64,000 bases of DNA from Desertivirga xinjiangensis (lineage in GTDB: Bacteria; Bacteroidota; Bacteroidia; Sphingobacteriales; Sphingobacteriaceae): positions 496,001-560,000 of the forward strand of contig NZ_JAFMZP010000001.1 in the NCBI RefSeq assembly GCF_024436435.1, in the 5' to 3' direction. A program made the translations under genes and the position numbers. The notes beneath the pieces are model-generated. The model saw nothing but the letters and a program-made list of their open reading frames with translations. It had not been told where the DNA came from and made no database searches. Of this stretch, positions 1 through 64,000 are shown piece after piece (position 1 is the first letter of the stretch; each line of letters opens with the position of its first letter).

Positions 1-1
1 A

Positions 2-112
2 CTACTTAATCTCTCTCCCAAAACGGTGCGAAATCATCTTGGAAGGGCACTATTAAAGATAAAAACAGCCATCACCCTACTCCAGATCGCTCTAGTCATT
101 ACAGAAATATAA
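2..112 (+). CDS. ECF RNA polymerase sigma factor, C-terminal fragment
   Basis: An open frame enters from the window edge and stops at a TAA ending at 112. It encodes LLNLSPKTVRNHLGRALLKI and about 17 more residues. The S-P-K-T-V-x-N-H-L-x-x-A-L pattern is the recognition helix of sigma-70 region 4 in ECF sigma factors. The FecR anti-sigma gene starts 72 bases later on the same strand, the usual sigma/anti-sigma order ahead of a SusC/SusD pair in Bacteroidota. The start and region 2 lie outside the window. By family, it should be held by the FecR protein and released when the SusC transporter senses its glycan. Confidence 0.75.
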   Translation, partial: LLNLSPKTVRNHLGRALLKIKTAITLLQIALVITEI

Positions 113-184
113 TTTTTTAGAAAATATTCAATGTCGCTGGGCAAAACGTTGACTTGTGATACGTGTATAAAAACACGTCAATAG

Positions 185-1372
185 ATGGATGAACTAAAAA
201 AGAAGTTTTTCTTCGAAATACTTGAAAAATTTCAGAATGGAAAGGCTTCATTAGAAGAAATCAGATTTCTGAATGCCTACTATGAGTCTTTCGGACTTAA
301 AGATAGTTTTTCTTCTAAACTGAGTGTTGAGCAGCATAGATTGATTAAAAATGAAATTTATGGAGAGCTGACAAAAAAAATCTACGAAGGAGCAGAGCCC
401 AATATTTCAAGTGCTCCTAGACGATACCCATTGTGGCCGCAAGTTGGAATCGCAGCTTGTGTTATTTTCCTGATAGGCGCAATGTTCTTCTATTACGGTT
501 ATAAGCCAACAGCTAAAAAGCAACTATACGTTCAAGACGATGTTCAACCAGGAAATAACAAAGCAATACTGACGCTTGCAAACGGAAAGCGGATTTTTCT
601 TTCCACTGGCAAGGGGATCATGGATGCTGCGAGTAGAAAACTCGCAGAAGAGTCAGGGGTAATTATTACACGAGGCGAAAATAACCAGCTGATTTATACT
701 CTATCGGGTCAGGCAGGGATTGACAAAACAGCTGCTTTTAACACTATAGAAACACCCAGGGGCGGACAATACCAGGTAATTTTGCCGGATGGGACTAAGA
801 TCTGGTTGAATTCAGGCTCTTCTGCCCGTTTTCCTGTCGTTTTTTCGACTGCCAAAAGAGAAGTTGAGGTTACCGGAGAGACTTATTTTGAAGTTGCAAA
901 AGATGCTAACCGGCCTTTTTCTGTCATTTCAAACAATCAGGTAATCGAAGTATTAGGCACCCATTTTAATGTCAACGACTATCAGGATGATGGATTAACC
1001 CGGACAACACTGGTAGAGGGAAGTGTGAGGATTCAAGCAGGTAAGAGCGAAAAAGTTCTTAAGCCGGGCCAGCAATCTATTGTGTCGCCTGCATTATCAG
1101 TAATAAGGACTAAGGAAATTGAAAATATTGATGAGGTGCTTGCCTGGAAAGATGGCTTTTTCATATTCGATGATACACCTCTCACAACGGTAATTAAACA
1201 ATTGGAACGGTGGTACGACATAGAATTTAAAGAGGTAAGCGACCAGCCATTGATGATGTTCAACGCCAAAATTTCCCGTAGTTCAAGTTTGTCTAAGGTC
1301 TTAAAAGTAATGGAAATCACCAGTGGTATAAAATTTAAAATTAAAGGAAGGGGTGTTTATATGGAAAAATAA
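185..1372 (+). CDS. FecR family anti-sigma factor (PUL 1)
   Basis: A 395-residue inner-membrane anti-sigma factor. The N-terminal ~85 residues are cytoplasmic and would bind the sigma factor encoded just upstream. One membrane helix spans about residues 87-106. The periplasmic FecR domain begins near T190 (TPRGGQYQVILPDGTKIWLN) and is followed by a DUF4974-type STN-like end (about 320-390, with the W-Y-D-I-E-F pattern). It precedes a SusC that has an extra N-terminal STN domain, the partner expected to pass the signal from the outer membrane. A GC-rich hairpin lies between this gene and susC. Family assignment is firm; the inducing glycan is unknown. Confidence 0.93.
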   Translation: MDELKKKFFFEILEKFQNGKASLEEIRFLNAYYESFGLKDSFSSKLSVEQHRLIKNEIYGELTKKIYEGAEPNISSAPRRYPLWPQVGIAACVIFLIGAMFFYYGYKPTAKKQLYVQDDVQPGNNKAILTLANGKRIFLSTGKGIMDAASRKLAEESGVIITRGENNQLIYTLSGQAGIDKTAAFNTIETPRGGQYQVILPDGTKIWLNSGSSARFPVVFSTAKREVEVTGETYFEVAKDANRPFSVISNNQVIEVLGTHFNVNDYQDDGLTRTTLVEGSVRIQAGKSEKVLKPGQQSIVSPALSVIRTKEIENIDEVLAWKDGFFIFDDTPLTTVIKQLERWYDIEFKEVSDQPLMMFNAKISRSSSLSKVLKVMEITSGIKFKIKGRGVYMEK

Positions 1373-1389
1373 GTAGACGTATAAAAGAC

Positions 1390-1413
1390 TCCGGAGCGTT
1401 CCCGCGCTCCGGA
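1390..1413 (+). terminator. GC-rich hairpin between FecR and SusC (attenuator or processing site)
   Basis: TCCGGAGCG (1390-1398) pairs perfectly with CGCTCCGGA (1405-1413) around a 6-nt loop. No T-run follows, so it is not a classical intrinsic terminator. A hairpin sits at the same place in PUL 3 (46252-46278). It may lower readthrough or protect the 5' end of the susC transcript (inference). Confidence 0.45.
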
Positions 1414-1476
1414 AGAAACAAGGAAATTACGATCATCAGCGAAATAATCAAATATTAACCTCATTACAGCAAATGT

Positions 1477-4400
1477 ATGAATTTAAACATTCATGAGAAG
1501 GAAATTAACGCCTGTCAGGTAACACCTCCGGCGACGCCCCACTTTAATTCTTTTCGACCATTCTTAGTTATGAAACTAACCGTTTTTTTGATCACTGTAA
1601 TAAGTCTACAGGTAACAGCGTCAGTTTTTTCACAGGAGGTAAGCCTTTCCGCGAAAGATGCGCCGTTGGAAATCATTTTAAAAAAAATAAGCAAGCAAAC
1701 AGGATATGAATTTTTTTACAAATCGAACTTTTTAAGCAGTGCCAGAGCAGTAACTATAAATGTCCATAAAATTCAGTTAAAGGATGCCTTAGAAAAATGT
1801 TTTGCCAATCAGCCTTTCACGTATGATGTCATCGATAAGGTAATTCTTATAAAAAACAAGGAAGAGATAAGTAGGACGAGAGCTGTGAGCTGGGTGTTGT
1901 CCGGTACTGTGACAGATGAAGAGGGCGAGCCGCTCCCCAGCGCATCGGTAAAAATCAAGCGAACTAATAAGGCAGTTCTGACGGATATCCTGGGGAAATT
2001 TATGCTAGAGGTGCAAGATGAAGACGATTCAATACAAGTATCTTTCATCGGTTTTACTACTCAATCTATAAGGATAGGAAATAACCGTACCATTAATGTA
2101 AGGCTTTTACCCGATGAGGCACAAAGGAAGTTAAACGAGGTAGTGATAGTTGGATACGGAACTCAAAAAAAACAAAGTTCAGTAGGCTCGCAGTCGAGTA
2201 TCGAACCATCAGTATTAAAGGGGCCAGTAAGGGATCTGACAACCGTGCTAGCCGGCAGGATATCTGGCATTGTAGCTACTCAGCGTGGTGCCGCCCCCGG
2301 TAGCGAAACCAGTTCGCTCTTTGTTCGTGGTATTAGTACTTTTGCTTCGAGCCCTCAGGGGCCCTTATTAGTTGTTGATGGTGTCCCTGACCGGGCAATT
2401 AATAATTTAGATCCTGAGGATATCGCAAATTTTACTGTATTAAAAGATGCCACCGCAACCGCTGTTTATGGAACAAGAGGTGCAAATGGTGTTATTTTAA
2501 TCACTACAAAACGGGGAAAAGTTGGAAAGCCGGTAATAAACGCAGAAATTAACCAGGGCGTCAGCAAATTTACAGCTCTTCCAGAGTTTATCAACGGCCC
2601 GGACTTCATGACGCTTTATAACAAAGGTCTAACAATGAGGGGAAGGTCACCTTTGTATACCGAAGAACGGATAGAGAAACACCGCTCGGGCGTTGATCAG
2701 GATTTATATCCGGACGTAAATTGGTACGACGTGCTTTTTAGTGATTTCGGCCAGAACTCGAGGGCAACATTAAATGTAAACGGAGGCTCGGAGAACGCCA
2801 ACTATTATATATCTGCTGGCTACTTCGGTGAATCGGGGCAGTTTAAAACGGATGATATTGAAGCCTACAATTCGTCGTTGAAGTTGGACAGGTTTAATTT
2901 CACCAACAACATTAACGTTAATCTTACTAATACCACAAAGCTGGATCTTGGAATTAATGGATTTCTTTCGAATGTTAATGGTCCCGCCTATGGAGTCAAC
3001 GAGTTGTTTTCTTTGGCTACGAGCTCTTCTCCGCACGTAATTCCACCAAGGTATTCAAACGGACAATGGCCTCAGCTGCCAGGTACTCAAATAAGTCCAC
3101 TAATGGCCTTAACTCAATCAGGGGTTACCAATGGGCAATATACAACGGTTCGTTCCAACATCAGAGGAACACAGGACTTAAAAATGCTCCTGAAAGGTCT
3201 GAGTGTTACAGGTCTGTTTGCGTTCGACGTGAACATGAGCCGCTCTTTAACCAGAGCACGGACCTTGCAAACCTATTATGCAAGTGGGAGAGATGCGCAG
3301 AACCGTCTTGTCACCGGAATAGCTGAAAGGGGTAATGACGCTTTGCAATTTGGCATTTCGCGTTTTGTCGACAGGAGGCTATATTCTGAAGCGGGGATAA
3401 ATTACAACCGGAATTTTGGTCTTCACGACGTGTCGGGTTTATTATTAGTGAATCAGTCAGATTTTAGTGACGCCAATGCGGGCTCATACACCGCGGCTAT
3501 ACCTTACCGTCAGCGGAATTTCGTTGGAAGGCTGACATACGGCTTCAATAGCAAATATCTCGCTGAGGCAAATTTTTCTTACTCGGGGTCTGACAATTTT
3601 ATCGAGAGCAAACGATATGGTTTCTTTCCCTCATTCGGAGCTGGGTGGGTCTTGTCGAACGAGAAATTCTTTGAACCTATTAGCCCGTATCTAACATTTT
3701 TCAAATTACGATACAGCTACGGGCTGTCGGGCAACGCTGCGGTCAATTCTCCAGAAAATCGGTTTTTGTATCTGACGACCTTGGGAGATCAGGGTGGTTA
3801 TGTTTTTGGAGATCCGGGCTCAACAACGTGGTACACTGGGTTGGGTGAAACACGGATTGGGGGAGACGTCCACTGGGAGACCTCCTATAGACAGAACCTT
3901 GGTGTCGAAGCAACTTTCTTCAGAAATATTCAGCTGGTTGTAGAGTTATTTAAAGAAAACCGGGAAGGTATTTTAATGCCAAACTATGTCATTCCCTATA
4001 GCTCAGGATTTACTATAGGGAATATTCCCTTTAATAATATCGGAAAAACAAAAAATAAAGGGATAGATATAACGCTAGATTATAACAAAAACTGGACGAA
4101 CAGCAATTTTATTTCCTTTAGGGGGGTCTTTAACTATAATAAAAACCTTGCAGTGTATGATGGGCTACCGCCTTATAATTATCCGTATTTGAACAGGGTC
4201 GGGAAGCCTATCAGTCAGCGTTTTGGCTATATAGCCACAGGGTTGTTCGAAAATGAAGATGAAATTGAAAAGGCCGCTTTACAATCCGGCGACGTTCGCC
4301 CAGGCGATATTCGTTACAAAGATCTGAATGGCGACGGCATCATAAATGGCAACGATGAAACGGGTATAGGTTATGGATCGGTGCCGCGGATAGTTTACGG

Positions 4401-4881
4401 TCTTAGTTTAGGAGGAGGATTTAAGGGCTTTGATATGAGCCTTTTCTTTCAGGGAGTTGGCATGGTTGACTTCAATTACTCCGGAGGGTATGCAACTACT
4501 CCATTTAGCAATGGACCAACCTATGGTAACATGTATACAATGATCCTTGACCATTGGACGCCCGGAACCCCAAATGTAAGACCGTTTTACCCCCGTCTAT
4601 CTACAAATCAGGATGTTACTACTAACTATTATACAAGTACATGGTGGATTAAGCGCGCGGACTATTTGAGACTTAAACAAGCGGAGATAGGTTATACATT
4701 CAGTAACAATGCCTTTTTTGAAAAAGGGCATATAAAAAAGATCAGGATGTTTCTCAATGGAACTAATTTATTTACCCTTTCTCCCTGGAAGTTTTGGGAT
4801 CCGGAACTTGGAGATGGCCGTGGAGCCGCTTATCCTAACATTACTGCCTACAATCTTGGTGTACGCGTTAATTTTCAATAA
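1477..4881 (+). CDS. SusC-family TonB-dependent outer-membrane transporter with STN signalling domain (PUL 1)
   Basis: A 1134-residue transporter that imports oligosaccharides through the outer membrane using TonB energy. A ~30-residue leader precedes a hydrophobic signal segment (about 32-52). The secretin/TonB short N-terminal (STN) domain lies at about 54-107, a carboxypeptidase-regulatory-like domain at about 139-213, and the plug begins with the SusC signature V-V-I-V-G-Y-G-T-Q near residue 222. The rest is barrel, ending in aromatic F-Q. The STN domain marks it as a transducing SusC that would signal to the FecR protein upstream. SusD follows 9 bases downstream. The substrate cannot be read from the sequence. 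Confidence 0.95.
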   Translation: MNLNIHEKEINACQVTPPATPHFNSFRPFLVMKLTVFLITVISLQVTASVFSQEVSLSAKDAPLEIILKKISKQTGYEFFYKSNFLSSARAVTINVHKIQLKDALEKCFANQPFTYDVIDKVILIKNKEEISRTRAVSWVLSGTVTDEEGEPLPSASVKIKRTNKAVLTDILGKFMLEVQDEDDSIQVSFIGFTTQSIRIGNNRTINVRLLPDEAQRKLNEVVIVGYGTQKKQSSVGSQSSIEPSVLKGPVRDLTTVLAGRISGIVATQRGAAPGSETSSLFVRGISTFASSPQGPLLVVDGVPDRAINNLDPEDIANFTVLKDATATAVYGTRGANGVILITTKRGKVGKPVINAEINQGVSKFTALPEFINGPDFMTLYNKGLTMRGRSPLYTEERIEKHRSGVDQDLYPDVNWYDVLFSDFGQNSRATLNVNGGSENANYYISAGYFGESGQFKTDDIEAYNSSLKLDRFNFTNNINVNLTNTTKLDLGINGFLSNVNGPAYGVNELFSLATSSSPHVIPPRYSNGQWPQLPGTQISPLMALTQSGVTNGQYTTVRSNIRGTQDLKMLLKGLSVTGLFAFDVNMSRSLTRARTLQTYYASGRDAQNRLVTGIAERGNDALQFGISRFVDRRLYSEAGINYNRNFGLHDVSGLLLVNQSDFSDANAGSYTAAIPYRQRNFVGRLTYGFNSKYLAEANFSYSGSDNFIESKRYGFFPSFGAGWVLSNEKFFEPISPYLTFFKLRYSYGLSGNAAVNSPENRFLYLTTLGDQGGYVFGDPGSTTWYTGLGETRIGGDVHWETSYRQNLGVEATFFRNIQLVVELFKENREGILMPNYVIPYSSGFTIGNIPFNNIGKTKNKGIDITLDYNKNWTNSNFISFRGVFNYNKNLAVYDGLPPYNYPYLNRVGKPISQRFGYIATGLFENEDEIEKAALQSGDVRPGDIRYKDLNGDGIINGNDETGIGYGSVPRIVYGLSLGGGFKGFDMSLFFQGVGMVDFNYSGGYATTPFSNGPTYGNMYTMILDHWTPGTPNVRPFYPRLSTNQDVTTNYYTSTWWIKRADYLRLKQAEIGYTFSNNAFFEKGHIKKIRMFLNGTNLFTLSPWKFWDPELGDGRGAAYPNITAYNLGVRVNFQ

Positions 4882-4890
4882 GAGATCAGT

Positions 4891-6720
4891 ATGAAAAAGA
4901 AAACGAATATAACTACGGTATATATAATAGCAATCATAACCCTTTTGAGCGGTTGCCGAAAGGAATATTTCGATACTCAACCGGATAATTTTGTAACGAT
5001 CGACAAAGTTTTTTCTAACCGTGGACAAACGGAAAGATGGCTTGCAGGTTTATACTCGTTTATACCAGATCATTGGAATATAGATAACTTTGTCTATGTT
5101 TTCTCCACCACAACGGATGAACTTGATGCTGGTAACTGGAATACTCCGCTAATCAATAGTGGGGCTTTGAATGCGGTTAACACGCCATCCCGGTTTACTT
5201 CCTATTATCAGAACATCCGGTTAGCCTCCATCTTTTTGGAGAACGTTGACAGAAATACAGAAATTTTAGCCCTCGATAATGGTAGAGACTTAATTAAGCA
5301 GTATAAGGGCGAAGCTCAATTTTTGCGTGCATATTATTATTGGTTAATGATGAAGGAACTGGGGCCTGTAGTAATTGTACCGCTGAAATCCATTAGTCCC
5401 ACTGATGACCTACAGATCCCGAGGAGCAGCTGGGATGAATGTGTGGAGTTTGTTTTAAAAGAGATCCGTGAGGCGAAAAACAACTTACCAGTAGATAACT
5501 ATCTGCCTGGGAGCACTGCCGAGCTTGATAAAGCCCAAACTGGAAGAATTAACAAGATAATAGCTGCAGCTGTCGAGTCACAGATTCTGCTGTACCATGC
5601 AAGCCCTTTATACAATGGCAATACAGATATGGGCGATTTCAGGAACCTGGATGGGAAACACCTGATAAACCAGGTGTATGACAGGGATCGTTGGGTCGTT
5701 GCAGCTGAGGCTGCAAAAGCCGCAATAGATATCGCTGAAATACAGGGTCGAGCATTGTATCAGGTTAATGATCCAAACCTGTTTAGAGCAGCATTTCTTT
5801 CTTGCAGAGACTTATTCTGGAATGGTTGTAAAACAGAAGGCATCTGGTTAAGACCTCAAAGTGGTTATGAGCTGTGGGAAAGAACAAGCGCACCCCGCTC
5901 CATTCAGGGAACCGCCTTCAATGGACATGCAGTAGTTCAGCGACTGGTAGACGATTTCAGGATGAATGATGGTTCGTCTATCAATGCGAATGCAAACTAC
6001 CGGGAAAATGAATACACCACAATGGCAAGCCCTTATTATGTTGCAGGAACCAACAGTATGTACACAAATCGTGAAGCGCGGTTTTACGTTGATGTGACAT
6101 TTAATGGGGCAGTGAATCCCGGAGTTGCCAAAGCCGGAGCAGAGAATGCACGCGTTGAGTTTTTCAACACAGGCAGTTCAGGAAAAGCCGGCGCTCCGAG
6201 AGATTGGCCTAAGACAGGATATACGGCGAGGAAAAATATTCCTCCTACGTATAGTAAGGATCCTTATTCTAGTATTGGTCGTCCAACTATGGTTATACGC
6301 CTAGCGGAGTTGTATCTTAATTATGCCGAAGCACTAAATGAAGCTGATCCTACCAACCCTGATATTCTCCGCTATTTAAACCGGGTTCGAACTCGAGGTG
6401 GTTTGCCAGAGATTCAGACGGTGGATCAGGTTAGGCTGCGTGATGAGATTCGCCTGGAGCGGCGGATTGAACTTTGTTTTGAAGGACACCGGTATTTCGA
6501 TGTCCGGAGATGGAAGATAGCAGACAAGCCGGGATCTGACCAGGGAGGTGTATTTTACGGAATGAATATGGATGCTGGTACCTCATTATCTGATCCAGCC
6601 TTTCATATCCGTACGGTAGCTTTCAGCAGGGCTGCATGGCAGCGCCGATTTTACTTTTTGCCGTACGGGCAAAATGAGATGGATAGAAATAAAAGTCTTG
6701 TCCAGTTTCCTGGCTACTAA
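4891..6720 (+). CDS. SusD/RagB-family surface glycan-binding lipoprotein (PUL 1)
   Basis: A 609-residue lipoprotein that forms the lid of the SusC transporter and captures glycan at the cell surface. The signal peptide ends in L-L-S-G-C, with lipidated Cys22. The N-terminal SusD-like domain contains the typical F-L-R-A-Y-Y-Y-W helix, and the C-terminal RagB/SusD domain has R-L-A-E-L-Y-L-N-Y-A-E-A followed by R-x-R-x-G-L-P and E-R-R-I-E-L-C-F-E-G-H-R-Y-F-D. Its 9-base spacing from susC indicates co-transcription. Ligand specificity is not readable. Confidence 0.95.
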   Translation: MKKKTNITTVYIIAIITLLSGCRKEYFDTQPDNFVTIDKVFSNRGQTERWLAGLYSFIPDHWNIDNFVYVFSTTTDELDAGNWNTPLINSGALNAVNTPSRFTSYYQNIRLASIFLENVDRNTEILALDNGRDLIKQYKGEAQFLRAYYYWLMMKELGPVVIVPLKSISPTDDLQIPRSSWDECVEFVLKEIREAKNNLPVDNYLPGSTAELDKAQTGRINKIIAAAVESQILLYHASPLYNGNTDMGDFRNLDGKHLINQVYDRDRWVVAAEAAKAAIDIAEIQGRALYQVNDPNLFRAAFLSCRDLFWNGCKTEGIWLRPQSGYELWERTSAPRSIQGTAFNGHAVVQRLVDDFRMNDGSSINANANYRENEYTTMASPYYVAGTNSMYTNREARFYVDVTFNGAVNPGVAKAGAENARVEFFNTGSSGKAGAPRDWPKTGYTARKNIPPTYSKDPYSSIGRPTMVIRLAELYLNYAEALNEADPTNPDILRYLNRVRTRGGLPEIQTVDQVRLRDEIRLERRIELCFEGHRYFDVRRWKIADKPGSDQGGVFYGMNMDAGTSLSDPAFHIRTVAFSRAAWQRRFYFLPYGQNEMDRNKSLVQFPGY

Positions 6721-6798
6721 AACAGATTTTCTACACTGTTCCTGAAGACAGGATTGACCAAATCATACACTAGTATAAACTTACATAACAATAAAGAG

Positions 6799-7758
6799 AT
6801 GCATAAGCTAATATTTTTTCTTTTGCTCGGTACTACAGTGGGCTTTTTTGCCTGCAATAAAGATACACCTCCATATGAAGTGTTAACCGACTCTAAAGAG
6901 GGGGCAATGGTATTCGTTTCAAAGGCGAATACAGGTGTACAGAACCTAAGTATATTCCCTTATACTGATGAAGAACGTATATACAAGTTTGGTGTCGGTT
7001 TTGGCGCACTTGGACTGCCCGCAAATGATATTAACGTATCTTTTGTGGAAGACCGTCGCGTCTTTGATAGTATAAATGATAGCCGAAGAATTAATGGAGA
7101 GGAACTATATGAACGCTTTCCTTCCAGTTCTTATACTCTTGACAAGTTGGATCTGACAATTCCGAAAGGTGAAACGTATTCTGATATTGCTACTCTGAAG
7201 TACAAATCCCGCGAATTTAATCCTTCAAAAAGTTATCTCCTGGCCCTTAGTATTGAAAAGGCTTCGGGTTATACTGTAAGTCCAGGTGCAAAAACGCTCT
7301 TAATCGTTGCTTCAAAACTCCAAGAAAAGCCTGCGAACACTACCGGCTGGATAGCTACTGCTTCATCTGAACAAGTGCCAGGTGAGAACACAGGACGTGC
7401 TTCAGCCGTTCTGGATAGGGATTTGAATACAATATGGCATGCCCGTTATGACCCTTGGCCGGAGACCACTTATCCGCACTGGCTAAGTTTCGATATGATA
7501 AATCCACAGTATGTTACAAAGATAGCCATGGCTCCGCGTCAGAACAATCCAAGGGGATTTACTAAGTTCAAATTAGAGGGAAGCTTGGATGGAACTAACT
7601 GGTTTGTTATAGGTGACGACTTGCGTTTTGACCCAGCCAACAAAGGCTATCAGTATTATCAAATAGAAAAGCAATATATAAAAAATATCAGGCTAACGAT
7701 GTTGGAGGGGCTTCAGGGATTATCCTTCCTCTCAGAATTTGTCGTCTATACTTATTAG
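6799..7758 (+). CDS. DUF1735 plus discoidin (F5/8 type C) surface lipoprotein (PUL 1)
   Basis: A ~319-residue lipoprotein in the usual place of a SusE/SusF-type surface glycan-binding protein. I chose ATG 6799 because it directly begins the signal peptide with lipobox Cys19 (F-F-A-C). An in-frame TTG at 6754 would add 15 residues before the signal peptide. The N-terminal half resembles DUF1735, found in many PUL lipoproteins. The C-terminal half (about 180-319) resembles an F5/8 type C carbohydrate-binding domain, with the pattern G-W-I-A-T-A-S-S, then A-V-L-D-R-D-L-N-T-I-W-H and a W-L-S-F-D-M strand. It probably holds glycan for the GH20 encoded two bases downstream. Confidence 0.82.
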   Translation: MHKLIFFLLLGTTVGFFACNKDTPPYEVLTDSKEGAMVFVSKANTGVQNLSIFPYTDEERIYKFGVGFGALGLPANDINVSFVEDRRVFDSINDSRRINGEELYERFPSSSYTLDKLDLTIPKGETYSDIATLKYKSREFNPSKSYLLALSIEKASGYTVSPGAKTLLIVASKLQEKPANTTGWIATASSEQVPGENTGRASAVLDRDLNTIWHARYDPWPETTYPHWLSFDMINPQYVTKIAMAPRQNNPRGFTKFKLEGSLDGTNWFVIGDDLRFDPANKGYQYYQIEKQYIKNIRLTMLEGLQGLSFLSEFVVYTY

Positions 7759-7760
7759 GA

Positions 7761-10112
7761 ATGAGAAATATCGATATAAAAAGATCATGCGTTTCCGGCA
7801 TTTTTTATAAGCAATATTTTATTTTGAGCGGTTCTGCCGCTCAAAGTATCTTGCTTATTTTTCTTCTTAGTCTTGTTGGTGGGATAGGGGCTGTTGGTCA
7901 GGTAAAGATTAAAGTGGCTTTGATACCGGAGCCGGCTGAAATGCACTTGTCTGAGGGAAGTTTTAATATTTCTGAAAAAAAGGTGATCTACTATTCAGGG
8001 GAAGGGGCAAAAATAGCTGCAGAGCTGTTCAACGAGTTTCTTCTGAGTAACTATCGCTTCAAACTGAAGTTAAAGCCTGCAAAAAATGCCAGCTCTTTTC
8101 CCGGGAATATCCTGTTCAGAGAAAAATCTTCAGGGCAGCCAGAGGGATATAGCTTATTGATTGAGAACAAGCAGCTCCGCTTGTCGGGGGATCCTGCCGG
8201 ATTATTTTACGGAGTGCAAACTCTCGAACAATTAGTACCTCCGGCTGTGACGAAAGAACCAGCCATTCCGGCGGCTTTAATCAATGACCAGCCACGTTTT
8301 GGCTACCGAGGATTGATGCTCGACGTCAGCCGCCACTTTTTTTCCATTGCATATGTGAAAAAGTTCCTTGATGTAATGGCGCATTTTAAATTTAACCGTT
8401 TTCACTGGCATCTAACGGATGACCAGGGTTGGCGACTCGAGATAAAGAAGTATCCCAAACTTCAGACTATAGGTGCCTGGCGTGAACCAGTAGATAATGT
8501 GAAAAACTCGCCCTTTATAAAAGATGGTAAATATGGGGGCTATTACACACAGGCCGAGATCCGTGAGATGATCGCGTACGCCGCTGCAAGACATATCACC
8601 GTAATACCCGAGGTTGAAATGCCTGGTCATTCTAATGCAGCTCTGGCATCGTATCCTCACCTGGGATGCACGGAAGGCCCCTATGAGGTGGCCCGGTACG
8701 GCGGAATAAGCAATGATGTTTATTGCCCTGGTAAAGAATCTACGTTTGACTTCCTTGAAGATGTACTAAGCGAAGTGATGGCCCTTTTCCCCAGTGAATA
8801 CATTCATATTGGAGGAGATGAAACGCCCAAAGATCGATGGATGGCTTGCTTGAACTGCCAGAAAAGAATAAAAGAGGAGGGCCTCAAGGATGAGCATGAG
8901 CTTCAAAGCTATTTTGTTCAACGTATGGAAAAATTTGTAAACAGCAAAGGACGCAAAATCATTGGCTGGGATGAGATCCTGGAAGGTGGTTTAGCGCCGA
9001 ATGCTACAGTAATGAGTTGGCGGGGGGAAAGTGGGGGGATAGCAGCGGCCCGTCAGCACCACGACGTTATCATGAGCCCCTATACTTACTTGTATCTGGA
9101 TTACAATCAGGGTAATCCAAAGTCTGAACCACCAGCTTTTCCAGCTTTTTTGCCTTTAAGCAAAGTATACAGTTACGAGCCCTTATCCGATTCACTGACG
9201 GACGAAGAGCAAAAATACATTAAGGGGATCCAGGGTAATGTTTGGGGCGAAAATATCAGGGAAGGAAGTCACTCTGATTATATGACCTATCCGAGGGCAC
9301 TGGCGGTGTCAGAAGTGTCCTGGTCGCCAGCGTCAGCAAAGAATTATGAACGGTTCCTGGAAAAACTTAAAATGCGTTTGCAGGCATTGGATAAAGAGAA
9401 GCTTAATTTCCGGATCCCTGAACCGAAAAACTTCAAAGATCTGGTAACTGTTGAATCGACCACGGAGGTAGTTTTGGAACCATCTGTAGCGGGCGCCACA
9501 ACCTATTATACTCTTGACGGGTCTGATCCTAACAACGGAAGCAGCCGCTACGAGGCACCCTTTACATTAAATCTGAAAGATGATGTACCAGTAATAGTAA
9601 AGGCCCTTATTGTGTTGCAATCGGGGCGTAAAAGTGGAGTTTATACGGCTACTTATAATAAAAAGCCTTATAAGCCGGGAGTTCCGGTTAAGCCCAGCAA
9701 AAGGGGCATTTCCTTCAAAACCGCGGCTAATAAGTTTGCTCAGGCGAAAGATATACGGATAGAAAAGGTTGACTCTTCAGGTGTTCTTCAAGACTTCGAC
9801 CTGCGGCCACTAGCAAGTAAGAAGACGCTGTATCTTATATGCGAAGGCTATTTAGAAGTTCCTGAGGATAATATGTATACCTTCAAAGTTATATCAGACG
9901 ATGGTGCCGTACTCTATATAGACGATGAGCCGATCATCGAAAATGACGGAGAGCATGCAGTAACCGAGGCTTCCGGACTTGTTCCCCTGCGCAAAGGCTT
10001 TCACAAGATCCGCCTTCATTATTTCGATGCGGGAGGTGGAAGATATCTTGAAGTAAAAGCCAGCAAACCATCTGGTGACTATCAATTTAAAGACAACCTT
10101 TATACTAACTAA
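7761..10112 (+). CDS. GH20 beta-N-acetylhexosaminidase with PA14 domain
   Basis: A 783-residue exo-hydrolase removing terminal beta-GlcNAc or beta-GalNAc. Order: signal sequence (to about 47), GH20b N-terminal domain (about 52-165), GH20 barrel (about 172-520), chitobiase C-terminal-like domain (about 560-630, with Y-T-L-D-G-S-D-P) and a PA14-like domain (about 640-780). The catalytic pair is D353-E354 in H-I-G-G-D-E-T. The barrel also shows H-W-H-L-T-D-D-Q-G-W-R. Substrate-assisted catalysis via the N-acetyl group is established for the family. It starts 2 bases after the discoidin lipoprotein. Oddly, the signal-peptide region contains a 9-bp perfect inverted repeat (7823-7845). Confidence 0.93.
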   Translation: MRNIDIKRSCVSGIFYKQYFILSGSAAQSILLIFLLSLVGGIGAVGQVKIKVALIPEPAEMHLSEGSFNISEKKVIYYSGEGAKIAAELFNEFLLSNYRFKLKLKPAKNASSFPGNILFREKSSGQPEGYSLLIENKQLRLSGDPAGLFYGVQTLEQLVPPAVTKEPAIPAALINDQPRFGYRGLMLDVSRHFFSIAYVKKFLDVMAHFKFNRFHWHLTDDQGWRLEIKKYPKLQTIGAWREPVDNVKNSPFIKDGKYGGYYTQAEIREMIAYAAARHITVIPEVEMPGHSNAALASYPHLGCTEGPYEVARYGGISNDVYCPGKESTFDFLEDVLSEVMALFPSEYIHIGGDETPKDRWMACLNCQKRIKEEGLKDEHELQSYFVQRMEKFVNSKGRKIIGWDEILEGGLAPNATVMSWRGESGGIAAARQHHDVIMSPYTYLYLDYNQGNPKSEPPAFPAFLPLSKVYSYEPLSDSLTDEEQKYIKGIQGNVWGENIREGSHSDYMTYPRALAVSEVSWSPASAKNYERFLEKLKMRLQALDKEKLNFRIPEPKNFKDLVTVESTTEVVLEPSVAGATTYYTLDGSDPNNGSSRYEAPFTLNLKDDVPVIVKALIVLQSGRKSGVYTATYNKKPYKPGVPVKPSKRGISFKTAANKFAQAKDIRIEKVDSSGVLQDFDLRPLASKKTLYLICEGYLEVPEDNMYTFKVISDDGAVLYIDDEPIIENDGEHAVTEASGLVPLRKGFHKIRLHYFDAGGGRYLEVKASKPSGDYQFKDNLYTN

Positions 10113-10126
10113 CAAAACCAAACACA

Positions 10127-11278
10127 ATGAAACTATTAAGGACCAACATATTTCTCCTGCTGGTTACAGGATTATTGCTCCAAAATTGCTCTATACAGAA
10201 ACCGGCCCAAACGACCGGGCGTTCCATCTGGAGCAAAGAAAAAGCAAAGGACTGGTATGCCTCGCAGAACTGGCTGGTGGGGGCAAATTTTATTCCGAGT
10301 ACAGCAATCAACCAACTGGAAATGTGGCAAGCTGCTTCTTTCGATACCGCTACTATCAACAGGGAGCTTGGCATGGCTCAATCCATCGGAATGAATACCA
10401 TGCGGGTTTACCTGCATGATCTATTATGGGAGCAGGACTCTACAGGTTTTGTGGAGCGAATGAACACCTTTTTAGAAATTTCACACAAGCATAAGATCAA
10501 GCCCCTTTTTGTTTTGTTTGACTCATGTTGGGATCCCTTTCCAAAATTGGGAAAACAGCGTGAGCCTGCACCTTTTGTTCATAATTCGGGGTGGGTGCAG
10601 AGTCCCGGGCTGAGTGCCCTAAAAGACTCTACTCAGTACCCGCGGTTGGAGCGCTATGTAAAAGGAGTGGTTCGTACTTTCAGAAAAGACAAACGCATTT
10701 TAGGCTGGGACGTATGGAACGAGCCTGACAATACGAATAACAGTTCTTACGGAAGAGTAGAATTACCTAATAAGGTAGATTATGTACTTCCCCTGCTACA
10801 AAAAACATTTGTATGGGCTCGCACAATGGATCCTTCCCAACCGCTGACTTCAGGTGTATGGCAGGGAGACTGGTCGTCGGATGCGAAACTCAAAGCCATA
10901 GATAAGTTGCAGCTGGAAGAATCGGATATTATTACCTTTCATAATTACGACAGCGGGGACGAATTTGAAAAAAGGATCGTGTGGTTACAGCGCTATGGTC
11001 GCCCGATAATTTGCACTGAATATATGGCTCGTGGGAACAAAAGTACCTTTCAAAGCTCACTGCCTATAGCGCAGAAGTACCGGGTAGGTGCTTATAACTG
11101 GGGGTTGGTAGATGGCAAAACACAAACCAAGATGCCTTGGGATAGCTGGGACAAGAAATATACTGGCGACCCTGTTTTATGGTTTCACGAGATATTTCAT
11201 CGCGATGGGAGGCCTTATCAAGTGGAAGAAACAAGACTGATAAAGGAAATAACCTCAAGAACTAACAAAAAACCTTAG
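10127..11278 (+). CDS. GH5-like (clan GH-A) glycoside hydrolase lipoprotein
   Basis: A 383-residue lipoprotein with lipobox Cys21 (L-L-L-Q-N-C). The fold is a clan GH-A barrel: W-D-V-W-N-E-P-D holds the likely acid/base E199, and I-I-C-T-E-Y-M holds the likely nucleophile E298. Proteins of this type in Bacteroidota are usually labelled cellulase-family or 1,4-beta-xylanase, but the true substrate is not established and I cannot assign a GH5 subfamily. It lies 14 bases after GH20 in the same operon. Lipidation suggests cell-surface or periplasmic action on the same glycan. Confidence 0.8.
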   Translation: MKLLRTNIFLLLVTGLLLQNCSIQKPAQTTGRSIWSKEKAKDWYASQNWLVGANFIPSTAINQLEMWQAASFDTATINRELGMAQSIGMNTMRVYLHDLLWEQDSTGFVERMNTFLEISHKHKIKPLFVLFDSCWDPFPKLGKQREPAPFVHNSGWVQSPGLSALKDSTQYPRLERYVKGVVRTFRKDKRILGWDVWNEPDNTNNSSYGRVELPNKVDYVLPLLQKTFVWARTMDPSQPLTSGVWQGDWSSDAKLKAIDKLQLEESDIITFHNYDSGDEFEKRIVWLQRYGRPIICTEYMARGNKSTFQSSLPIAQKYRVGAYNWGLVDGKTQTKMPWDSWDKKYTGDPVLWFHEIFHRDGRPYQVEETRLIKEITSRTNKKP

Positions 11279-11299
11279 TCTACTTTTCAATCTAATGAT

Positions 11300-12340
11300 A
11301 TGAAAATAAAAATTTCGTTGAATATAGCCATCATATTCTTTTTGTTCGGGTCTCTACTAGCTCTTGGCTGTGAAAAGAAATCCGACAATCCAGCTTTGGG
11401 GCCGGATGCCGGGATGAATCCAGAGCCGGATGAAACAGAAAATCCGGCAGCAGTCAATCCCGTTTTCCAGGCAGATCCTACAATATTTTACCACGAAGGT
11501 ACCTACTATCTTTATGGTACAAATGATAAGAATGCCAACAATGGTTTCCTGGTTTATACCTCGACCGATATGAAACAATGGACACCCAGGGGCTATGCTT
11601 TACAGAAGGGTGAGGCCTTTGGAGACTGGGGCTTCTGGGCTCCGCATGTCTGGGCCGACAATGGAAAGTTCTATATGGCCTACACCGCCAATGAAAAGAT
11701 TGCAATTGCTGAGAGCAGCAAACCCAATGGCCCATTCAGGCAGCAGGTGAAGGCTGCCCTGGTCTCTTCCTATGGGCTGATAGATCCCTTCATTTTTATA
11801 AACGACGATGGTAAAAAGTATCTGTACCATGTGCGTCTGGGAGGCGGTAATCGCATCTGGGTGGCCGAGATGGAGGCTGACTATTCGGCTATGAAGACTG
11901 GCACCAATACAGAATGTATCACGGCCACACCGGGCACCTGGGAGCATGTAAACACCGCAGCGGGCCGGGTGGCCGAAGGCCCTACCGTGATTAAAGATCA
12001 GGGGCTCTACTACCTGTTTTATTCAGCTAATGATTTCAGACACAAGGATTATGCGGTAGGATATGCTGTTAGTGAGAATGTTAACGGACCATGGACCCGG
12101 TATACAGGGAATCCCATTATTCACCAATCCGTTACGGGTCATGCAGGCAGCGGCCATGGCGATATTGTGAAGGGTAAAGACGGTAATCTTTCTTATGTAT
12201 TTCATACACATAATACTTCAGCTACCGTCACACCCAGAAAAACGGCGATCATTAATCTGAAAAAAACAAAAGATGCCAGCCAGAAAGATGTCTTTGATGT
12301 GGAGGCCGGGAGTTTTTCCTTCCTGAATTCTGCTTACTAA
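11300..12340 (+). CDS. GH43-family glycosidase lipoprotein (first of two)
   Basis: A 346-residue lipoprotein (lipobox Cys24, L-A-L-G-C) with a five-bladed propeller. The expected catalytic triad is visible: D59 in Q-A-D-P-T-I-F (base), D162 in L-I-D-P-F-I-F (pKa modulator) and E226 in V-A-E-G-P-T-V (acid). The F-W-A-P-H-V motif is also typical. GH43 enzymes cut alpha-L-arabinose, beta-D-xylose or beta-D-galactose linkages with inversion, and which applies here is not clear. It is followed after 34 bases by a second, divergent GH43. Confidence 0.88.
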   Translation: MKIKISLNIAIIFFLFGSLLALGCEKKSDNPALGPDAGMNPEPDETENPAAVNPVFQADPTIFYHEGTYYLYGTNDKNANNGFLVYTSTDMKQWTPRGYALQKGEAFGDWGFWAPHVWADNGKFYMAYTANEKIAIAESSKPNGPFRQQVKAALVSSYGLIDPFIFINDDGKKYLYHVRLGGGNRIWVAEMEADYSAMKTGTNTECITATPGTWEHVNTAAGRVAEGPTVIKDQGLYYLFYSANDFRHKDYAVGYAVSENVNGPWTRYTGNPIIHQSVTGHAGSGHGDIVKGKDGNLSYVFHTHNTSATVTPRKTAIINLKKTKDASQKDVFDVEAGSFSFLNSAY

Positions 12341-12374
12341 TAAGCCAGCTACTTAATAATAGTTTCCATATATA

Positions 12375-13376
12375 ATGAATCTGATATACCGTAATTTCTT
12401 CCTTTTCCTGATATCGGTAAATATACTGTTAGAGACACTTCTGCCCCTCACGCCATGCTATGGTCAGGAGAAGATCTCCAACCCGGTATTTAACGTGAAT
12501 TTCCCCGATCCCACCATTATCCGGGTGGGTGACACCTATTACGCTTACGCAACTAACGGGGCAATAAATGGTAAAAGCTATAATATTCCGGTCGCTGTTT
12601 CCAAAAATCTGCAAGTGTGGGAAATCGCCGGAGACGCATTACCTCAAAAACCGACCTGGGCAACTAAGGACTTTTGGGCCCCTCATGTACTTTTTGATCC
12701 TCATATTAATAAATACATTTTGTTTTACTCAGGCGAAAAAGGAGAAAATACGGGGAAGTGTCTGGGCGTGGCCTTTTCTGATACTCCCATCGGACCGTTC
12801 ACCGATAAAGGAAGTCCGCTTATCTGCGGAACCGGATTTGTAAATATAGACCCCTTTGCTTTTATTGATCCAAAAAGCGGAAAGAAGCTGCTTTACTGGG
12901 GTTCTGGTCATGAACCTATTCGCGTTCAGGAACTCGCTGACGATTGGAAAAGCTTTGCCCAAGGCAGTGAGCCTGTGTTTCTGATACATCCCTACCAGGA
13001 AAATACCTATGACAGGCTCATCGAAGGCGCATGGATAGACTATCATAAGGGGAGCTATTATCTATACTATTCTGGTGACAATTGTTGCGGTCCTCAGGCC
13101 AATTATGCGGTGCTGGTGGCCAAGTCTGAGTCGGCATTGGGCCCCTTTGTCAGTATGGCTAAAAGTAAGGGTGTTACGAGCAGTGTTATATTGGAAAAAG
13201 ATGAGAGATGGCTTGCGCCGGGGCACAACTCTATCTTCAGGGATCAAAAGGGGAAGGCTTATATAGCTTACCATGCAATTCCTGTACACAGAAACCCGGC
13301 TGAACAGGATTATAATACCCGGGTTTTCCTCGTAAAAGGTATCACATATAAAAAGGGTTGGCCTTTCGTAAAGTAA
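12375..13376 (+). CDS. GH43-family glycosidase (second of two)
   Basis: A 333-residue protein with an ordinary signal peptide (about 30 residues, ending C-Y-G-Q) instead of a lipobox, so probably periplasmic. Likely catalytic residues are D45 in F-P-D-P-T-I-I, D159 in N-I-D-P-F-A-F and E217 in L-I-E-G-A-W. D-F-W-A-P-H-V and Y-Y-L-Y-Y-S-G-D are family hallmarks, and the G-D-N-C-C-G stretch recalls arabinosidase-like members. It differs enough from the upstream GH43 to suggest a different subfamily and linkage. It ends 25 bases before the GH36-like gene. Confidence 0.87.
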   Translation: MNLIYRNFFLFLISVNILLETLLPLTPCYGQEKISNPVFNVNFPDPTIIRVGDTYYAYATNGAINGKSYNIPVAVSKNLQVWEIAGDALPQKPTWATKDFWAPHVLFDPHINKYILFYSGEKGENTGKCLGVAFSDTPIGPFTDKGSPLICGTGFVNIDPFAFIDPKSGKKLLYWGSGHEPIRVQELADDWKSFAQGSEPVFLIHPYQENTYDRLIEGAWIDYHKGSYYLYYSGDNCCGPQANYAVLVAKSESALGPFVSMAKSKGVTSSVILEKDERWLAPGHNSIFRDQKGKAYIAYHAIPVHRNPAEQDYNTRVFLVKGITYKKGWPFVK

Positions 13377-13401
13377 GGATTCCCGAGCAAATATTTTATT
13401 A

Positions 13402-15432
13402 ATGAACATAAATTCTATCGTACTTGCCTTGTGCTTTTTTACCTGGTTTCAGGGTCTTGCACAAATTGAATATCCGGGTATAAATCCCGGAAAAGCCGTG
13501 TTAAAGTTTAAGAAAGATCAATTTGTTGTAGAAAACAGATCTCTTCAGGTTACCTGGGTTAAACAGGGGGCAAAGATTGCTTCGGGTCGCTTCCTGGATA
13601 AGGAAGCGGGAGCTGGAGTGTCTCTGGAAAGGATGCAACTGTTTGAAATAAAACTAAAGAGCGGCAAGCTGCTAAGCTCTGGCGATTTTGAATTTTCTGA
13701 AATCCGGCGGCATAAATTTCCCGCCAATGAAGGCGCATTGAGGTATTCGGACAGAGTGAACGGAGTTGGGTTTTCAGTGAAGTTAGTGGAAAGAACTTCA
13801 GGCCTGAATGTACAATGGGAGGTAGCGTTAAAAGATGGATCCAATTATATCCGCCAGACGTTTACATTCAATGCTGAGGATGCAGTGCCGATTGATAAGA
13901 TTACGCTTTTAAAACTGCCTTTAAAGCGAGGTGCAAGTAAGTATGGGGAAGTGGACGGGTCGCCCATCGTGGTAGATAATATGTTCTTTGCCATTGAAGA
14001 TCCGATGGCCCAATACGAGAAGGACACCACCAGCCATTCATCTTACTTACCGCGATTGGAACCTCTTGCTGCAACAAATCCTTTTACAGCCTCAACGGTA
14101 TGGGGAACCACTCCTCAAGGCCAGCTGAGGCGCGGATTTTTGCATTATGTGGAAAGGGAGCGGACTGCGCCGTACCGCCAGAACCTGCATTATAACTCCT
14201 GGTACGACCTGTCCTGGATAGACCGCAAGCTTGATGAAGCCTCCTGTTTGGGCCGCATCCAAATGTTTGGAGACAGCCTGATCTTGAAACGAAATGTTAA
14301 AATGGAAGCTTTCTTGTTCGACGACGGATGGGATGATAATCAGACGCTTTGGATGTTTAATAAGAACTTTCCTGCGGGCTTCTCCGCCATGGCCAAAAAG
14401 GCGGCGGGCTTTAACACCAGACTGGGGGTATGGATCTCTCCCTGGGGAGGATACATGGAAGACCAAAGACAACGGCTGGAGTACGGAAGAAGGCAGAGCC
14501 CTCCCTTTGAGACAAATGCAAACGGCTTTTCTTTGTCAGGACCAGTATATTTTAATCGCTTTAAAGGCGTAGCACAGGATTTCATGGAAAAGTACAAGGT
14601 GTCTTTGTTCAAATTCGACGGTATAGGAGCCGGTAACGGCGCTGACGGAGCGAGTGTTACTTACCAGAAAGATATTGAGGCAATGTTAAAGCTTACTCAG
14701 GGTATGCGGAAGGTAAACCCTGACCTGTATTTGAGCATGACGGTAGGAACATGGCCTTCGGTGTACTGGCTGAACTTCGGTGACGTGATATGGAGGGCCG
14801 GACTTGATACCCATACAGCTGGCACGGGTTCTGGCAGACAGCAATGGATAACTTATCGTGACTCTGAAACCTATAAAAATGTAGTTAAACGAGCACCGCT
14901 ATTTCCTCTGAACGCTGTAATGCTTCATGGAATTTGTATAGCAGAAAACGGCCCTCCGGGAGCATTCGGGTTTAGTAGTAAAGAAATCTCAGATGAGATA
15001 TGGTCATTCTTTGGCACCGGAACCAGTCTTCAGGAGCTTTATATAAATCCGAACAAACTGACTACACAGAATTGGGATGTTCTGGCTGATGCTGCAAAAT
15101 GGGCGAGAAGCAACGCACACATCCTGCAGGATGTGCACTGGGTTGGGGGAGATCCCATAAAAAATGAGGTGTATGGTTTTGCTGCCTGGTCATCGGGTAA
15201 AGCAGTACTCACCGTTCGTAATCCTTCGGGGGACAAAAAAACGTTTATTGGGGAAGCTTCCAAACTGTTCGAAATCCCTCTTGGGAATGAGACGAGTTTT
15301 AACTTTTACGATGCCAAAGTAACGGACAGCAAAGTTGTAGTAGGCAAAGGAGATACAATCACCCTGAACCTAGAGCCTTACGAGGTGAGAGTGATTGATG
15401 CGGTTCTTAACGAAGATAAACGTCAGCGCTAA
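13402..15432 (+). CDS. GH36-like (clan GH-D) glycoside hydrolase
   Basis: A 676-residue secreted enzyme with a signal peptide ending near A-Q at residue 20. It has an N-terminal beta-sandwich, then a barrel with F-D-D-G-W (D307/D308), L-G-V-W-I-S-P-W-G-G and F-K-F-D-G-I-G (D406, candidate nucleophile), and a small C-terminal beta domain. This resembles alpha-galactosidase/alpha-N-acetylgalactosaminidase-like enzymes of clan GH-D. Some relatives carry the misleading database name enterotoxin, and a distant GH101-type relationship cannot be excluded. It is the last gene of the PUL 1 operon; no clear terminator is visible in the 150 bases after it. Confidence 0.68.
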   Translation: MNINSIVLALCFFTWFQGLAQIEYPGINPGKAVLKFKKDQFVVENRSLQVTWVKQGAKIASGRFLDKEAGAGVSLERMQLFEIKLKSGKLLSSGDFEFSEIRRHKFPANEGALRYSDRVNGVGFSVKLVERTSGLNVQWEVALKDGSNYIRQTFTFNAEDAVPIDKITLLKLPLKRGASKYGEVDGSPIVVDNMFFAIEDPMAQYEKDTTSHSSYLPRLEPLAATNPFTASTVWGTTPQGQLRRGFLHYVERERTAPYRQNLHYNSWYDLSWIDRKLDEASCLGRIQMFGDSLILKRNVKMEAFLFDDGWDDNQTLWMFNKNFPAGFSAMAKKAAGFNTRLGVWISPWGGYMEDQRQRLEYGRRQSPPFETNANGFSLSGPVYFNRFKGVAQDFMEKYKVSLFKFDGIGAGNGADGASVTYQKDIEAMLKLTQGMRKVNPDLYLSMTVGTWPSVYWLNFGDVIWRAGLDTHTAGTGSGRQQWITYRDSETYKNVVKRAPLFPLNAVMLHGICIAENGPPGAFGFSSKEISDEIWSFFGTGTSLQELYINPNKLTTQNWDVLADAAKWARSNAHILQDVHWVGGDPIKNEVYGFAAWSSGKAVLTVRNPSGDKKTFIGEASKLFEIPLGNETSFNFYDAKVTDSKVVVGKGDTITLNLEPYEVRVIDAVLNEDKRQR

Positions 15433-15585
15433 ACTTTGAAGATTATAAAAGATGAAAAGATCGGGCTACTAGAGTGATTGGCAGAGCCGAAATCCAAAAG
15501 GTCTCGGATGGAACTAAAGTTGAGAACGATGGAAGGCATGAAATGGAATGGGGTTTGTCAAAGGGCCTTAATCTGGCACTTGTAG

Positions 15586-16317
15586 CTATTTTCTTAGTTC
15601 GAAAGCATTAGCGAACCTTACCAATTCCGAAAACTTGTTGAAATCCAGCTTCTGGTAAATGTTTTTCCGATGTGTGTTGATGGTATGCCTGGAAATAAAA
15701 AGAATGTCAGAGATCTCACTTGAAGACATTCCCTCAACCAGGAGCCTGATCACTTCCTTTTCTCGCTTTGATAGCAGCACAAACTTTTTATAGTTTTTGG
15801 CTATATATATATTCTCATCAAGTAGCTTATTAACTTTGTTCACCATAAATCCCATGCCGGAAACGGGATTCGCAATTAGGATGAGTTCAGCCGGCTTTCC
15901 AGTACTGACGGTGCCCTGGACAAGCTTGCACACCGCATAGTGCCAGGCTAGCTTCATCTTTGGCCCGGTACGTACCTGGTGAAAGAACGAATACAGTTCG
16001 CTTTGATCATTGCGATTAAGATAATCCTGCATTCCTGAGAGGAACCATCTCGATTCTTCCTCCACAAAGAACTTTTCATAGTACTTTTCGCCCATGGCGT
16101 TGATCTCATCCATGGAATGATTTAATGTTTCACAGCCCCAGCTATTCATGTAGGTAACCTGTAAGGCATTCATATCATGGACCATAATAGCACCGGGTAT
16201 TAGTTCTCCGATGTCTTGCAAGGAATAATGGCCTTTTGCTAAACCATTTTCAAGTGAATATAATTGCCTGTTAGTTAGCGCTGTTATTTCATTTTGGGTT
16301 TTGTATTTGGTACTCAT
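15586..16317 (-). CDS. LuxR-type transcriptional regulator with PAS-like sensor domain
   Basis: A 243-residue protein. About residues 30-130 look like a PAS-type sensor (I-P-G-A-I-M-V-H-D-M, then Y-M-N-S-W-G-C). The C-terminus (about 178-240) is a LuxR/GerE helix-turn-helix: L-S-K-R-E-K-E-V-I-R-L-L-V-E-G, S-S-E-I-S, F-I-S-R-H-T-I-N-T-H-R-K-N-I. It has no phosphoacceptor domain or membrane segment, so it probably senses a small molecule or redox state in the cytoplasm. It converges on PUL 1 and its target is unknown. Confidence 0.85.
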   Translation of the reverse strand: MSTKYKTQNEITALTNRQLYSLENGLAKGHYSLQDIGELIPGAIMVHDMNALQVTYMNSWGCETLNHSMDEINAMGEKYYEKFFVEEESRWFLSGMQDYLNRNDQSELYSFFHQVRTGPKMKLAWHYAVCKLVQGTVSTGKPAELILIANPVSGMGFMVNKVNKLLDENIYIAKNYKKFVLLSKREKEVIRLLVEGMSSSEISDILFISRHTINTHRKNIYQKLDFNKFSELVRFANAFELRK

Positions 16318-17169
16318 CCTTCAGTTACGATATTTAATTGGTGATTCTCCATGCTGAAATTGAGGCATTATTTTTAACAGTCAAGCCAATAATACAAATT
16401 ACTTCCTAAAACCACAATTTACTTGTTTCCTGGGACACCTCAACAACAATCAAATAGGCGAGTCTGGACGACGAGGTGACTTGCCCTCCTACTTCCGTAA
16501 ATTGCGTGCAGTTTAATAATACGGGAAACTGTTCGCAAGGAGGGACAGCTACAGTATGAATTGCCCGTGGGACTTGCAGGCGAGAGATCGAAGTAATGAT
16601 AGCATTTAAGTCGCATAAAAACGGAAGCTTTTCGCAGAGCCAGTGTGTAGGAAGAGTGATTTGGAACAGAAGAAAGTCGGCGAAGCAGTAACGGAAGAAG
16701 TTAGAAATGAGCAGTCAATATTCTGCAATCCTATCAATCTGCCGGCAGGATTATTATTAGCTGCCAGCGTTTACGAAACCTGCTCACTCTGGATGCACAA
16801 CAAGTGGCGTTAGATGAACACTAGATCGGAAACCCTGGTCAACAAAAAGGACCGTCATCATGCCGTCCTGTGTTTAGGAACATGGATTAAGTAAGATTTT
16901 GAAGGTTATTCTAATTGTTTCCTGACTTTTTCCTAAATTTAATATCCAATGTAGGCGATCTCTCGCTTGTTGAATTTTTTTCTTATATGTAATCCCGTAT
17001 GCATTAAAATGTGTGATTTTCATCACAACTGTCTAAATGTTTTACACTTCTATCCATTAATTTGTTATATTTGATTTGTAAATATTCACAGTTATAATAT
17101 GTAACAGAATAGATATTTTTGCGAATCCTTCATAAAAACATTTGAAGCATTTCGCACTTTGAGTCTCGG
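16318..17169. other. Intergenic stretch without recognisable gene
   Basis: About 850 bases with no convincing open frame on either strand and no tRNA- or rRNA-like structure that I can see. The last ~150 bases are AT-rich and contain two matches to the Bacteroidota -7 element, TATATTTG (17066-17073) and TATTTTTG (17114-17121). Neither has a clear TTG at the right distance upstream. They could drive the structured element and the genes downstream. Confidence 0.4.
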
Positions 17170-17310
17170 CTTAGAAACGTAGGAAATTTCATGAGAACGA
17201 GAGTATAAGTGTAAGTGCTCACGCTATAAGCGTGGGCCTTGCTTATTCGTTCTCGGGCTTCCTACGGCCTCTAAGACGTAAGTAAGGTTCCATGCTTTTT
17301 GCGTTTCTAA
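17170..17310 (+). ncRNA. Nested-hairpin structured element, candidate leader RNA
   Basis: Several inverted repeats nest in order: CTTAG (17170-17174) with CTAAG (17271-17275), CGTAGGAA (17178-17185) with TTCCTACG (17259-17266), GAGAACGA (17193-17200) with TCGTTCTC (17247-17254), ATAAG (17205-17209) with CTTAT (17242-17246), and GCTCACGCT (17217-17225) with AGCGTGGGC (17229-17237, one G-T). Together they form one long arm of about 105 nt. A competing perfect 9-bp pair, TTAGAAACG (17171-17179) with CGTTTCTAA (17302-17310), would break the outermost stems. It ends 52 bases before the 89-residue gene. It may be a leader RNA or a small palindromic mobile element; no known class is recognised. Confidence 0.5.
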
Positions 17311-17362
17311 CGGTACCTATTTACCAGACTCCATTACATGAATACTCTTAATATAATTCATA

Positions 17363-17632
17363 ATGGATACTACCACAGAAAACCCCGATGAACCCATAAC
17401 GCTCATACAACTCATGGAGAATTTTTTCCATACCTATCCACCCGCTAAGGCAGAACGCTTGCTCTGGCACTGGTCTTTTCTGTGTGCTAAAAAAGATTTC
17501 AGTTCACTGTCTGAAGAAAAGATCCGGGAGTTTACAGACTTTTTTAGACAGATGGAGGAACTTGCATCAGCTGTTCAGAAGGTCCATAAAGACACAGGAG
17601 TACTAAAGAAAGATGAGCCAGTAAATAACTAA
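17363..17632 (+). CDS. Small hypothetical protein (89 aa)
   Basis: An 89-residue, mostly alpha-helical, charged protein without signal peptide or membrane segment. Hydrophobic and aromatic residues cluster at about 14-40 (L-M-E-N-F-F-H-T-Y, L-L-W-H-W-S-F-L), followed by an acidic amphipathic helix (about 45-75). I do not recognise the family. It lies 33 bases upstream of a membrane-anchored protein with which it is probably co-transcribed, and directly after the nested-hairpin element. Codon use and the spacing to its neighbour make it a credible gene. Confidence 0.6.
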   Translation: MDTTTENPDEPITLIQLMENFFHTYPPAKAERLLWHWSFLCAKKDFSSLSEEKIREFTDFFRQMEELASAVQKVHKDTGVLKKDEPVNN

Positions 17633-17665
17633 CGATTCTGATATAAAATCCCTTAAACCAGCACG

Positions 17666-18538
17666 ATGTTCCGCAAACCAAACTCACCGTCTCCCGAAGC
17701 AGAGGCTTTTAAGAAGTTCCTGATCATTGAAGGGATTTTACTTTTACTCATGATGTTGCTTCTGCTATTCAATGCTTCTGCGGGAAGAAAGAAGAGAAGC
17801 GACAATTTGAACGAAACTACCCCGAACTACACTTCAAACCTCAAAAATTCATCTACTGAGGTGAGCTCAGTTATTGGCGGTTACCGTAAGGGCTACCCTT
17901 CAAAATGCGACACGCTACGGAATGATAGTACGGTCAGGTTTTTTGCTAGCAACATCGACCCCCTGGTTCTTTTTAAAAAGGCATTGAAGCTGCCGGAAAA
18001 CCAATGGCCCGATAGCCAAATAGTGTTAGAAGAGCTGGATGAACTTCGCTTCTTTTTTATTGATGGAGAAGAGGATCGTCCGCGAAAAAGCATTACTTAC
18101 GAGCTAGTCCTCCCAATCGAGCGAGAGAAAGAGTTAGCAAACTTTATGCTGCAAGATCTCTGCCGTTACTTTAATGTAAATGCAGCAATAAAAGAACAGG
18201 AAACGGACTGTTATTACCTGGTGCATGAGCCATCGGCAAGCGTTCCTTTAAGCAAAGGCGGTAAGGAAGAAAATAATTTTGAAGCAGGGGAGGGACAACG
18301 GCATTTTCTGAGGAACAGTGATATTTCAAGCCTGATCAGCTACTTAAATAACGTCCCGGGTATGCTGCCTGTTTTTGATTACACGGGAATCACCCAGAAA
18401 GTAGATCTTGAATTAGGAACTGACCCAGGTTCAGTATGTACACTGAATAGTGCCCTGAAACCTTATGGTATGGCCCTTAAGTTTTTCGTAAGAAGAATGA
18501 AGATGCTGGTGCTTTCTCCGGCTTCGCTGCCTGAATAA
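17666..18538 (+). CDS. Membrane-anchored protein with DUF3738-like C-terminus
   Basis: A 290-residue protein with one N-terminal membrane helix (about 18-38, I-I-E-G-I-L-L-L-L-M-M-L-L-L-L-F) and the remainder probably periplasmic. The last ~70 residues read S-S-L-I-S-Y-L-N-N, then P-V-F-D-Y-T-G-I-T, D-L-E-L, S-A-L-K-P-Y-G-M-A-L-K and M-L-V-L. That order matches the C-terminus of DUF3738/TIGR03435 proteins, of unknown function, often linked with BlaR1-like sensors. The match is from pattern memory and is inference. It follows the 89-residue gene with a 33-base gap, and no BlaR1-like gene is nearby. Confidence 0.65.
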   Translation: MFRKPNSPSPEAEAFKKFLIIEGILLLLMMLLLLFNASAGRKKRSDNLNETTPNYTSNLKNSSTEVSSVIGGYRKGYPSKCDTLRNDSTVRFFASNIDPLVLFKKALKLPENQWPDSQIVLEELDELRFFFIDGEEDRPRKSITYELVLPIEREKELANFMLQDLCRYFNVNAAIKEQETDCYYLVHEPSASVPLSKGGKEENNFEAGEGQRHFLRNSDISSLISYLNNVPGMLPVFDYTGITQKVDLELGTDPGSVCTLNSALKPYGMALKFFVRRMKMLVLSPASLPE

Positions 18539-18790
18539 GGCAAAATCTCTGATTTCAATTTTAATTCTAACATTCTCAATTCGAAGCTCCTCCGGCCATC
18601 TTCACTACCCGCCTCTCAATCCATACGCTACCCTCCATTAATTTTCTTAAACAATTTTGTTACAGATCATCAAGGTTGAAGGGCTGTTTACATTTGGCTA
18701 TTGTCCTGATAAACAGGCGCTCCGGAAGAACTACACGTTGAAGCAACATAATTAATTACCATCAGCACCCATGAATATTATAAACCTAAA

Positions 18791-18979
18791 TTATATATCG
18801 AAAAGCATTCTGAATCCAAAGCCAGGATGTTTGAGCAGGTAATAGGGGCGTTCCAGACGTAGCATATCTGCCAGGGTATGATAACCATACTTTGCTGCGA
18901 GCACTTTAAACTCTTCACTAAGATCCAGCTGGCTGATTTCCTTGTTCAAAAAGGGTTCTTTAAGAGCATTCCGCGTCAT
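18791..18979 (-). CDS. Small conserved-type protein (62 aa)
   Basis: A 62-residue protein on the minus strand, rich in charged residues, with no signal or membrane segment. The stretch S-E-E-F-K-x-L-A-A-K-Y-G-Y-H-T-L-A-D-M-L followed by L-L-K-H-P-G-F-G-F-R resembles the short helix-hairpin proteins, similar to the RNA polymerase alpha C-terminal domain, that are common in Sphingobacteriaceae. That resemblance is from memory. It is divergent from the 70-residue gene and separated from it by about 180 bases. Confidence 0.55.
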   Translation of the reverse strand: MTRNALKEPFLNKEISQLDLSEEFKVLAAKYGYHTLADMLRLERPYYLLKHPGFGFRMLFDI

Positions 18980-19157
18980 ATCTATCTTTCTACTGTTTCT
19001 TTTTCAATTAATTGTATTGCGAACATAGGTAATTCATCGTTGAACATGAGGGAATTAAAGGGTGAAATTGTTCCGTTTTTTTGAAGAGACAGGATTTAAG
19101 ATCCCTTTAATTCTCTGGCGTCTAATGTTGTAGGATATAATTTTACCTCTTTAAAAA

Positions 19158-19370
19158 ATGAGGAGGATAATGAAACCAAATCAACAGAAAAGGATCTACA
19201 TTTATGCTAAAGATGTAGAAAGAATTACAGGAAAAGAGCCAACGTATTGCCGGACACTTCTTGCAAGAATCCGCTTAATTTATGGAAAAAAGAAGCATCA
19301 GGGAGTAACAGTGGACGAGTATTGCGAGTACATGGGTGTTTCGAGGGAGGAGATAGAACAGTTCCTGTAA
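19158..19370 (+). CDS. Small putative DNA-binding protein (70 aa)
   Basis: A 70-residue basic protein. I-Y-A-K-D-V-E-R-I-T-G-K followed by a second helix (Y-C-R-T-L-L-A-R-I-R) and the end E-Y-C-E-Y-M-G-V-S-R-E-E-I-E-Q-F-L look like two short helix-turn-helix units. Similar small proteins recur in Bacteroidota genomes without known function. Two starts are possible: ATG 19158, or ATG 19170, which gives a more typical N-terminus but sits only 3 bases after AGGAGG. A strong terminator follows 11 bases after the stop, and part of the gene's 3' end is duplicated downstream. Confidence 0.7.
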   Translation: MRRIMKPNQQKRIYIYAKDVERITGKEPTYCRTLLARIRLIYGKKKHQGVTVDEYCEYMGVSREEIEQFL

Positions 19371-19470
19371 GGTATTAATTAAAACCGGGCTGGCGCCCGG
19401 TTTTTGAAAGCAGGAGGAGATAGAACTTTCCTGTAAGATATTTAATTGAACCGGGCTGGCGCCCGGTTTA
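19348..19470 (+). repeat. Tandem duplication of gene 3' end plus terminator (67-bp period)
   Basis: AGGAGATAGAAC occurs at 19348-19359, inside the 3' end of the 70-residue gene, and again at 19415-19426. Each copy is followed by a similar TTCCTGTAAG segment and a CCGGGCTGGCGCCCGG hairpin. The second copy is therefore a duplicated gene tail with its own terminator and no coding role. Small indels separate the copies. Confidence 0.8.
19382..19405 (+). terminator. Intrinsic terminator of the 70-aa gene
   Basis: AAACCGGGC (19382-19390) pairs with GCCCGGTTT (19395-19403) around a TGGC loop, followed by T residues to 19405. It is the first copy of a duplicated unit. Confidence 0.8.
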
Positions 19471-19476
19471 ATTAAA
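19441..19476. terminator. Second terminator copy, longer symmetric stem
   Basis: A 16-bp stem (19441-19456 with 19461-19476, one G-T pair) around a TGGC loop. A-rich and T-rich flanks are part of the stem, so it could act in both directions. It shares its core with the terminator at 19382-19405. Confidence 0.65.
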
Positions 19477-19659
19477 TATAAGTTGTCTTTCAGCATTTCA
19501 GGCCGGACGCCCGCCCGGTATATTAACCCCAATTATTGCCGTTTCTCCATGTCTTTAAGCAGACACAATTGACCACTTCTGGTTCGCGTCTGACACGTCG
19601 CTTATTTCAACCATCATACTTCCCGGATACTTGATCGTTTTTTTAAAACTCCTGTTTGG

Positions 19660-19885
19660 CAAGGGTACCGGAAGCCTTTGGGAAAGGGCTGGGAAAGGTT
19701 ATGGTCAAGTATCGGAAGCGTTTGGGAAAAGTTGCCAAATCCTTCGGAAAAACATACCCTGGCTTCGGGAAGTGTTCGGGAAGGCTTCGGAAAAAAGCGA
19801 AGCCGCTTCGGAAAGTGTTCGGAAAACGTGGTAGAAACTGGCTTGTTTTCCGCAACCCATTGCCTGTTTGGGGATATGTCTTTGG
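19660..19885. repeat. Degenerate short repeats, core TTYGGRAA
   Basis: At least eight variants of TTTGGGAA, TTCGGGAA or TTCGGAAA occur within about 160 bases, spaced irregularly, with two weaker copies up to 19885. The tract leaves three plus-strand frames and one minus-strand frame open together, as expected for low-complexity DNA poor in stop codons. I therefore do not call a gene here. Confidence 0.65.
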
Positions 19886-19929
19886 GAATAGCAGTAAAAC
19901 TGCCTGAGGCGGTATGAAGAATAGGCAGA

Positions 19930-20092
19930 AAGTTTTACAACAGCGAAAACAGCGAAAATGATTAAAAACGACGAAAACAGCGAAAACGACGGAAATGATT
20001 AAAAACGCCAAAAACAGCGAATTCAGCGAAAAACGTCAAAAACAACTAAAAGTATCAAAAGCAGCGAAAACGCCGTTTTCAGCGAAGCCTCA
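19930..20092. repeat. Degenerate short repeats, core ACAGCGAAAA
   Basis: A run of variants of AGCGAAAA and of ACGACGAAAA/ACGGAAATGA units with a period of roughly 10-12 bases. It ends about 85 bases before the DUF6266 gene. No open frame of interest crosses it. The unit differs from the TTYGGRAA repeats just upstream. Confidence 0.65.
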
Positions 20093-20177
20093 TTTTTATC
20101 CACTCTATGTTTGTTGGCGGAAGCAAGTTACGTAACGCGTCCTTAACAGAATGTTTAAATTTTAAATTTTTAAAAAA

Positions 20178-20813
20178 ATGGGAATTATTAAAAAAGGAGC
20201 CAACGGCGGATTTTCCGGCAAAGCTGGCTCAATCATCGGAAGTAGTTGGAAAGACATCGACTACATCAAGGGTTTGCCTAAAAAGAGCAACAAACCGGCA
20301 ACCCAATCGCAACTAGAGCAGCAAGCCCGCTTTGCTTTAGCGGTTACTACCCTGCAACCCATCACTTCCTTGCTGAATGTAGGTTTTAAGGGACAAAAGA
20401 CGGGTAAAGCAACGGGTTACAACATGGCCTTACAGCATTTTCTGAGCAATGCGATCAAAGGCACTTACCCCGCTTATACAGTTGATTTTAGTAAGATGCT
20501 GATCAGCAAGGGAAATCTAATGAAATCGCCAAGTGCTGCCGTGGCTGCCGATGCTGGTGATTTGAAGATCTCCTGGTCGCCCTTAACCACGCTGTACGGT
20601 GCTTTTGCTGACGATGAGGCAACAGGGCTAATCTATAATCCGGCAAAGAACATCTATTTACCTGTCGGGGGTGCAACCAGGGCTGAGGCTGAATTGCTGG
20701 TAACTCTTCCTGCCGACTTTGACGGAGACACCTTGCATGTGTTTCTCTTCTTCACCAACCGGGATGGTTCAAAGCGTTCAGAGAGTGTTTATGCAGGTCA
20801 GATAGTGATCTGA
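20178..20813 (+). CDS. DUF6266 family protein
   Basis: A 211-residue protein that starts M-G-I-I-K-K-G-A-N-G-G-F-S-G-K-A-G and continues with G-S-S-W-K and a Q-L-E-Q-Q-A-R-F-A-L-A stretch, the pattern of the DUF6266 family found in Bacteroidota. The family's function is unknown to me. It has no signal peptide or membrane helix, and the C-terminal half looks like beta strands (T-L-H-V-F-L-F-F-T-N-R-D-G). It stands alone between the repeat tracts and a chimeric gene whose first residues resemble its own N-terminus. Confidence 0.8.
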   Translation: MGIIKKGANGGFSGKAGSIIGSSWKDIDYIKGLPKKSNKPATQSQLEQQARFALAVTTLQPITSLLNVGFKGQKTGKATGYNMALQHFLSNAIKGTYPAYTVDFSKMLISKGNLMKSPSAAVAADAGDLKISWSPLTTLYGAFADDEATGLIYNPAKNIYLPVGGATRAEAELLVTLPADFDGDTLHVFLFFTNRDGSKRSESVYAGQIVI

Positions 20814-20917
20814 CATTTTTAGGTTGATGCAAAATCCGGGGCTTGCTTTATGCGGCTCCGGATCTAGCAGCTTAAAATAACAGGTTGTAATGTTTCATCA
20901 ATTAAGCTTTTAAAATT

Positions 20918-21634
20918 ATGGCAAAAATAGAAGATGGTTTATTATCCGGTAAGTTAGGAGGAAAGGTCTACTGCAGACATCCTAAAACGCCAAATGTAGA
21001 AGATCCTGGAAAGGAGTTTGTCTGTCGTTATTTGATGATCGGCGCTCAGGATTATAAACATGTTAGTAGATGGGCAGTCGGAGCGAGTAGAGAGAAAATT
21101 AATGGCGGGCAGGCTGTAAAGAGAATAGACGACTTTATGGTCTGGGATCAGGCGCTAAGTTCTGAACAGGTAAAAAAACTATACCTCTGTTCAAAAGGCA
21201 AAGACCCCAATCCGAGTTGTTGGGGGCAGCCTGTTACTCCACAAGCTGTCATTGCGGCAACAGAGGAAAAGGATAACCAAAATTTACAACAAATTTCAAC
21301 TGAAGAAGAAGAGGTTTCGAGCAATCGCTTTGCTCTGGAACCGGTAGATTTTTTAAAGGTATATCCCAATCCAAGTCCAACGGGAAAATTCACAGCGGAA
21401 GTATATCTTGAAAAGGATTCCTGGCTTAATCTGCTACTAACGGATTTGAAAGGTGTTGTTTTAATGAATAAACGAGAACAGCTTATAAAAGCAGGAAAAT
21501 ATACTATTGCATTAGATAACCTCAATATCGGTTGCTCTTGTAGCGGTAATGGGTCAACGTCAGGTATGTACATCCTGAAAGTCGCAACGAATACATTCAC
21601 GAAAAGCGCAAAGCTAATCAGGAATAGACATTAA
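20918..21634 (+). CDS. Chimeric protein: DUF6266-like start, LamG fragment, T9SS C-terminal domain
   Basis: A 238-residue product that seems assembled from unrelated parts. Residues 1-20 (M-A-K-I-E-D-G-L-L-S-G-K-L-G-G-K-V-Y) resemble the start of a DUF6266 protein. About 50-92 (R-I-D-D-F-M-V-W-D-Q-A-L-S-S-E-Q-V-K-K-L-Y) look like the last strands of a LamG/concanavalin-type domain. About 145-238 form a type A T9SS sorting domain (V-Y-P-N-P-S-P-T-G-K-F, ending G-M-Y-I-L-K-V). There is no signal peptide, so it cannot reach T9SS as written. It is probably a remnant of a larger secreted protein. Its last codons lie inside a 31-bp palindrome shared with the convergent gene. Confidence 0.6.
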   Translation: MAKIEDGLLSGKLGGKVYCRHPKTPNVEDPGKEFVCRYLMIGAQDYKHVSRWAVGASREKINGGQAVKRIDDFMVWDQALSSEQVKKLYLCSKGKDPNPSCWGQPVTPQAVIAATEEKDNQNLQQISTEEEEVSSNRFALEPVDFLKVYPNPSPTGKFTAEVYLEKDSWLNLLLTDLKGVVLMNKREQLIKAGKYTIALDNLNIGCSCSGNGSTSGMYILKVATNTFTKSAKLIRNRH

Positions 21635-21681
21635 ATATGTTCCGGTTTCGACCGGAGCATATTTAATGTCTATTCCTGATT
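21616..21681. terminator. 31-bp near-perfect palindrome, bidirectional terminator and shared 3' coding ends
   Basis: The left arm (21616-21646) and right arm (21651-21681) pair over 31 positions with one G-T mismatch around a TTCG loop. AAGC/GCTT (21611-21614 and 21684-21687) extends the stem after a small internal loop. The stop of the plus-strand gene (21634) and that of the minus-strand gene (21670) both lie inside. The arm is read in different frames by the two genes, ending in TAA and TAG. Confidence 0.85.
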
Positions 21682-24600
21682 TTGCTTGTATTTCGAAGGG
21701 AGCTCTCCAAACTTTTGCCTGAACATTTTGCTAAAGTAACGGCTGTCTGAGAATCCTATCATGTAACAAACTTCGGAGACCTGGAAGTTTTTCTTAAGAA
21801 GTTGCACTGCAGCTTTTAACTTATGATCTCTTACAAATTCTACCAGAGACTGGCCAGTCAAGGCTTTTATTTTCTTATAGATAACTGAGTGGCTCATTCC
21901 CATTTTGTCTGTGAGCAATTTAATCGTTACATCTTCTGCAATGTACTCATCAAGGATATTCACCAGTTGTGTAAGAAATTTTTGATCAGGGCTAGAGATA
22001 GTTATTAGTTCAGGCTCCGTGATTAACTCATTTTTGATCCGTTCATAAATTACCTGCCTGTTTTGAAGAATATTGGTGATCCGCGACTTCAAAAGAGCAG
22101 CGTTGAAGGGTTTAGTAACATACTCGTCAGCGCCACTATCATAGCCTTCGATCTTCTGATCGAGTGATGTGCGTGCGGTCAGAAGAATTACCGGTATATG
22201 GCTGGAACGCTGATCGCTCTTTAGTTTTTTTGTTAAGCTGATTCCATTCATCTCCGGCATAAGGATGTCAGAGATAATGAGGTCGGGAAGAGCAGTCACC
22301 GCGACTTCGAACCCTGAAAGACCGTTTCCAGCTTCAAGGATTTGGTAATCTTGCTGTAATATCTTTTTAAGATATTGGCGGATATCTTCGTTATCTTCAA
22401 TAAGTAGAACTGTTTGAATGTTGGTTGAAACGGAAAGTGAGGGGAGACCTGAACTATCCTCCCCAGAGATGGGGCTTTCATCAGAAAGTTCAGGTATATA
22501 AGAAAAACCCCTAATAGCAGGGAGTTTTATTAAGAACTTTGTACCCTTGGCGGGCTCGCTTTCAACTAAGATCTCTCCGTTATGAAGCTTAATAATATCC
22601 TGAGCGATGACTAGTCCAAGGCCAAAGCCTGAATCGGCATCCTGAACTTCGTTTTGATGAAAAGGTTTGAAGATATCTTGCAGGTTTTCCTTGGGGATTC
22701 CCCGTCCGTTGTCTTCTATAGTAAGATAAAGGTATTCTTCGTCTCTGTCTAACTTGATTTTTATGAAGCCACCGGTTTGAGTGAACTTGATTGAATTAGA
22801 GATTAAATTGCTTACAACCTTTCTCATTTGCTTCCTGTCGAAGTATATGTCTGCAGCTACGTCATCTGGATTAAAGGAAAGCGAAATGTCCTTCTTTTTT
22901 GCAGTGTTCTGATAAGACTGGCATATATCGCTAAGGAACTCCATGAAGTTTTCCTTTTGCAGTTCCAGCTGAAAGTTTTTTGATTCCAATTTTCTGAAGT
23001 CGAGCAGTTCGTTTACGAGCCGGAGCAAATTTTCGCCGTTCTTCCTGATGATCGAAAGGGTGTTAAGAGCCGATTTTCGGGCAATTGCACTTTCTTCCAG
23101 CTCTTGGATGTATCCAAGGATTAATGTAACCGGTGTACGTATCTCATGCGAAATATTGGTGAAGAACCGAAGCTTCAGTTCATGCAGTTCGGCGTTTTTT
23201 TCTTTGCTAAGTTTCTCCCACTCAAGGTTTTGTTTCATCTTTTCCCAGTTCACAATATTCCTGGAGAAAAGGTAAAGCAGTAGAACTAACAGGGCTAAAT
23301 AACAAAGGTAAGCCCACCAGGTTGCCCATAATGGCTTATAAATGGTGAGGTGCACACTTGCACTTTCCTTGCTCCAGTTTGAATTGCCTAGTCTGGCTTT
23401 CACATTGAACTTATAGTTTCCGGGAGGAAGGTTAGTATAGGTGGCAGTCCTGCTTGTTCCTATAGCCCGCCAGTTTTCATCGAAGTTATCCATCCGGATC
23501 AGGAATTCAGCTTTATCAGAAAAAGGGAAGCTTAGGGCTGCAAAATCGAAGGTTATGACATTTTGATCATGGTTAAGTTTCACTTCCGGGTTAAAAGCCG
23601 CACTGGTGTTTATTGCAGATGTTGGTCCAGGCGAGATTTTCTGATTGAATAGGGAAAAATCCGTTATCCGAACAGCCGGTGCATTTCCCGGCGTTTCAGT
23701 ATTCAAAGGATTAAAACAGAGGATTCCTTCCGTGCCGCCAAAGTACAGCACTCCATGATCATCCCTGAACGCTGAATTAATGTGATATTCCTTATTGAAC
23801 CGGGCTCCTAGATGATTTACGTTGCTTACGTTACCATTTGTTTGATCGACTTTGAAAATTCCATCGCTGGTACTCAGCCAGATATTTCCTGCATGATCTT
23901 CCCTGATAGCTTTGATCGTGTTATCCCGAAGGTTTTTATTGTTATAACTTCTTAGTTCGGCAGAACGGGTATTGTAGCTAAATAATCCGTTTCCCTGTGT
24001 GCCGATCCATAAAATGTTACGCTTGTCTTTATGAATGCTTAGGATGTTTTCTACCTGTTGTGCCAGACTGATCCGTTTAAATTTGTTCTTCGCAGGCTCG
24101 AAGAGGTTTAAGCCCCCGCCGAAAGTACCGATCCAAACTTTGCCTGGTTCTGCGAGCATACAGGTTATGTTATTGCTACTTATGGATTCCCGGTTCCCTG
24201 GCAGATGCTGAAAGGAAGTAACTTGCTCAGTGTGCTCATTATACCGGTTTAATCCACCTCCCCAGGTTCCGATAAGATAATCACCATCGCCAGCCTCTAT
24301 TATACCGCGAACGTCGTTATGGCTTAAGCTGCTTTTCGATCTATCTGAGCTATGTGTCAGTTTTTTCAATACAGCATCGCTCTCATCAAGAATCATCACG
24401 CCATTTTTAAACGTGCCGGCCCAGATCCTTTCTTTTGAGTCTTTAGTGATGCATTGTATATAATCATTGCGGGCTACAGTTACCTGCTTGTGCAAGGTAC
24501 CGCCGGAGATCTTGTAGTGGGTCAAACCATTTCCATCAGTTCCGATATACAGGGAGCTTTTGTCCCTGAGTATCGAAAGAACCGGATAGGGGGTTATCCC

Positions 24601-25698
24601 TGAGATATCACTTGGAAAAAAATTAACCCTGGTGTCAGATTTGTCGATCACAGAAACCCCGCGCCAGTATGTGCCGGTGTAGATGTTACCTTCTGAATCT
24701 TCAAACAATGAGTAGAGCGCGTTATTGGCAATGGAAAAGTTTAGAAACCTGTTATGGAGGTATTGGTCAATTTGATCTGTTTGACTTTTAATACGAAGCA
24801 AGCCGTCTCCGTCGGTTGCTACCCAAATGTTGCTTTCTTTGTCACGGATAACTGCAGTAAAGTTCTTTAAGCTTTTAAACCTTTGAAAGGAAGGATTCCT
24901 GAAAAAGTTCTGATATGTTTTCTCCTGAATGTTATACGTTAAAAGACCGTTATACCGGGTACAAAGAAGGAGTTGAGTATCGCTAAGCTGGGAGATAGCG
25001 GTGATATAAGGTGGGGCGCCGGTATTGCTTTCAGACTGTTTAATATGTTTGGCTTTATAAAAGATTTTTTTACCAGGAATTGCCTCTAAAAGGCCCTTGC
25101 CCCATGTTCCAACCCATAATTTCCCTTGCCAGTCTGTAAAAAAGCATTTAGCATGAACTTCTTCCTTCGTATTACTGTCATTAAAAAAATGCCATTGTGT
25201 GAATTTCTTTTTATTCCGGTCAAATTGGTTAATTCCCTTATCTGTGGCCACCCAAATGGTATTATTTCTATCCCTTACTATAGCATTAACTTTATTCGAA
25301 GAAAGGGAATGGCTTGCAGTCTGGTATCTTGAAAAGGTATCAGGCTTTAGATCATAAATACTGATGCCGTTGCCCCAGTGTCCTATCCAAAGCTGTTCTT
25401 TGTCAGCTAAAAGAGCGGAGACCTCGTTGCTTGTCATGCCACTGCTGCTCTTTTTAAATACTTTGATCTCCATCCCATCGTATCTGTTCAAGCCATCTTT
25501 TGTTCCAAACCATAGAAAGCCTTTGTTATCCTGGGCGAAACAAGTAACGGTTCCATAAGACATGCCTCGTTCCTGGTTGATGTGTCTAAAAATCAGCTGG
25601 CTGGACGTAATGGGTTGAGATTTCAGCTTTAAAGATGTAAAAGCAAATAAAACCTGCAAAAATGATAATACAAATAAAGCTTGTCTATTTCTGGCCAT
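21670..25698 (-). CDS. Hybrid two-component system regulator (sensor kinase, receiver and AraC output) of PUL 2
   Basis: A 1342-residue one-protein phosphorelay. After a signal peptide come many periplasmic Reg_prop propeller repeats (patterns such as N-I-W-V-A-T-D-G-D-G-L), a Y_Y_Y domain, and one membrane helix near residue 800. The cytoplasmic part has HisKA with His851 in S-H-E-I-R-T-P, a HATPase with D-N-G-R-G-I-P and G-F-G-L-G-L, a receiver with Asp1144 in I-S-D-I-L-M-P-E-M-N-G, and an AraC-type helix-turn-helix at the C-terminus. In this family the periplasmic part binds an oligosaccharide directly and the output activates the neighbouring PUL. Placement suggests it controls the galactan locus at 27014-37494. 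Confidence 0.95.
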   Translation of the reverse strand: MARNRQALFVLSFLQVLFAFTSLKLKSQPITSSQLIFRHINQERGMSYGTVTCFAQDNKGFLWFGTKDGLNRYDGMEIKVFKKSSSGMTSNEVSALLADKEQLWIGHWGNGISIYDLKPDTFSRYQTASHSLSSNKVNAIVRDRNNTIWVATDKGINQFDRNKKKFTQWHFFNDSNTKEEVHAKCFFTDWQGKLWVGTWGKGLLEAIPGKKIFYKAKHIKQSESNTGAPPYITAISQLSDTQLLLCTRYNGLLTYNIQEKTYQNFFRNPSFQRFKSLKNFTAVIRDKESNIWVATDGDGLLRIKSQTDQIDQYLHNRFLNFSIANNALYSLFEDSEGNIYTGTYWRGVSVIDKSDTRVNFFPSDISGITPYPVLSILRDKSSLYIGTDGNGLTHYKISGGTLHKQVTVARNDYIQCITKDSKERIWAGTFKNGVMILDESDAVLKKLTHSSDRSKSSLSHNDVRGIIEAGDGDYLIGTWGGGLNRYNEHTEQVTSFQHLPGNRESISSNNITCMLAEPGKVWIGTFGGGLNLFEPAKNKFKRISLAQQVENILSIHKDKRNILWIGTQGNGLFSYNTRSAELRSYNNKNLRDNTIKAIREDHAGNIWLSTSDGIFKVDQTNGNVSNVNHLGARFNKEYHINSAFRDDHGVLYFGGTEGILCFNPLNTETPGNAPAVRITDFSLFNQKISPGPTSAINTSAAFNPEVKLNHDQNVITFDFAALSFPFSDKAEFLIRMDNFDENWRAIGTSRTATYTNLPPGNYKFNVKARLGNSNWSKESASVHLTIYKPLWATWWAYLCYLALLVLLLYLFSRNIVNWEKMKQNLEWEKLSKEKNAELHELKLRFFTNISHEIRTPVTLILGYIQELEESAIARKSALNTLSIIRKNGENLLRLVNELLDFRKLESKNFQLELQKENFMEFLSDICQSYQNTAKKKDISLSFNPDDVAADIYFDRKQMRKVVSNLISNSIKFTQTGGFIKIKLDRDEEYLYLTIEDNGRGIPKENLQDIFKPFHQNEVQDADSGFGLGLVIAQDIIKLHNGEILVESEPAKGTKFLIKLPAIRGFSYIPELSDESPISGEDSSGLPSLSVSTNIQTVLLIEDNEDIRQYLKKILQQDYQILEAGNGLSGFEVAVTALPDLIISDILMPEMNGISLTKKLKSDQRSSHIPVILLTARTSLDQKIEGYDSGADEYVTKPFNAALLKSRITNILQNRQVIYERIKNELITEPELITISSPDQKFLTQLVNILDEYIAEDVTIKLLTDKMGMSHSVIYKKIKALTGQSLVEFVRDHKLKAAVQLLKKNFQVSEVCYMIGFSDSRYFSKMFRQKFGELPSKYKQNQE

Positions 25699-25816
25699 AA
25701 CAATAGGCTTAAGAATTCAATTCACTTATTTTAAAGGGTTCCAGATTAGTTCATCAAAAGAGCTTTTTTTGATAACTGCGAATAGTAGTCGTTTCGAGGT
25801 TGAATATACTATAATT

Positions 25817-26749
25817 TTATCTTCGAACATCTAAGGTTCCTAAATATTCGATCAGGAGTTTGGGGCGGTCTGTCTGGATCATGTTTGCTCCTGTTTTAAC
25901 CAACCAGCCATAACTTCCGTCCAAATCGTAAACTGCACGCTCATCATGATGGCCGCCATTGAAAAAAGGCCATAATGAATTCACCCAAACTCGTGCGCCC
26001 GAAGCTTTTATCTCCATGAACAGACTTTCAAGCGGAAGAGTATCCGATTTAAAGTTGAACTCGTAGGCGCATGGCTTGAGGTTTTCTCTGTAATCTTTAA
26101 TGATTTTTTCAGCCTTAGGGTCGTCCAGATCTACAATTGGCATATAATTTACTTTCCTTACGTTTTCACCAAGATCTCTTCTTACATCCTGGTATGTTTT
26201 CATCCAGCCTTTGATAATGGTTTGTTGTGTCGTTCCGGTTTGCTCTAGCAACCGGAATACCTCATGAAAATAATTGTATCCTTTATCGACATTAATGAGT
26301 ACTTTACCTTTTGCCAAAACAAGCACCTCTTTAAGAGTAGGGATCTTATGTTCGGTTACTATGCCTAATCCATCTTTCAGGCGAAGATGTTGGATTTCTT
26401 TAAACGTCTTCTGCCAAACTTTTCCCGTTCCGTCAGTCGTTCTGTCAAGTGACTCATCGTGCATAATAATAAGCTGGCCGTCTTTTGTTCGCTGCACATC
26501 TACTTCGACTATGTCTACTCCCATATCAATACAGTTTTTTACTGCTTGTAGCGAATTTTCGGGAGCATTTCTCCAATCGCCACGATGAGATATCACAAAG
26601 ACATAAGGGTGGTTGGGCCGATGGAGATAGTCGATCAGCGTTTCGAGTCGATCAGGTTCAGTGCTATCCTGAAAATTTATAGAATTTGAAAAGCTTCTAG
26701 TGCAGGAAATAATCAGGAGGAAGGAGATAACGAATGTTAGTATTTTCAT
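25817..26749 (-). CDS. Glycerophosphodiester phosphodiesterase lipoprotein
   Basis: A 310-residue lipoprotein (lipobox Cys16 in L-L-I-I-S-C). It has the GDPD signature: H-R-G-D-W with P-E-N-S, then V-D-I-V-E-V-D-V-Q and I-I-M-H-D-E-S-L-D-R-T-T-D-G. The metal-binding E-x-D and the catalytic histidines of the family are present. The reaction is hydrolysis of glycerophosphodiesters to glycerol-3-phosphate and an alcohol. It lies between the regulator and susC of the galactan PUL, facing the regulator's direction, which is unusual for a galactan locus. Release of glycerophosphate-linked residues from a glycan is possible but speculative. Confidence 0.9.
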   Translation of the reverse strand: MKILTFVISFLLIISCTRSFSNSINFQDSTEPDRLETLIDYLHRPNHPYVFVISHRGDWRNAPENSLQAVKNCIDMGVDIVEVDVQRTKDGQLIIMHDESLDRTTDGTGKVWQKTFKEIQHLRLKDGLGIVTEHKIPTLKEVLVLAKGKVLINVDKGYNYFHEVFRLLEQTGTTQQTIIKGWMKTYQDVRRDLGENVRKVNYMPIVDLDDPKAEKIIKDYRENLKPCAYEFNFKSDTLPLESLFMEIKASGARVWVNSLWPFFNGGHHDERAVYDLDGSYGWLVKTGANMIQTDRPKLLIEYLGTLDVRR

Positions 26750-27013
26750 GATGATAATTGTGCCGAATAAAAAGGTTGTGATGCTTATAGCGATTATATT
26801 CTCGCTAAAGACGGGAAATTAGCACATTTGCACGTGTACTTTTCCTTCAAACAATAGCGTTATTTTCGTTTTTTTTAGTCAGCAGCTACTCTACTTTCGA
26901 TCAGCCTTTTATTTTCTCATGAAAACGATTTTATACTCATTTTAAACAGAAATGTAACACACCGTATTTGCTGAAGCTGGGTAGTTTTGGAACATTCTGA
27001 TACAAATTGTCAG

Positions 27014-30000
27014 ATGACAAGGAAGCGAACCAATTGTTATTTCTATAATAGTATGATTTTTTTAACAAAAATGATTTCGATCAGTCCATTCAGCTCTACC
27101 TGCTGGCACAGGTTTGTGATGATAAAAGCAGCGTTTGTTATGCTGGCTATCATGTTCGGACTTAGGGTTTCAGCGCAGGAACCGCTTGTGATCCTTTCGG
27201 GAAACGTGAAGGCACAGAATGGCGAAGCTTTGCCTGGGGTGACTATAAAGGTAAAAGGAAGCAATCAGGGAACAAGCACTTTGACTGACGGGACTTTCAA
27301 GCTAAGGTTGAACCAACAAAAAGGTACGCTGGTATTTTCTTTTATCGGCTTTAGTTCGCAGGAGGTATTGTTTGACGGAGCTTTTAATAATACGATCCAT
27401 TTAAATGTTATTTTAAGGGAAGGAGCTGGGGAGCTGGACGAAGTTGTTGTTATTGGCTATGGTACAGTGAAGAAAAGTGACCTTACGGGCACTGTTCAAT
27501 CATTAAAACCCGAAGATCTGGGAAATAACCCGTTTAGTAATGCCGCACAGATGTTACAAGGGCGGGTTACTGGTTTGTATGTTAATAGTGCCGACCAGGA
27601 CCCGGGTACTACGCCGAATATGCAATTGCGGGGAATTGGCTCATTTTCGAGCAATACTCAGCCCTTATTAATTATTGATGGCTTCCCTATGCCAGACCTT
27701 GCTTCAATTAACAGGATCAATCCGGCAGATATACAACAAATAGATGTGCTGAAAGATGCTTCCGCTACCGCGATCTACGGAGCACAGGGAGGGAATGGCG
27801 TTATTATAGTAACGACAAAAAGCGGCAGTGCCGGGAAACTTAAAATTGATTACGGTACTAAGCTCTCTACTCAAACGGTTGCAAAACAAATGGAAATGAT
27901 GAATGCAGACGAGTATATCCGTTTTTACTATGATCTAGCTCATGATCCGTCATTTGCGCATACTTTTTCTCCGGCTTATAACGGTGCTTTCTATCCTGCT
28001 CCCTTAACCAGCCTGGGTACTACAGCTAATACCAATTGGCAGAAAGAGCTTCAAAATAGTAATCTTAATCAGGAACACAATCTGGCTATATCAGGCGGTA
28101 AGGACAACTGGACGTACAGGGTATCCGGAAACCTGTTTGATGGCAATGCCATTATTGGACCCGCCGGATATAACAGGAAAAATTTTGCGTCCAGAATTGG
28201 GTATAAAGGAAAGAAACTTAGCTTAAACCTGGATCTTAACTATTCCCTGGAAGAACGAAATAATGTTAAAAACAATTATGCTGAGGCGCTTCGATATACT
28301 CCTCTAACTAGTCCTTTTGATCAGGGCGGCGATTTGACTCTCCATCCAATTGCTGAGTATTCCAACTGGCTGGCTAATCCTTTATCCAGCGAAAGGTATC
28401 TTGATAACACCTCCGAAAACAATGCTGTACGCCTGTTTGGAACTGCGCGATATGAGTTACTTAAAGGCCTCGCGGTTGAAGGACGGTTGGGCTGGAACAG
28501 GAATTTCTTTGAGCAATTCAGAGAAAATCAGGCCTTTTTGACCAATCTGGAGGAGGTTAGGATTGACAATGCAAACAGTTCAAATCTTTCTGCTGACATT
28601 CTTTTGAACTATAATACCAAACTTGGAGATCATACCATATCTGCAATGGCCGGAACTAACTATCAGACTTTTATCAACCGCGACTCATGGATCAGGGCTA
28701 ACGGGTTTCCGGAACCTGGAATCTCCTACTATAATATAGGAGCAGCAACAGGCGAAATAAGAGAATTTGGAAGTTCCTGGGATGAAAGGACCACCCAGTC
28801 TGCCTTTGGCAGATTTAACTACGATTTTAAGAATACTTACCTGCTTACCGTGAACTTCCGGGTGGACGGTGCAACACAATATGGCTCGGAGAATAAGTTA
28901 GGATATTTTCCTTCCGTTGCCGCGGCATGGAAGATCAGTAATGAAAAGTTTTTTGGTAAGAACGAATACATCAATAACCTAAAACTGAAGCTGGGTTATG
29001 GCTTGTCGGGCAACTCCAATGTCCCGACTGGCCGTACTCAGGCTATCCTGGAATTTTGGCCTACCTATCTCGGTGATCAGACTGTCAATGCCATTCAATG
29101 GCAGGGCGGTTTTATTCCGAACCCTGACCTGCAATGGGAAACTACCAGGATGCTCAATGCGGGCATTGAGTTTGGAAATAAACGGTTCTTTGCAGAGCTT
29201 AATTATTATTCGAAGAATTCTGAAGACCTGATCCTTGACCGGCAGGTTCCTACAGAGTTAGGTTATACCACTATAACCCTGAACAAAGGCGAGATGAGAA
29301 ATCACGGTATTGAAGGGAAAATTGACTTTTACTTAGATCTGTTTGGCGGAGCTGTACGTTGGAAACCTAGTATCTGGGCCTCGTATAACCGTAACGAGAT
29401 CACCAACCTTGATGGTGACAAGATCAATTCGTATAATGTGTGGCTTGAAGAATGGAATGCTGGCAATACAGGTTTAAGGCAGGAGGGATATCCGCTAAAC
29501 ACATTATGGGGATATAATTTTACCGGAATATGGGGACAAGAAGAAAAAGAGCAGGCGCAGAGCTATGGGGCCTTGCCTGGCGACCCGAAATACCGGGATC
29601 TAAACGATGACGGAAAAATAGATAATGATGATAAGCAGTACCTTGGAAACGCTGACCCTAAGTATCTGGCCGGATTTTCTTCCACTTTCAACTTCAAAAA
29701 CTTCCAGCTTTATTTTATGCTAGATGGTGTGTTTGATAAAAAAGTCATCAACTCAAACCGCTTGTTTTATACTAATCCATATTTCAGGGGCTATGCAAAC
29801 CTTTCAACGGAAGCGCTTGACCGCTGGACTCCCGATCACCAGGATACCGACATTCCGGCTTTGACCAGGGCTCCGCAAAAGGAACTGATCACAAGTTCCT
29901 GGAGTGTTCAGGATGCTTCTTTTGCAAGATTAAGAGAACTTTCTGTCTCATACAAACTGCCTGCAAAAACAAGCCGGTTTGTTAGAGATGTCAGCCTGTT

Positions 30001-30133
30001 CGCTTCGGCCAATAATGTATTCACCATAACCCGGTATAAAGGTGTAAATCCAGATATTGCCGGAATAGATAATCAATGGAACGTACTGCCTTTTTCGAGG
30101 ACATGGACGCTGGGTGTTAACTTCTCCTTATAA
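27014..30133 (+). CDS. SusC-family TonB-dependent transporter (PUL 2, galactan type)
   Basis: About 1039 residues from ATG 27014; the frame is also open from a TTG at 26987, and ATG 27119 would give the most compact signal peptide (M-I-K-A-A-F to S-A-Q). There is no STN domain, in keeping with control by the hybrid two-component system. A carboxypeptidase-regulatory-like domain (P-G-V-T-I-K-V-K-G, F-S-F-I-G-F) is followed by V-V-V-I-G-Y-G-T-V and the plug, then a barrel ending in L-G-V-N-F-S-L. It is divergent from the glycerophosphodiesterase. SusD follows 13 bases downstream. Confidence 0.94.
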   Translation: MTRKRTNCYFYNSMIFLTKMISISPFSSTCWHRFVMIKAAFVMLAIMFGLRVSAQEPLVILSGNVKAQNGEALPGVTIKVKGSNQGTSTLTDGTFKLRLNQQKGTLVFSFIGFSSQEVLFDGAFNNTIHLNVILREGAGELDEVVVIGYGTVKKSDLTGTVQSLKPEDLGNNPFSNAAQMLQGRVTGLYVNSADQDPGTTPNMQLRGIGSFSSNTQPLLIIDGFPMPDLASINRINPADIQQIDVLKDASATAIYGAQGGNGVIIVTTKSGSAGKLKIDYGTKLSTQTVAKQMEMMNADEYIRFYYDLAHDPSFAHTFSPAYNGAFYPAPLTSLGTTANTNWQKELQNSNLNQEHNLAISGGKDNWTYRVSGNLFDGNAIIGPAGYNRKNFASRIGYKGKKLSLNLDLNYSLEERNNVKNNYAEALRYTPLTSPFDQGGDLTLHPIAEYSNWLANPLSSERYLDNTSENNAVRLFGTARYELLKGLAVEGRLGWNRNFFEQFRENQAFLTNLEEVRIDNANSSNLSADILLNYNTKLGDHTISAMAGTNYQTFINRDSWIRANGFPEPGISYYNIGAATGEIREFGSSWDERTTQSAFGRFNYDFKNTYLLTVNFRVDGATQYGSENKLGYFPSVAAAWKISNEKFFGKNEYINNLKLKLGYGLSGNSNVPTGRTQAILEFWPTYLGDQTVNAIQWQGGFIPNPDLQWETTRMLNAGIEFGNKRFFAELNYYSKNSEDLILDRQVPTELGYTTITLNKGEMRNHGIEGKIDFYLDLFGGAVRWKPSIWASYNRNEITNLDGDKINSYNVWLEEWNAGNTGLRQEGYPLNTLWGYNFTGIWGQEEKEQAQSYGALPGDPKYRDLNDDGKIDNDDKQYLGNADPKYLAGFSSTFNFKNFQLYFMLDGVFDKKVINSNRLFYTNPYFRGYANLSTEALDRWTPDHQDTDIPALTRAPQKELITSSWSVQDASFARLRELSVSYKLPAKTSRFVRDVSLFASANNVFTITRYKGVNPDIAGIDNQWNVLPFSRTWTLGVNFSL

Positions 30134-30146
30134 TTAATAACGAACG

Positions 30147-31619
30147 ATGAACAAGTTAATAGTTAAAAATCTTTTTTTTCTTTTTACCCTGTTGTTTTTT
30201 GCCGGATGTAAAAAGAACCTTGAAGAAAAAATTTACGGAAATGCTAACGATACGAACTTCTGGGAAACTGAAGGCGATTTTAAGATTGCGATAAATTCAG
30301 CTTATGGTCGTTTGGGAACTCCCTGGAAAGGGTTTTCTTTATGGCAGTTCGCCATTGAAGATCTTAGTACTGATTATGGATACGGCGGTTATTCCGATTC
30401 CCGTCCTTATTCCAGCTATACCGGCTGGTCGTCCTCAAATCCTCAATCTATTGACTGGGGGCTGTGGAGCTATCTCTGGCAGGGAGTTAGTTACTGTAAT
30501 AAAATAATTGATAAGGCAGAGTCAGCAAATATTCCTGAAGATGCAAAAGGAAGGTTTATTGCTGAAGCCAAGGCCTTGCGTGCGTTTACGTATTTTAATT
30601 TAGTTAATTGGTTTGGAGGGGTGCCTCTTGTTACAAGTTCCGTAGAGGTACCCCTTTCTATTCCCAGGGCAACTGCTGCCGAAACGTATGCATTAATTGA
30701 AAGGGATCTTAGCGAGGCTATAGAGCTGCTACCCTCTAAGAGTACCTTAGTTGCTGCGGGTGAAAGGGAATACGGCAGGCTAACTAAAGGTGGTGCACAA
30801 GGCTTACTGGCAAGGGCATATCTGCAGCAAAAGAAATGGTCCGAAGTTGAAAAGATGAGTTCCGACATTATAGCGAGCAGGGAATATCGTCTTATCGAAG
30901 ATTACACAAACATCTTTTCCCTTGCTAATGAAGGATTTAAGAATGAAGAAATATTGTGGTCCCTGGCTTTTGGAGGTATGCAAAATGGTGTACGTATAAA
31001 TGGAATGTACCTCCAGGTGTATTTGTATAAAGCGCCAGGTTATCCGGCATATAGTAGTTACTCTTCCTGGGGAGGAAACATGGCTGTTTCAAATGAGTTC
31101 TATGAATCCTTTAGTGCTGATGACGAGAGAAGGAAGTTATTGGTGCGTGAATATAGAGACCAAAGCGGCGCAACCAGGATCAGTAATCCGGTTATGATGA
31201 TAAAATACCCGGAAGATCTTACCAATTCAGACAAGGAAATTTCATCAACAGATTATATTGTGGTACGTTATGCCGATGTGTTGCTTATGAGGGCGGAGGC
31301 TTTAAATGAATTAGGTAGGCTCGACGATGCAATTGAGGTACTTAACGAAGTTAGGGAACGTGCAGATCTACCGGAACTGGAAACTGCTGATTTTGATAAA
31401 ATCAGCCTGAGCAATCATATTTATAAAGAACGGAGATGGGAGCTCTACTTTGAGGGTCATGGTAAGCGTGACATGACGAGATTCGGAACACTGCTCGAGC
31501 ATATTAAAAAAGTGTCAGCTGATGCAGGCGACGATCCGGAGCGATATCTCCTCTTGCCGCTGCCTACCTCAGCTCTGAGTGCTAATCCGGCGCTGAAACA
31601 GAATCCAGGATTCAAATAA
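30147..31619 (+). CDS. SusD/RagB-family lipoprotein (PUL 2)
   Basis: A 490-residue surface lipoprotein with lipobox Cys21 (F-F-A-G-C). It shows the SusD pattern: A-E-A-K-A-L-R-A-F-T-Y-F-N-L-V in the N-terminal half, and V-R-Y-A-D-V-L-L-M-R-A-E-A-L-N-E with E-R-R-W-E-L-Y-F-E-G-H-G-K-R-D near the C-terminus. It works as the binding lid of the SusC encoded 13 bases upstream. By locus type it should bind beta-1,4-galactan oligosaccharides, which is inference from the GH53/GH2 genes downstream. Confidence 0.94.
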   Translation: MNKLIVKNLFFLFTLLFFAGCKKNLEEKIYGNANDTNFWETEGDFKIAINSAYGRLGTPWKGFSLWQFAIEDLSTDYGYGGYSDSRPYSSYTGWSSSNPQSIDWGLWSYLWQGVSYCNKIIDKAESANIPEDAKGRFIAEAKALRAFTYFNLVNWFGGVPLVTSSVEVPLSIPRATAAETYALIERDLSEAIELLPSKSTLVAAGEREYGRLTKGGAQGLLARAYLQQKKWSEVEKMSSDIIASREYRLIEDYTNIFSLANEGFKNEEILWSLAFGGMQNGVRINGMYLQVYLYKAPGYPAYSSYSSWGGNMAVSNEFYESFSADDERRKLLVREYRDQSGATRISNPVMMIKYPEDLTNSDKEISSTDYIVVRYADVLLMRAEALNELGRLDDAIEVLNEVRERADLPELETADFDKISLSNHIYKERRWELYFEGHGKRDMTRFGTLLEHIKKVSADAGDDPERYLLLPLPTSALSANPALKQNPGFK

Positions 31620-31664
31620 AAGATAATACCACGATAAACCCAGAATAAGCTTATAACACAGGTT

Positions 31665-32792
31665 ATGAAATTGAAAAAATTACTTATCTTATTAATTTTC
31701 TTCTGCGGCTTACTGGCCTGCAAAAAAGAAGACTACAGTGACAGGGTTTTCCGGACTTACCTGGCTTTTGAAATAGATTCTGCTGAAAATTTCCATGAAA
31801 AGATAGTTGAGGGAGTTTCAGAAGGTCAATATAAACCAGGTTCGAAGTCTTTGTTCCTTGTTGGTATAAATGAAGCAAAGGCCGTCTACTCAAATCAGAG
31901 TAGCAGTCAGGCTGAAACAGACAGTGCGTACTTTAAGCTGAAGAGAGACATGGAAGCGTTCAACGATTTTATGAACCCTTATGTGAGCGCTCTTCGTACC
32001 CTTGTAACTGAGTCCAGAGAACTTCTTGATAATACTCATGAAGGCAGCTCGGAGGGTGAGGTTGAACCGGGCGCAAAAGCAGTATTCGAAGCTGAAATAT
32101 TAAAAGCACAGGATGCTGCAGAAAAAGGAGGATTAACCCAAAAGCAGGTAAACATTTTATATGAAGATCTTCTTCTAGCTTTTACCACGTTCGAAGGGAA
32201 GATCGCCGGTGCTGTAAATGTCAAAATAGTCAATAACAGTTTTGAAGGAGTGGGTACCCCGATGCCAATTACCAGTATACCAGGCTGGAATTCAGCCGGG
32301 CCGAAATTCGCCTGGTTGACGAAAGTAGCGGGATCTGTAAGTGTGTCAAATGCACCGGACGGGCGTTTGGTACTTTATACGGGGGCTTATATAAATCCTA
32401 TATGGCAGCAACTAAAGGAAACTGTACATCCTGGCAGCAAATATACTTTGAGCTTTAAGGCTGATATTCAGTCAAGTCCGGCAAACTGGACAGGAGCGGT
32501 GTTTAATACTTTTGTACGTGCCGAAGTGATCGTATTTAACGGAGCCACAGGCGACCTGAACAATATCACTGTTCTTTCCACTAAAGATCATAATCTGGGT
32601 ATCTCTAAAACCCCGATAGGGTTTAATGAATTCTCCCAGGTAATCGATATTCCCGAAAGTTCGCCTTTAAACGGAAAGCCAATGGGAATCCGCTTGCTCA
32701 CTTTTGAAGATCATTTTGTTGTCACAGAGGAGATCTGGTCCGAAACATGGATCTATCTTGATGATGTCAAAATGAAGCGGGCGAAAGATTAG
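31665..32792 (+). CDS. Surface glycan-binding lipoprotein (SusE/F position, PUL 2)
   Basis: A 375-residue lipoprotein (lipobox Cys19, G-L-L-A-C). Residues about 35-185 form two alpha-helical FIVAR/DUF4972-like repeats, each containing the phrase E-G-x-x-E-G-x-x-x-P-G-(S/A)-K. Residues about 190-375 look like a carbohydrate-binding beta-sandwich (N-N-S-F-E-G-V-G-T, then W-I-Y-L-D-D-V-K). It occupies the place of the non-SusD surface binding protein in galactan PULs. A strong terminator follows 76 bases after the stop. The repeat assignment is from pattern, and the ligand is inferred. Confidence 0.72.
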   Translation: MKLKKLLILLIFFCGLLACKKEDYSDRVFRTYLAFEIDSAENFHEKIVEGVSEGQYKPGSKSLFLVGINEAKAVYSNQSSSQAETDSAYFKLKRDMEAFNDFMNPYVSALRTLVTESRELLDNTHEGSSEGEVEPGAKAVFEAEILKAQDAAEKGGLTQKQVNILYEDLLLAFTTFEGKIAGAVNVKIVNNSFEGVGTPMPITSIPGWNSAGPKFAWLTKVAGSVSVSNAPDGRLVLYTGAYINPIWQQLKETVHPGSKYTLSFKADIQSSPANWTGAVFNTFVRAEVIVFNGATGDLNNITVLSTKDHNLGISKTPIGFNEFSQVIDIPESSPLNGKPMGIRLLTFEDHFVVTEEIWSETWIYLDDVKMKRAKD

Positions 32793-32867
32793 CTACAGTA
32801 ATATAAATAGTTTTTAGAATGATACTGCTCACAGTGCCTGATGAATGGATGAAAAACGGGTGTCTGT

Positions 32868-32900
32868 ACTGCCAGGCAGGTAAAACTCCTGGCAGTTTTT
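32868..32900 (+). terminator. Intrinsic terminator after the PUL 2 susCD operon
   Basis: ACTGCCAGG (32868-32876) pairs perfectly with CCTGGCAGT (32888-32896), and five T residues follow (32896-32900). It separates the transport genes from the GH53/GH2 genes, so these may be transcribed separately or by partial readthrough. Confidence 0.8.
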
Positions 32901-32927
32901 AATAATTTACAATATAACCTGAGAACA

Positions 32928-33020
32928 ATGGGCTTTCAACTACTGAAACTTGTCTTCACCTTTATTCTGATTATTGCTCTTTGCCTGCTTGTCCTCACAA
33001 TTTTTATATATCCTTTTTAG
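32928..33020 (+). CDS. Possible 30-residue single-membrane-helix peptide
   Basis: ATG 32928 to TAG 33020 encodes 30 residues beginning M-G-F-Q-L-L-K and then an uninterrupted hydrophobic run (L-V-F-T-F-I-L-I-I-A-L-C-L-L-V-L-T-I-F-I) ending Y-P-F. It lies between the terminator and the GH53 gene, 28 bases before the GH53 start. A membrane helix with a basic residue near its start is what one expects of a real small membrane protein, but chance is possible at this length and no conserved relative is known to me. Confidence 0.3.
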   Translation: MGFQLLKLVFTFILIIALCLLVLTIFIYPF

Positions 33021-33048
33021 GTTTTATTTGTGTTAAATAGTAAAAATT

Positions 33049-35044
33049 ATGAAACTCCTGTCAACTCTGATGCTCGTACTTTTATGCCTGTTCATAAGGC
33101 ATTACTCGTTTTCTCAAACCTTGGCTAAGGGGGCCGATATCAGCTGGCTGACCCAGATGGAAGCACAAAATATAAAGTTCTATAATAGCGCCGGTGTTCA
33201 AAAGGATCTGATTCCTATCCTGAAAGAGAAGGGTATGAACAGTATCCGGCTGAGGGTATGGGTGAACCCCGTTGATGGCTGGAATAATATGGCGGATGTT
33301 CTTGCTAAAGCCATTAGGGCCAAGAGCAACGGCATGAGGATCATGATCGATTTTCACTACAGCGATACCTGGGCTGATCCTGGGGATCAGCTTAAGCCAG
33401 CAAACTGGTCAGGGCAAAACTTAGCTGCGTTAAAGGCTTCCGTATATAATCATACGTATAGTGTGTTAAATACATTAAAGGAAAATCAGATCACCCCTGA
33501 ATGGGTTCAGGTGGGCAATGAAACCAATAACGGAATGCTCTGGGAAGAAGGTAAAGCAAGTGTTAATGAACAACTTTGCGCAGCTTCTCAATTCTGGCTA
33601 TGATGCGGTTAAAGCTATTGATCCCTTAATTAAGGTGATTGTTCACCTTTCGAACGGATACGATAATACTCTATTTCGCTGGATGTTTGATGGCCTGAAA
33701 AATAACTCGGCCAAATGGGATGTGATCGGGATGTCTTTATATCCTTCTGCGAACGATTGGCAAACTTTAAATGCTCAATGTCTGGCTAATATGAATGATA
33801 TGGTTTCCAGGTATGGGAAAGAGGTGATGATCGCTGAGATCGGAATGCCGGCAAGCTCAGCTACCGAAAGTAAGGCGTTCATTGCTGATCTTTTAACCAA
33901 AGTGAGGTCTGTTCCGGAAGGAAAAGCGCTGGGCGTTTTTTACTGGGAACCTCAGGCCTATAATGGCTGGCAGGGCTATGGTAAAGGGGCATTTGATGAT
34001 ACTGGTAAACCGACCATTGCCATGGATGCATTCCTGGAAAACGTTCCCTTAGTAAACCATGTGCTTAACCCTGGTTTTGACGCCGATAATTCCGCTACTC
34101 AAACGCCTCAGGCCTGGACGGAATCTGGTGAAGTTGCTGCTTCATCTACCAAATGGGGAAATGGCTGGAACCCGGAAGGCAATTACTCACTTGGACATTG
34201 GCTGGCTACAGCTTATAAGGCAGATACCTACCAAACCATCTTTCTTCCTAATGGAACTTATAAACTAAGTGCCTTTGCGGTTGGCGGGGCTAACTTTAAT
34301 AAATTTCAGATGTATGCTAAAGGCTTCGGAAGCCAGGATATTTCAATCGATATTTCCGCCAGTTCTACCTGGAAAGAAGTGAGCATTCCAGTAATTACCG
34401 TTACTACAGGTCAGATAACTATCGGCTTTCACTCGGATGCAAATGCTGGCGGCTGGATGAATATAGACAAAGTCTCTTTAACTGTTAATACCACTTTGCC
34501 GGTACGACTGAAGTCTTTCAAAGCCAACCGAAAAGCAAATGGTATTGACCTGGTTTGGCAAACGTTGTCGGAACAAAATAATCAATACTTTATTCTTGAA
34601 AGGAGCTCGAATGGAAAAGACTTTGAGCAAATAGGCCTTTTAGAAGGAAACGGTAATAAAACTTCTTTCTCCGAATACCAATTTACAGACCACGAGTCAA
34701 AAGCCGGATCAAATTATTATAAGCTCAGCCAGGTTGATTTTAACGGGCATCAGGAATTACTTGGATTAACTTCAGTGAGTGGGCTGCGCCAACAGGAGCA
34801 GATACCGGTTATTTATCCGAATCCAGCCAGGAACGAGGTGTTTATCAAGTTTCCTGAGGCAGAGGCTGATCCGATACGCGTCCAGCTGTTTTCTACCAGA
34901 GGAGAACTTGTCTCAGCCGAAAATATTGCCAGCGGAAAAGATGTTACGCGACTGAATCTTCAGGGGCTTAATGCTGGCTTGTATTTCTTGAAAATAATTT
35001 ATCCCGGTTATTTTAGCTCAAGACCGCTCTTAGTCAATAACTAG
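33049..35044 (+). pseudogene. GH53 endo-beta-1,4-galactanase with T9SS domain, frameshifted
   Basis: Two overlapping frames encode one enzyme. Frame 1 (33049 to about 33567) has the signal peptide and the GH53 barrel start with V-G-N-E-T-N-N-G, where E158 is the expected acid/base. The family then continues in the +1 frame from 33569 (N-N-F-A-Q-L-L-N), with the nucleophile in M-I-A-E-I-G-M-P. The break lies just after codon 173, at AATG (33565-33568), and fits loss of two bases or gain of one. Downstream are a carbohydrate-binding-like beta domain, a linker and a type A T9SS sorting domain (Y-P-N-P-A-R-N-E). Unless read through by frameshifting, or a sequence error, the product is a 184-residue fragment. 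Confidence 0.85.
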
Positions 35045-35072
35045 TGTTAAGAAGTAAATTATTAAGTATTTC

Positions 35073-37494
35073 ATGAGATTTTGTGCACTTTCTTTAGTTC
35101 TGATCCTATTGTGCTTTCCAGGCGCCACCCAGACCCGTACTGAAATGGTCTTAAATACAGGATGGAAATTTTAAAGGGGGAAAAATGAATATAGCTGGCA
35201 GAAAGATTTTAACGATAAAAGCTGGCAAGCGGTATCTGTGCCCCATGATTGGGCCATCTATGGGCCTTTCGACAAGGAAATAGATAAACAAGTGGTTGCC
35301 ATTTTGCAAAATGGCGAGAGTATTCCGACTGAGAAAACGGGACGTACAGGATCTTTGCCCTATATTGGCGAAGGCTGGTACCGAAACCATTTTACCCTCC
35401 CTGATTACAAGAAAGGGCAAAAAGTGTTGATCCTTTTTGAAGGCGCAATGAGTGAACCGAAGATCTATGTTAATGGAAAGAAGGCAGGTGAATGGAATTA
35501 CGGATACAGTTATTTCTATTTCGATATCACGAAACACGTATTGGCTGGAGAACAAAATACCCTGGCTGTTCAGTTAGCTAACAAAGGACTTTCTTCGCGA
35601 TGGTACCCGGGGGCTGGTTTATATCGCAACGTTCGCATCATAGTAAAGAATGAAGACAGTATTGACCAGTGGGGAACTAATATCACGACTCCGTATATCT
35701 CAGATGATCTGGCGAAGGTGAACATCAAAACAAAAGTGTCTGGAAATGATCTTCGATTAAAAACGTATATTTTTGATGCCGCAGGAGATACAGTCGCCTC
35801 TGCTGAAACTAATACCCTTTTTGGAAAAGAGTTTGATCAGGACATTGCCGTGGATAATCCTAAACTATGGAGCCCGGAAACACCTTATCTGTACAAGGCA
35901 GTAACACGTTTGTATCGAGGGAGGATACTGAAGGATGAAACTACCACTCGTTTCGGTATCCGGGAGATCAGTTACAAACCCGGGGAAGGCTTTAAACTGA
36001 ATGGCAAAACTCGTAAGTTTAAGGGTGTTTGCTTGCATCATGATCTAGGTCCCCTTGGTTCTGCTGTGAATACAGCGGCTTTAAGGAGACAATTAAGGAT
36101 CTTAAAGGATATGGGCTGCGACGCGATCAGGAGTTCACATAATATGCCTTCTGGAGCAGCTGGAACTATGCGACGACATGGGCTTTATGTTCCTTGCCGA
36201 AACTTTTGATGAATGGGCAAAGCCCAAGGTAGAAAATGGTTACAACCGATTTTTTCATACCGATGCAGAGAAGGACGTTGTTAACCTTATACACGCAACC
36301 CGAAATCATCCTTGTATCGTGATGTGGAGCTCCGGCAATGAGGTTCCCGACCAATGGGGATCGGAGGGAGTAAAACGTGCAAAATGGCTTCAGGATATTT
36401 TTCACCGCGAAGACCCAACCCGCCCTGTTACGGTAGGGATGGATCAGGTAAAGGCAACCATGGCTTCCGGTTTTGGTGCTGTGCTTGACGTTCCTGGTTT
36501 AAATTACCGTACACATCTTTATGAAGAGGCTTACAAACAGTTTCCACAGGGCTTTATTCTGGGTTCAGAAACAGCTTCCACCGTTAGCTCAAGAGGAATA
36601 TACAAGTTTCCGGTAGTAAAGGGCATTGAAAAGACTTACGATGATCACCAGTGTTCTTCATACGATTTAGAATACTGTAGCTGGTCGAATCTCCCCGAGG
36701 AGGATTTCATCCTGCAGGATACAAAGGACTGGACTATTGGTCAGTTCGTTTGGACCGGGTTTGATTACCTGGGTGAACCTACCCCCTACGATAATCAATG
36801 GCCCTCCCGAAGTTCTTACTTCGGAATTAATGACCTGGCGGGCTTGCCTAAAGACAGATTTTACTTGTATAGAAGCCAATGGAATACAAGCGACAATACG
36901 CTTCATATTTTACCTCACTGGAACTGGGAGGGAAGGGAAGGACAGGTAACCCCGGTGTTTGTATATACCAATCATAAAAGCGCTGAGCTTTTTATTAATG
37001 GAATAAGTATGGGTGTGCAGAAGAAAAATGATTCAAGTCCCCAAAGTAAATACCGGTTAATGTGGATGGATGTGAAGTACGAACCAGGAACCATTAAGGT
37101 GGTGGCTTTTGATAATAATGGAAAACCTGTCATCGAAAAAAGCGTAGTAACTGCAGGTAAGCCATACGCCCTGCATTTAGAGGCTGACCGCTCGGTAATA
37201 AATGCGGATGGAATGGACATCTCTTTCGTGACTGTGACTGTTGTTGATGATAAAGGTAATCCTTGCCCAACTGCTAACAATCAGCTTAATTTTAAAGTAC
37301 GTGGTGAGGGTGTATACAGGGCAGCCTGCAATGGTGACGCAACATCGCTGGAGCAATTTCATCTTCCAACAATGAAATTATTTAATGGTAAGCTGGTTGT
37401 TCTGGTGCAATCGACGGATGTGGCTGGCAATATCCAATTGAAGGTTGAGGCAAAGGGATTAAAAGCTGCTGGTATGCAGATTCAATCACGTTAA
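35073..37494 (+). pseudogene. GH2 beta-galactosidase, disrupted by a stop codon and a frameshift
   Basis: ATG 35073 opens a signal peptide and N-T-G-W-K-F, then an in-frame TAA (35172-35174); homology resumes at once (R-G-K-N-E-Y-S-W-Q-K-D-F). The same frame runs through the sugar-binding and immunoglobulin-like domains to A-I-R-S-S-H-N-M-P-S near 36151. It then shifts to the +1 frame, whose reading E-Q-L-E-L-C-D-D-M-G-F-M-F restores the barrel. The acid/base is in S-S-G-N-E-V-P and the nucleophile in G-S-E-T-A-S. The family releases galactose from galacto-oligosaccharides made by the neighbouring GH53. Two lesions make pseudogenisation or assembly error likely. Confidence 0.85.
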
Positions 37495-37495
37495 C

Positions 37496-37536
37496 CCCGG
37501 CAATAGGTGTAACCCGAATTTACACCTATTGCCGGG
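37496..37536. terminator. Bidirectional terminator between GH2 and the LytTR regulator
   Basis: A perfect 17-bp stem (37496-37512 with 37520-37536) around a 7-nt loop, flanked by A-rich sequence on one side and T-rich on the other. It lies between the convergent stops of the GH2 gene (37494) and the response regulator (37545). Confidence 0.85.
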
Positions 37537-37544
37537 TTATGTTA

Positions 37545-38339
37545 CTATTTTCCCATCCACTTCTTAAAATCATTTACTTTCTCCCTGCTAACTATAGCCT
37601 CCCTTTCATAATCGGCTACCAGTTTTACTGCGAGACGGTTACCAAAATAAGCCTGGATCTGGTCTACGCTTTTAATAGATACAATCAGTCCTCGGTTAAT
37701 ACGGAAGAACATTACCGGGTCCATGGCATCTTCAATCTCATCCAGAGAATAATCCAGGATATAGTTTTTGCCGTCGAAAGTGCGGCAGAAAGTTACCCGG
37801 TCTTCATAAAAGAAGCTGGAGATAGAAGAAACTTCTATGGAGATCAGTTTTTGAAGATGTTTTACCAGGAAGCGCTGGCGATACTCCCTTAAGTCTCCTG
37901 TATGTTTTTGCAGTTGCCTTACCAGTTCCTGTATATTCACAGACTGCTTTTCAGACGATCTGAAAGAAGACTGCATTTCGTCAAACTTAGTAAAGGCCTG
38001 TGTTAGTTCATCCTGCTGGATAGGTTTAAGCAGGTAGTCGATACTATTTACTTTAAAGGCTTTTAATGCATATTCGTCATAAGAGGTAACGAAAATAACA
38101 GGGCATTTAATCCTGACCCGGTCGAAAATTGCGAAACTTTGTCCGTCGGCGAGTTCTATGTCCATCAGGATAATGTCTGGTTCATCACCGTGTTTATTCA
38201 GCCAGTCAGCAGATGCTGTTATGCTGTCGGCAACACCAATAACCCGGGCTGAAGGTCTTACTTTAGCCAGTACTTGCACAAGCTTATCTACTGCGAGTTT
38301 CTCATCTTCTATAATCAGTATATTCATTGAACTAAACAT
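37545..38339 (-). CDS. LytTR-family response regulator
   Basis: A 264-residue DNA-binding response regulator. The receiver domain (about 5-125) has the acidic pair E11/D12, phospho-acceptor D60 in L-M-D-I-E-L-A-D-G, and the conserved lysine in L-L-K-P-I. The C-terminal LytTR domain (about 150-260) shows F-L-V-K-H-L-Q-K-L-I-S-I-E-V and R-I-N-R-G-L-I-V. It overlaps the 3' end of the upstream sensor kinase gene by 8 bases, so the two are translated together. Its target genes cannot be read from the sequence. Confidence 0.93.
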   Translation of the reverse strand: MFSSMNILIIEDEKLAVDKLVQVLAKVRPSARVIGVADSITASADWLNKHGDEPDIILMDIELADGQSFAIFDRVRIKCPVIFVTSYDEYALKAFKVNSIDYLLKPIQQDELTQAFTKFDEMQSSFRSSEKQSVNIQELVRQLQKHTGDLREYRQRFLVKHLQKLISIEVSSISSFFYEDRVTFCRTFDGKNYILDYSLDEIEDAMDPVMFFRINRGLIVSIKSVDQIQAYFGNRLAVKLVADYEREAIVSREKVNDFKKWMGK

Positions 38340-39381
38340 TTTTAAAAAGTGGCAGTTTCACAACGAAAGATACATCGTCGTTATAGATACTGACAGCTGA
38401 ATTATTGAGCAACTGGTATTTGGTTAGTATATTCTGCAGGCCTATGCCGTTGGATAATACCTTTGTTGACTTTTTTTGTATATTGTTGCATACTATCAGC
38501 ATATCATTTACGTCTGTCATTACTTCGATTTTCAATGGACGCTCGCGGGAAATCACATTATGCTTTATGGCATTTTCGATCAGCATCTGCAAAGTAAGTG
38601 GCGGTATGAGATACTGCATATGTTGCTCTTGTATATTGAGTTTAAGTTCTATTCCTTCGTCATATCTTGTTTTAAGCATATGAAAAAAGGAGTGTACAAA
38701 ATGGATCTCTGAACTGAGAGGAATCAGTTCGTTTTCGTTTGACCTTAAAAGGTACCGGTACACTTTACTCATCTCATCAAGGAAACTACCGGCTTTTTCC
38801 TGGTCACTGTAGATCAGTGCGGAGAGGCTGTTTAGGCTGTTGAATAAGAAGTGAGGATTAACCTGGCTTTTCAGACCTTCAAATTGACTTTGTATATAAT
38901 TTCTTTTTAGCTGCTCCGCTTCAAGGGTAGAGGCTTTCCATTTTTCAAAAGCGAAAAGTCCTTCGTGAAAACTGGTGGCAACCACATTTAACATGATGCC
39001 GGAAATAAAGACTGGCTTAAAGGATAACCATGAGAATGGGGCTGTTATAAAGTCCAGTCCGTAAAATGCACTGAAGAGGCTCAATCCCAATATTAGTGTC
39101 AATAGTATATAAACAGGGACCTGAATTAAAAGTCGTTTACCGGTCTGTGAGTAATTTGTAATAGTGTGCTTTAAAACGTTTGCCGCGATAATGTGGGATG
39201 CCCACGAACAGGTGCCGATAACAGAACTGACTAGTGTTGCCCAGATAAAAAGCGGAAAGCTGAAATACATCGACCCGATCAGGAAGTAGTTTACGATAAC
39301 CAGGTAAGGCAAAACTACCACCATAAGTACCCATGTATCCTGTCTGTTAAAAACAAAATATTTTTTCGATAAGACTCCCAT
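38332..39381 (-). CDS. LytS-type sensor histidine kinase
   Basis: A 349-residue membrane kinase with four predicted helices in the first ~150 residues (V-L-P-Y-L-V-I-V-N-Y-F-L-I onward). The His_kinase domain follows, with phosphorylated H177 in Q-V-N-P-H-F-L-F-N-S-L-N-S-L-S, then a HATPase with I-E-N-A-I-K-H-N and G-I-G-L-Q-N-I. It has no periplasmic sensor domain, so it probably senses a signal within the membrane. The partner regulator overlaps it by 8 bases downstream. Confidence 0.93.
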   Translation of the reverse strand: MGVLSKKYFVFNRQDTWVLMVVVLPYLVIVNYFLIGSMYFSFPLFIWATLVSSVIGTCSWASHIIAANVLKHTITNYSQTGKRLLIQVPVYILLTLILGLSLFSAFYGLDFITAPFSWLSFKPVFISGIMLNVVATSFHEGLFAFEKWKASTLEAEQLKRNYIQSQFEGLKSQVNPHFLFNSLNSLSALIYSDQEKAGSFLDEMSKVYRYLLRSNENELIPLSSEIHFVHSFFHMLKTRYDEGIELKLNIQEQHMQYLIPPLTLQMLIENAIKHNVISRERPLKIEVMTDVNDMLIVCNNIQKKSTKVLSNGIGLQNILTKYQLLNNSAVSIYNDDVSFVVKLPLFKNV

Positions 39382-39646
39382 TTTAATAGCGTCGTGACTG
39401 TAAAGATACTACTCTTTTAATTGAAGGTTCCTGTGTAAGGATTGAATTGTGAATATTAATGCCTGAACCGTAAAAAGTCATAAAACCAACTAAATAACAG
39501 TTATCCGGGAGAGATGAAATAGTGGGGTACCGTTCAAACGCCCCATCTTTCAGCTAAGGTATCAGGATTTTCAGTTCAGACAGCTTATGGTTTTAAACGT
39601 TAGTTTCCAGTTGCACCTTTGCCTGCATATTCAGAACTCTATAATT

Positions 39647-40270
39647 ATGATCATGCAAAAATCTATTATCTTTTCTTTAATCGCTATCCTGTTTTTCGCC
39701 TCATGTGAGAATGATGATGACAAAAAAACTCTTGTAAATTATGAAATCAGCGCAGCAGATTCTCATGTAGAATGGTGGGGATACTTACGCGAGGGTAACA
39801 ATCACGGAACGTTCTCTCTTAATAATGATGAAATCAAAACTGAAAATGGTAAGGTAACCGGAGGAGCTTTTTCAATTCCAATATCATCGGTTAACGTGAT
39901 AAACCTGGAAGGAGATTTAAAGGAACAGTTGGAGCACCATCTTCTAAGCGCCGATTTTTTCAATGTTGCTTTGCATCCAAATGTAACGTTCAATATAAAA
40001 CTAGTGACACCGTTTACCGAAGCTGAAAAGGAGGGAATTATTGCCGGCGCTAATTACACTGTTACCGGTGATCTGCAATTACTTGGAACAACAAAAGAGA
40101 TATCTTTCCCTGCTAAAATTACTGTTAAAAATGATAATCTGGATGCCGAAGCACTGATCCGGATCAACAGGCTGCACTGGGGAATGACGTATGCATCCGA
40201 CCCGAATGAAGGTATGTATATTCTGCCGGATGTTGACCTGCAGTTGAAACTATCGGCTAAGAAGAAATAA
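39647..40270 (+). CDS. YceI-family lipoprotein
   Basis: About 207 residues from ATG 39647. The open frame extends 20 codons further upstream, but that extension would precede the signal peptide, so I reject it. The lipobox is A-S-C (Cys20). The YceI lipocalin-like barrel is recognisable: S-H-V-E-W-W-G, I-P-I-S-S-V-N-V, H-L-L-S-A-D-F-F-N-V-A-L-H-P-N-V-T-F and G-T-T-K-E-I-S-F-P-A-K-I. YceI proteins bind isoprenoid-type lipids in the periplasm; the role here is unknown. A terminator follows. Confidence 0.88.
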   Translation: MIMQKSIIFSLIAILFFASCENDDDKKTLVNYEISAADSHVEWWGYLREGNNHGTFSLNNDEIKTENGKVTGGAFSIPISSVNVINLEGDLKEQLEHHLLSADFFNVALHPNVTFNIKLVTPFTEAEKEGIIAGANYTVTGDLQLLGTTKEISFPAKITVKNDNLDAEALIRINRLHWGMTYASDPNEGMYILPDVDLQLKLSAKKK

Positions 40271-40284
40271 AATATTTAGTCAGG

Positions 40285-40309
40285 AGGGGGTCAAGTTGAC
40301 TCCCTTTTT
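40285..40309 (+). terminator. Intrinsic terminator of the YceI gene
   Basis: An 8-bp stem (40285-40292 with 40298-40305, one G-T pair) around a 5-nt loop, followed by T residues to 40309. Confidence 0.75.
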
Positions 40310-40420
40310 GCTTTTAGGTACAATTGCGAAAAAGATTTGAAGCGGTTGTCACGGAATTATCCGGCATCTCGTTTCATCGATAAACAGGTTAGCTAGCCAT
40401 TTTTATTAAAACTGTAAACG

Positions 40421-41104
40421 ATGAAACATGTAAAATTATTTGCGATAGCTATAATTACCTTACCCCTGGCTTTAAGTATTACAAGCTGTTTAAAGGATAA
40501 AGATACACCTGCTCCGAATGTATCAGGTCTTTCTTTTATCAATGCTTCCCCTGATGCTCCGTCTGTCAACTTATTCGTAGACCAGAACCGTGTAAATGAT
40601 GATTTTTTTTCTTTCGGCGACCATATTGATTACCTGAACGCATACTCCGGAAACCGGAGCGTTTATGCCTATGAGGACAGCGAGGAAAAGGTTTCCGGCA
40701 AAATCAGCATGGAAGATGGGAAAATGTACTCACTCTTTCTGGCCGGCAAATGGGATGAAGCCGAATTTATCTTGCTGGAAGATGGCCTGACTAATCCGGA
40801 AGAAGGTAAAGTGCATCTGAGATTTCTCAATATGATCCCTGATGCTCCGGCATTTGATCTCGGCCTGAGCGAAGGATCTACCCTCATTTCCAACAAAATG
40901 TACAAGGAGAACGGTGATTTTATCAGCCTGGAAGGTGACAAGAAGTATAATTTTGTGATCAGGAATCATTCTGATAACCAGGACGTTGTAAGCCTTAATC
41001 CGGTGACCCTTGAAGCTGGACATATCTATACCATCTGGGCAAGTGGCTTGAAAGAGGGTAGTGGAGAAGTAGCACCGGGCGCTAAGATCATACGAAATTA
41101 CTAA
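40421..41104 (+). CDS. DUF4397 domain lipoprotein
   Basis: A 227-residue lipoprotein (lipobox Cys23, I-T-S-C). The domain signature F-I-N-A-S-P-D-A-P-S-V-N-L-F-V-D occurs at about residue 40 and again as F-L-N-M-I-P-D-A-P-A-F-D-L near residue 133. The two halves are thus internal repeats of a beta-sandwich domain. The function of DUF4397 is not established; such proteins are commonly exported in Bacteroidota. It is followed after 31 bases by another small lipoprotein and may be in the same operon as the ECF system. Confidence 0.85.
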   Translation: MKHVKLFAIAIITLPLALSITSCLKDKDTPAPNVSGLSFINASPDAPSVNLFVDQNRVNDDFFSFGDHIDYLNAYSGNRSVYAYEDSEEKVSGKISMEDGKMYSLFLAGKWDEAEFILLEDGLTNPEEGKVHLRFLNMIPDAPAFDLGLSEGSTLISNKMYKENGDFISLEGDKKYNFVIRNHSDNQDVVSLNPVTLEAGHIYTIWASGLKEGSGEVAPGAKIIRNY

Positions 41105-41135
41105 TCATTAATAACTATTCTAAAAGTATCAAATT

Positions 41136-41651
41136 ATGAAACGTACTATGATGATGGCAGTTGCTTCACTACTGCTTTGTTTCACAGCTTGTCAGAAGTC
41201 TGCCGGGGAAAACGGGTCAGAGGGCGGGCAATACATTACCAAAGATCCAAAAACAGGAGACGGTTTTGTTATGCTCACTGAGAAAAAGCTATTTAACGAA
41301 GTTAAACTTTCGGCGGGGGAAGATAGAGGGAAGGCCTTTGATATTGAGAAAATCTCCAGGGAAGGTAATATCCTTGTTGTGAAGGTTATTTATTCTGCTG
41401 CTTGCTCTGCTCCCTCTTTTGATGTTATATGGGACGGCAGAGTGATGATGACTTATCCTTACAAGGTCGATCTTGTCCTTAAAATGAACGCTGACAAGTG
41501 CAGTGAAGATCAGCAAAAACTTAGCAAAGAAATCAAAATTGATCTTAATGAATATGTAGGTGATTTCGCCTCAGACAAGGCAACGGTATTTTCAGTGATC
41601 AATGCCTCATCCAAGAAAGAAAAAAGTTATAATCCTTCCAGTAATTACTAA
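41136..41651 (+). CDS. Hypothetical lipoprotein (171 aa)
   Basis: A 171-residue lipoprotein with lipobox Cys19 (C-F-T-A-C). No family is recognised. Two further cysteines (in Y-S-A-A-C-S-A-P and N-A-D-K-C-S-E) could form a disulphide bridge. The middle part looks like beta strands (N-I-L-V-V-K-V-I-Y). It probably forms an operon with the DUF4397 lipoprotein. A hairpin with a T-run lies 34 bases after the stop. Confidence 0.75.
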   Translation: MKRTMMMAVASLLLCFTACQKSAGENGSEGGQYITKDPKTGDGFVMLTEKKLFNEVKLSAGEDRGKAFDIEKISREGNILVVKVIYSAACSAPSFDVIWDGRVMMTYPYKVDLVLKMNADKCSEDQQKLSKEIKIDLNEYVGDFASDKATVFSVINASSKKEKSYNPSSNY

Positions 41652-41685
41652 CAGAATATTAATTATTTTATAATTCAATTTTGCC

Positions 41686-41730
41686 ACCTGAGTTTCTGTC
41701 GTAAGGCAGAGGCTCGGGTTTAAAGGTTTT
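41686..41730 (+). terminator. Probable terminator before the ECF sigma gene
   Basis: A 13-bp stem (41686-41698 with 41707-41719) containing three G-T pairs, with an 8-nt loop. T residues follow at 41726-41730. The G-T pairs make it less certain than the others. Confidence 0.5.
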
Positions 41731-41774
41731 TAAAGGTGCGCGATAAGCTCCAATGGCTCTCTTAACTACGGAAT

Positions 41775-42338
41775 GTGCAAATACATGAACCTGACCTGAA
41801 AGATATTATTGAAGGGTGCAAAAGAAAAAACTTCAGATCCGAAGAACTTTTATACAAAACTTTTTATGGTTATGTGTCTGGAGTGGCCTTCAGGTATATA
41901 AAAGAAAGAAATATGATGAAAGAACTGGTCAACGACTCATTCTTAAAGATCTTTCGAAAAATGGGCAGCTTTTCTTTTAGTGGCCCTGACGAAGAATTCC
42001 CCAGGGCATTTAAGGGCTGGGTCGGGAGGATCACGGCGAACACTGCTATTGACAAGATCAGGCTCAACAGAACTATGCTGTATATAGATGACATGTCTTC
42101 TGAAAGCCAAACAGAGATCGCTGTGGAGCCGGAGAATAACCTTTCCTTTAAAGACGTGATGACACTGCTTGATGTATTACCGCGCATTCAGCAATTGATC
42201 TTCAATATGCATGTTATTGAGGGATTTTCGCATGAAGAAATAGCTGTCAAGTTAAGTATCCCCCCCAATACCAGCCGGGTATATCTTAAAAGGGCGAAAA
42301 AGAAACTAGTTGCATTTTATCAGGCAGATCTACGATGA
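41775..42338 (+). CDS. ECF RNA polymerase sigma factor
   Basis: A 187-residue sigma factor starting at GTG 41775 (no in-frame ATG near by). Region 2 reads Y-K-T-F-Y-G-Y-V-S-G-V-A-F-R-Y-I-K with L-V-N-D-S-F-L-K-I-F-R. Region 4 reads M-H-V-I-E-G-F-S-H-E-E-I-A-V-K-L-S-I-P-P-N-T-S-R-V-Y-L-K-R-A-K-K-K-L. It overlaps by 4 bases (ATGA) the gene for a membrane-anchored barrel-like protein that would be its anti-sigma partner. No FecR gene is adjacent. Confidence 0.92.
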   Translation: MQIHEPDLKDIIEGCKRKNFRSEELLYKTFYGYVSGVAFRYIKERNMMKELVNDSFLKIFRKMGSFSFSGPDEEFPRAFKGWVGRITANTAIDKIRLNRTMLYIDDMSSESQTEIAVEPENNLSFKDVMTLLDVLPRIQQLIFNMHVIEGFSHEEIAVKLSIPPNTSRVYLKRAKKKLVAFYQADLR

Positions 42339-43537
42339 ACAGGGAGCAAGAATTTCTCAAAAAAATAGAGCATGTCCTTCATTCTTATGAGGAGGAGTAT
42401 CCTACCGGAGCATGGGAGGAGTTTTCGCGTGAGAAGAAGAACAGGAAACGGGCGTTATTGATATGGCGACTGGCGGGTGCTGCTGCGGTATTGTTAATTG
42501 CTTATGTTTCACTTGAAACTTTCATGATGGATGTGCCGCCTGATAGTATCGCGAAGAAAATCTTTTTCGAAAATGATAGCATCAGCGGTGGCGAATACCA
42601 TAATAAATCAGTTCATGACTCTGCGAAAATTGCTTTAGAAAGTTTGCAACTTGAAAAATTGAAACCAGAGAAAGCTGGGGAGAATCGGGAGAATAAACTC
42701 ATTACCAAAGAACTGAAAGAACGGTTTAGGGCCAAAGTATCAGGCTACGACAGTGCTAAAAATGATGACAGTAAGCTCTTAGTTCGGGATTTGAGGGAAG
42801 ATGATCCTGATTCTGCTAATGTTACTCTGCCGCTGGCTGGAAACGCTATTGTCAGAAGCAAGGACGCAAAAAAAGTTGATATTCTGCCTTATGATAGCTT
42901 CATTGATAGCTTAGCCAGTCAACCAGATCCTGAACCGGCTCGCAAAAAAGAGCGGAAAAACCTGGTGTATTCTTTGGTACTATCACCTTCTTTGGGCAGT
43001 GAGAAACTAAATCTAGGTACAGGCCTGGAAGTCGCGTATAAAATCAGCGATAAGTTATCCTTAAGTGGTGGCTTACTATATTCATCTATGAATGCAAAAG
43101 GATCCGGCGACACTAATGCGCCGGGTGACAAAACACTGCAGAATGTGCAGTTTTCCGTGTCCGGTCTTGAGATACCCGTAGGCCTGCAATATCAGACGAA
43201 AGGTGGGTTTTACGCCTCAGCAAGTATTTCTGGTATGTCTGTGATCAGCAACCGGCTTGAATACAATTACCTCACACAAACCACACAAACGATTACCGTT
43301 GTGAGCGGCGGGGTGCCCAGGGAAATTATCAGGGTAGTGTCCCGGGAATCAACTGAAAAAAGTCGGGAAAAGATCATGGACCACATTGGTTTTTATAACT
43401 TTTCGTTAGGAACCAAAAAAGCATTCGGCAGCGATCATCTTAACATAGGACCCTTTATTAAAGTTCCGTTCGGTACTGTCTCGTCTGAGAGGATAAAACT
43501 TACACAAGGAGGATTCAGGCTGAGTCTGGATTTTTGA
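42335..43537 (+). CDS. Membrane-anchored protein with beta-barrel-like C-terminus, candidate anti-sigma factor
   Basis: A 400-residue protein. The N-terminus (about 1-43) is cytoplasmic and charged, with Y-P-T-G-A-W-E-E-F, followed by one helix (about 45-64, L-A-G-A-A-A-V-L-L-I-A-Y-V-S-L). A disordered charged periplasmic stretch (about 70-205) precedes strands like those of OmpA/PorT-type barrels (S-L-V-L-S-P-S-L-G-S-E, K-L-S-L-S-G-G-L-L-Y-S-S-M, ending G-G-F-R-L-S-L-D-F). The barrel's aromatic C-terminus is typical of outer-membrane proteins. It overlaps the sigma gene by 4 bases, so it is probably its regulator. How one protein spans both membranes is unclear. Confidence 0.65.
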   Translation: MNREQEFLKKIEHVLHSYEEEYPTGAWEEFSREKKNRKRALLIWRLAGAAAVLLIAYVSLETFMMDVPPDSIAKKIFFENDSISGGEYHNKSVHDSAKIALESLQLEKLKPEKAGENRENKLITKELKERFRAKVSGYDSAKNDDSKLLVRDLREDDPDSANVTLPLAGNAIVRSKDAKKVDILPYDSFIDSLASQPDPEPARKKERKNLVYSLVLSPSLGSEKLNLGTGLEVAYKISDKLSLSGGLLYSSMNAKGSGDTNAPGDKTLQNVQFSVSGLEIPVGLQYQTKGGFYASASISGMSVISNRLEYNYLTQTTQTITVVSGGVPREIIRVVSRESTEKSREKIMDHIGFYNFSLGTKKAFGSDHLNIGPFIKVPFGTVSSERIKLTQGGFRLSLDF

Positions 43538-43658
43538 TGCGTTTGTCGATGCAAATACTCATAAAATTTTTATTTCCTGTCACCCTTTATTCTTCTGTCG
43601 GGATTACTATACCAAAATGCTTTCAAAACTCTTAGGGCTTACTAACAAAACGTACAAC

Positions 43659-44828
43659 ATGAAAAGAAACTTTACTTATTTATTGGGGCTTTCACTGATG
43701 ATAGGCCTGTCTGCTAAATCACAGACTTTTAGCGTAGATGGAAATTTCTCTGAATGGGAGAGTATTCCTTATGCTCATACCAATACCGTCGACAATAATA
43801 CTGCAGGAAATCTTACTGCCTGTAAAACCTACGGTGATGCGACAAATCTTTATTTTTACTTTGAAGGTACGACAGCATTGACACTTCCAAAATTTGATCT
43901 GTACTTTAACACAGATAATAATGCTCAGACAGGTTGGAAGTCAGGGAACTTTCCTGACGGAACTACCGGTGCTGATCTGTATTTCGAAGGGAATACTATG
44001 GGAGGGGGCGCAGTTTTACGTCATTCCGGACTCAACCAGGGATGGGACTTTTCAGGAGGGGTAGTGGGTTACTTTAGTGAGTGCTTGCAGATGTCGAATG
44101 TGATTAGTTTAACCGGGAAAAAAGCTTTCGAGTTTTCTATTGAAAAGTCATTTCTTGGAGCTACAAGTAATACGGTAAGCTTTCAGTTTATTATTCCAGG
44201 CGATGGTACCCCGAATGGTTCTTCCATGCCGGAATACTGGAACCCGGCTGCAAAATATGTGCAGGTGCAGTTAACAGGCGCGACGCTTCCTGTAGAACTT
44301 ATTTGGTTTAAAGCATCGGAAGCCGGACAGACGGTTAAACTGGACTGGGTAACTGCTTCCGAACAAAATAATTCTCATTTTGATATTTACCGTTCTGTTG
44401 AAGGATCAGCGTTTACCAAAGTAGCTACAATTACTGGAAGTCTGAATTCCAATGCCCCTAAGTCTTACAAATGGACAGACAGAAACCCATTGGCAGGAAT
44501 AAGTTATTATAAATTAGTACAGGTTGACCTGGATGGTACATCTGAAGAAGTGGGGCTTGAAAGTGTGAACATAAAGTTGAAGAATACTGATTTCAGTGTT
44601 TATGCTGTGCAGGGAAATGCTATTGAACTATATGTTTATTCAGAACGAAATACCACTTCCCAATTTGTGCTAACCGATATTAGCGGAAGAATATTGATTA
44701 ACAGTCCGCTGAACCTGGTGTCCGGTCAACAGATCATTAGATTTCCGTTGACAGTGAATACGGGTGTTAACGTAGCTACAATTACCACTCCGGTTGCAAG
44801 GATTTCCCGGAAAGTACTAATTCATTAA
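43659..44828 (+). CDS. Secreted CBM9-like protein with T9SS sorting domain
   Basis: About 389 residues from ATG 43659 (the 14 codons before it come ahead of the signal peptide). After the signal (ends A-K-S-Q) comes a DOMON/CBM9-like sandwich of about 200 residues: F-S-V-D-G-N-F-S-E-W, D-L-Y-F-N-T-D-N-N-A-Q-T-G-W. Next are a linker with L-P-V-E-L-I-W-F-K-A, a fibronectin-like stretch (L-D-W-V-T-A-S-E-Q-N-N-S-H-F) and a type A T9SS C-terminal domain. The linker is shared with the GH53 C-terminus. It probably binds glycan on the cell surface; no catalytic residues are visible. Confidence 0.72.
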   Translation: MKRNFTYLLGLSLMIGLSAKSQTFSVDGNFSEWESIPYAHTNTVDNNTAGNLTACKTYGDATNLYFYFEGTTALTLPKFDLYFNTDNNAQTGWKSGNFPDGTTGADLYFEGNTMGGGAVLRHSGLNQGWDFSGGVVGYFSECLQMSNVISLTGKKAFEFSIEKSFLGATSNTVSFQFIIPGDGTPNGSSMPEYWNPAAKYVQVQLTGATLPVELIWFKASEAGQTVKLDWVTASEQNNSHFDIYRSVEGSAFTKVATITGSLNSNAPKSYKWTDRNPLAGISYYKLVQVDLDGTSEEVGLESVNIKLKNTDFSVYAVQGNAIELYVYSERNTTSQFVLTDISGRILINSPLNLVSGQQIIRFPLTVNTGVNVATITTPVARISRKVLIH

Positions 44829-44847
44829 GCGAGTGCTCCATACATGG

Positions 44848-44897
44848 TCGTCAAGAGATGCCGAATCCTGAACTTGATTCAGGATTCGGCATGACGA
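44848..44897. repeat. Palindromic repeat element, short form
   Basis: ATGCCGAATCCTGAA (44858-44872) and TTCAGGATTCGGCAT (44878-44892) form a perfect 15-bp stem with loop CTTGA, flanked by TCGTCA (44848-44853) and TGACGA (44892-44897). A related element is at 52142-52231. The apparent ATG at 44858 is part of the repeat and not a start codon. Confidence 0.75.
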
Positions 44898-44971
44898 TCT
44901 TACGAATGAAATGTTTTAAAAAAATTATTTTTTTCTTTCACCCATTAAGACCCTCTGCGGATTATTATAGT

Positions 44972-46192
44972 ATGGAATTTAATGAACAAGGTTTTCAAAA
45001 GGCTGAGCTGATTCTCAAATTTATGAGGAATGAGCTCAGTAAAGCGGAAGAGCAGGAACTCTTCAGCTGGCTGGAAGAGGACCAGGAGAATAAAGAATTT
45101 TTTGATAAGCTGATGAAGGAGCCTGGTTTGCAGGAGGAACTTGCTTTTTTTCAGTCGACCCGCCGTGACGAAGCATGGGATGAAATAACAAAGGAGCTTG
45201 AGCCGGTGGGGTATTGGGCAGAGCAGGATAGAAGTAATCACAGCAGTAATTATCGAAGTCTCTTAAGGTATGCCGCTGCGGCTTCGGTTCTGCTGATCCT
45301 GAGTTTTGGAGCATTCTTCCTGCTTAAGAAAGAAAAACAGCAGGAGGTGATTGCAGTGAAGAAACAAGAGATCAAGCCGGGAGGAAACAGAGCTATGCTT
45401 ACCCTGGCCGATGGACGCCAGATCTCCCTGGACGATGCCGCAAACGGAGAACTGGCTAAGCTTGAAAATATCAGTATTGTTAAAACAGCCGGCGGACAGA
45501 TCGTTTACCAGATAAAAGATAATAATAGCAATAATACTGATCCTTCCGGACCAATTGCCTATAATACCATCTCGACACCTCGCGGCGGACAATACAAGGT
45601 AATTCTTCCCGATGGATCCAGCGTGTTATTAAATGCGGTTTCTTCGCTGAAATATCCTACCAGCTTTAGTGCAAGTAAACAACGAAAGGTTGAGCTGACA
45701 GGCGAGGCATATTTCGAAGTGGCCAAAGATAAGGCACGTCCATTTATCGTCTCCTGCAACAATCAAACAGTTCAAGTATTGGGCACCCATTTTAATATCA
45801 ACGGATATTCGGAAGAGGGCGTTACCAAAACGACCTTACTAGAGGGAGCTGTCAGGGTGAAATCATCCGGGGGAAGCGTAGATATCAGACCTGGTGAACA
45901 ATCGCTTTTAGCAAGCAACGAAACATTAAGTGTTTCTGCGGTTGATACAGAAGAGGCAGTGGCCTGGGTGAATGGGAACTTTATGTTTAACAGCCAGGAT
46001 CTTGGAAGTATTATGCGCAGCGTTTCGCGATGGTATGACACTGATGTTCAATATATCGACAATATAGCTTCCAGGAAGTTTACGGGAAGCATTTCAAGGT
46101 ATGAGAATGTAACTGAAGTTCTTAATATGCTTGAATTAACCGGATTAGTACATTTTAAGGTAGACGGAAGGAGGATCCTTGTAATGAAGTAA
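44972..46192 (+). CDS. FecR family anti-sigma factor (PUL 3)
   Basis: A 406-residue inner-membrane protein from ATG 44972. The frame is open from 44858, but that upstream part is a palindromic repeat, so I reject it. It has an N-terminal cytoplasmic region (A-E-L-I-L-K-F-M-R-N-E-L-S), one helix (about 98-118), a periplasmic FecR domain (T-P-R-G-G-Q-Y-K-V-I-L-P-D-G-S) and a DUF4974-type end. Its organisation matches the first FecR at 185. No sigma gene lies directly upstream; the nearest are at 41775 and 61972. A hairpin separates it from susC. Confidence 0.92.
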   Translation: MEFNEQGFQKAELILKFMRNELSKAEEQELFSWLEEDQENKEFFDKLMKEPGLQEELAFFQSTRRDEAWDEITKELEPVGYWAEQDRSNHSSNYRSLLRYAAAASVLLILSFGAFFLLKKEKQQEVIAVKKQEIKPGGNRAMLTLADGRQISLDDAANGELAKLENISIVKTAGGQIVYQIKDNNSNNTDPSGPIAYNTISTPRGGQYKVILPDGSSVLLNAVSSLKYPTSFSASKQRKVELTGEAYFEVAKDKARPFIVSCNNQTVQVLGTHFNINGYSEEGVTKTTLLEGAVRVKSSGGSVDIRPGEQSLLASNETLSVSAVDTEEAVAWVNGNFMFNSQDLGSIMRSVSRWYDTDVQYIDNIASRKFTGSISRYENVTEVLNMLELTGLVHFKVDGRRILVMK

Positions 46193-46251
46193 AATGTACT
46201 CCCGTTGCTCCTTCTTAAGCAGATGCCAGAGAGAGACCGGAAAATGAAATA

Positions 46252-46278
46252 AACCGGAAGCGTGTTACACTTCCGGTT
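46252..46278 (+). terminator. Hairpin between FecR and SusC (PUL 3)
   Basis: AACCGGAAG (46252-46260) pairs with CTTCCGGTT (46270-46278) around a 9-nt loop that itself could form GTG/CAC pairs. No T-run follows. It is in the same place as the hairpin at 1390-1413 in PUL 1, though unrelated in sequence. Confidence 0.45.
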
Positions 46279-46373
46279 ATAAATCCCCGACCGCCATCGG
46301 GAAGTTTCGTCCGGGTTCAGCTATACCAAAAATTGAATAAAATCCTTAGGAATAAACCCAAACATTCAAATGT

Positions 46374-49300
46374 ATGAAATTTTATGCTCTTTACTCAGCA
46401 GAAAGAGGCTGTAAGTCCTGTTTGTTTCCTGTAACACAACTTCTTAGTTGTTTCAGGCTCTGCAAGGAAAGAAAAAGACAAGTTATAATGCGAATCAATC
46501 TCACGTTCATTGTACTGATAACAGCATTTTTACAGATCAGTGTAGCCGGATACGGGCAGCGGATCAGCCTTTCGGAAGAAAATGCCTCATTGGTGAAGGT
46601 GCTCCGGAAGATACAAAGCCAGTCGGGCTATAAGATCCTTTATGGAGATGAAGTAGTGTCGAATGCCAGACCTGTTAGTGTGAGGTTTCGTAATGCTACT
46701 ATAAAAGAAGTTTTGGATAAATGCTTTGAAGGCCAGGCTTTAAGCTATACCATCAAAGAGAAAACGATTATTGTTCAGCCGCGGGTCAAAGCTGCGGGAA
46801 CCCTAAGATCAGAGCTGCCGCCGCCCGTCATCGTAAAGGGAACAGTAACGGACGCTAAAGGCCTGCCTCTGCCTGGGGTAAGCGTTAAGGTAAAAGGTAC
46901 AAATCAATCCGTCAGCACGGCATCCGATGGTAACTTTACGCTATCTGCTCCCGCTGATAATGCCATACTGGTTTTTACCTATATTGGCTTTATCACGAAA
47001 GAAGTGCCTCTCTCTCAGGGATTGACATTGAATGTAACCCTCGAGGAAGAATTGAAAGCCTTGAGCGAAGTGGTAGTGGTAGGCTACGGTACGCAAAGGA
47101 AATCGAGCCTGACGGCTGCTGTCTCCACGGTGAAGATGGAAGATATCCGGAATACTCCAAGGCCTGATGTGCTTCAGTCGCTTGCGGGCAGGGTACCGGG
47201 TTTAACTGTGCATGAAACCAACGGTGAGCCGGGTTCAGCACCCGAAGTGCTTGTAAGGGGTGTAGCGACAATTCCAGGTGATAATACCAGTCCCGCCGGT
47301 CCCCTGGTACTGATCGACGGAAGTCCGAGTACCGGCCTCTCCAATCTGGCGCCCGGCGATATTGAAAGTATCTCGGTGTTAAAAGATGCTGCTGCTGCCG
47401 CAATTTATGGTGCGCGCGCTGCTAATGGCGTTTTGCTGGTCACCACTAAAAAGGGCGGCCAAATGGATAAAGCAGTGATTGAATTTAATACGTACACCGG
47501 TATTCAGTCGCCTACCCGTTTCCCGGGTACAGTAAGCTCTTATGAATATGCTACCATGATAAACGAGGCGCTTACCAATGAGGGTAAAGCACCGGTCTAT
47601 TCAGAGAACGATCTCAGATCTTTTCAGGCTGGGACTGATCCTGTTATGCATCCGAATACCAACTGGCTCGAGGCGGTTACCCAGAAACATGTTCCCATCG
47701 TGAACAATTACCTGAGCGCCAGCGGGAACAGTAAGATTGGACGTTATTTCCTTTCGGGAGAATATATGTACCAGAAAGGTTCAGTGAAACATATCGACCA
47801 TTACAACCGGGTAAATCTTCGGGCCAATGTTACCAGCAAGCTGAGCGAAAAACTGCAGCTCCAGGTATTAACTTCCTATCAGCATACTAAACGGGATGCA
47901 GCCGGCACAATGGCTATATTCAGTAATGTTCTCCGCAACTCTCCCGCTGCAGCTATTCGCTATCCAAACGGATACTATGCGGGAACGATGTTTGCCAATG
48001 GAAACTATCTATGGAGAGTAGGTAACCAGGTGCAGGTAATTGAAAACTATGGGCCTGTCGATAACCGGGCATCAAATTATTCTGTGAACGGAAGCCTCGA
48101 GTACAAGCCCATCAAAGACCTTACCCTTAAATTAATGGGTGTTTACCAGGCCGGTACTGGCGATTCGAGTTCCTACCAGCAGCAGTTTGAGACCTACGAT
48201 TTTTTTGAACGTACTGTAGAGCTTGGCCGTAACGGCCTTAAACAGAGATGGGGAAAATCCAACAAATACGACATTCAGGCGACAGCCACCTATGAAAAGA
48301 AGTTCGGTAATCACTATCTCAACCTGCTGGGTGGGTATTCTCAGGAGTCTTTTAAACAGAGTTGGATACGGGGCGAAAGACAGGACTTCATTAATGATGA
48401 ATTATTTGAATTAAACGCTGGCGATGCCGCCACACAGATCAACTGGGGGAGTTCGGCACACTGGGCATTTATGTCGGGCTTCGGTCGTTTAAGCTATAAC
48501 TTCAAAGAACGCTATCTGTTCGAGTTTACCGGACGTTACGATGGATCTTCCAGGCTTTCTAAGGGCAATCGCTGGGATTTTTTCCCTTCTGTTTCCGCGG
48601 GTTGGAACATACAGAAGGAGAGTTTTATGCAGAACGTGAAATGGCTTGACCTGCTCAAACTTCGCTTTTCTGTCGGTCAGTTGGGTAATGCGGAGAAGCT
48701 TGGTCTTTATGAGCCGTATCCAAGATTATCAGTGGGGCCTCATTACACGTTCGACGATACTCAGGTGGTGGGAGTACGATATGGTAATCCAGCCAACCCC
48801 GACTTAACCTGGGAAACAACTACTACTTATAACCTGGGTCTTGATGGAAGTATCAGGAACGGATTACTGGGTTTTGAAGCAGATATCTGGGAAAAACATA
48901 CCGACGATATCTTGCTCACTGTTCCGGTTTCTACAATAATAGGTTTACCAACTGCTCAGATGACAACTAATGCAGGCAAAGTGGCCAGTCATGGTTTCGA
49001 TCTCGTGCTTTCGCATAATAACCGGATAAATGAAGATCTGCGGTATAACGCTTCCTTTACCATTTCTGGATGGAGAAGCTGGGTGGTTGATCTCAAGGAT
49101 AAAGCTACTCCTTTTGGGGAATACCGGCCTAACGGCGATTTGGGTGATTATCATGGCTATCAGGCAACAGGTATTATCAATTCGCCAGAACAGCTGATCA
49201 ATTATCGAAATCTTGAAGGTGTACCTCCTCAAATAGGCTTAGGTGACCTGATGTATAAGGATCAGAACGGAGACGGAAAGATTGATTACATGGACCAGGT

Positions 49301-49796
49301 TAAGATTGGGAACAGGTATGTCAAAACCCAGTACGGGATCAATTTAGGCATGCAATATAAAGCTTTCGATCTGGCAGTGTTTGTTCAGGGTGCTTTCAAT
49401 ACCGAGAGGATCATGACGGATTATGTGAAGAATTATATCATGAATTATAATTCACCCCTGGAGATCCACCTGGATCGCTGGACGCCCGCAAACCAAAATG
49501 CGGGAGCTGCCTATCCAAGGTCGCTGATGAATTATGGTCATAACCGCGAAAACTCCAGCTGGTGGATAAAATCGGGTGAATATGTGCGTTTGAAGAACGT
49601 GCAGTTGGGATACAACCTACCAGCCAAAGCGGTCAGTTCCTTGAAAATTCAAAGTTTACGTGCTTATGTAGCAGCCTCCAACTTGTTTACGTATGCACCG
49701 AACTATGTAGATGGATTTGATCCGGAGCGTGATATGATCGATTGGTGGTATCCGAACTTTAGGGTGGTTTCTTTAGGACTTAACTTGAGATTTTAA
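46374..49796 (+). CDS. SusC-family TonB-dependent transporter with STN domain (PUL 3)
   Basis: An 1140-residue transporter. A ~38-residue leader rich in Cys and Arg precedes the hydrophobic segment (M-R-I-N-L-T-F-I-V-L-I-T-A-F-L-Q at about 39). The same kind of leader occurs in other STN-type SusC proteins, so I keep ATG 46374. The order is STN domain (about 63-115), carboxypeptidase-regulatory-like domain (about 143-215), plug with V-V-V-V-G-Y-G-T-Q (about 230) and barrel ending L-G-L-N-L-R-F. The STN domain pairs with the FecR upstream for signalling. SusD follows 11 bases later. Confidence 0.95.
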   Translation: MKFYALYSAERGCKSCLFPVTQLLSCFRLCKERKRQVIMRINLTFIVLITAFLQISVAGYGQRISLSEENASLVKVLRKIQSQSGYKILYGDEVVSNARPVSVRFRNATIKEVLDKCFEGQALSYTIKEKTIIVQPRVKAAGTLRSELPPPVIVKGTVTDAKGLPLPGVSVKVKGTNQSVSTASDGNFTLSAPADNAILVFTYIGFITKEVPLSQGLTLNVTLEEELKALSEVVVVGYGTQRKSSLTAAVSTVKMEDIRNTPRPDVLQSLAGRVPGLTVHETNGEPGSAPEVLVRGVATIPGDNTSPAGPLVLIDGSPSTGLSNLAPGDIESISVLKDAAAAAIYGARAANGVLLVTTKKGGQMDKAVIEFNTYTGIQSPTRFPGTVSSYEYATMINEALTNEGKAPVYSENDLRSFQAGTDPVMHPNTNWLEAVTQKHVPIVNNYLSASGNSKIGRYFLSGEYMYQKGSVKHIDHYNRVNLRANVTSKLSEKLQLQVLTSYQHTKRDAAGTMAIFSNVLRNSPAAAIRYPNGYYAGTMFANGNYLWRVGNQVQVIENYGPVDNRASNYSVNGSLEYKPIKDLTLKLMGVYQAGTGDSSSYQQQFETYDFFERTVELGRNGLKQRWGKSNKYDIQATATYEKKFGNHYLNLLGGYSQESFKQSWIRGERQDFINDELFELNAGDAATQINWGSSAHWAFMSGFGRLSYNFKERYLFEFTGRYDGSSRLSKGNRWDFFPSVSAGWNIQKESFMQNVKWLDLLKLRFSVGQLGNAEKLGLYEPYPRLSVGPHYTFDDTQVVGVRYGNPANPDLTWETTTTYNLGLDGSIRNGLLGFEADIWEKHTDDILLTVPVSTIIGLPTAQMTTNAGKVASHGFDLVLSHNNRINEDLRYNASFTISGWRSWVVDLKDKATPFGEYRPNGDLGDYHGYQATGIINSPEQLINYRNLEGVPPQIGLGDLMYKDQNGDGKIDYMDQVKIGNRYVKTQYGINLGMQYKAFDLAVFVQGAFNTERIMTDYVKNYIMNYNSPLEIHLDRWTPANQNAGAAYPRSLMNYGHNRENSSWWIKSGEYVRLKNVQLGYNLPAKAVSSLKIQSLRAYVAASNLFTYAPNYVDGFDPERDMIDWWYPNFRVVSLGLNLRF

Positions 49797-49807
49797 TTTG
49801 ATACGTT

Positions 49808-51502
49808 ATGAAAAAGATTAGTGCACTTTATATATTCTTAGTAACCTTAATTCTTACTTCGGTATCGTGTAAGGATTTCCTGGACACTCCGCCCTTGTCG
49901 GAACTTTCTGAAAGCTCTTTCTATAAGTCGCCTGGTGATGCTGCTTATGCCGTGAACGGGATGTATGATGCTTTCTTCGAACTTGAAGGCGGAGATTCTC
50001 CCGCACCCTATATGGACATCTTGACCGATCTCCTTTTTCTCCGGAATTCATGGGAAGTGGGCTTTTTTCCCGCGACCAATGGCTCGCTTACTACAGACAA
50101 CTGGTGGACCAGGGACAGGATGTGGAATAATAAGTATATCTACATACGAAACGCGAATATTTTATTTGAGAATATCGATAAATTTCGCGGACAGATCCCT
50201 GATACTGAGCTGAATAACTATAAGGGGCAGGCCAGGGCGATACGCGCCTTTTTATATACCCGCTTGCTGCAGATCTTTAGTGATGCTCCTTTGATCACTA
50301 AACCGCTTGCAGTGAACGAATTACCTAAAGAGAGCCCGGCAAACGACATCATCAATTTCATCATGTCTGAACTGGACCAGGCGGTCATCGAGCTGCCAGC
50401 CGAGCCTTCCGATGCTAAACATGGCCGCCTAACCAAATATGCCGCGTATGTGTTAAAAGCCAGGGCAGCAATGTATGTTGCGGGTTTTTATAACCGGCCG
50501 GAATATTACCAGGTGGCGGCGGATGCCCTGGAGGAAGTAGTTAACTCCGGAAAGTTTGATCTTTTCCAGAAATACATGGATCCTAACCGGGATTTCGGAA
50601 TGCTTTTCAGGGAGGAGAACGAAGGCAGCGAAAATAAAGAGATCCTGTTATCGCTGCAGTTTGTAGGGACGATAGCAGGCCAGCGCAATAACATCAGTAC
50701 GGTATTTGCAGGAAATGGATGGAAAGGTATCCAGGCACACCAGAACTATATCGATATGTTTGAATGCAAGCATGGATGGCAGGCTCATGGTATCAGCTTT
50801 GCCGAAATGAACAAATACCGGGATACAAAAGCGCTTCCAAGTCCGCTGGCAGGCAAATGCCCCGACTATAATCCACAAAATGAGTTCGGTAACCGCGATC
50901 CGCGTTTAAACCAAACCTTCTTTAACCCTAACATAAAAGGATCCGGGGGGGCGATCACTAAGAGTGGAGAATTCTGGGCAGAAGCTGATAGAACATTTTG
51001 GGTGGACCAGGATAATGACGCTTACTTTTTTAAAAAGATGGTGGAGCCCTCCTTATTCACTCCAGTTTATGAGCCCTGGAACGGTGGTAACAATTACCCC
51101 CTGATCCGTTATGCCGACGTGTTGCTGCTTTATGCAGAAGCCTTAAATGAGATCAACCGGACAGCAGACGCTCTGCCTTATGTTAACGATGTAAGACAAA
51201 GGGCTGGAATGCCCCAGGTCAATACAGCAGATAAGAATGTATTGCTTGAGATCATCAAACATGAGCGGAAGATCGAACTGATCGCCGAGCAAGTGTTGTA
51301 TTACGATTATAAACGCTGGAGAGATCTGGAAGAAACCATGCCTTATGGAGCCGTTTTTTACGGATTTAGAAGAGAGCCTTTTGGGCAAGTCTCCAGGCCT
51401 ATGGAAACCAAATACCTTGTTTATCCCCGCTATTACAATTGGGCGATACCAACGAATGAAATACGAAATAACCCGAATTTAACCCCAAGTCCTAACTGGT
51501 AA
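49808..51502 (+). CDS. SusD/RagB-family lipoprotein (PUL 3)
   Basis: A 564-residue lipoprotein (lipobox Cys21, T-S-V-S-C). SusD hallmarks are G-Q-A-R-A-I-R-A-F-L-Y-T-R-L, then L-I-R-Y-A-D-V-L-L-L-Y-A-E-A-L-N-E and a C-terminal helix with H-E-R-K-I-E-L-I-A-E-Q. The last differs from the usual E-x-x-x-E-L-x-x-E-G-x-R form. It is the expected glycan-binding lid of the preceding SusC. A small lipoprotein follows 17 bases downstream. Confidence 0.94.
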   Translation: MKKISALYIFLVTLILTSVSCKDFLDTPPLSELSESSFYKSPGDAAYAVNGMYDAFFELEGGDSPAPYMDILTDLLFLRNSWEVGFFPATNGSLTTDNWWTRDRMWNNKYIYIRNANILFENIDKFRGQIPDTELNNYKGQARAIRAFLYTRLLQIFSDAPLITKPLAVNELPKESPANDIINFIMSELDQAVIELPAEPSDAKHGRLTKYAAYVLKARAAMYVAGFYNRPEYYQVAADALEEVVNSGKFDLFQKYMDPNRDFGMLFREENEGSENKEILLSLQFVGTIAGQRNNISTVFAGNGWKGIQAHQNYIDMFECKHGWQAHGISFAEMNKYRDTKALPSPLAGKCPDYNPQNEFGNRDPRLNQTFFNPNIKGSGGAITKSGEFWAEADRTFWVDQDNDAYFFKKMVEPSLFTPVYEPWNGGNNYPLIRYADVLLLYAEALNEINRTADALPYVNDVRQRAGMPQVNTADKNVLLEIIKHERKIELIAEQVLYYDYKRWRDLEETMPYGAVFYGFRREPFGQVSRPMETKYLVYPRYYNWAIPTNEIRNNPNLTPSPNW

Positions 51503-51519
51503 TTTTAAAAGCATACAAA

Positions 51520-51882
51520 ATGAAGAATATACTTTTGCTGATTTTATGTGCTGTACTGGCTTACAGCTGTTCAAAGGATGAGGAGATCTATCCAGCTACA
51601 AAAAGCCCTCTTGCAAATTTTCAAACATTCCGGCTGGTGTCGGAAACAGGCGTAAATGCTGCGGCTAATGTAAGTATAGACACCATAAAAAGGACCGTTA
51701 CTATCACGCCGGTGTCAGGGGTTTCATTAAATCGCTTATTTCCCACAGCTACTATTTCCGAAGGGGCTATCGTGCAGCCGGCTCTGGGAGTGTATAACGA
51801 CTTTAGTAAGCCCGTGGAGTATACGGTTGTTGCCGGTAACCGGCAGGTCCGGAAGGTCTGGACGGTTACGGTGGCTCAGTAA
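51520..51882 (+). CDS. Small surface lipoprotein, DUF5018-like
   Basis: A 120-residue lipoprotein (lipobox Cys17, A-Y-S-C). A single immunoglobulin-like beta-sandwich is suggested by alternating strands, with A-N-V-S-I-D-T-I-K-R-T-V-T-I-T-P-V and V-E-Y-T-V-V-A-G-N. This layout resembles DUF5018-type domains of Bacteroidota surface proteins. It takes the place of a SusE/F-like binding protein but is far shorter than usual, so it may be a minimal version. An inverted repeat follows 12 bases after the stop. Confidence 0.7.
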   Translation: MKNILLLILCAVLAYSCSKDEEIYPATKSPLANFQTFRLVSETGVNAAANVSIDTIKRTVTITPVSGVSLNRLFPTATISEGAIVQPALGVYNDFSKPVEYTVVAGNRQVRKVWTVTVAQ

Positions 51883-51894
51883 GCTTCGTGTTCT

Positions 51895-51927
51895 TTACCT
51901 CTTTCCGCCGAGGCCGGGAAGAGGTAA
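51895..51927. terminator. Inverted repeat before the GH123-like gene
   Basis: A 12-bp stem (51895-51906 with 51916-51927, one G-T pair) around a 9-nt loop. No T-run follows on the plus strand. It may be an attenuator between the transport genes and the enzymes. Confidence 0.5.
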
Positions 51928-51942
51928 TTCATTGGTTTAGTT

Positions 51943-54900
51943 ATGATTTCGAAAATAACCGGAGTGATTTTCTGCCGGTACAGAATTTTTATGCCCAAAA
52001 CATTGTTACTGTTGCTTCTTATCTGGGGTTTTCAACAGCCTGCTCTCGCGCAGTTGAATAGAGGCTCCCTGTCCGCTAGAGTTCCGAAGGGCTCTACGGA
52101 TTCAGAAATGAACTATAGGGTATGCTCAAACGTCGATTTTTTCGTCATCCTGAACTTGTTTCAGGATCTCTTGCCTGAGAAAGTGCATCATACACTATTC
52201 AAAAGGTGTCGAAATGAATTCGGCATGACGACCTCAAGCTTATCGGACACCCTCGAAAACAAACTATCCTCGATACTCAATGGCAACAGCCAGTATGAAC
52301 CTGTCATTGCGGACGGAATATCCCATACACTTGCAAACACAAGCTGGGATGTAAACAACCGCGGTAATCACAGGGCATTAATATCCATATCAAAAACCCG
52401 GCATAATGCAGTACGCGTAAAGCTACCTTGGCGAAGACCTGATCCTAACCCTGAAATAAAGCGGATCATCGTCGTGGATGCCACAACCCGTCAGGAAGTA
52501 AAGAACATTTACATCGAAAATATTTCTTCAGAAGAAGGAGCGCTGGCCTTTCAACCCACCACAGTACCCGGAAACTATGAAATTTATTACCTCCCTTATA
52601 TTTTCCGGAAAAACTCGGATGATGCCCGTTACGGTGCTCCCTGGAATGACTATTTGAGCCCAGAGTATCATGCAGATGAAGCATGGCTTAAGTCCGCGAA
52701 GGTTCAGTTTCTGACACTCCCGGAAGCAAAGGTTTTAAGATTTGAAGCCCGCAAGCAGGAAGATCTCTTCACGTCTATGGGCTTAATTGCTACGAGGGTT
52801 GAAGAAGATAAACTCAGAGCTGCAGCTTCAGGAGATTTTATGCTTTTTCCCGAGGATCGAGCATTTCCCATCCGCCTGGCTGACCGCCTTCCGTTTCACT
52901 GGATCAAAAATCGAAAGTCTGACTTGTCGTTTAGCGGACAGGCTTTGAAGAACGAATATTATACGTTCCAGGTAGGGGTATTTGCTCATAAAAAGGGATT
53001 GAAAAAGGTCAGGATAAGTTTTTCTGACCTGGCTCTGCAAGGCACTCAGATAACAATTGCACGAGACAGCATAACCTGCTTCAACCAGGAAGGCACCGGC
53101 TGGGATGGAGATCCGCTCAGTTTTAAAATTGATGTGCCGGAAGGTAAAGTGCAGGCCTTATGGATTGGTGTGTCTGTTCCAGCAAATGCCGCGCCGGGAA
53201 TTTATGAAGGATGGGCGATAGTAAAGACAGAGCATGCTGAGGAACAAAAGATCAGAGTGCGGTTGAACGTTATTGATCAGTTTATAACAGACAGGGGAGA
53301 CGGTGAACTTTGGCGCCATTCAAGGTTGAGATGGTTAAACTCAACCCTTGGGTTAAAGGAAGAGCCGGTTGCCCCTTATCTGCCCTTGAAAAGGGAAGGA
53401 AACAAGCTTTTAGCAAGTGGAAAGCAGTTAATGCTTAACGAATTCGGCCTACCGGCGCAGATCCTTAACCATTCGACTGCCTTGCTTTCGGCGCCTTTAA
53501 GTCTTACTGTTAAGACAAAGGAAAATTTCATAAAGTTGCAAGCGGGAAAGATCGGTTTTACTGAAACAGCGGGAAAGATCAGCTGGACTACTGTTTGGAC
53601 TGCAAACGATTTAAGGGTGCTTGTTAAAGCAACGATGACCACTGAAGGGTCGGTGGCTTATTCTTTCAACCTGGATGCAGCAAAGCAGATCAGCCTTTCG
53701 GATATCCAGCTTGCACTACGTTTCCAGGAAAAGGATGTTCCCTTACTCATGGGCATAGGACAGGAAGGAGGGAAGCTTCCGGCTCTCCCATATACCTGGA
53801 ACTGGAAAGGCCCCTACGATAGCTTTTGGGCTGGCAATACACATGCAGGCCTGCATCTAGAATTTCAGAAAGGAAGCTATCATGGTCCGCTGCTGAATGA
53901 TTATAAACCTGAACCTCCTTTGGCCTGGGCTAATAATGGACGGGGAAAAGTTTCTATAGGCGAAGAGAGCAGGGGAAATATCCTGTTTGCTGCATCTACC
54001 GGCGAGCATGTCCTTATGCCTGGCCGGTCATTGGAATTCGGATTTAAACTGCTGATCACCCCCGTAAAAGACCTTGATACTCGAAAGCATTTTTCGGAAC
54101 GTTATTACCAGGGTAACCCACTAACCGTAGAAAGGACTGCAGTCGCGGACGGTGCCAACGTCATTAACATTCATCATAACACTACCCTAAACCCTTATAT
54201 CAATTATCCCTTCATTGAGAGGGATAACCTAGTTGCCTACATCGACAAACAGCACCAGGAGGGGAGAAGGGTTAAACTGTATTATACCATAAGGGAACTG
54301 ACTAACTACGCTCCTGAGATTTACGCTTTAAAAAGCTTGGGAAATGAAATTTTCCCTGCAGGGTCCGGGCAGGGATCACCCTGGTTATGGGAGCATTTAA
54401 ATACCGGGTATAAAGCAGCATGGTATGCGCCTTTTCCTGATCAGACCGCAGACGCGTCTATTGTAACAAATGGCTTTTCCAGGTGGATCAATTATTATAT
54501 CGAAGGCCTGAGATGGATGCTTGAAACCTACAAAATAGATGGCCTGTACCTGGATGATGTGGCTTACGACCGGGAAGTGATCGCACGGTTGCGAAGGGTT
54601 TTGATCCGTCATAATCCAAATGCCCTGCTTGATCTGCATTCCAATAATAATTATTCAGTAGGGCCGGCTAATCAATATACTGCATTCTTCCCATATATAG
54701 ACAGACTTTGGTTTGGCGAGTTCTTTAAGTATAACAAAATGACGCCGGAACAATGGCTGGTGCAGGTTTCTGGAATTCCGTTCGGACTGATGGGCGAAAT
54801 GTTGGAAGGTGGAGGAAATAAATGGCTGGGTATGGTTTTCGGGATGTCTGTTCGGCATTCCTGGGGATCGGAATCTCCTGCCCCTGTATGGAAGTACTGG

Positions 54901-55221
54901 AAAGACTTTGATATTTCCAGTGCAAAGATGTATGGGTACTGGGATAACGATATACCGGTTAGCAGCAATAATGATAAGGTAAAGATCACGGTGTATGAGC
55001 ATAAGGATAAGCTCCTGCTGGCTGTCGGAAATTTTAGTGATTCTGTGCAATATGTGACGCCTGCTTTCAGGCATACGGCAGGTTCTAAGCAAGTTCAAGG
55101 ATTTAAGATCGAAGCCAAGGAAATCGAGGGCTTTCAAAAGAAGACTGTCTTTCCTGCTGGAAAACCCATTGCAGTGGAACCAAGGAAGGGCTGGCTGCTG
55201 GAAGTATCCCGCTTTAAATAA
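51943..55221 (+). CDS. GH123-like glycoside hydrolase (DUF6067 family), with an inserted palindromic repeat
   Basis: A 1092-residue secreted protein with a signal peptide to about residue 36. Residues about 67-96 are encoded by a 90-bp palindromic repeat (V-I-L-N-L-F-Q-D-L). From about residue 100 on it resembles DUF6067 (GH123 N-terminal type) enzymes: R-L-R-W-L-N-S-T-L-G-L-K-E-E-P-V-A-P-Y-L-P-L is a family hallmark, followed by a large barrel with Y-K-I-D-G-L-Y-L-D-D-V-A-Y-D. GH123 members hydrolyse beta-GalNAc, but DUF6067 as a whole is poorly characterised and I cannot assign catalytic residues with confidence. Confidence 0.78.
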   Translation: MISKITGVIFCRYRIFMPKTLLLLLLIWGFQQPALAQLNRGSLSARVPKGSTDSEMNYRVCSNVDFFVILNLFQDLLPEKVHHTLFKRCRNEFGMTTSSLSDTLENKLSSILNGNSQYEPVIADGISHTLANTSWDVNNRGNHRALISISKTRHNAVRVKLPWRRPDPNPEIKRIIVVDATTRQEVKNIYIENISSEEGALAFQPTTVPGNYEIYYLPYIFRKNSDDARYGAPWNDYLSPEYHADEAWLKSAKVQFLTLPEAKVLRFEARKQEDLFTSMGLIATRVEEDKLRAAASGDFMLFPEDRAFPIRLADRLPFHWIKNRKSDLSFSGQALKNEYYTFQVGVFAHKKGLKKVRISFSDLALQGTQITIARDSITCFNQEGTGWDGDPLSFKIDVPEGKVQALWIGVSVPANAAPGIYEGWAIVKTEHAEEQKIRVRLNVIDQFITDRGDGELWRHSRLRWLNSTLGLKEEPVAPYLPLKREGNKLLASGKQLMLNEFGLPAQILNHSTALLSAPLSLTVKTKENFIKLQAGKIGFTETAGKISWTTVWTANDLRVLVKATMTTEGSVAYSFNLDAAKQISLSDIQLALRFQEKDVPLLMGIGQEGGKLPALPYTWNWKGPYDSFWAGNTHAGLHLEFQKGSYHGPLLNDYKPEPPLAWANNGRGKVSIGEESRGNILFAASTGEHVLMPGRSLEFGFKLLITPVKDLDTRKHFSERYYQGNPLTVERTAVADGANVINIHHNTTLNPYINYPFIERDNLVAYIDKQHQEGRRVKLYYTIRELTNYAPEIYALKSLGNEIFPAGSGQGSPWLWEHLNTGYKAAWYAPFPDQTADASIVTNGFSRWINYYIEGLRWMLETYKIDGLYLDDVAYDREVIARLRRVLIRHNPNALLDLHSNNNYSVGPANQYTAFFPYIDRLWFGEFFKYNKMTPEQWLVQVSGIPFGLMGEMLEGGGNKWLGMVFGMSVRHSWGSESPAPVWKYWKDFDISSAKMYGYWDNDIPVSSNNDKVKITVYEHKDKLLLAVGNFSDSVQYVTPAFRHTAGSKQVQGFKIEAKEIEGFQKKTVFPAGKPIAVEPRKGWLLEVSRFK
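52142..52231. repeat. 90-bp palindromic repeat inserted in frame in a coding gene
   Basis: It starts TCGTCAT (52142-52148) and ends ATGACGA (52225-52231). The inner inverted repeat is ATCCTGAA (52147-52154) with TTCAGGAT (52160-52167). The stretch from the first ATCCTGAA to the second matches the central part of the element at 44848-44897 at 20 of 21 positions. Its length is a multiple of 3, so it adds 30 residues without a stop. Confidence 0.8.
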
Positions 55222-55299
55222 AATTGAATAAATACAGATCGAATTAAGTTTAAGCCGCTATATAAACAAAGGAGTAAAAACTAACATCAATTCTGAATT

Positions 55300-56190
55300 A
55301 TGAAAAATTTAAGCAAACTACCAATTTTGTTAATTGCATTAACCGTAGGCATTGTAAGTTCTTGCACAAAGGAATCGTCGACAAATGCCCTGGAAGCAGA
55401 TCGAAATCCTGTAAAAAATGTCAATAAAGTTTCTTCACTTCCATCAGGAGTTAACTGGGTGCTTGACGCCGCAAAAAGCGACGAGTTTAACACCTTTGAT
55501 AGTAATAAATGGAGTGCAGCACCGCTCTGGTATGATGGGGGTGTCACTGGCCCTTATTTTGCTTTTAAAACCGCGAATGCGGAAGTAAACGGAGGGTTTG
55601 CCCGCCTTAAAGCCAAGCAAGAACCTCATAATAATACGAGTAACTCTCATTTTTTTCGTGAATATACTGCGGGTTGTCTGAAATCAAAGTTTGAAATTGG
55701 AGCGAACACTTATACCGAAGTTAGAGCTAAGATGATCTGGAGACAGTACAATGTATGTGCTGCGATCTGGTTAGGAGATCAGCCTACCTTAGCTAAGAAT
55801 CCCAATGTAGAAATAGACCTTCAGGAAACCAAATGGCCAATAGACCACAGCAAAAGAGTATTTAGCGGCTTGCTTGAATGGCCAATGCCCTATATCAAGG
55901 ACACAAGCGGTAATATCCATAGAGGGACTGCTCACTATGATCTGCTGTCTGGTTCTGTGGACGGCAGCTTCCATACGTATGGAGTTGAGCGTCGCAACGG
56001 ACGAGTTCGTCTTTATATTAATGGGCATATGTACCATGACTGGGATGCTTCAGTACAACCGTCCTTTGTTACTCAACTAAGACCGCTAATTCTGAGCATC
56101 GAAGGGCATGCTCCCGGAGCACCTGTTATACCAGTCAACTCCGCAGCTGAGTTTACCATCGATTATGTAAGAGTGTATAACGCACAATAA
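55300..56190 (+). CDS. GH16-family glycoside hydrolase lipoprotein (first of two)
   Basis: A 296-residue lipoprotein (lipobox Cys22). It has the GH16 jelly-roll fold: E-V-R-A-K-M then N-V-E-I-D-L-Q-E, with likely nucleophile E171, D173 and acid/base E176. The beta-bulge form (E-x-D-x-x-E) is typical of several endo-galactanase subfamilies. GH16 enzymes are endo-acting with retention; the linkage cannot be assigned here. It lies 78 bases downstream of the GH123-like gene and next to a paralogue of similar size. Confidence 0.85.
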   Translation: MKNLSKLPILLIALTVGIVSSCTKESSTNALEADRNPVKNVNKVSSLPSGVNWVLDAAKSDEFNTFDSNKWSAAPLWYDGGVTGPYFAFKTANAEVNGGFARLKAKQEPHNNTSNSHFFREYTAGCLKSKFEIGANTYTEVRAKMIWRQYNVCAAIWLGDQPTLAKNPNVEIDLQETKWPIDHSKRVFSGLLEWPMPYIKDTSGNIHRGTAHYDLLSGSVDGSFHTYGVERRNGRVRLYINGHMYHDWDASVQPSFVTQLRPLILSIEGHAPGAPVIPVNSAAEFTIDYVRVYNAQ

Positions 56191-56228
56191 CAAATAAAGC
56201 TACGCGGCTTAAAATAATTGGCATTACT

Positions 56229-56257
56229 GGAATACAGATCACGATCTGTATTCCTTT
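56229..56257 (+). terminator. Hairpin between the two GH16 genes
   Basis: A 12-bp inverted repeat (56229-56240 with 56243-56254) separated by two bases, effectively a 10-bp stem with a 6-nt loop. TTT follows. It could partly uncouple expression of the second GH16 gene from the first. Confidence 0.6.
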
Positions 56258-56296
56258 GCCTCAATAGAATGAAAACTAAAGATTAAACTGTAGTAT

Positions 56297-57148
56297 ATGA
56301 GAAAGACAAATCTCCTGGCCTCCATGTTATTAATTGTAACAGGCCTCTATTCGTGTAAAGAAGAAGACAGTTCTTCTATGACATTTGAAAAGAACTTTCC
56401 GACCGAATCTATCACTCCCCCGGGGGTAGAGTGGGTGCTCGATGCAGCAAAGAGCGATGAGTTCGACAGTTTTGACAGCAATAAATGGACTGCTGCTCCT
56501 TTATGGTATTATGGAGGGGTGTCGGGAGCCTTACCCACAGGATTTGTTTATCGCCCTGAAAACACGGAAGTACGCGATGGTCTTGCACGCCTTTGGGCTA
56601 AGAAAGAGGATTATGCCAATAGACCTGACGAACCACGCCATTATACCGCTGGCTGCCTGAAATCCAAATTCGAGGTAGGTGGTAATACCTATATCGAGAT
56701 AAGAGCTAAAATGATCAAAGCTCCTGCAAATGTTTGTGCAGCAATCTGGCTGGGTGATGATCCAGTGCTGGAAAAAAATCCCAATATTGAAATTGACCTG
56801 CAGGAAACCAAATGGGCCAGGACTAAACCCCATCTCTTATTTACCAGTCTTCTTACCTGGCCTAAACCAGGTAATCTCAATACGGAGGCGATTTCTACAT
56901 CGTACTATTCTTCCTGGGATCTAGATGAGGACTTCCACTTGTATGGTGTGGAGCGCCGGGGCACAAAACTCAGGTTTTATTTTGATGGCGTAATGTACCG
57001 CGAATCGGATGTTTCAGCCACACCTGCTTATGTAACGCAGCTACGCCCGGTCATTTTAAGTATCGAAGGACATGCCGGACAGCCAGGGGATGCTGATCTG
57101 CCTGCAGACTTTCAAATTGACTGGGTACATGTTTATAATGTGAAGTAA
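56297..57148 (+). CDS. GH16-family glycoside hydrolase lipoprotein (second of two)
   Basis: A 283-residue lipoprotein (lipobox Cys20). The catalytic motif is N-I-E-I-D-L-Q-E with E165, D167 and E170. It is clearly a paralogue of the preceding protein: shared stretches include W-V-L-D-A-A-K-S-D-E-F, D-S-N-K-W-(S/T)-A-A-P-L-W-Y, C-A-A-I-W-L-G-D and Q-L-R-P-(V/L)-I-L-S-I-E-G-H-A. The regions between differ strongly, so the two may cut different linkages or chain lengths. GH35 begins 22 bases after its stop. Confidence 0.85.
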   Translation: MRKTNLLASMLLIVTGLYSCKEEDSSSMTFEKNFPTESITPPGVEWVLDAAKSDEFDSFDSNKWTAAPLWYYGGVSGALPTGFVYRPENTEVRDGLARLWAKKEDYANRPDEPRHYTAGCLKSKFEVGGNTYIEIRAKMIKAPANVCAAIWLGDDPVLEKNPNIEIDLQETKWARTKPHLLFTSLLTWPKPGNLNTEAISTSYYSSWDLDEDFHLYGVERRGTKLRFYFDGVMYRESDVSATPAYVTQLRPVILSIEGHAGQPGDADLPADFQIDWVHVYNVK

Positions 57149-57170
57149 AATAAAAAAGAAACAAACTTAG

Positions 57171-59054
57171 ATGATGATGAAAAGAATAATGTTTGCGGTA
57201 CTGGGATTAGTGCTGTTTTCAGGACTAACTGCAGAATTAAAAGCCCAGCAGGCTAAACAGCTACTGGGTGTTAAACACACTTTCGCATTAGGCGACTCTA
57301 CATTTCTACTCGATGGAAAGCCCTTACAAATGATTTCGGGGGAGATGCATTGCGCGCGCATCCCACGGGAGTATTGGCGCGACCGAATGAAAGCGGCAAA
57401 GGCGATGGGATTGAACACGATCGGTACCTATGTGTTCTGGAATGCGCATGAACCTGTGCAGGGTAAATATGATTTCAGCGGCAATAATGACATTGCTGAA
57501 TTTGTAAGGATTGCTGGCGAAGAAGGTTTGTGGGTAGTAATGCGTCCAAGTCCTTATGTATGTGCCGAATGGGAATTTGGCGGCTATCCCTGGTGGCTCC
57601 TGAAAGACAAAACGTTGAAGGTGCGTAGCAGGGACCCTAAGTTCCTGGATGCTTACAAGAAATATATTAACGAGCTGGCTAAGGAGCTGAAGCCTCTTCA
57701 GGTAACCCAGGGCGGCAATATACTGATGATCCAGATTGAAAATGAGTACGGCTCATACAGTAATGATAAAGTATATATGGACATCAACCGTAAGCTGTTC
57801 AGGGAAGCCGGTTTTGATGGTGTATTGTTTACTTGTGATGGAGCCCCGCAAATGCCGGCCGGTTATCTTCCGGGATATCTGCCAGCAGTAAATGGCCTGG
57901 ATAATGTGGCCGAGGTAAAGGAGCTGATCAAAAGACATCATAATGATAAAGGACCGTTCTATATAGCTGAGTGGTATCCCGGTTGGTTCGACAGCTGGGG
58001 CGGCAATAAACACCATGTGGTTTCGGCGCTGGAAAAAGCTAAAAAGCTAGACGAGGTGCTCGCAGCCGGGATATCTATAAATATGTATATGTTCCATGGC
58101 GGCACGACAAGAGACTTTATGAACGGAGCTAATTTTGATGATAAGCAGCCCTACTTGCCCCAAACTTCGAGTTACGACTATGATGCTCCCCTCGATGAGG
58201 CGGGTAATCCCACAGAAAAATTCAGGATCTTCCGGGAAGTGATTCAAAAACACCTTCCTGCAGGAACGGAATTGCCTGCTGTCCCGGCAAAGCGTAAAAC
58301 TATTGCAATAAACAACATCGCTTTAAATAGCTACAGTCCATTATTTGGAAATATTGGCAAGCCTGTAAAAAATGATCTTCCCTTAAGTTTCGAAGACCTT
58401 GACCAGGCTTATGGTATAGTGATGTATCGTACCAAATTAGGAAAGAACCCCTCTGGCTTGCTAAAGGTCAAACAATTGAGGGATTACGCTACCGTCTATG
58501 TGAACGGGAAACGTATAGGTGTTTTAGACAGGCGCTTAAAACTTGATTCTTTAAACCTTTCTGAAATCCCCTCTGATGCTGTTCTGGATATCATGGTAGA
58601 AAACAACGGAAGAGTTAATTATGGCCCTTATTTAACGGATAACAGGCATGGAATTACTGAATATGTGAGTTTAGATGGCGTAGAGCTCAAGGGCTGGGAA
58701 ATGTTCAAATTCCCCTTTACTGATCTTAAAGATTTTAAATTTTCTTCAAAAAGCCCTGCTAATGCTCCTGCTTTTTACAAAGGAACATTCAACCTGAACG
58801 AAACGGGCGATACTTATCTAGACATGCGTGCTTTCGGAAAAGGCTTTGTCTTTTTAAACGGCCATAACCTGGGTAAATATTGGGAGATCGGTCCTACACA
58901 AACCACCTATATTCCCGCCTGCTGGCTTAATAAGGGAAAGAACGAATTGGTTGTTTTTGATCAGCTAAGGAGCGGTCATAAAAACATTTCAACCCTTAAT
59001 GGACCAATCTTAGATCAACCCAGGGTAGCTGCATCAATCAAGTCGGAAAATTAA
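57171..59054 (+). CDS. GH35 beta-galactosidase
   Basis: A 627-residue secreted exo-enzyme (signal about 26 residues, ending L-K-A-Q). The barrel shows P-S-P-Y-V-C-A-E-W-E-F-G-G-Y-P-W-W-L, acid/base E192 in I-E-N-E-Y-G-S-Y, and nucleophile E267 in Y-I-A-E-W-Y-P-G-W. The C-terminal beta domains include F-L-N-G-H-N-L-G-K-Y-W. It releases terminal beta-galactose with retention and would process oligosaccharides made by the GH16 enzymes upstream. A Gfo/Idh-type gene follows 17 bases downstream. Confidence 0.93.
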   Translation: MMMKRIMFAVLGLVLFSGLTAELKAQQAKQLLGVKHTFALGDSTFLLDGKPLQMISGEMHCARIPREYWRDRMKAAKAMGLNTIGTYVFWNAHEPVQGKYDFSGNNDIAEFVRIAGEEGLWVVMRPSPYVCAEWEFGGYPWWLLKDKTLKVRSRDPKFLDAYKKYINELAKELKPLQVTQGGNILMIQIENEYGSYSNDKVYMDINRKLFREAGFDGVLFTCDGAPQMPAGYLPGYLPAVNGLDNVAEVKELIKRHHNDKGPFYIAEWYPGWFDSWGGNKHHVVSALEKAKKLDEVLAAGISINMYMFHGGTTRDFMNGANFDDKQPYLPQTSSYDYDAPLDEAGNPTEKFRIFREVIQKHLPAGTELPAVPAKRKTIAINNIALNSYSPLFGNIGKPVKNDLPLSFEDLDQAYGIVMYRTKLGKNPSGLLKVKQLRDYATVYVNGKRIGVLDRRLKLDSLNLSEIPSDAVLDIMVENNGRVNYGPYLTDNRHGITEYVSLDGVELKGWEMFKFPFTDLKDFKFSSKSPANAPAFYKGTFNLNETGDTYLDMRAFGKGFVFLNGHNLGKYWEIGPTQTTYIPACWLNKGKNELVVFDQLRSGHKNISTLNGPILDQPRVAASIKSEN

Positions 59055-59071
59055 AAGAATGATCATAGAAG

Positions 59072-60418
59072 ATGAACAGAAGAGATTTTGTAAGAAATAC
59101 TACAGTTGCGGCGGCCGGATTTAGTATTCTGCCTTCAAGCGTGTTATTTGCTAAAGACCGTGGCAAGCTTAGAATTGGAGTTATAGGAGTGGGCGGCCGG
59201 GGCAGACAACTGCTTCGAAGCATAACACCGAGGCAAGATTCAGAAGTTATTGCCGTATGCGATACTCAGGAAAGCTCATTAAAGGCCTGCCGGGAACAGT
59301 TTGTAAAGGCTGGAAAGAAACTTCCAAAAGAGTACACCGGCAGCGTGGATGCCTATAAAAAACTTCTTGAAAGAAAGGATATCGATGCCGTAATCATAGC
59401 TACTCCATGGCAATTTCATCGTGACCAGTCTATTGACGCCATGCGTGCCGGAAAATATGTCGGCTGTGAGGTGATAGCCGGATTAAGCGTTCAGGACCAC
59501 TGGGATATAGTGAATGTAAGTGAAGAAACGAAAATGCCGTACATGACACTTGAAAATGTTTGCTACCGCCGCGACGTGCTGGCGGTTCTTAACATGGTAA
59601 GGCAGAATGTTTTTGGCGAAATAGTACATCTGGAAGGTGGTTATCAGCACGATCTGCGGGGAGTGCTGTTTACAGGAAAAGCCGGAAGTGGCGAGGGTGC
59701 TGAGTATGGTGCTGAAGCTTCGGGTGAAGCACAGTGGCGTACTCAATTTAATATTGACAGGAACGGAGATATTTATCCTACCCATGGTGTTGGCCCCCTG
59801 ATGAACTATATTAGCATTAACCGCGGAAACAGGTTCACTAACCTGGTTTCTTTTGCTTCAAAGTCAAGGGGATTAAATGCTTACGTAGAAAAGGTTTCTC
59901 CCGGGCATCCTAATGCTAAGATCAATTTCAAAAATGGTGACATTGTCACTACCATGATCAATTGCGCAAACGGCGAAACGGTAACTTTAACACACGACAC
60001 GCATCTTCCGCGCCCGTATTCACTTGGTTTTAGGGTGCAGGGTACCGAAGGTATCTGGATGGATGTGGCTGAATCTATTTATGTAGAGGGTAAATCTAAG
60101 ACCTATGACGTATGGGACCCTGCAAAAGAATGGCTGGAAAAGTATGATCACCCTTTATGGAAGAAACATGAGAACGACGCTTTAGGTGCGGGACATGGCG
60201 GTATGGACTGGTTTGTGCTTAACGCTTTTATTGAAGCGGCAAAGCAAAAGAAACAGACCCCGATCGATGTGTATGATTCCATGACCATGAATGTGATCCT
60301 GCCCCTGTCAGAAAAGTCGATACTGGAAGGAAATAGCCCCCAGGATGTTCCTGATTTTACCAGAGGGAAATGGAGCAAGAGGAAAAATATTTTCGCTCTG
60401 GATGACAGTGGTTTATAA
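59072..60418 (+). CDS. Gfo/Idh/MocA-fold protein, GH109-like (NAD-dependent alpha-N-acetylgalactosaminidase-like)
   Basis: A 448-residue protein with a twin-arginine-like signal (M-N-R-R-D-F-V-R-N). The Rossmann region has G-V-I-G-V-G-G-R-G-R. Y-P-T-H-G-V-G-P-L-M-N-Y-I-S-I-N-R-G-N-R-F and the C-terminal D-V-P-D-F-T-R-G-K-W match the pattern of GH109 enzymes. These remove alpha-GalNAc using a bound NAD cofactor and are exported folded by the Tat route. A plain oxidoreductase cannot be excluded. It follows GH35 by 17 bases and precedes a secreted MBL-fold hydrolase. Confidence 0.72.
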   Translation: MNRRDFVRNTTVAAAGFSILPSSVLFAKDRGKLRIGVIGVGGRGRQLLRSITPRQDSEVIAVCDTQESSLKACREQFVKAGKKLPKEYTGSVDAYKKLLERKDIDAVIIATPWQFHRDQSIDAMRAGKYVGCEVIAGLSVQDHWDIVNVSEETKMPYMTLENVCYRRDVLAVLNMVRQNVFGEIVHLEGGYQHDLRGVLFTGKAGSGEGAEYGAEASGEAQWRTQFNIDRNGDIYPTHGVGPLMNYISINRGNRFTNLVSFASKSRGLNAYVEKVSPGHPNAKINFKNGDIVTTMINCANGETVTLTHDTHLPRPYSLGFRVQGTEGIWMDVAESIYVEGKSKTYDVWDPAKEWLEKYDHPLWKKHENDALGAGHGGMDWFVLNAFIEAAKQKKQTPIDVYDSMTMNVILPLSEKSILEGNSPQDVPDFTRGKWSKRKNIFALDDSGL

Positions 60419-60463
60419 ATAAAGTCAATATAAGTATGCCTTTCCCTTTTCACAGAGTATATT

Positions 60464-61735
60464 ATGGCCAAGTCTATTTACAATCTTTTTCTGATAGGTA
60501 TCACCCTGATAATCTTACCTGCCAAAAGCGTTGCGCAAACTGCTGATACTTTACTTCGCTGGAAAGAGGGGTATCTTGATATTCACCATTTCCATACCGG
60601 GCGTGGAAATGCCGCTTTTTTCATTTTTCCGGATGGCACAACCATGCTTGTCGACGCTGGGGAAATCGGGGAAAGCTTTGGTCCTGGACAAACACTTCAC
60701 ATTTCGCCGGCTTATCCTAACGATTCCCTGAGTGCCGGCGAATGGGTAGCTGCTTATATCCGGCAACTGATGCCAGAGGGGCGGAAGCCTGCTATCGATT
60801 ATGCATTGATCACTCATTTTCATGCAGACCATTACGGCAATGTCACAAGCACTTCAAAATGGTCGCCTTCTGGAAAATACCGATTATCTGGCATCACCGC
60901 AGTGGCTGAAAAGATTCCAGTGAAAAATCTCATAGACAGAGGTTTCCCCCTTTATGGTTTTCCTACTGACCTGAGAAAGCATTACGGCAGTGACAGTACT
61001 TTTTTTAATTATCTTTCCTTTGTTGAACATTCCACTCGGCAGGGAATGAAAGCCGATACCTTAAAGGTTGGGGCAACAGACCAGATAAAATTACTGAGAA
61101 AGTCAAGGAATTACCCAACTTTTAAAGTAAGGGGCATTAAATCGGGCGGATCATTGTGGGAAAGTAAAACAGACAAAACATACCAGTTACTCAAAGTTGA
61201 AGATATATTTCGCCAGGGCTGGTTTAATGAGAACCCGCTTAGTTTAGCTCTTAAGATAAGTTACGGAAAGTTCGATTATTTTACCGGGGGAGATAATACC
61301 GGTCTGGATAATTACGAAACTCCTCCCTGGTTTGACGTTGAAACACCAATGGCTGCATCTGTGGGTAAAGTGGAAGCCACTACATTTAATCATCACGGTA
61401 ACCGGGATGCGATGAATGAAAATTTCTTGAGAGGTCTGTCTGCAAAGGTTCTGATCCAGCAAACCTGGTGCTCAGATCATCCCGGTCAGGAGCTTGCGCA
61501 CCGCTTGGGCTCAAAAAGCATTTATCCCGGCAATCGCGATGTCTTTGCCACATATATTCATCCTGAAACCAAAGTTACCTATGGCTCCTGGTTCGTTAAT
61601 GCTTATAAAAGTATGGAAGGGCATGTATTATTAAGGGTATTGCCCGGAGGCGATCAGTTCCGGGTCATCATTGCTGACACAGTAAACGGACAGTTGAAGA
61701 TTAAGAACGGTTTTGGGCCGTATACCTCTGAGTAG
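60464..61735 (+). CDS. Periplasmic metallo-beta-lactamase-fold hydrolase
   Basis: A 423-residue protein with a signal peptide (ends A-Q-T near residue 25). The MBL metal site is L-I-T-H-F-H-A-D-H with H118, H120, D122 and H123. The N-terminal strand F-F-I-F-P-D-G-T-T-M-L-V-D-A-G and later A-T-T-F-N-H-H-G-N-R also fit the fold. The insert at about 150-280 is atypical. Its placement at the end of the GH16/GH35/GH109-like operon suggests it acts on the same glycan or on esters attached to it, but the reaction is unknown. Confidence 0.78.
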   Translation: MAKSIYNLFLIGITLIILPAKSVAQTADTLLRWKEGYLDIHHFHTGRGNAAFFIFPDGTTMLVDAGEIGESFGPGQTLHISPAYPNDSLSAGEWVAAYIRQLMPEGRKPAIDYALITHFHADHYGNVTSTSKWSPSGKYRLSGITAVAEKIPVKNLIDRGFPLYGFPTDLRKHYGSDSTFFNYLSFVEHSTRQGMKADTLKVGATDQIKLLRKSRNYPTFKVRGIKSGGSLWESKTDKTYQLLKVEDIFRQGWFNENPLSLALKISYGKFDYFTGGDNTGLDNYETPPWFDVETPMAASVGKVEATTFNHHGNRDAMNENFLRGLSAKVLIQQTWCSDHPGQELAHRLGSKSIYPGNRDVFATYIHPETKVTYGSWFVNAYKSMEGHVLLRVLPGGDQFRVIIADTVNGQLKIKNGFGPYTSE

Positions 61736-61749
61736 ATTGAACATGAACC

Positions 61750-61860
61750 GCAAATGCACTTAGTTACCACGGAGAACACGGAGAATTTACAAGACACAGA
61801 GTAATAGTAATATCTTCCGTATCTCCGGTGGCTTCCCTGCGCTGTTCTGTGGCTAGCCAA
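61750..61860. repeat. Imperfect dispersed-type repeat fragment
   Basis: CCACGGAGAACACGGAG (near 61769-61785) and an imperfect inverted counterpart with TGTTCTGTGG (61844-61853). This composition resembles dispersed intergenic repeats known from many bacteria. Only one copy is present in the window, so the assignment is tentative. Confidence 0.3.
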
Positions 61861-61876
61861 AAAAAATCCAATTCTC

Positions 61877-61906
61877 TTTGAATCTATCTATAAAATATTA
61901 AATTTG
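61877..61906 (+). promoter_or_regulatory. Bacteroidota-type promoter before the ECF sigma gene
   Basis: TTTG (61877-61880), 18 bases, then TAAATTTG (61899-61906), matching the -33/-7 consensus for the main sigma factor of Bacteroidota. The start codon of the sigma gene lies 66 bases after it. Confidence 0.55.
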
Positions 61907-61971
61907 TGTGCGGGCACTTTCAGTGAGTTGTTACCCATACGATATCATAGATAGCAAAAAGCCAATAACTT

Positions 61972-62556
61972 ATGAAAAGTTTTTTTAGTGCTGAACGAAC
62001 TTTAGAGAAGGGAAATAAAACTGTTTCATCATTAGCCTTTGAACAGCTGTTCTTAAGTTATTATGATCGCCTTGTTTATTTTGCCTGGCAGTTTATACAC
62101 GACAAAGAAACAGCCAGAGATATCGTTCAGGAAGCTTTTGTAAATTATTGGAAGTCGTTCGAATTTGACGCTCCTCCAGAAGTGCAGGGAAGAAATTTCC
62201 TTTATCTTACCGTAAAAAATGCCTGCCTGAAAATTATTCGCCACGACAAGGTGGTAGATAAACACAGGCAGATCCTTGATCCTGACCCCACCGAAGAAAG
62301 CTGTACGATAAATAAGATCATCAGGGCGGAAGTAAGCGGTGAAATATATCGCGCAATTGAAACTTTACCGGCTAGCTGTCGTCGTATTTCAAGAATGTGC
62401 TATCTGGAAGGTATGAAGAACCAGGAAATCGCCGACGAGCTGGGCATCTCAGTCAACACCGTAAAAACACAAAAACAACGGGCGCTTCAATTATTACGAC
62501 TGCGCCTTAACCCCGAGATCTTCATTTTGCTGATGTTGTACTTTACAAATGATTAA
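61972..62556 (+). CDS. ECF RNA polymerase sigma factor
   Basis: A 194-residue sigma factor. Region 2 has L-F-L-S-Y-Y-D-R-L-V-Y-F-A-W-Q-F-I-H-D-K-E-T-A-R-D-I-V-Q-E-A-F-V-N-Y-W. Region 4 has M-C-Y-L-E-G-M-K-N-Q-E-I-A-D-E-L-G-I-S-V-N-T-V-K-T-Q-K-Q-R-A. This form is typical of Bacteroidota sigma factors paired with FecR anti-sigma proteins. No FecR gene follows it here. It lies after PUL 3, whose FecR lacks an adjacent sigma, so pairing across the locus is possible. Confidence 0.93.
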   Translation: MKSFFSAERTLEKGNKTVSSLAFEQLFLSYYDRLVYFAWQFIHDKETARDIVQEAFVNYWKSFEFDAPPEVQGRNFLYLTVKNACLKIIRHDKVVDKHRQILDPDPTEESCTINKIIRAEVSGEIYRAIETLPASCRRISRMCYLEGMKNQEIADELGISVNTVKTQKQRALQLLRLRLNPEIFILLMLYFTND

Positions 62557-62629
62557 TAACTAGGTAAACGAAACATTCTCTCCTTCCGGTACAGTTACGA
62601 CGTTACAATTTGTAACATTTTTGAGAAAC

Positions 62630-62660
62630 TTGTGCATTCTTTTCATATACCTTACATTTG
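62630..62660 (+). promoter_or_regulatory. Bacteroidota-type promoter before the PAS sensor gene
   Basis: TTG (62630-62632), 20 bases, then TACATTTG (62653-62660), a full match to the Bacteroidota promoter pattern. The ATG of the PAS gene lies 18 bases after it, so the untranslated leader would be very short. Confidence 0.65.
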
Positions 62661-62678
62661 CGGGTTGAAGTTAACGCA

Positions 62679-64000
62679 ATGAATCTACCTGGGCAATCAT
62701 TAAATACCAGCCAGATACTGGATATATTAAATTTGTCAAAATTTCCGACAGCTATTTATACCAGCGAGGCTTTTATCATCGAAGAAGCCAACGAAGCAAT
62801 GCTGGCTCTATGGAAAAAAGACAAAAGCGTGATCGGTTTGCCATTAAAGGATGTGGTACCGGAATTCGTACATCAACCATTTACAGATCAGCTTGAAAAG
62901 GTCTGGCAATCGGGACAAGCCTTGTGTTTGAACGAAGTGCCGGTATATACCGCAGGAAAGTCAGTCAGCATTCGCTATTATGTTGTAGATTTTCAGCCTG
63001 TTAAGGACAATTCCGGCGAAGTGTTTGGCATATTACACACTGCAACAGAGGTTTTAAGGAAAGGCACGAATGGCCGGGACCACCACTCTGCTGACAATGC
63101 GTCGTTAGTTGATCCGAGTCTCAACGCATTTTTCTCCGCAAAAAACAGTACAGAGGAATCTCAGCATGATAGAGTGCGGCGGTTTTTTATGCAAGCCCCT
63201 GCCGGTATCTGTATTTTAGACGGTCCCGACTTTGTATTCGAGCTCGTGAATCCCTTATATCAACAGTTCTTTCCAGGCAGAGATCTTATGGGTAAGCCTA
63301 TTTTAGAAGCGCTTCCAGAACTCACAGGTAAGCCCGTATGGGATATCCTGCAGCGTGTTTATAAGACTGGAGAAACATTTGAAGGGAAGGAACTGCACGT
63401 TCCTCTAGCATATACAGTAGAAGGCAAGGTTGCCGACCGGTACTTTGACTTTATTTATCAGGCCAGGTTTGATGCACAGGATAATATTGACGGTATCCTG
63501 GTTTTTGTGATTGAAGTAACAGATAATGTATTAAACAGGCAAACAGTAGAAGAGAAAGAATCGAGTCTTCGTAGTCTGGTGATGGCCTCTCATTACGGTC
63601 TGATGATTTTAAAGGGGAAAGAAATGCGCATTGAAATTGTGAATCAGCAAATTGCGAATCTCTGGCAAAAAACTCTTCAGGATATCACTGGTAAAACATT
63701 ACTCGAGGTGCTTCCGGAATTGAAGGATCAACCTTTTCCTGCCTTATTGACTAACGTTTACCAAACGGGTAATGGATATGGCCAGGAAGAAGAAGTTCTT
63801 TACATCGAAACTGAAGAGGGTACAGTGAAAAAATATGTCAGTTTCTATTACGACCCTACCAGGGATGTTAATGGCAATGTTACAGGGGTTGTAGTTGCAT
63901 GTGAGGACGTTACCGAGAGAGTTAAATCAAGGGTGATGCTTCAGGATAGCTACGAGGAGCAACAAACCCTGAACGAAGAGCTTTCTTCAACCAATGAAGA
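62679..64000 (+). CDS. Multi-PAS sensor protein (probable histidine kinase), truncated at window end
   Basis: The frame from ATG 62679 is open to the window edge (440 codons). It holds at least three PAS domains: about residues 12-125 (P-T-A-I-Y-T-S-E-A-F-I-I-E-E-A-N), about 165-285 (P-A-G-I-C-I-L-D-G-P-D-F-V-F-E-L-V-N-P) and about 300-420 (G-L-M-I-L-K-G-K-E-M-R-I-E-I-V-N). A coiled-coil linker then begins (L-N-E-E-L-S-S-T-N-E-E). No signal or membrane segment is seen, so it is cytoplasmic. A kinase domain is expected beyond the window but is not visible. Confidence 0.85.
   Translation, partial: MNLPGQSLNTSQILDILNLSKFPTAIYTSEAFIIEEANEAMLALWKKDKSVIGLPLKDVVPEFVHQPFTDQLEKVWQSGQALCLNEVPVYTAGKSVSIRYYVVDFQPVKDNSGEVFGILHTATEVLRKGTNGRDHHSADNASLVDPSLNAFFSAKNSTEESQHDRVRRFFMQAPAGICILDGPDFVFELVNPLYQQFFPGRDLMGKPILEALPELTGKPVWDILQRVYKTGETFEGKELHVPLAYTVEGKVADRYFDFIYQARFDAQDNIDGILVFVIEVTDNVLNRQTVEEKESSLRSLVMASHYGLMILKGKEMRIEIVNQQIANLWQKTLQDITGKTLLEVLPELKDQPFPALLTNVYQTGNGYGQEEEVLYIETEEGTVKKYVSFYYDPTRDVNGNVTGVVVACEDVTERVKSRVMLQDSYEEQQTLNEELSSTNE

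Follow-up and report, generated by a model that had tools for sequence, protein, structure and literature searches.

What is the long nested hairpin that precedes an 89-residue and a 290-residue protein gene in the window, a 64,000-nucleotide stretch of the Desertivirga xinjiangensis genome? The initial annotation described five stems nested in one arm of about 105 nt, proposed a switchable leader RNA serving the two genes, and named a palindromic mobile element as the alternative. The arm of about 105 nt is present (17170 to 17275, + strand), and we refer to this long, antiterminator-like nested hairpin as State A. RNAfold assigned positions 17150 to 17330 an energy of -64.6 kcal/mol, compared with -44.8 ± 4.0 kcal/mol for dinucleotide shuffles (z = -4.9; 0 of 200 shuffles as low). 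The arm resolves into seven helical segments rather than five stems, from the outermost (17170-17175/17270-17275) to the innermost (17217-17225/17229-17237). A perfect 9-bp pairing that had been taken for the competitor of the outer stems, between 17171 to 17179 (TTAGAAACG) and 17302 to 17310 (CGTTTCTAA), is likewise present but is not conserved. The window is the sole case among 98 relatives, most of the others having 3 to 6 bp between these places, and native pairs of the two sites are no better than between-species swaps (z = -1.5). This window-specific pairing was rejected as the switch; the relevant competitor is a second fold, State B, which the initial annotation did not list.

State B consists of two hairpins, a·b (17144 to 17220) and c·d (17228 to 17297), with a U-rich tract directly after the second. 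Positions 17144 to 17168 pair with 17197 to 17220, and 17228 to 17251 pair with 17275 to 17297. With columns taken from alignment A4, the segments on the + strand are as follows. Segment a (17144 to 17168), the 5′ arm of the first State B hairpin, pairs with b and is conserved in 98 of 98 elements. Segment x (17169 to 17196) is the left arm of the outer State A stems and carries the conserved internal loops GAAA and AUUUUU. Segment b (17197 to 17227) is the shared strand that pairs with a in State B or with c in State A, and segment c (17229 to 17248) pairs with b in the apical stem of State A or with d in the terminator-like stem of State B. Segment y (17249 to 17276) is the right arm of the outer State A stems and forms a small hairpin of its own in State B. 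Segment d (17277 to 17296) is the 3′ arm of the terminator-like hairpin, and the U-rich tract (17297 to 17306) lies directly 3′ of it. State A is thus b·c plus x·y, and the element, both folds included, is about 163 nt long.

Covariation of the two folds was scored on 82 elements (alignment A3). For State A, 97.2% of cells were paired and 25 of 30 pairs had double changes; the covariation score was 0.64, compared with 0.22 for shuffled and at most 0.09 for slid controls, the latter being 33 to 42% paired. State B was 91.7% paired, with double changes at 22 of 31 pairs and a score of 0.30 (0.19 shuffled, at most 0.09 slid), counts that rest on an alignment fitted to State A and are biased against State B, not for it. 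A scan of all column pairs recovered nested covarying columns between the 5′ flank and the left arm (6-72, 15-64, 22-56, and 23-55) and between the right arm and the 3′ flank (87-150, 95-141, and 96-140), along with the small y hairpin (113-122). Columns of b, c, and d also covaried as triples, from G-C-G to C-G-C (columns 79-87-150) and from C-G-C to U-A-U (78-88-149). Strands common to State A and State B make these triples change together, and both pairings survive the changes.

An alignment-free test, in which the segments were cut out and native duplex energies were compared with those of between-species swaps, avoids dependence on pair columns. Across 98 elements, native partners were strongly favored for a·b (z = -17.0; 98 of 98 better), c·d (z = -20.4; 96 of 98 better), b·c (z = -6.7), and x·y (z = -34.5). 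The control pairings a·c, b·d, and y·d were near 0, and a·d and x·b were weaker than swapped. For 24 representatives with <62% identity, the values were -8.8 (a·b), -12.3 (c·d), -6.5 (b·c), and -16.8 (x·y). G-U cells exceeded A-C cells about tenfold in both folds (State A, 211:22; State B, 308:34), and the + strand is therefore the folding strand; in principle, folded single-stranded DNA might show such a wobble bias too. Five unpaired bases in x and y are invariant (A32, A33, U43, U44, and C124, with A32/A33 at about 100% and U43/U44 at 97% conservation), while the surrounding stems change freely. In the lineage found in conjugative elements, c·d is weaker and d forms an extra hairpin with downstream sequence. 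On these comparative grounds, both folds of the element are maintained by selection.

By BLAST, the element recurs as a second copy in the genome of the window, and 19 of the 150 genomes searched, this one included, contain matches. Since the palindrome makes BLAST match either strand, the alignment of 22 copies (A2) was strand corrected; it contains 29 consensus pairs, 20 of them with compensatory changes. A covariance model (R1) built from these 22 relatives matched 178 of 301 genomes at the family level (at most seven copies each), 65 of 295 genomes of the class, across 40 of 156 genera, and 32 of 296 genomes of the phylum; these counts are lower bounds, obtained with stricter filters, and the model E values are rough. 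The element, whose compensatory stem changes the initial annotation had suggested looking for across Sphingobacteriaceae, occurs well beyond that family. A pattern scan of named organisms with a strict pattern returned Algibacter lectus only. No Rfam 15 family matched the element, whether in the window and at 8 loci with a relaxed E value or at 15 distant loci with the gathering threshold, and we found no description of the element in the literature. Judged from these comparisons, the element is an uncatalogued RNA present in many Bacteroidota. It may have been partially sighted before as HMP2_1032, a 106-bp palindromic Bacteroidetes candidate near TonB genes with predicted terminators, from a human-microbiome structured-RNA screen (PMC8040213). 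Compared by description only, the two are alike in size (about 106 bp), palindromic form, Bacteroidetes origin, and TonB genes, whereas that text describes no two-state structure (PMC8040213).

The position of the element is that of a leader. TAnnTTTG, the Bacteroidota -7 promoter box, precedes 81 of 98 elements (shuffles predict 8), most often at a distance of 18 to 25 nt. In the window, the box reads TATTTTTG (17114 to 17121, + strand), and the transcript probably starts a few nucleotides 3′ of it. A short 5′ dyad, P1 (GCGAATcCTTC...GAAGcATTtCGC; 17121 to 17154, + strand), overlaps both the beginning of segment a and the likely transcription start; its native duplexes were better than swapped ones (z = -7.7, 97 loci), and it is a candidate RNA hairpin or DNA operator. 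At the other end, the 10 nt after segment d contain a mean of 6.7 U (98 elements). By longest-ORF calls, 75 of 82 loci have a same-strand ORF no more than 700 nt downstream, and in 35 of them the distance is at most 60 nt; the mirror control, a minus-strand gene start within 60 nt on the other side, gave 0. In some loci, the start of SusC is about 220 nt 3′ of the element. The orientation of the element relative to the promoter box and the ORF is constant. Together with dual-state covariation and the strand asymmetry of wobble pairs, the promoter box, the U-rich tract, and the following gene give strong comparative support to the switchable leader RNA of the initial annotation.

In the window, the first gene after the leader (17363 to 17632, + strand) encodes a small helical protein of 89 residues with no Pfam family. 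By phmmer, it is homologous to ORFs of 81 to 93 aa in the same place at five loci of the SusC/SusD type (L146, L125, L132, L122, and L153). The second gene (17666 to 18538, + strand) encodes a 290-residue protein that shares homology with TlpA-like proteins of related loci over their C-terminal part (tblastn with the TlpA-like protein of L120, E = 7e-25). The window locus is therefore a variant of a SusC-type operon without SusC nearby. Of the two genes that the initial annotation assigned to the leader, the 89-residue gene has homologues that follow the element in several other loci; the gene called DUF3738-like matches TlpA-like proteins, and its weak DUF3738 match (Pfam E = 0.024) is below the cutoff. 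The small helical protein family lies directly after the leader in many loci (in the window and at L107, L148, and L100, for example), and profile comparison with proteins of 100 to 220 aa from other leader loci gave 86% probability. Farther downstream, a DUF6266 gene (20178 to 20813) is preceded by a repetitive, low-complexity "FGK/SGK" region (19631 to 20011) in which several frames of both strands are open.

On the upstream side, 49 loci have an opposite-strand ORF of 65 to 180 aa that starts 80 to 220 nt from the element, and the largest cluster of these proteins is of the Cro/C1-type HTH. SusC/SusD operons with the leader frequently have such a divergent small HTH gene. The corresponding region of the window (16318 to 17113), about 800 nt between a divergent LuxR-type gene and the leader, has no ORF of ≥60 aa, and tblastn found no remnant of a small HTH gene in it.

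Among 82 loci, SusC-like genes were found in 38, SusD-like genes in 33, TlpA-like thioredoxins in 18, and a 446-aa family in 13. Leaders in conjugative elements precede a single-domain response regulator (receiver domain confirmed) beside HTH genes or genes that we take to be TraO/TraQ-like. This regulator has 127 to 149 aa at L127, L131, L135, L077, and other loci, with an ORF of about 90 aa sometimes in between. HEPN proteins also follow the leader, as do, in distant families, restriction- or helicase-like proteins (read from sequence). At three loci (L084, 3001 to 3158; L095, 6001 to 6158; L145, 6001 to 6160), the leader precedes an ECF sigma factor and then a protein of a Cas12f cluster; the L084 protein matched PDB 9n9c, "Nuclease-deactivated Cas12f," with an E value of 1e-194, and the L095 and L145 proteins belong to the same cluster. 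Another distant family (L112 and L158) has a dihydrofolate-reductase-like gene of the RibD C-terminal type after the leader, and at L158 the same element that carries this gene also carries rteR. The second copy in the window genome (L003, 2198 to 2372, G000:C6) lies before a 186-aa secreted-looking protein on a contig with genes that are presumably RteC-like, and this copy is probably in a conjugative element. The expectation that the same genes would follow the element elsewhere held for the 89-residue homologues at several loci but not overall, the followers being functionally mixed.

By comparison, the element has two mutually exclusive conserved helices that share a strand and, as a sequence feature, a helix followed by a U-rich tract in the form of an intrinsic terminator. 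We favor, with a probability of roughly 0.6, a promoter-proximal two-state leader RNA that is most likely a transcription attenuator. We infer that State A is most likely the antiterminator and c·d the intrinsic terminator, and we infer likewise the act of termination, the direction of control, and the signal. In this model, a·b would pair first as the RNA emerges; c and y would then capture b and x to give State A, which would keep c from d and let the polymerase pass (ON). Were State A blocked or undone, c·d would form, and the hairpin and U-rich tract would terminate transcription (OFF). A factor or metabolite might set the balance of the two states, for which the invariant unpaired bases in x and y are a possible point of contact, and in many loci the divergent small HTH protein may control the promoter in addition. 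In the window, the leader would control the 89-aa and 290-aa genes.

Folding of growing chains of 98 elements gave a·b alone at the end of b and, by the end of y, State A in 100% of them. Once d and the U-rich tract were made, State B regained ground and was dominant in 24% of the elements, including that of the window. The window element alone had 19.4 expected pairs in a·b and 17.8 in c·d, and with more 3′ sequence State A returned; this flip indicates that its two states are nearly balanced. Constrained energies favored State B in 14 of 82 elements, with a median difference of 7.7 kcal/mol. State A is thus thermodynamically favored in most full-length elements, and formation of the c·d terminator may therefore be limited to particular conditions. 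Also counting against an attenuator are the weaker c·d of the conjugative-element lineage, the functional mixture of the genes, the loci with a SusC start about 220 nt away, and the 7 of 82 loci that have no same-strand ORF within 700 nt. The dominance of State A at equilibrium would also suit a two-state leader that works through mRNA stability, translation, or 5′ insulation instead of termination, as would the leader position, the stable 5′ hairpin, and an ORF often 20 to 60 nt downstream. We consider this reading unlikely, though the best of the alternatives: stability alone leaves unexplained why a conserved c·d abuts a U-rich tract, which is what a terminator requires, and sequestration is less natural in Bacteroidota, where Shine-Dalgarno sequences are rarely used.

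More doubtful is an independent small RNA that acts in trans and ends at the c·d terminator, with the downstream genes as neighbors rather than targets. The promoter and terminator-like end of the element, and the 7 of 82 loci with no same-strand ORF within 700 nt, are in keeping with such an RNA. However, the 35 loci with an ORF within 60 nt of the U-rich tract leave scant room for a second promoter, State A would abolish the terminator, which is pointless for a stand-alone RNA, and the stems change freely, unlike a seed that pairs with targets. Least probable is an element acting at the DNA level (a single-strand recombination or transfer site, a mobile palindrome, or an operator of the neighboring HTH protein), which would fit the occurrence in conjugative elements, on a mobilizable plasmid, and beside varied genes, the overlap of P1 with the promoter, and a wobble asymmetry compatible with a folded single DNA strand, but which is opposed by the constant orientation to promoter box and ORF, by the lack of any match in phage records or viral contigs, and by within-genome copies too diverged for recent transposition (53 to 67% identical among the four in the window genome; mostly 60 to 80% in other single genomes, with one pair at 88%). 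The mobile palindrome of the initial annotation is disfavored on the same grounds: contexts vary, but the element is always in a leader position, and the near-identical dispersed copies of a REP or MITE repeat were not found. The only plasmid match was Rhizosphaericola mali pB3-10, a mobilizable plasmid on which the leader copy (L157, 4971 to 5133) lies ahead of a 187-aa hypothetical protein. An integron attC site was likewise rejected, because the element is dispersed, 5′ of genes, and behind a promoter box, not 3′ of cassettes in arrays.

The proposed attenuator shares with terminator-antiterminator attenuators and riboswitch platforms the mutually exclusive helices, the U-rich tract, the downstream ORF, and a 5′ hairpin that competes with the antiterminator. 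It differs from them in having no known ligand, no visible leader peptide, unrelated genes, and no Rfam match, and in that covariation marks both states over about 163 nt. A leader-peptide attenuator was rejected, since among AUG starts inside the element no position was common to more than 37% of elements. A metabolite riboswitch would be expected to precede functionally coherent genes; SusC/SusD genes were found in 38 of 82 loci, and conjugative, HEPN, sigma/dCas12f, restriction-like, and DHFR-like genes were found as well. With genes this varied, a general signal or trans factor fits better than a metabolite switch dedicated to one pathway. LoaP/UpxY (NusG-paralogue) antitermination also acts through a structured leader ahead of accessory operons. 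The likeness would lie in that placement and in a trans factor that could explain mixed targets, but no NusG paralogue was noticed beside the element. The Bacteroidota noncoding RNAs rteR and Flavo-1 (Rfam) occur in some of the same neighborhoods (L158 and L172), where they match elsewhere in the locus and not at the element.

To our knowledge, apart from the riboswitch classes that are widely shared, Bacteroidota have few described cis-regulatory RNAs. We tentatively raise the possibility that the element is a phylum-wide attenuator class under one global signal or RNA-binding factor, which would gate nutrient-import operons, conjugative elements, restriction-like systems, and RNA-guided sigma-factor/dCas12f operons. 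The link between the leader and RNA-guided transcription systems (sigma/dCas12f) deserves separate attention. Evolution has recorded the competition between the two folds with unusual clarity in this element, which heads SusCD and sigma/dCas12f operons. The element is a widespread and testable candidate for a switch of the many SusC/SusD operons and the mobile elements of Bacteroidota.
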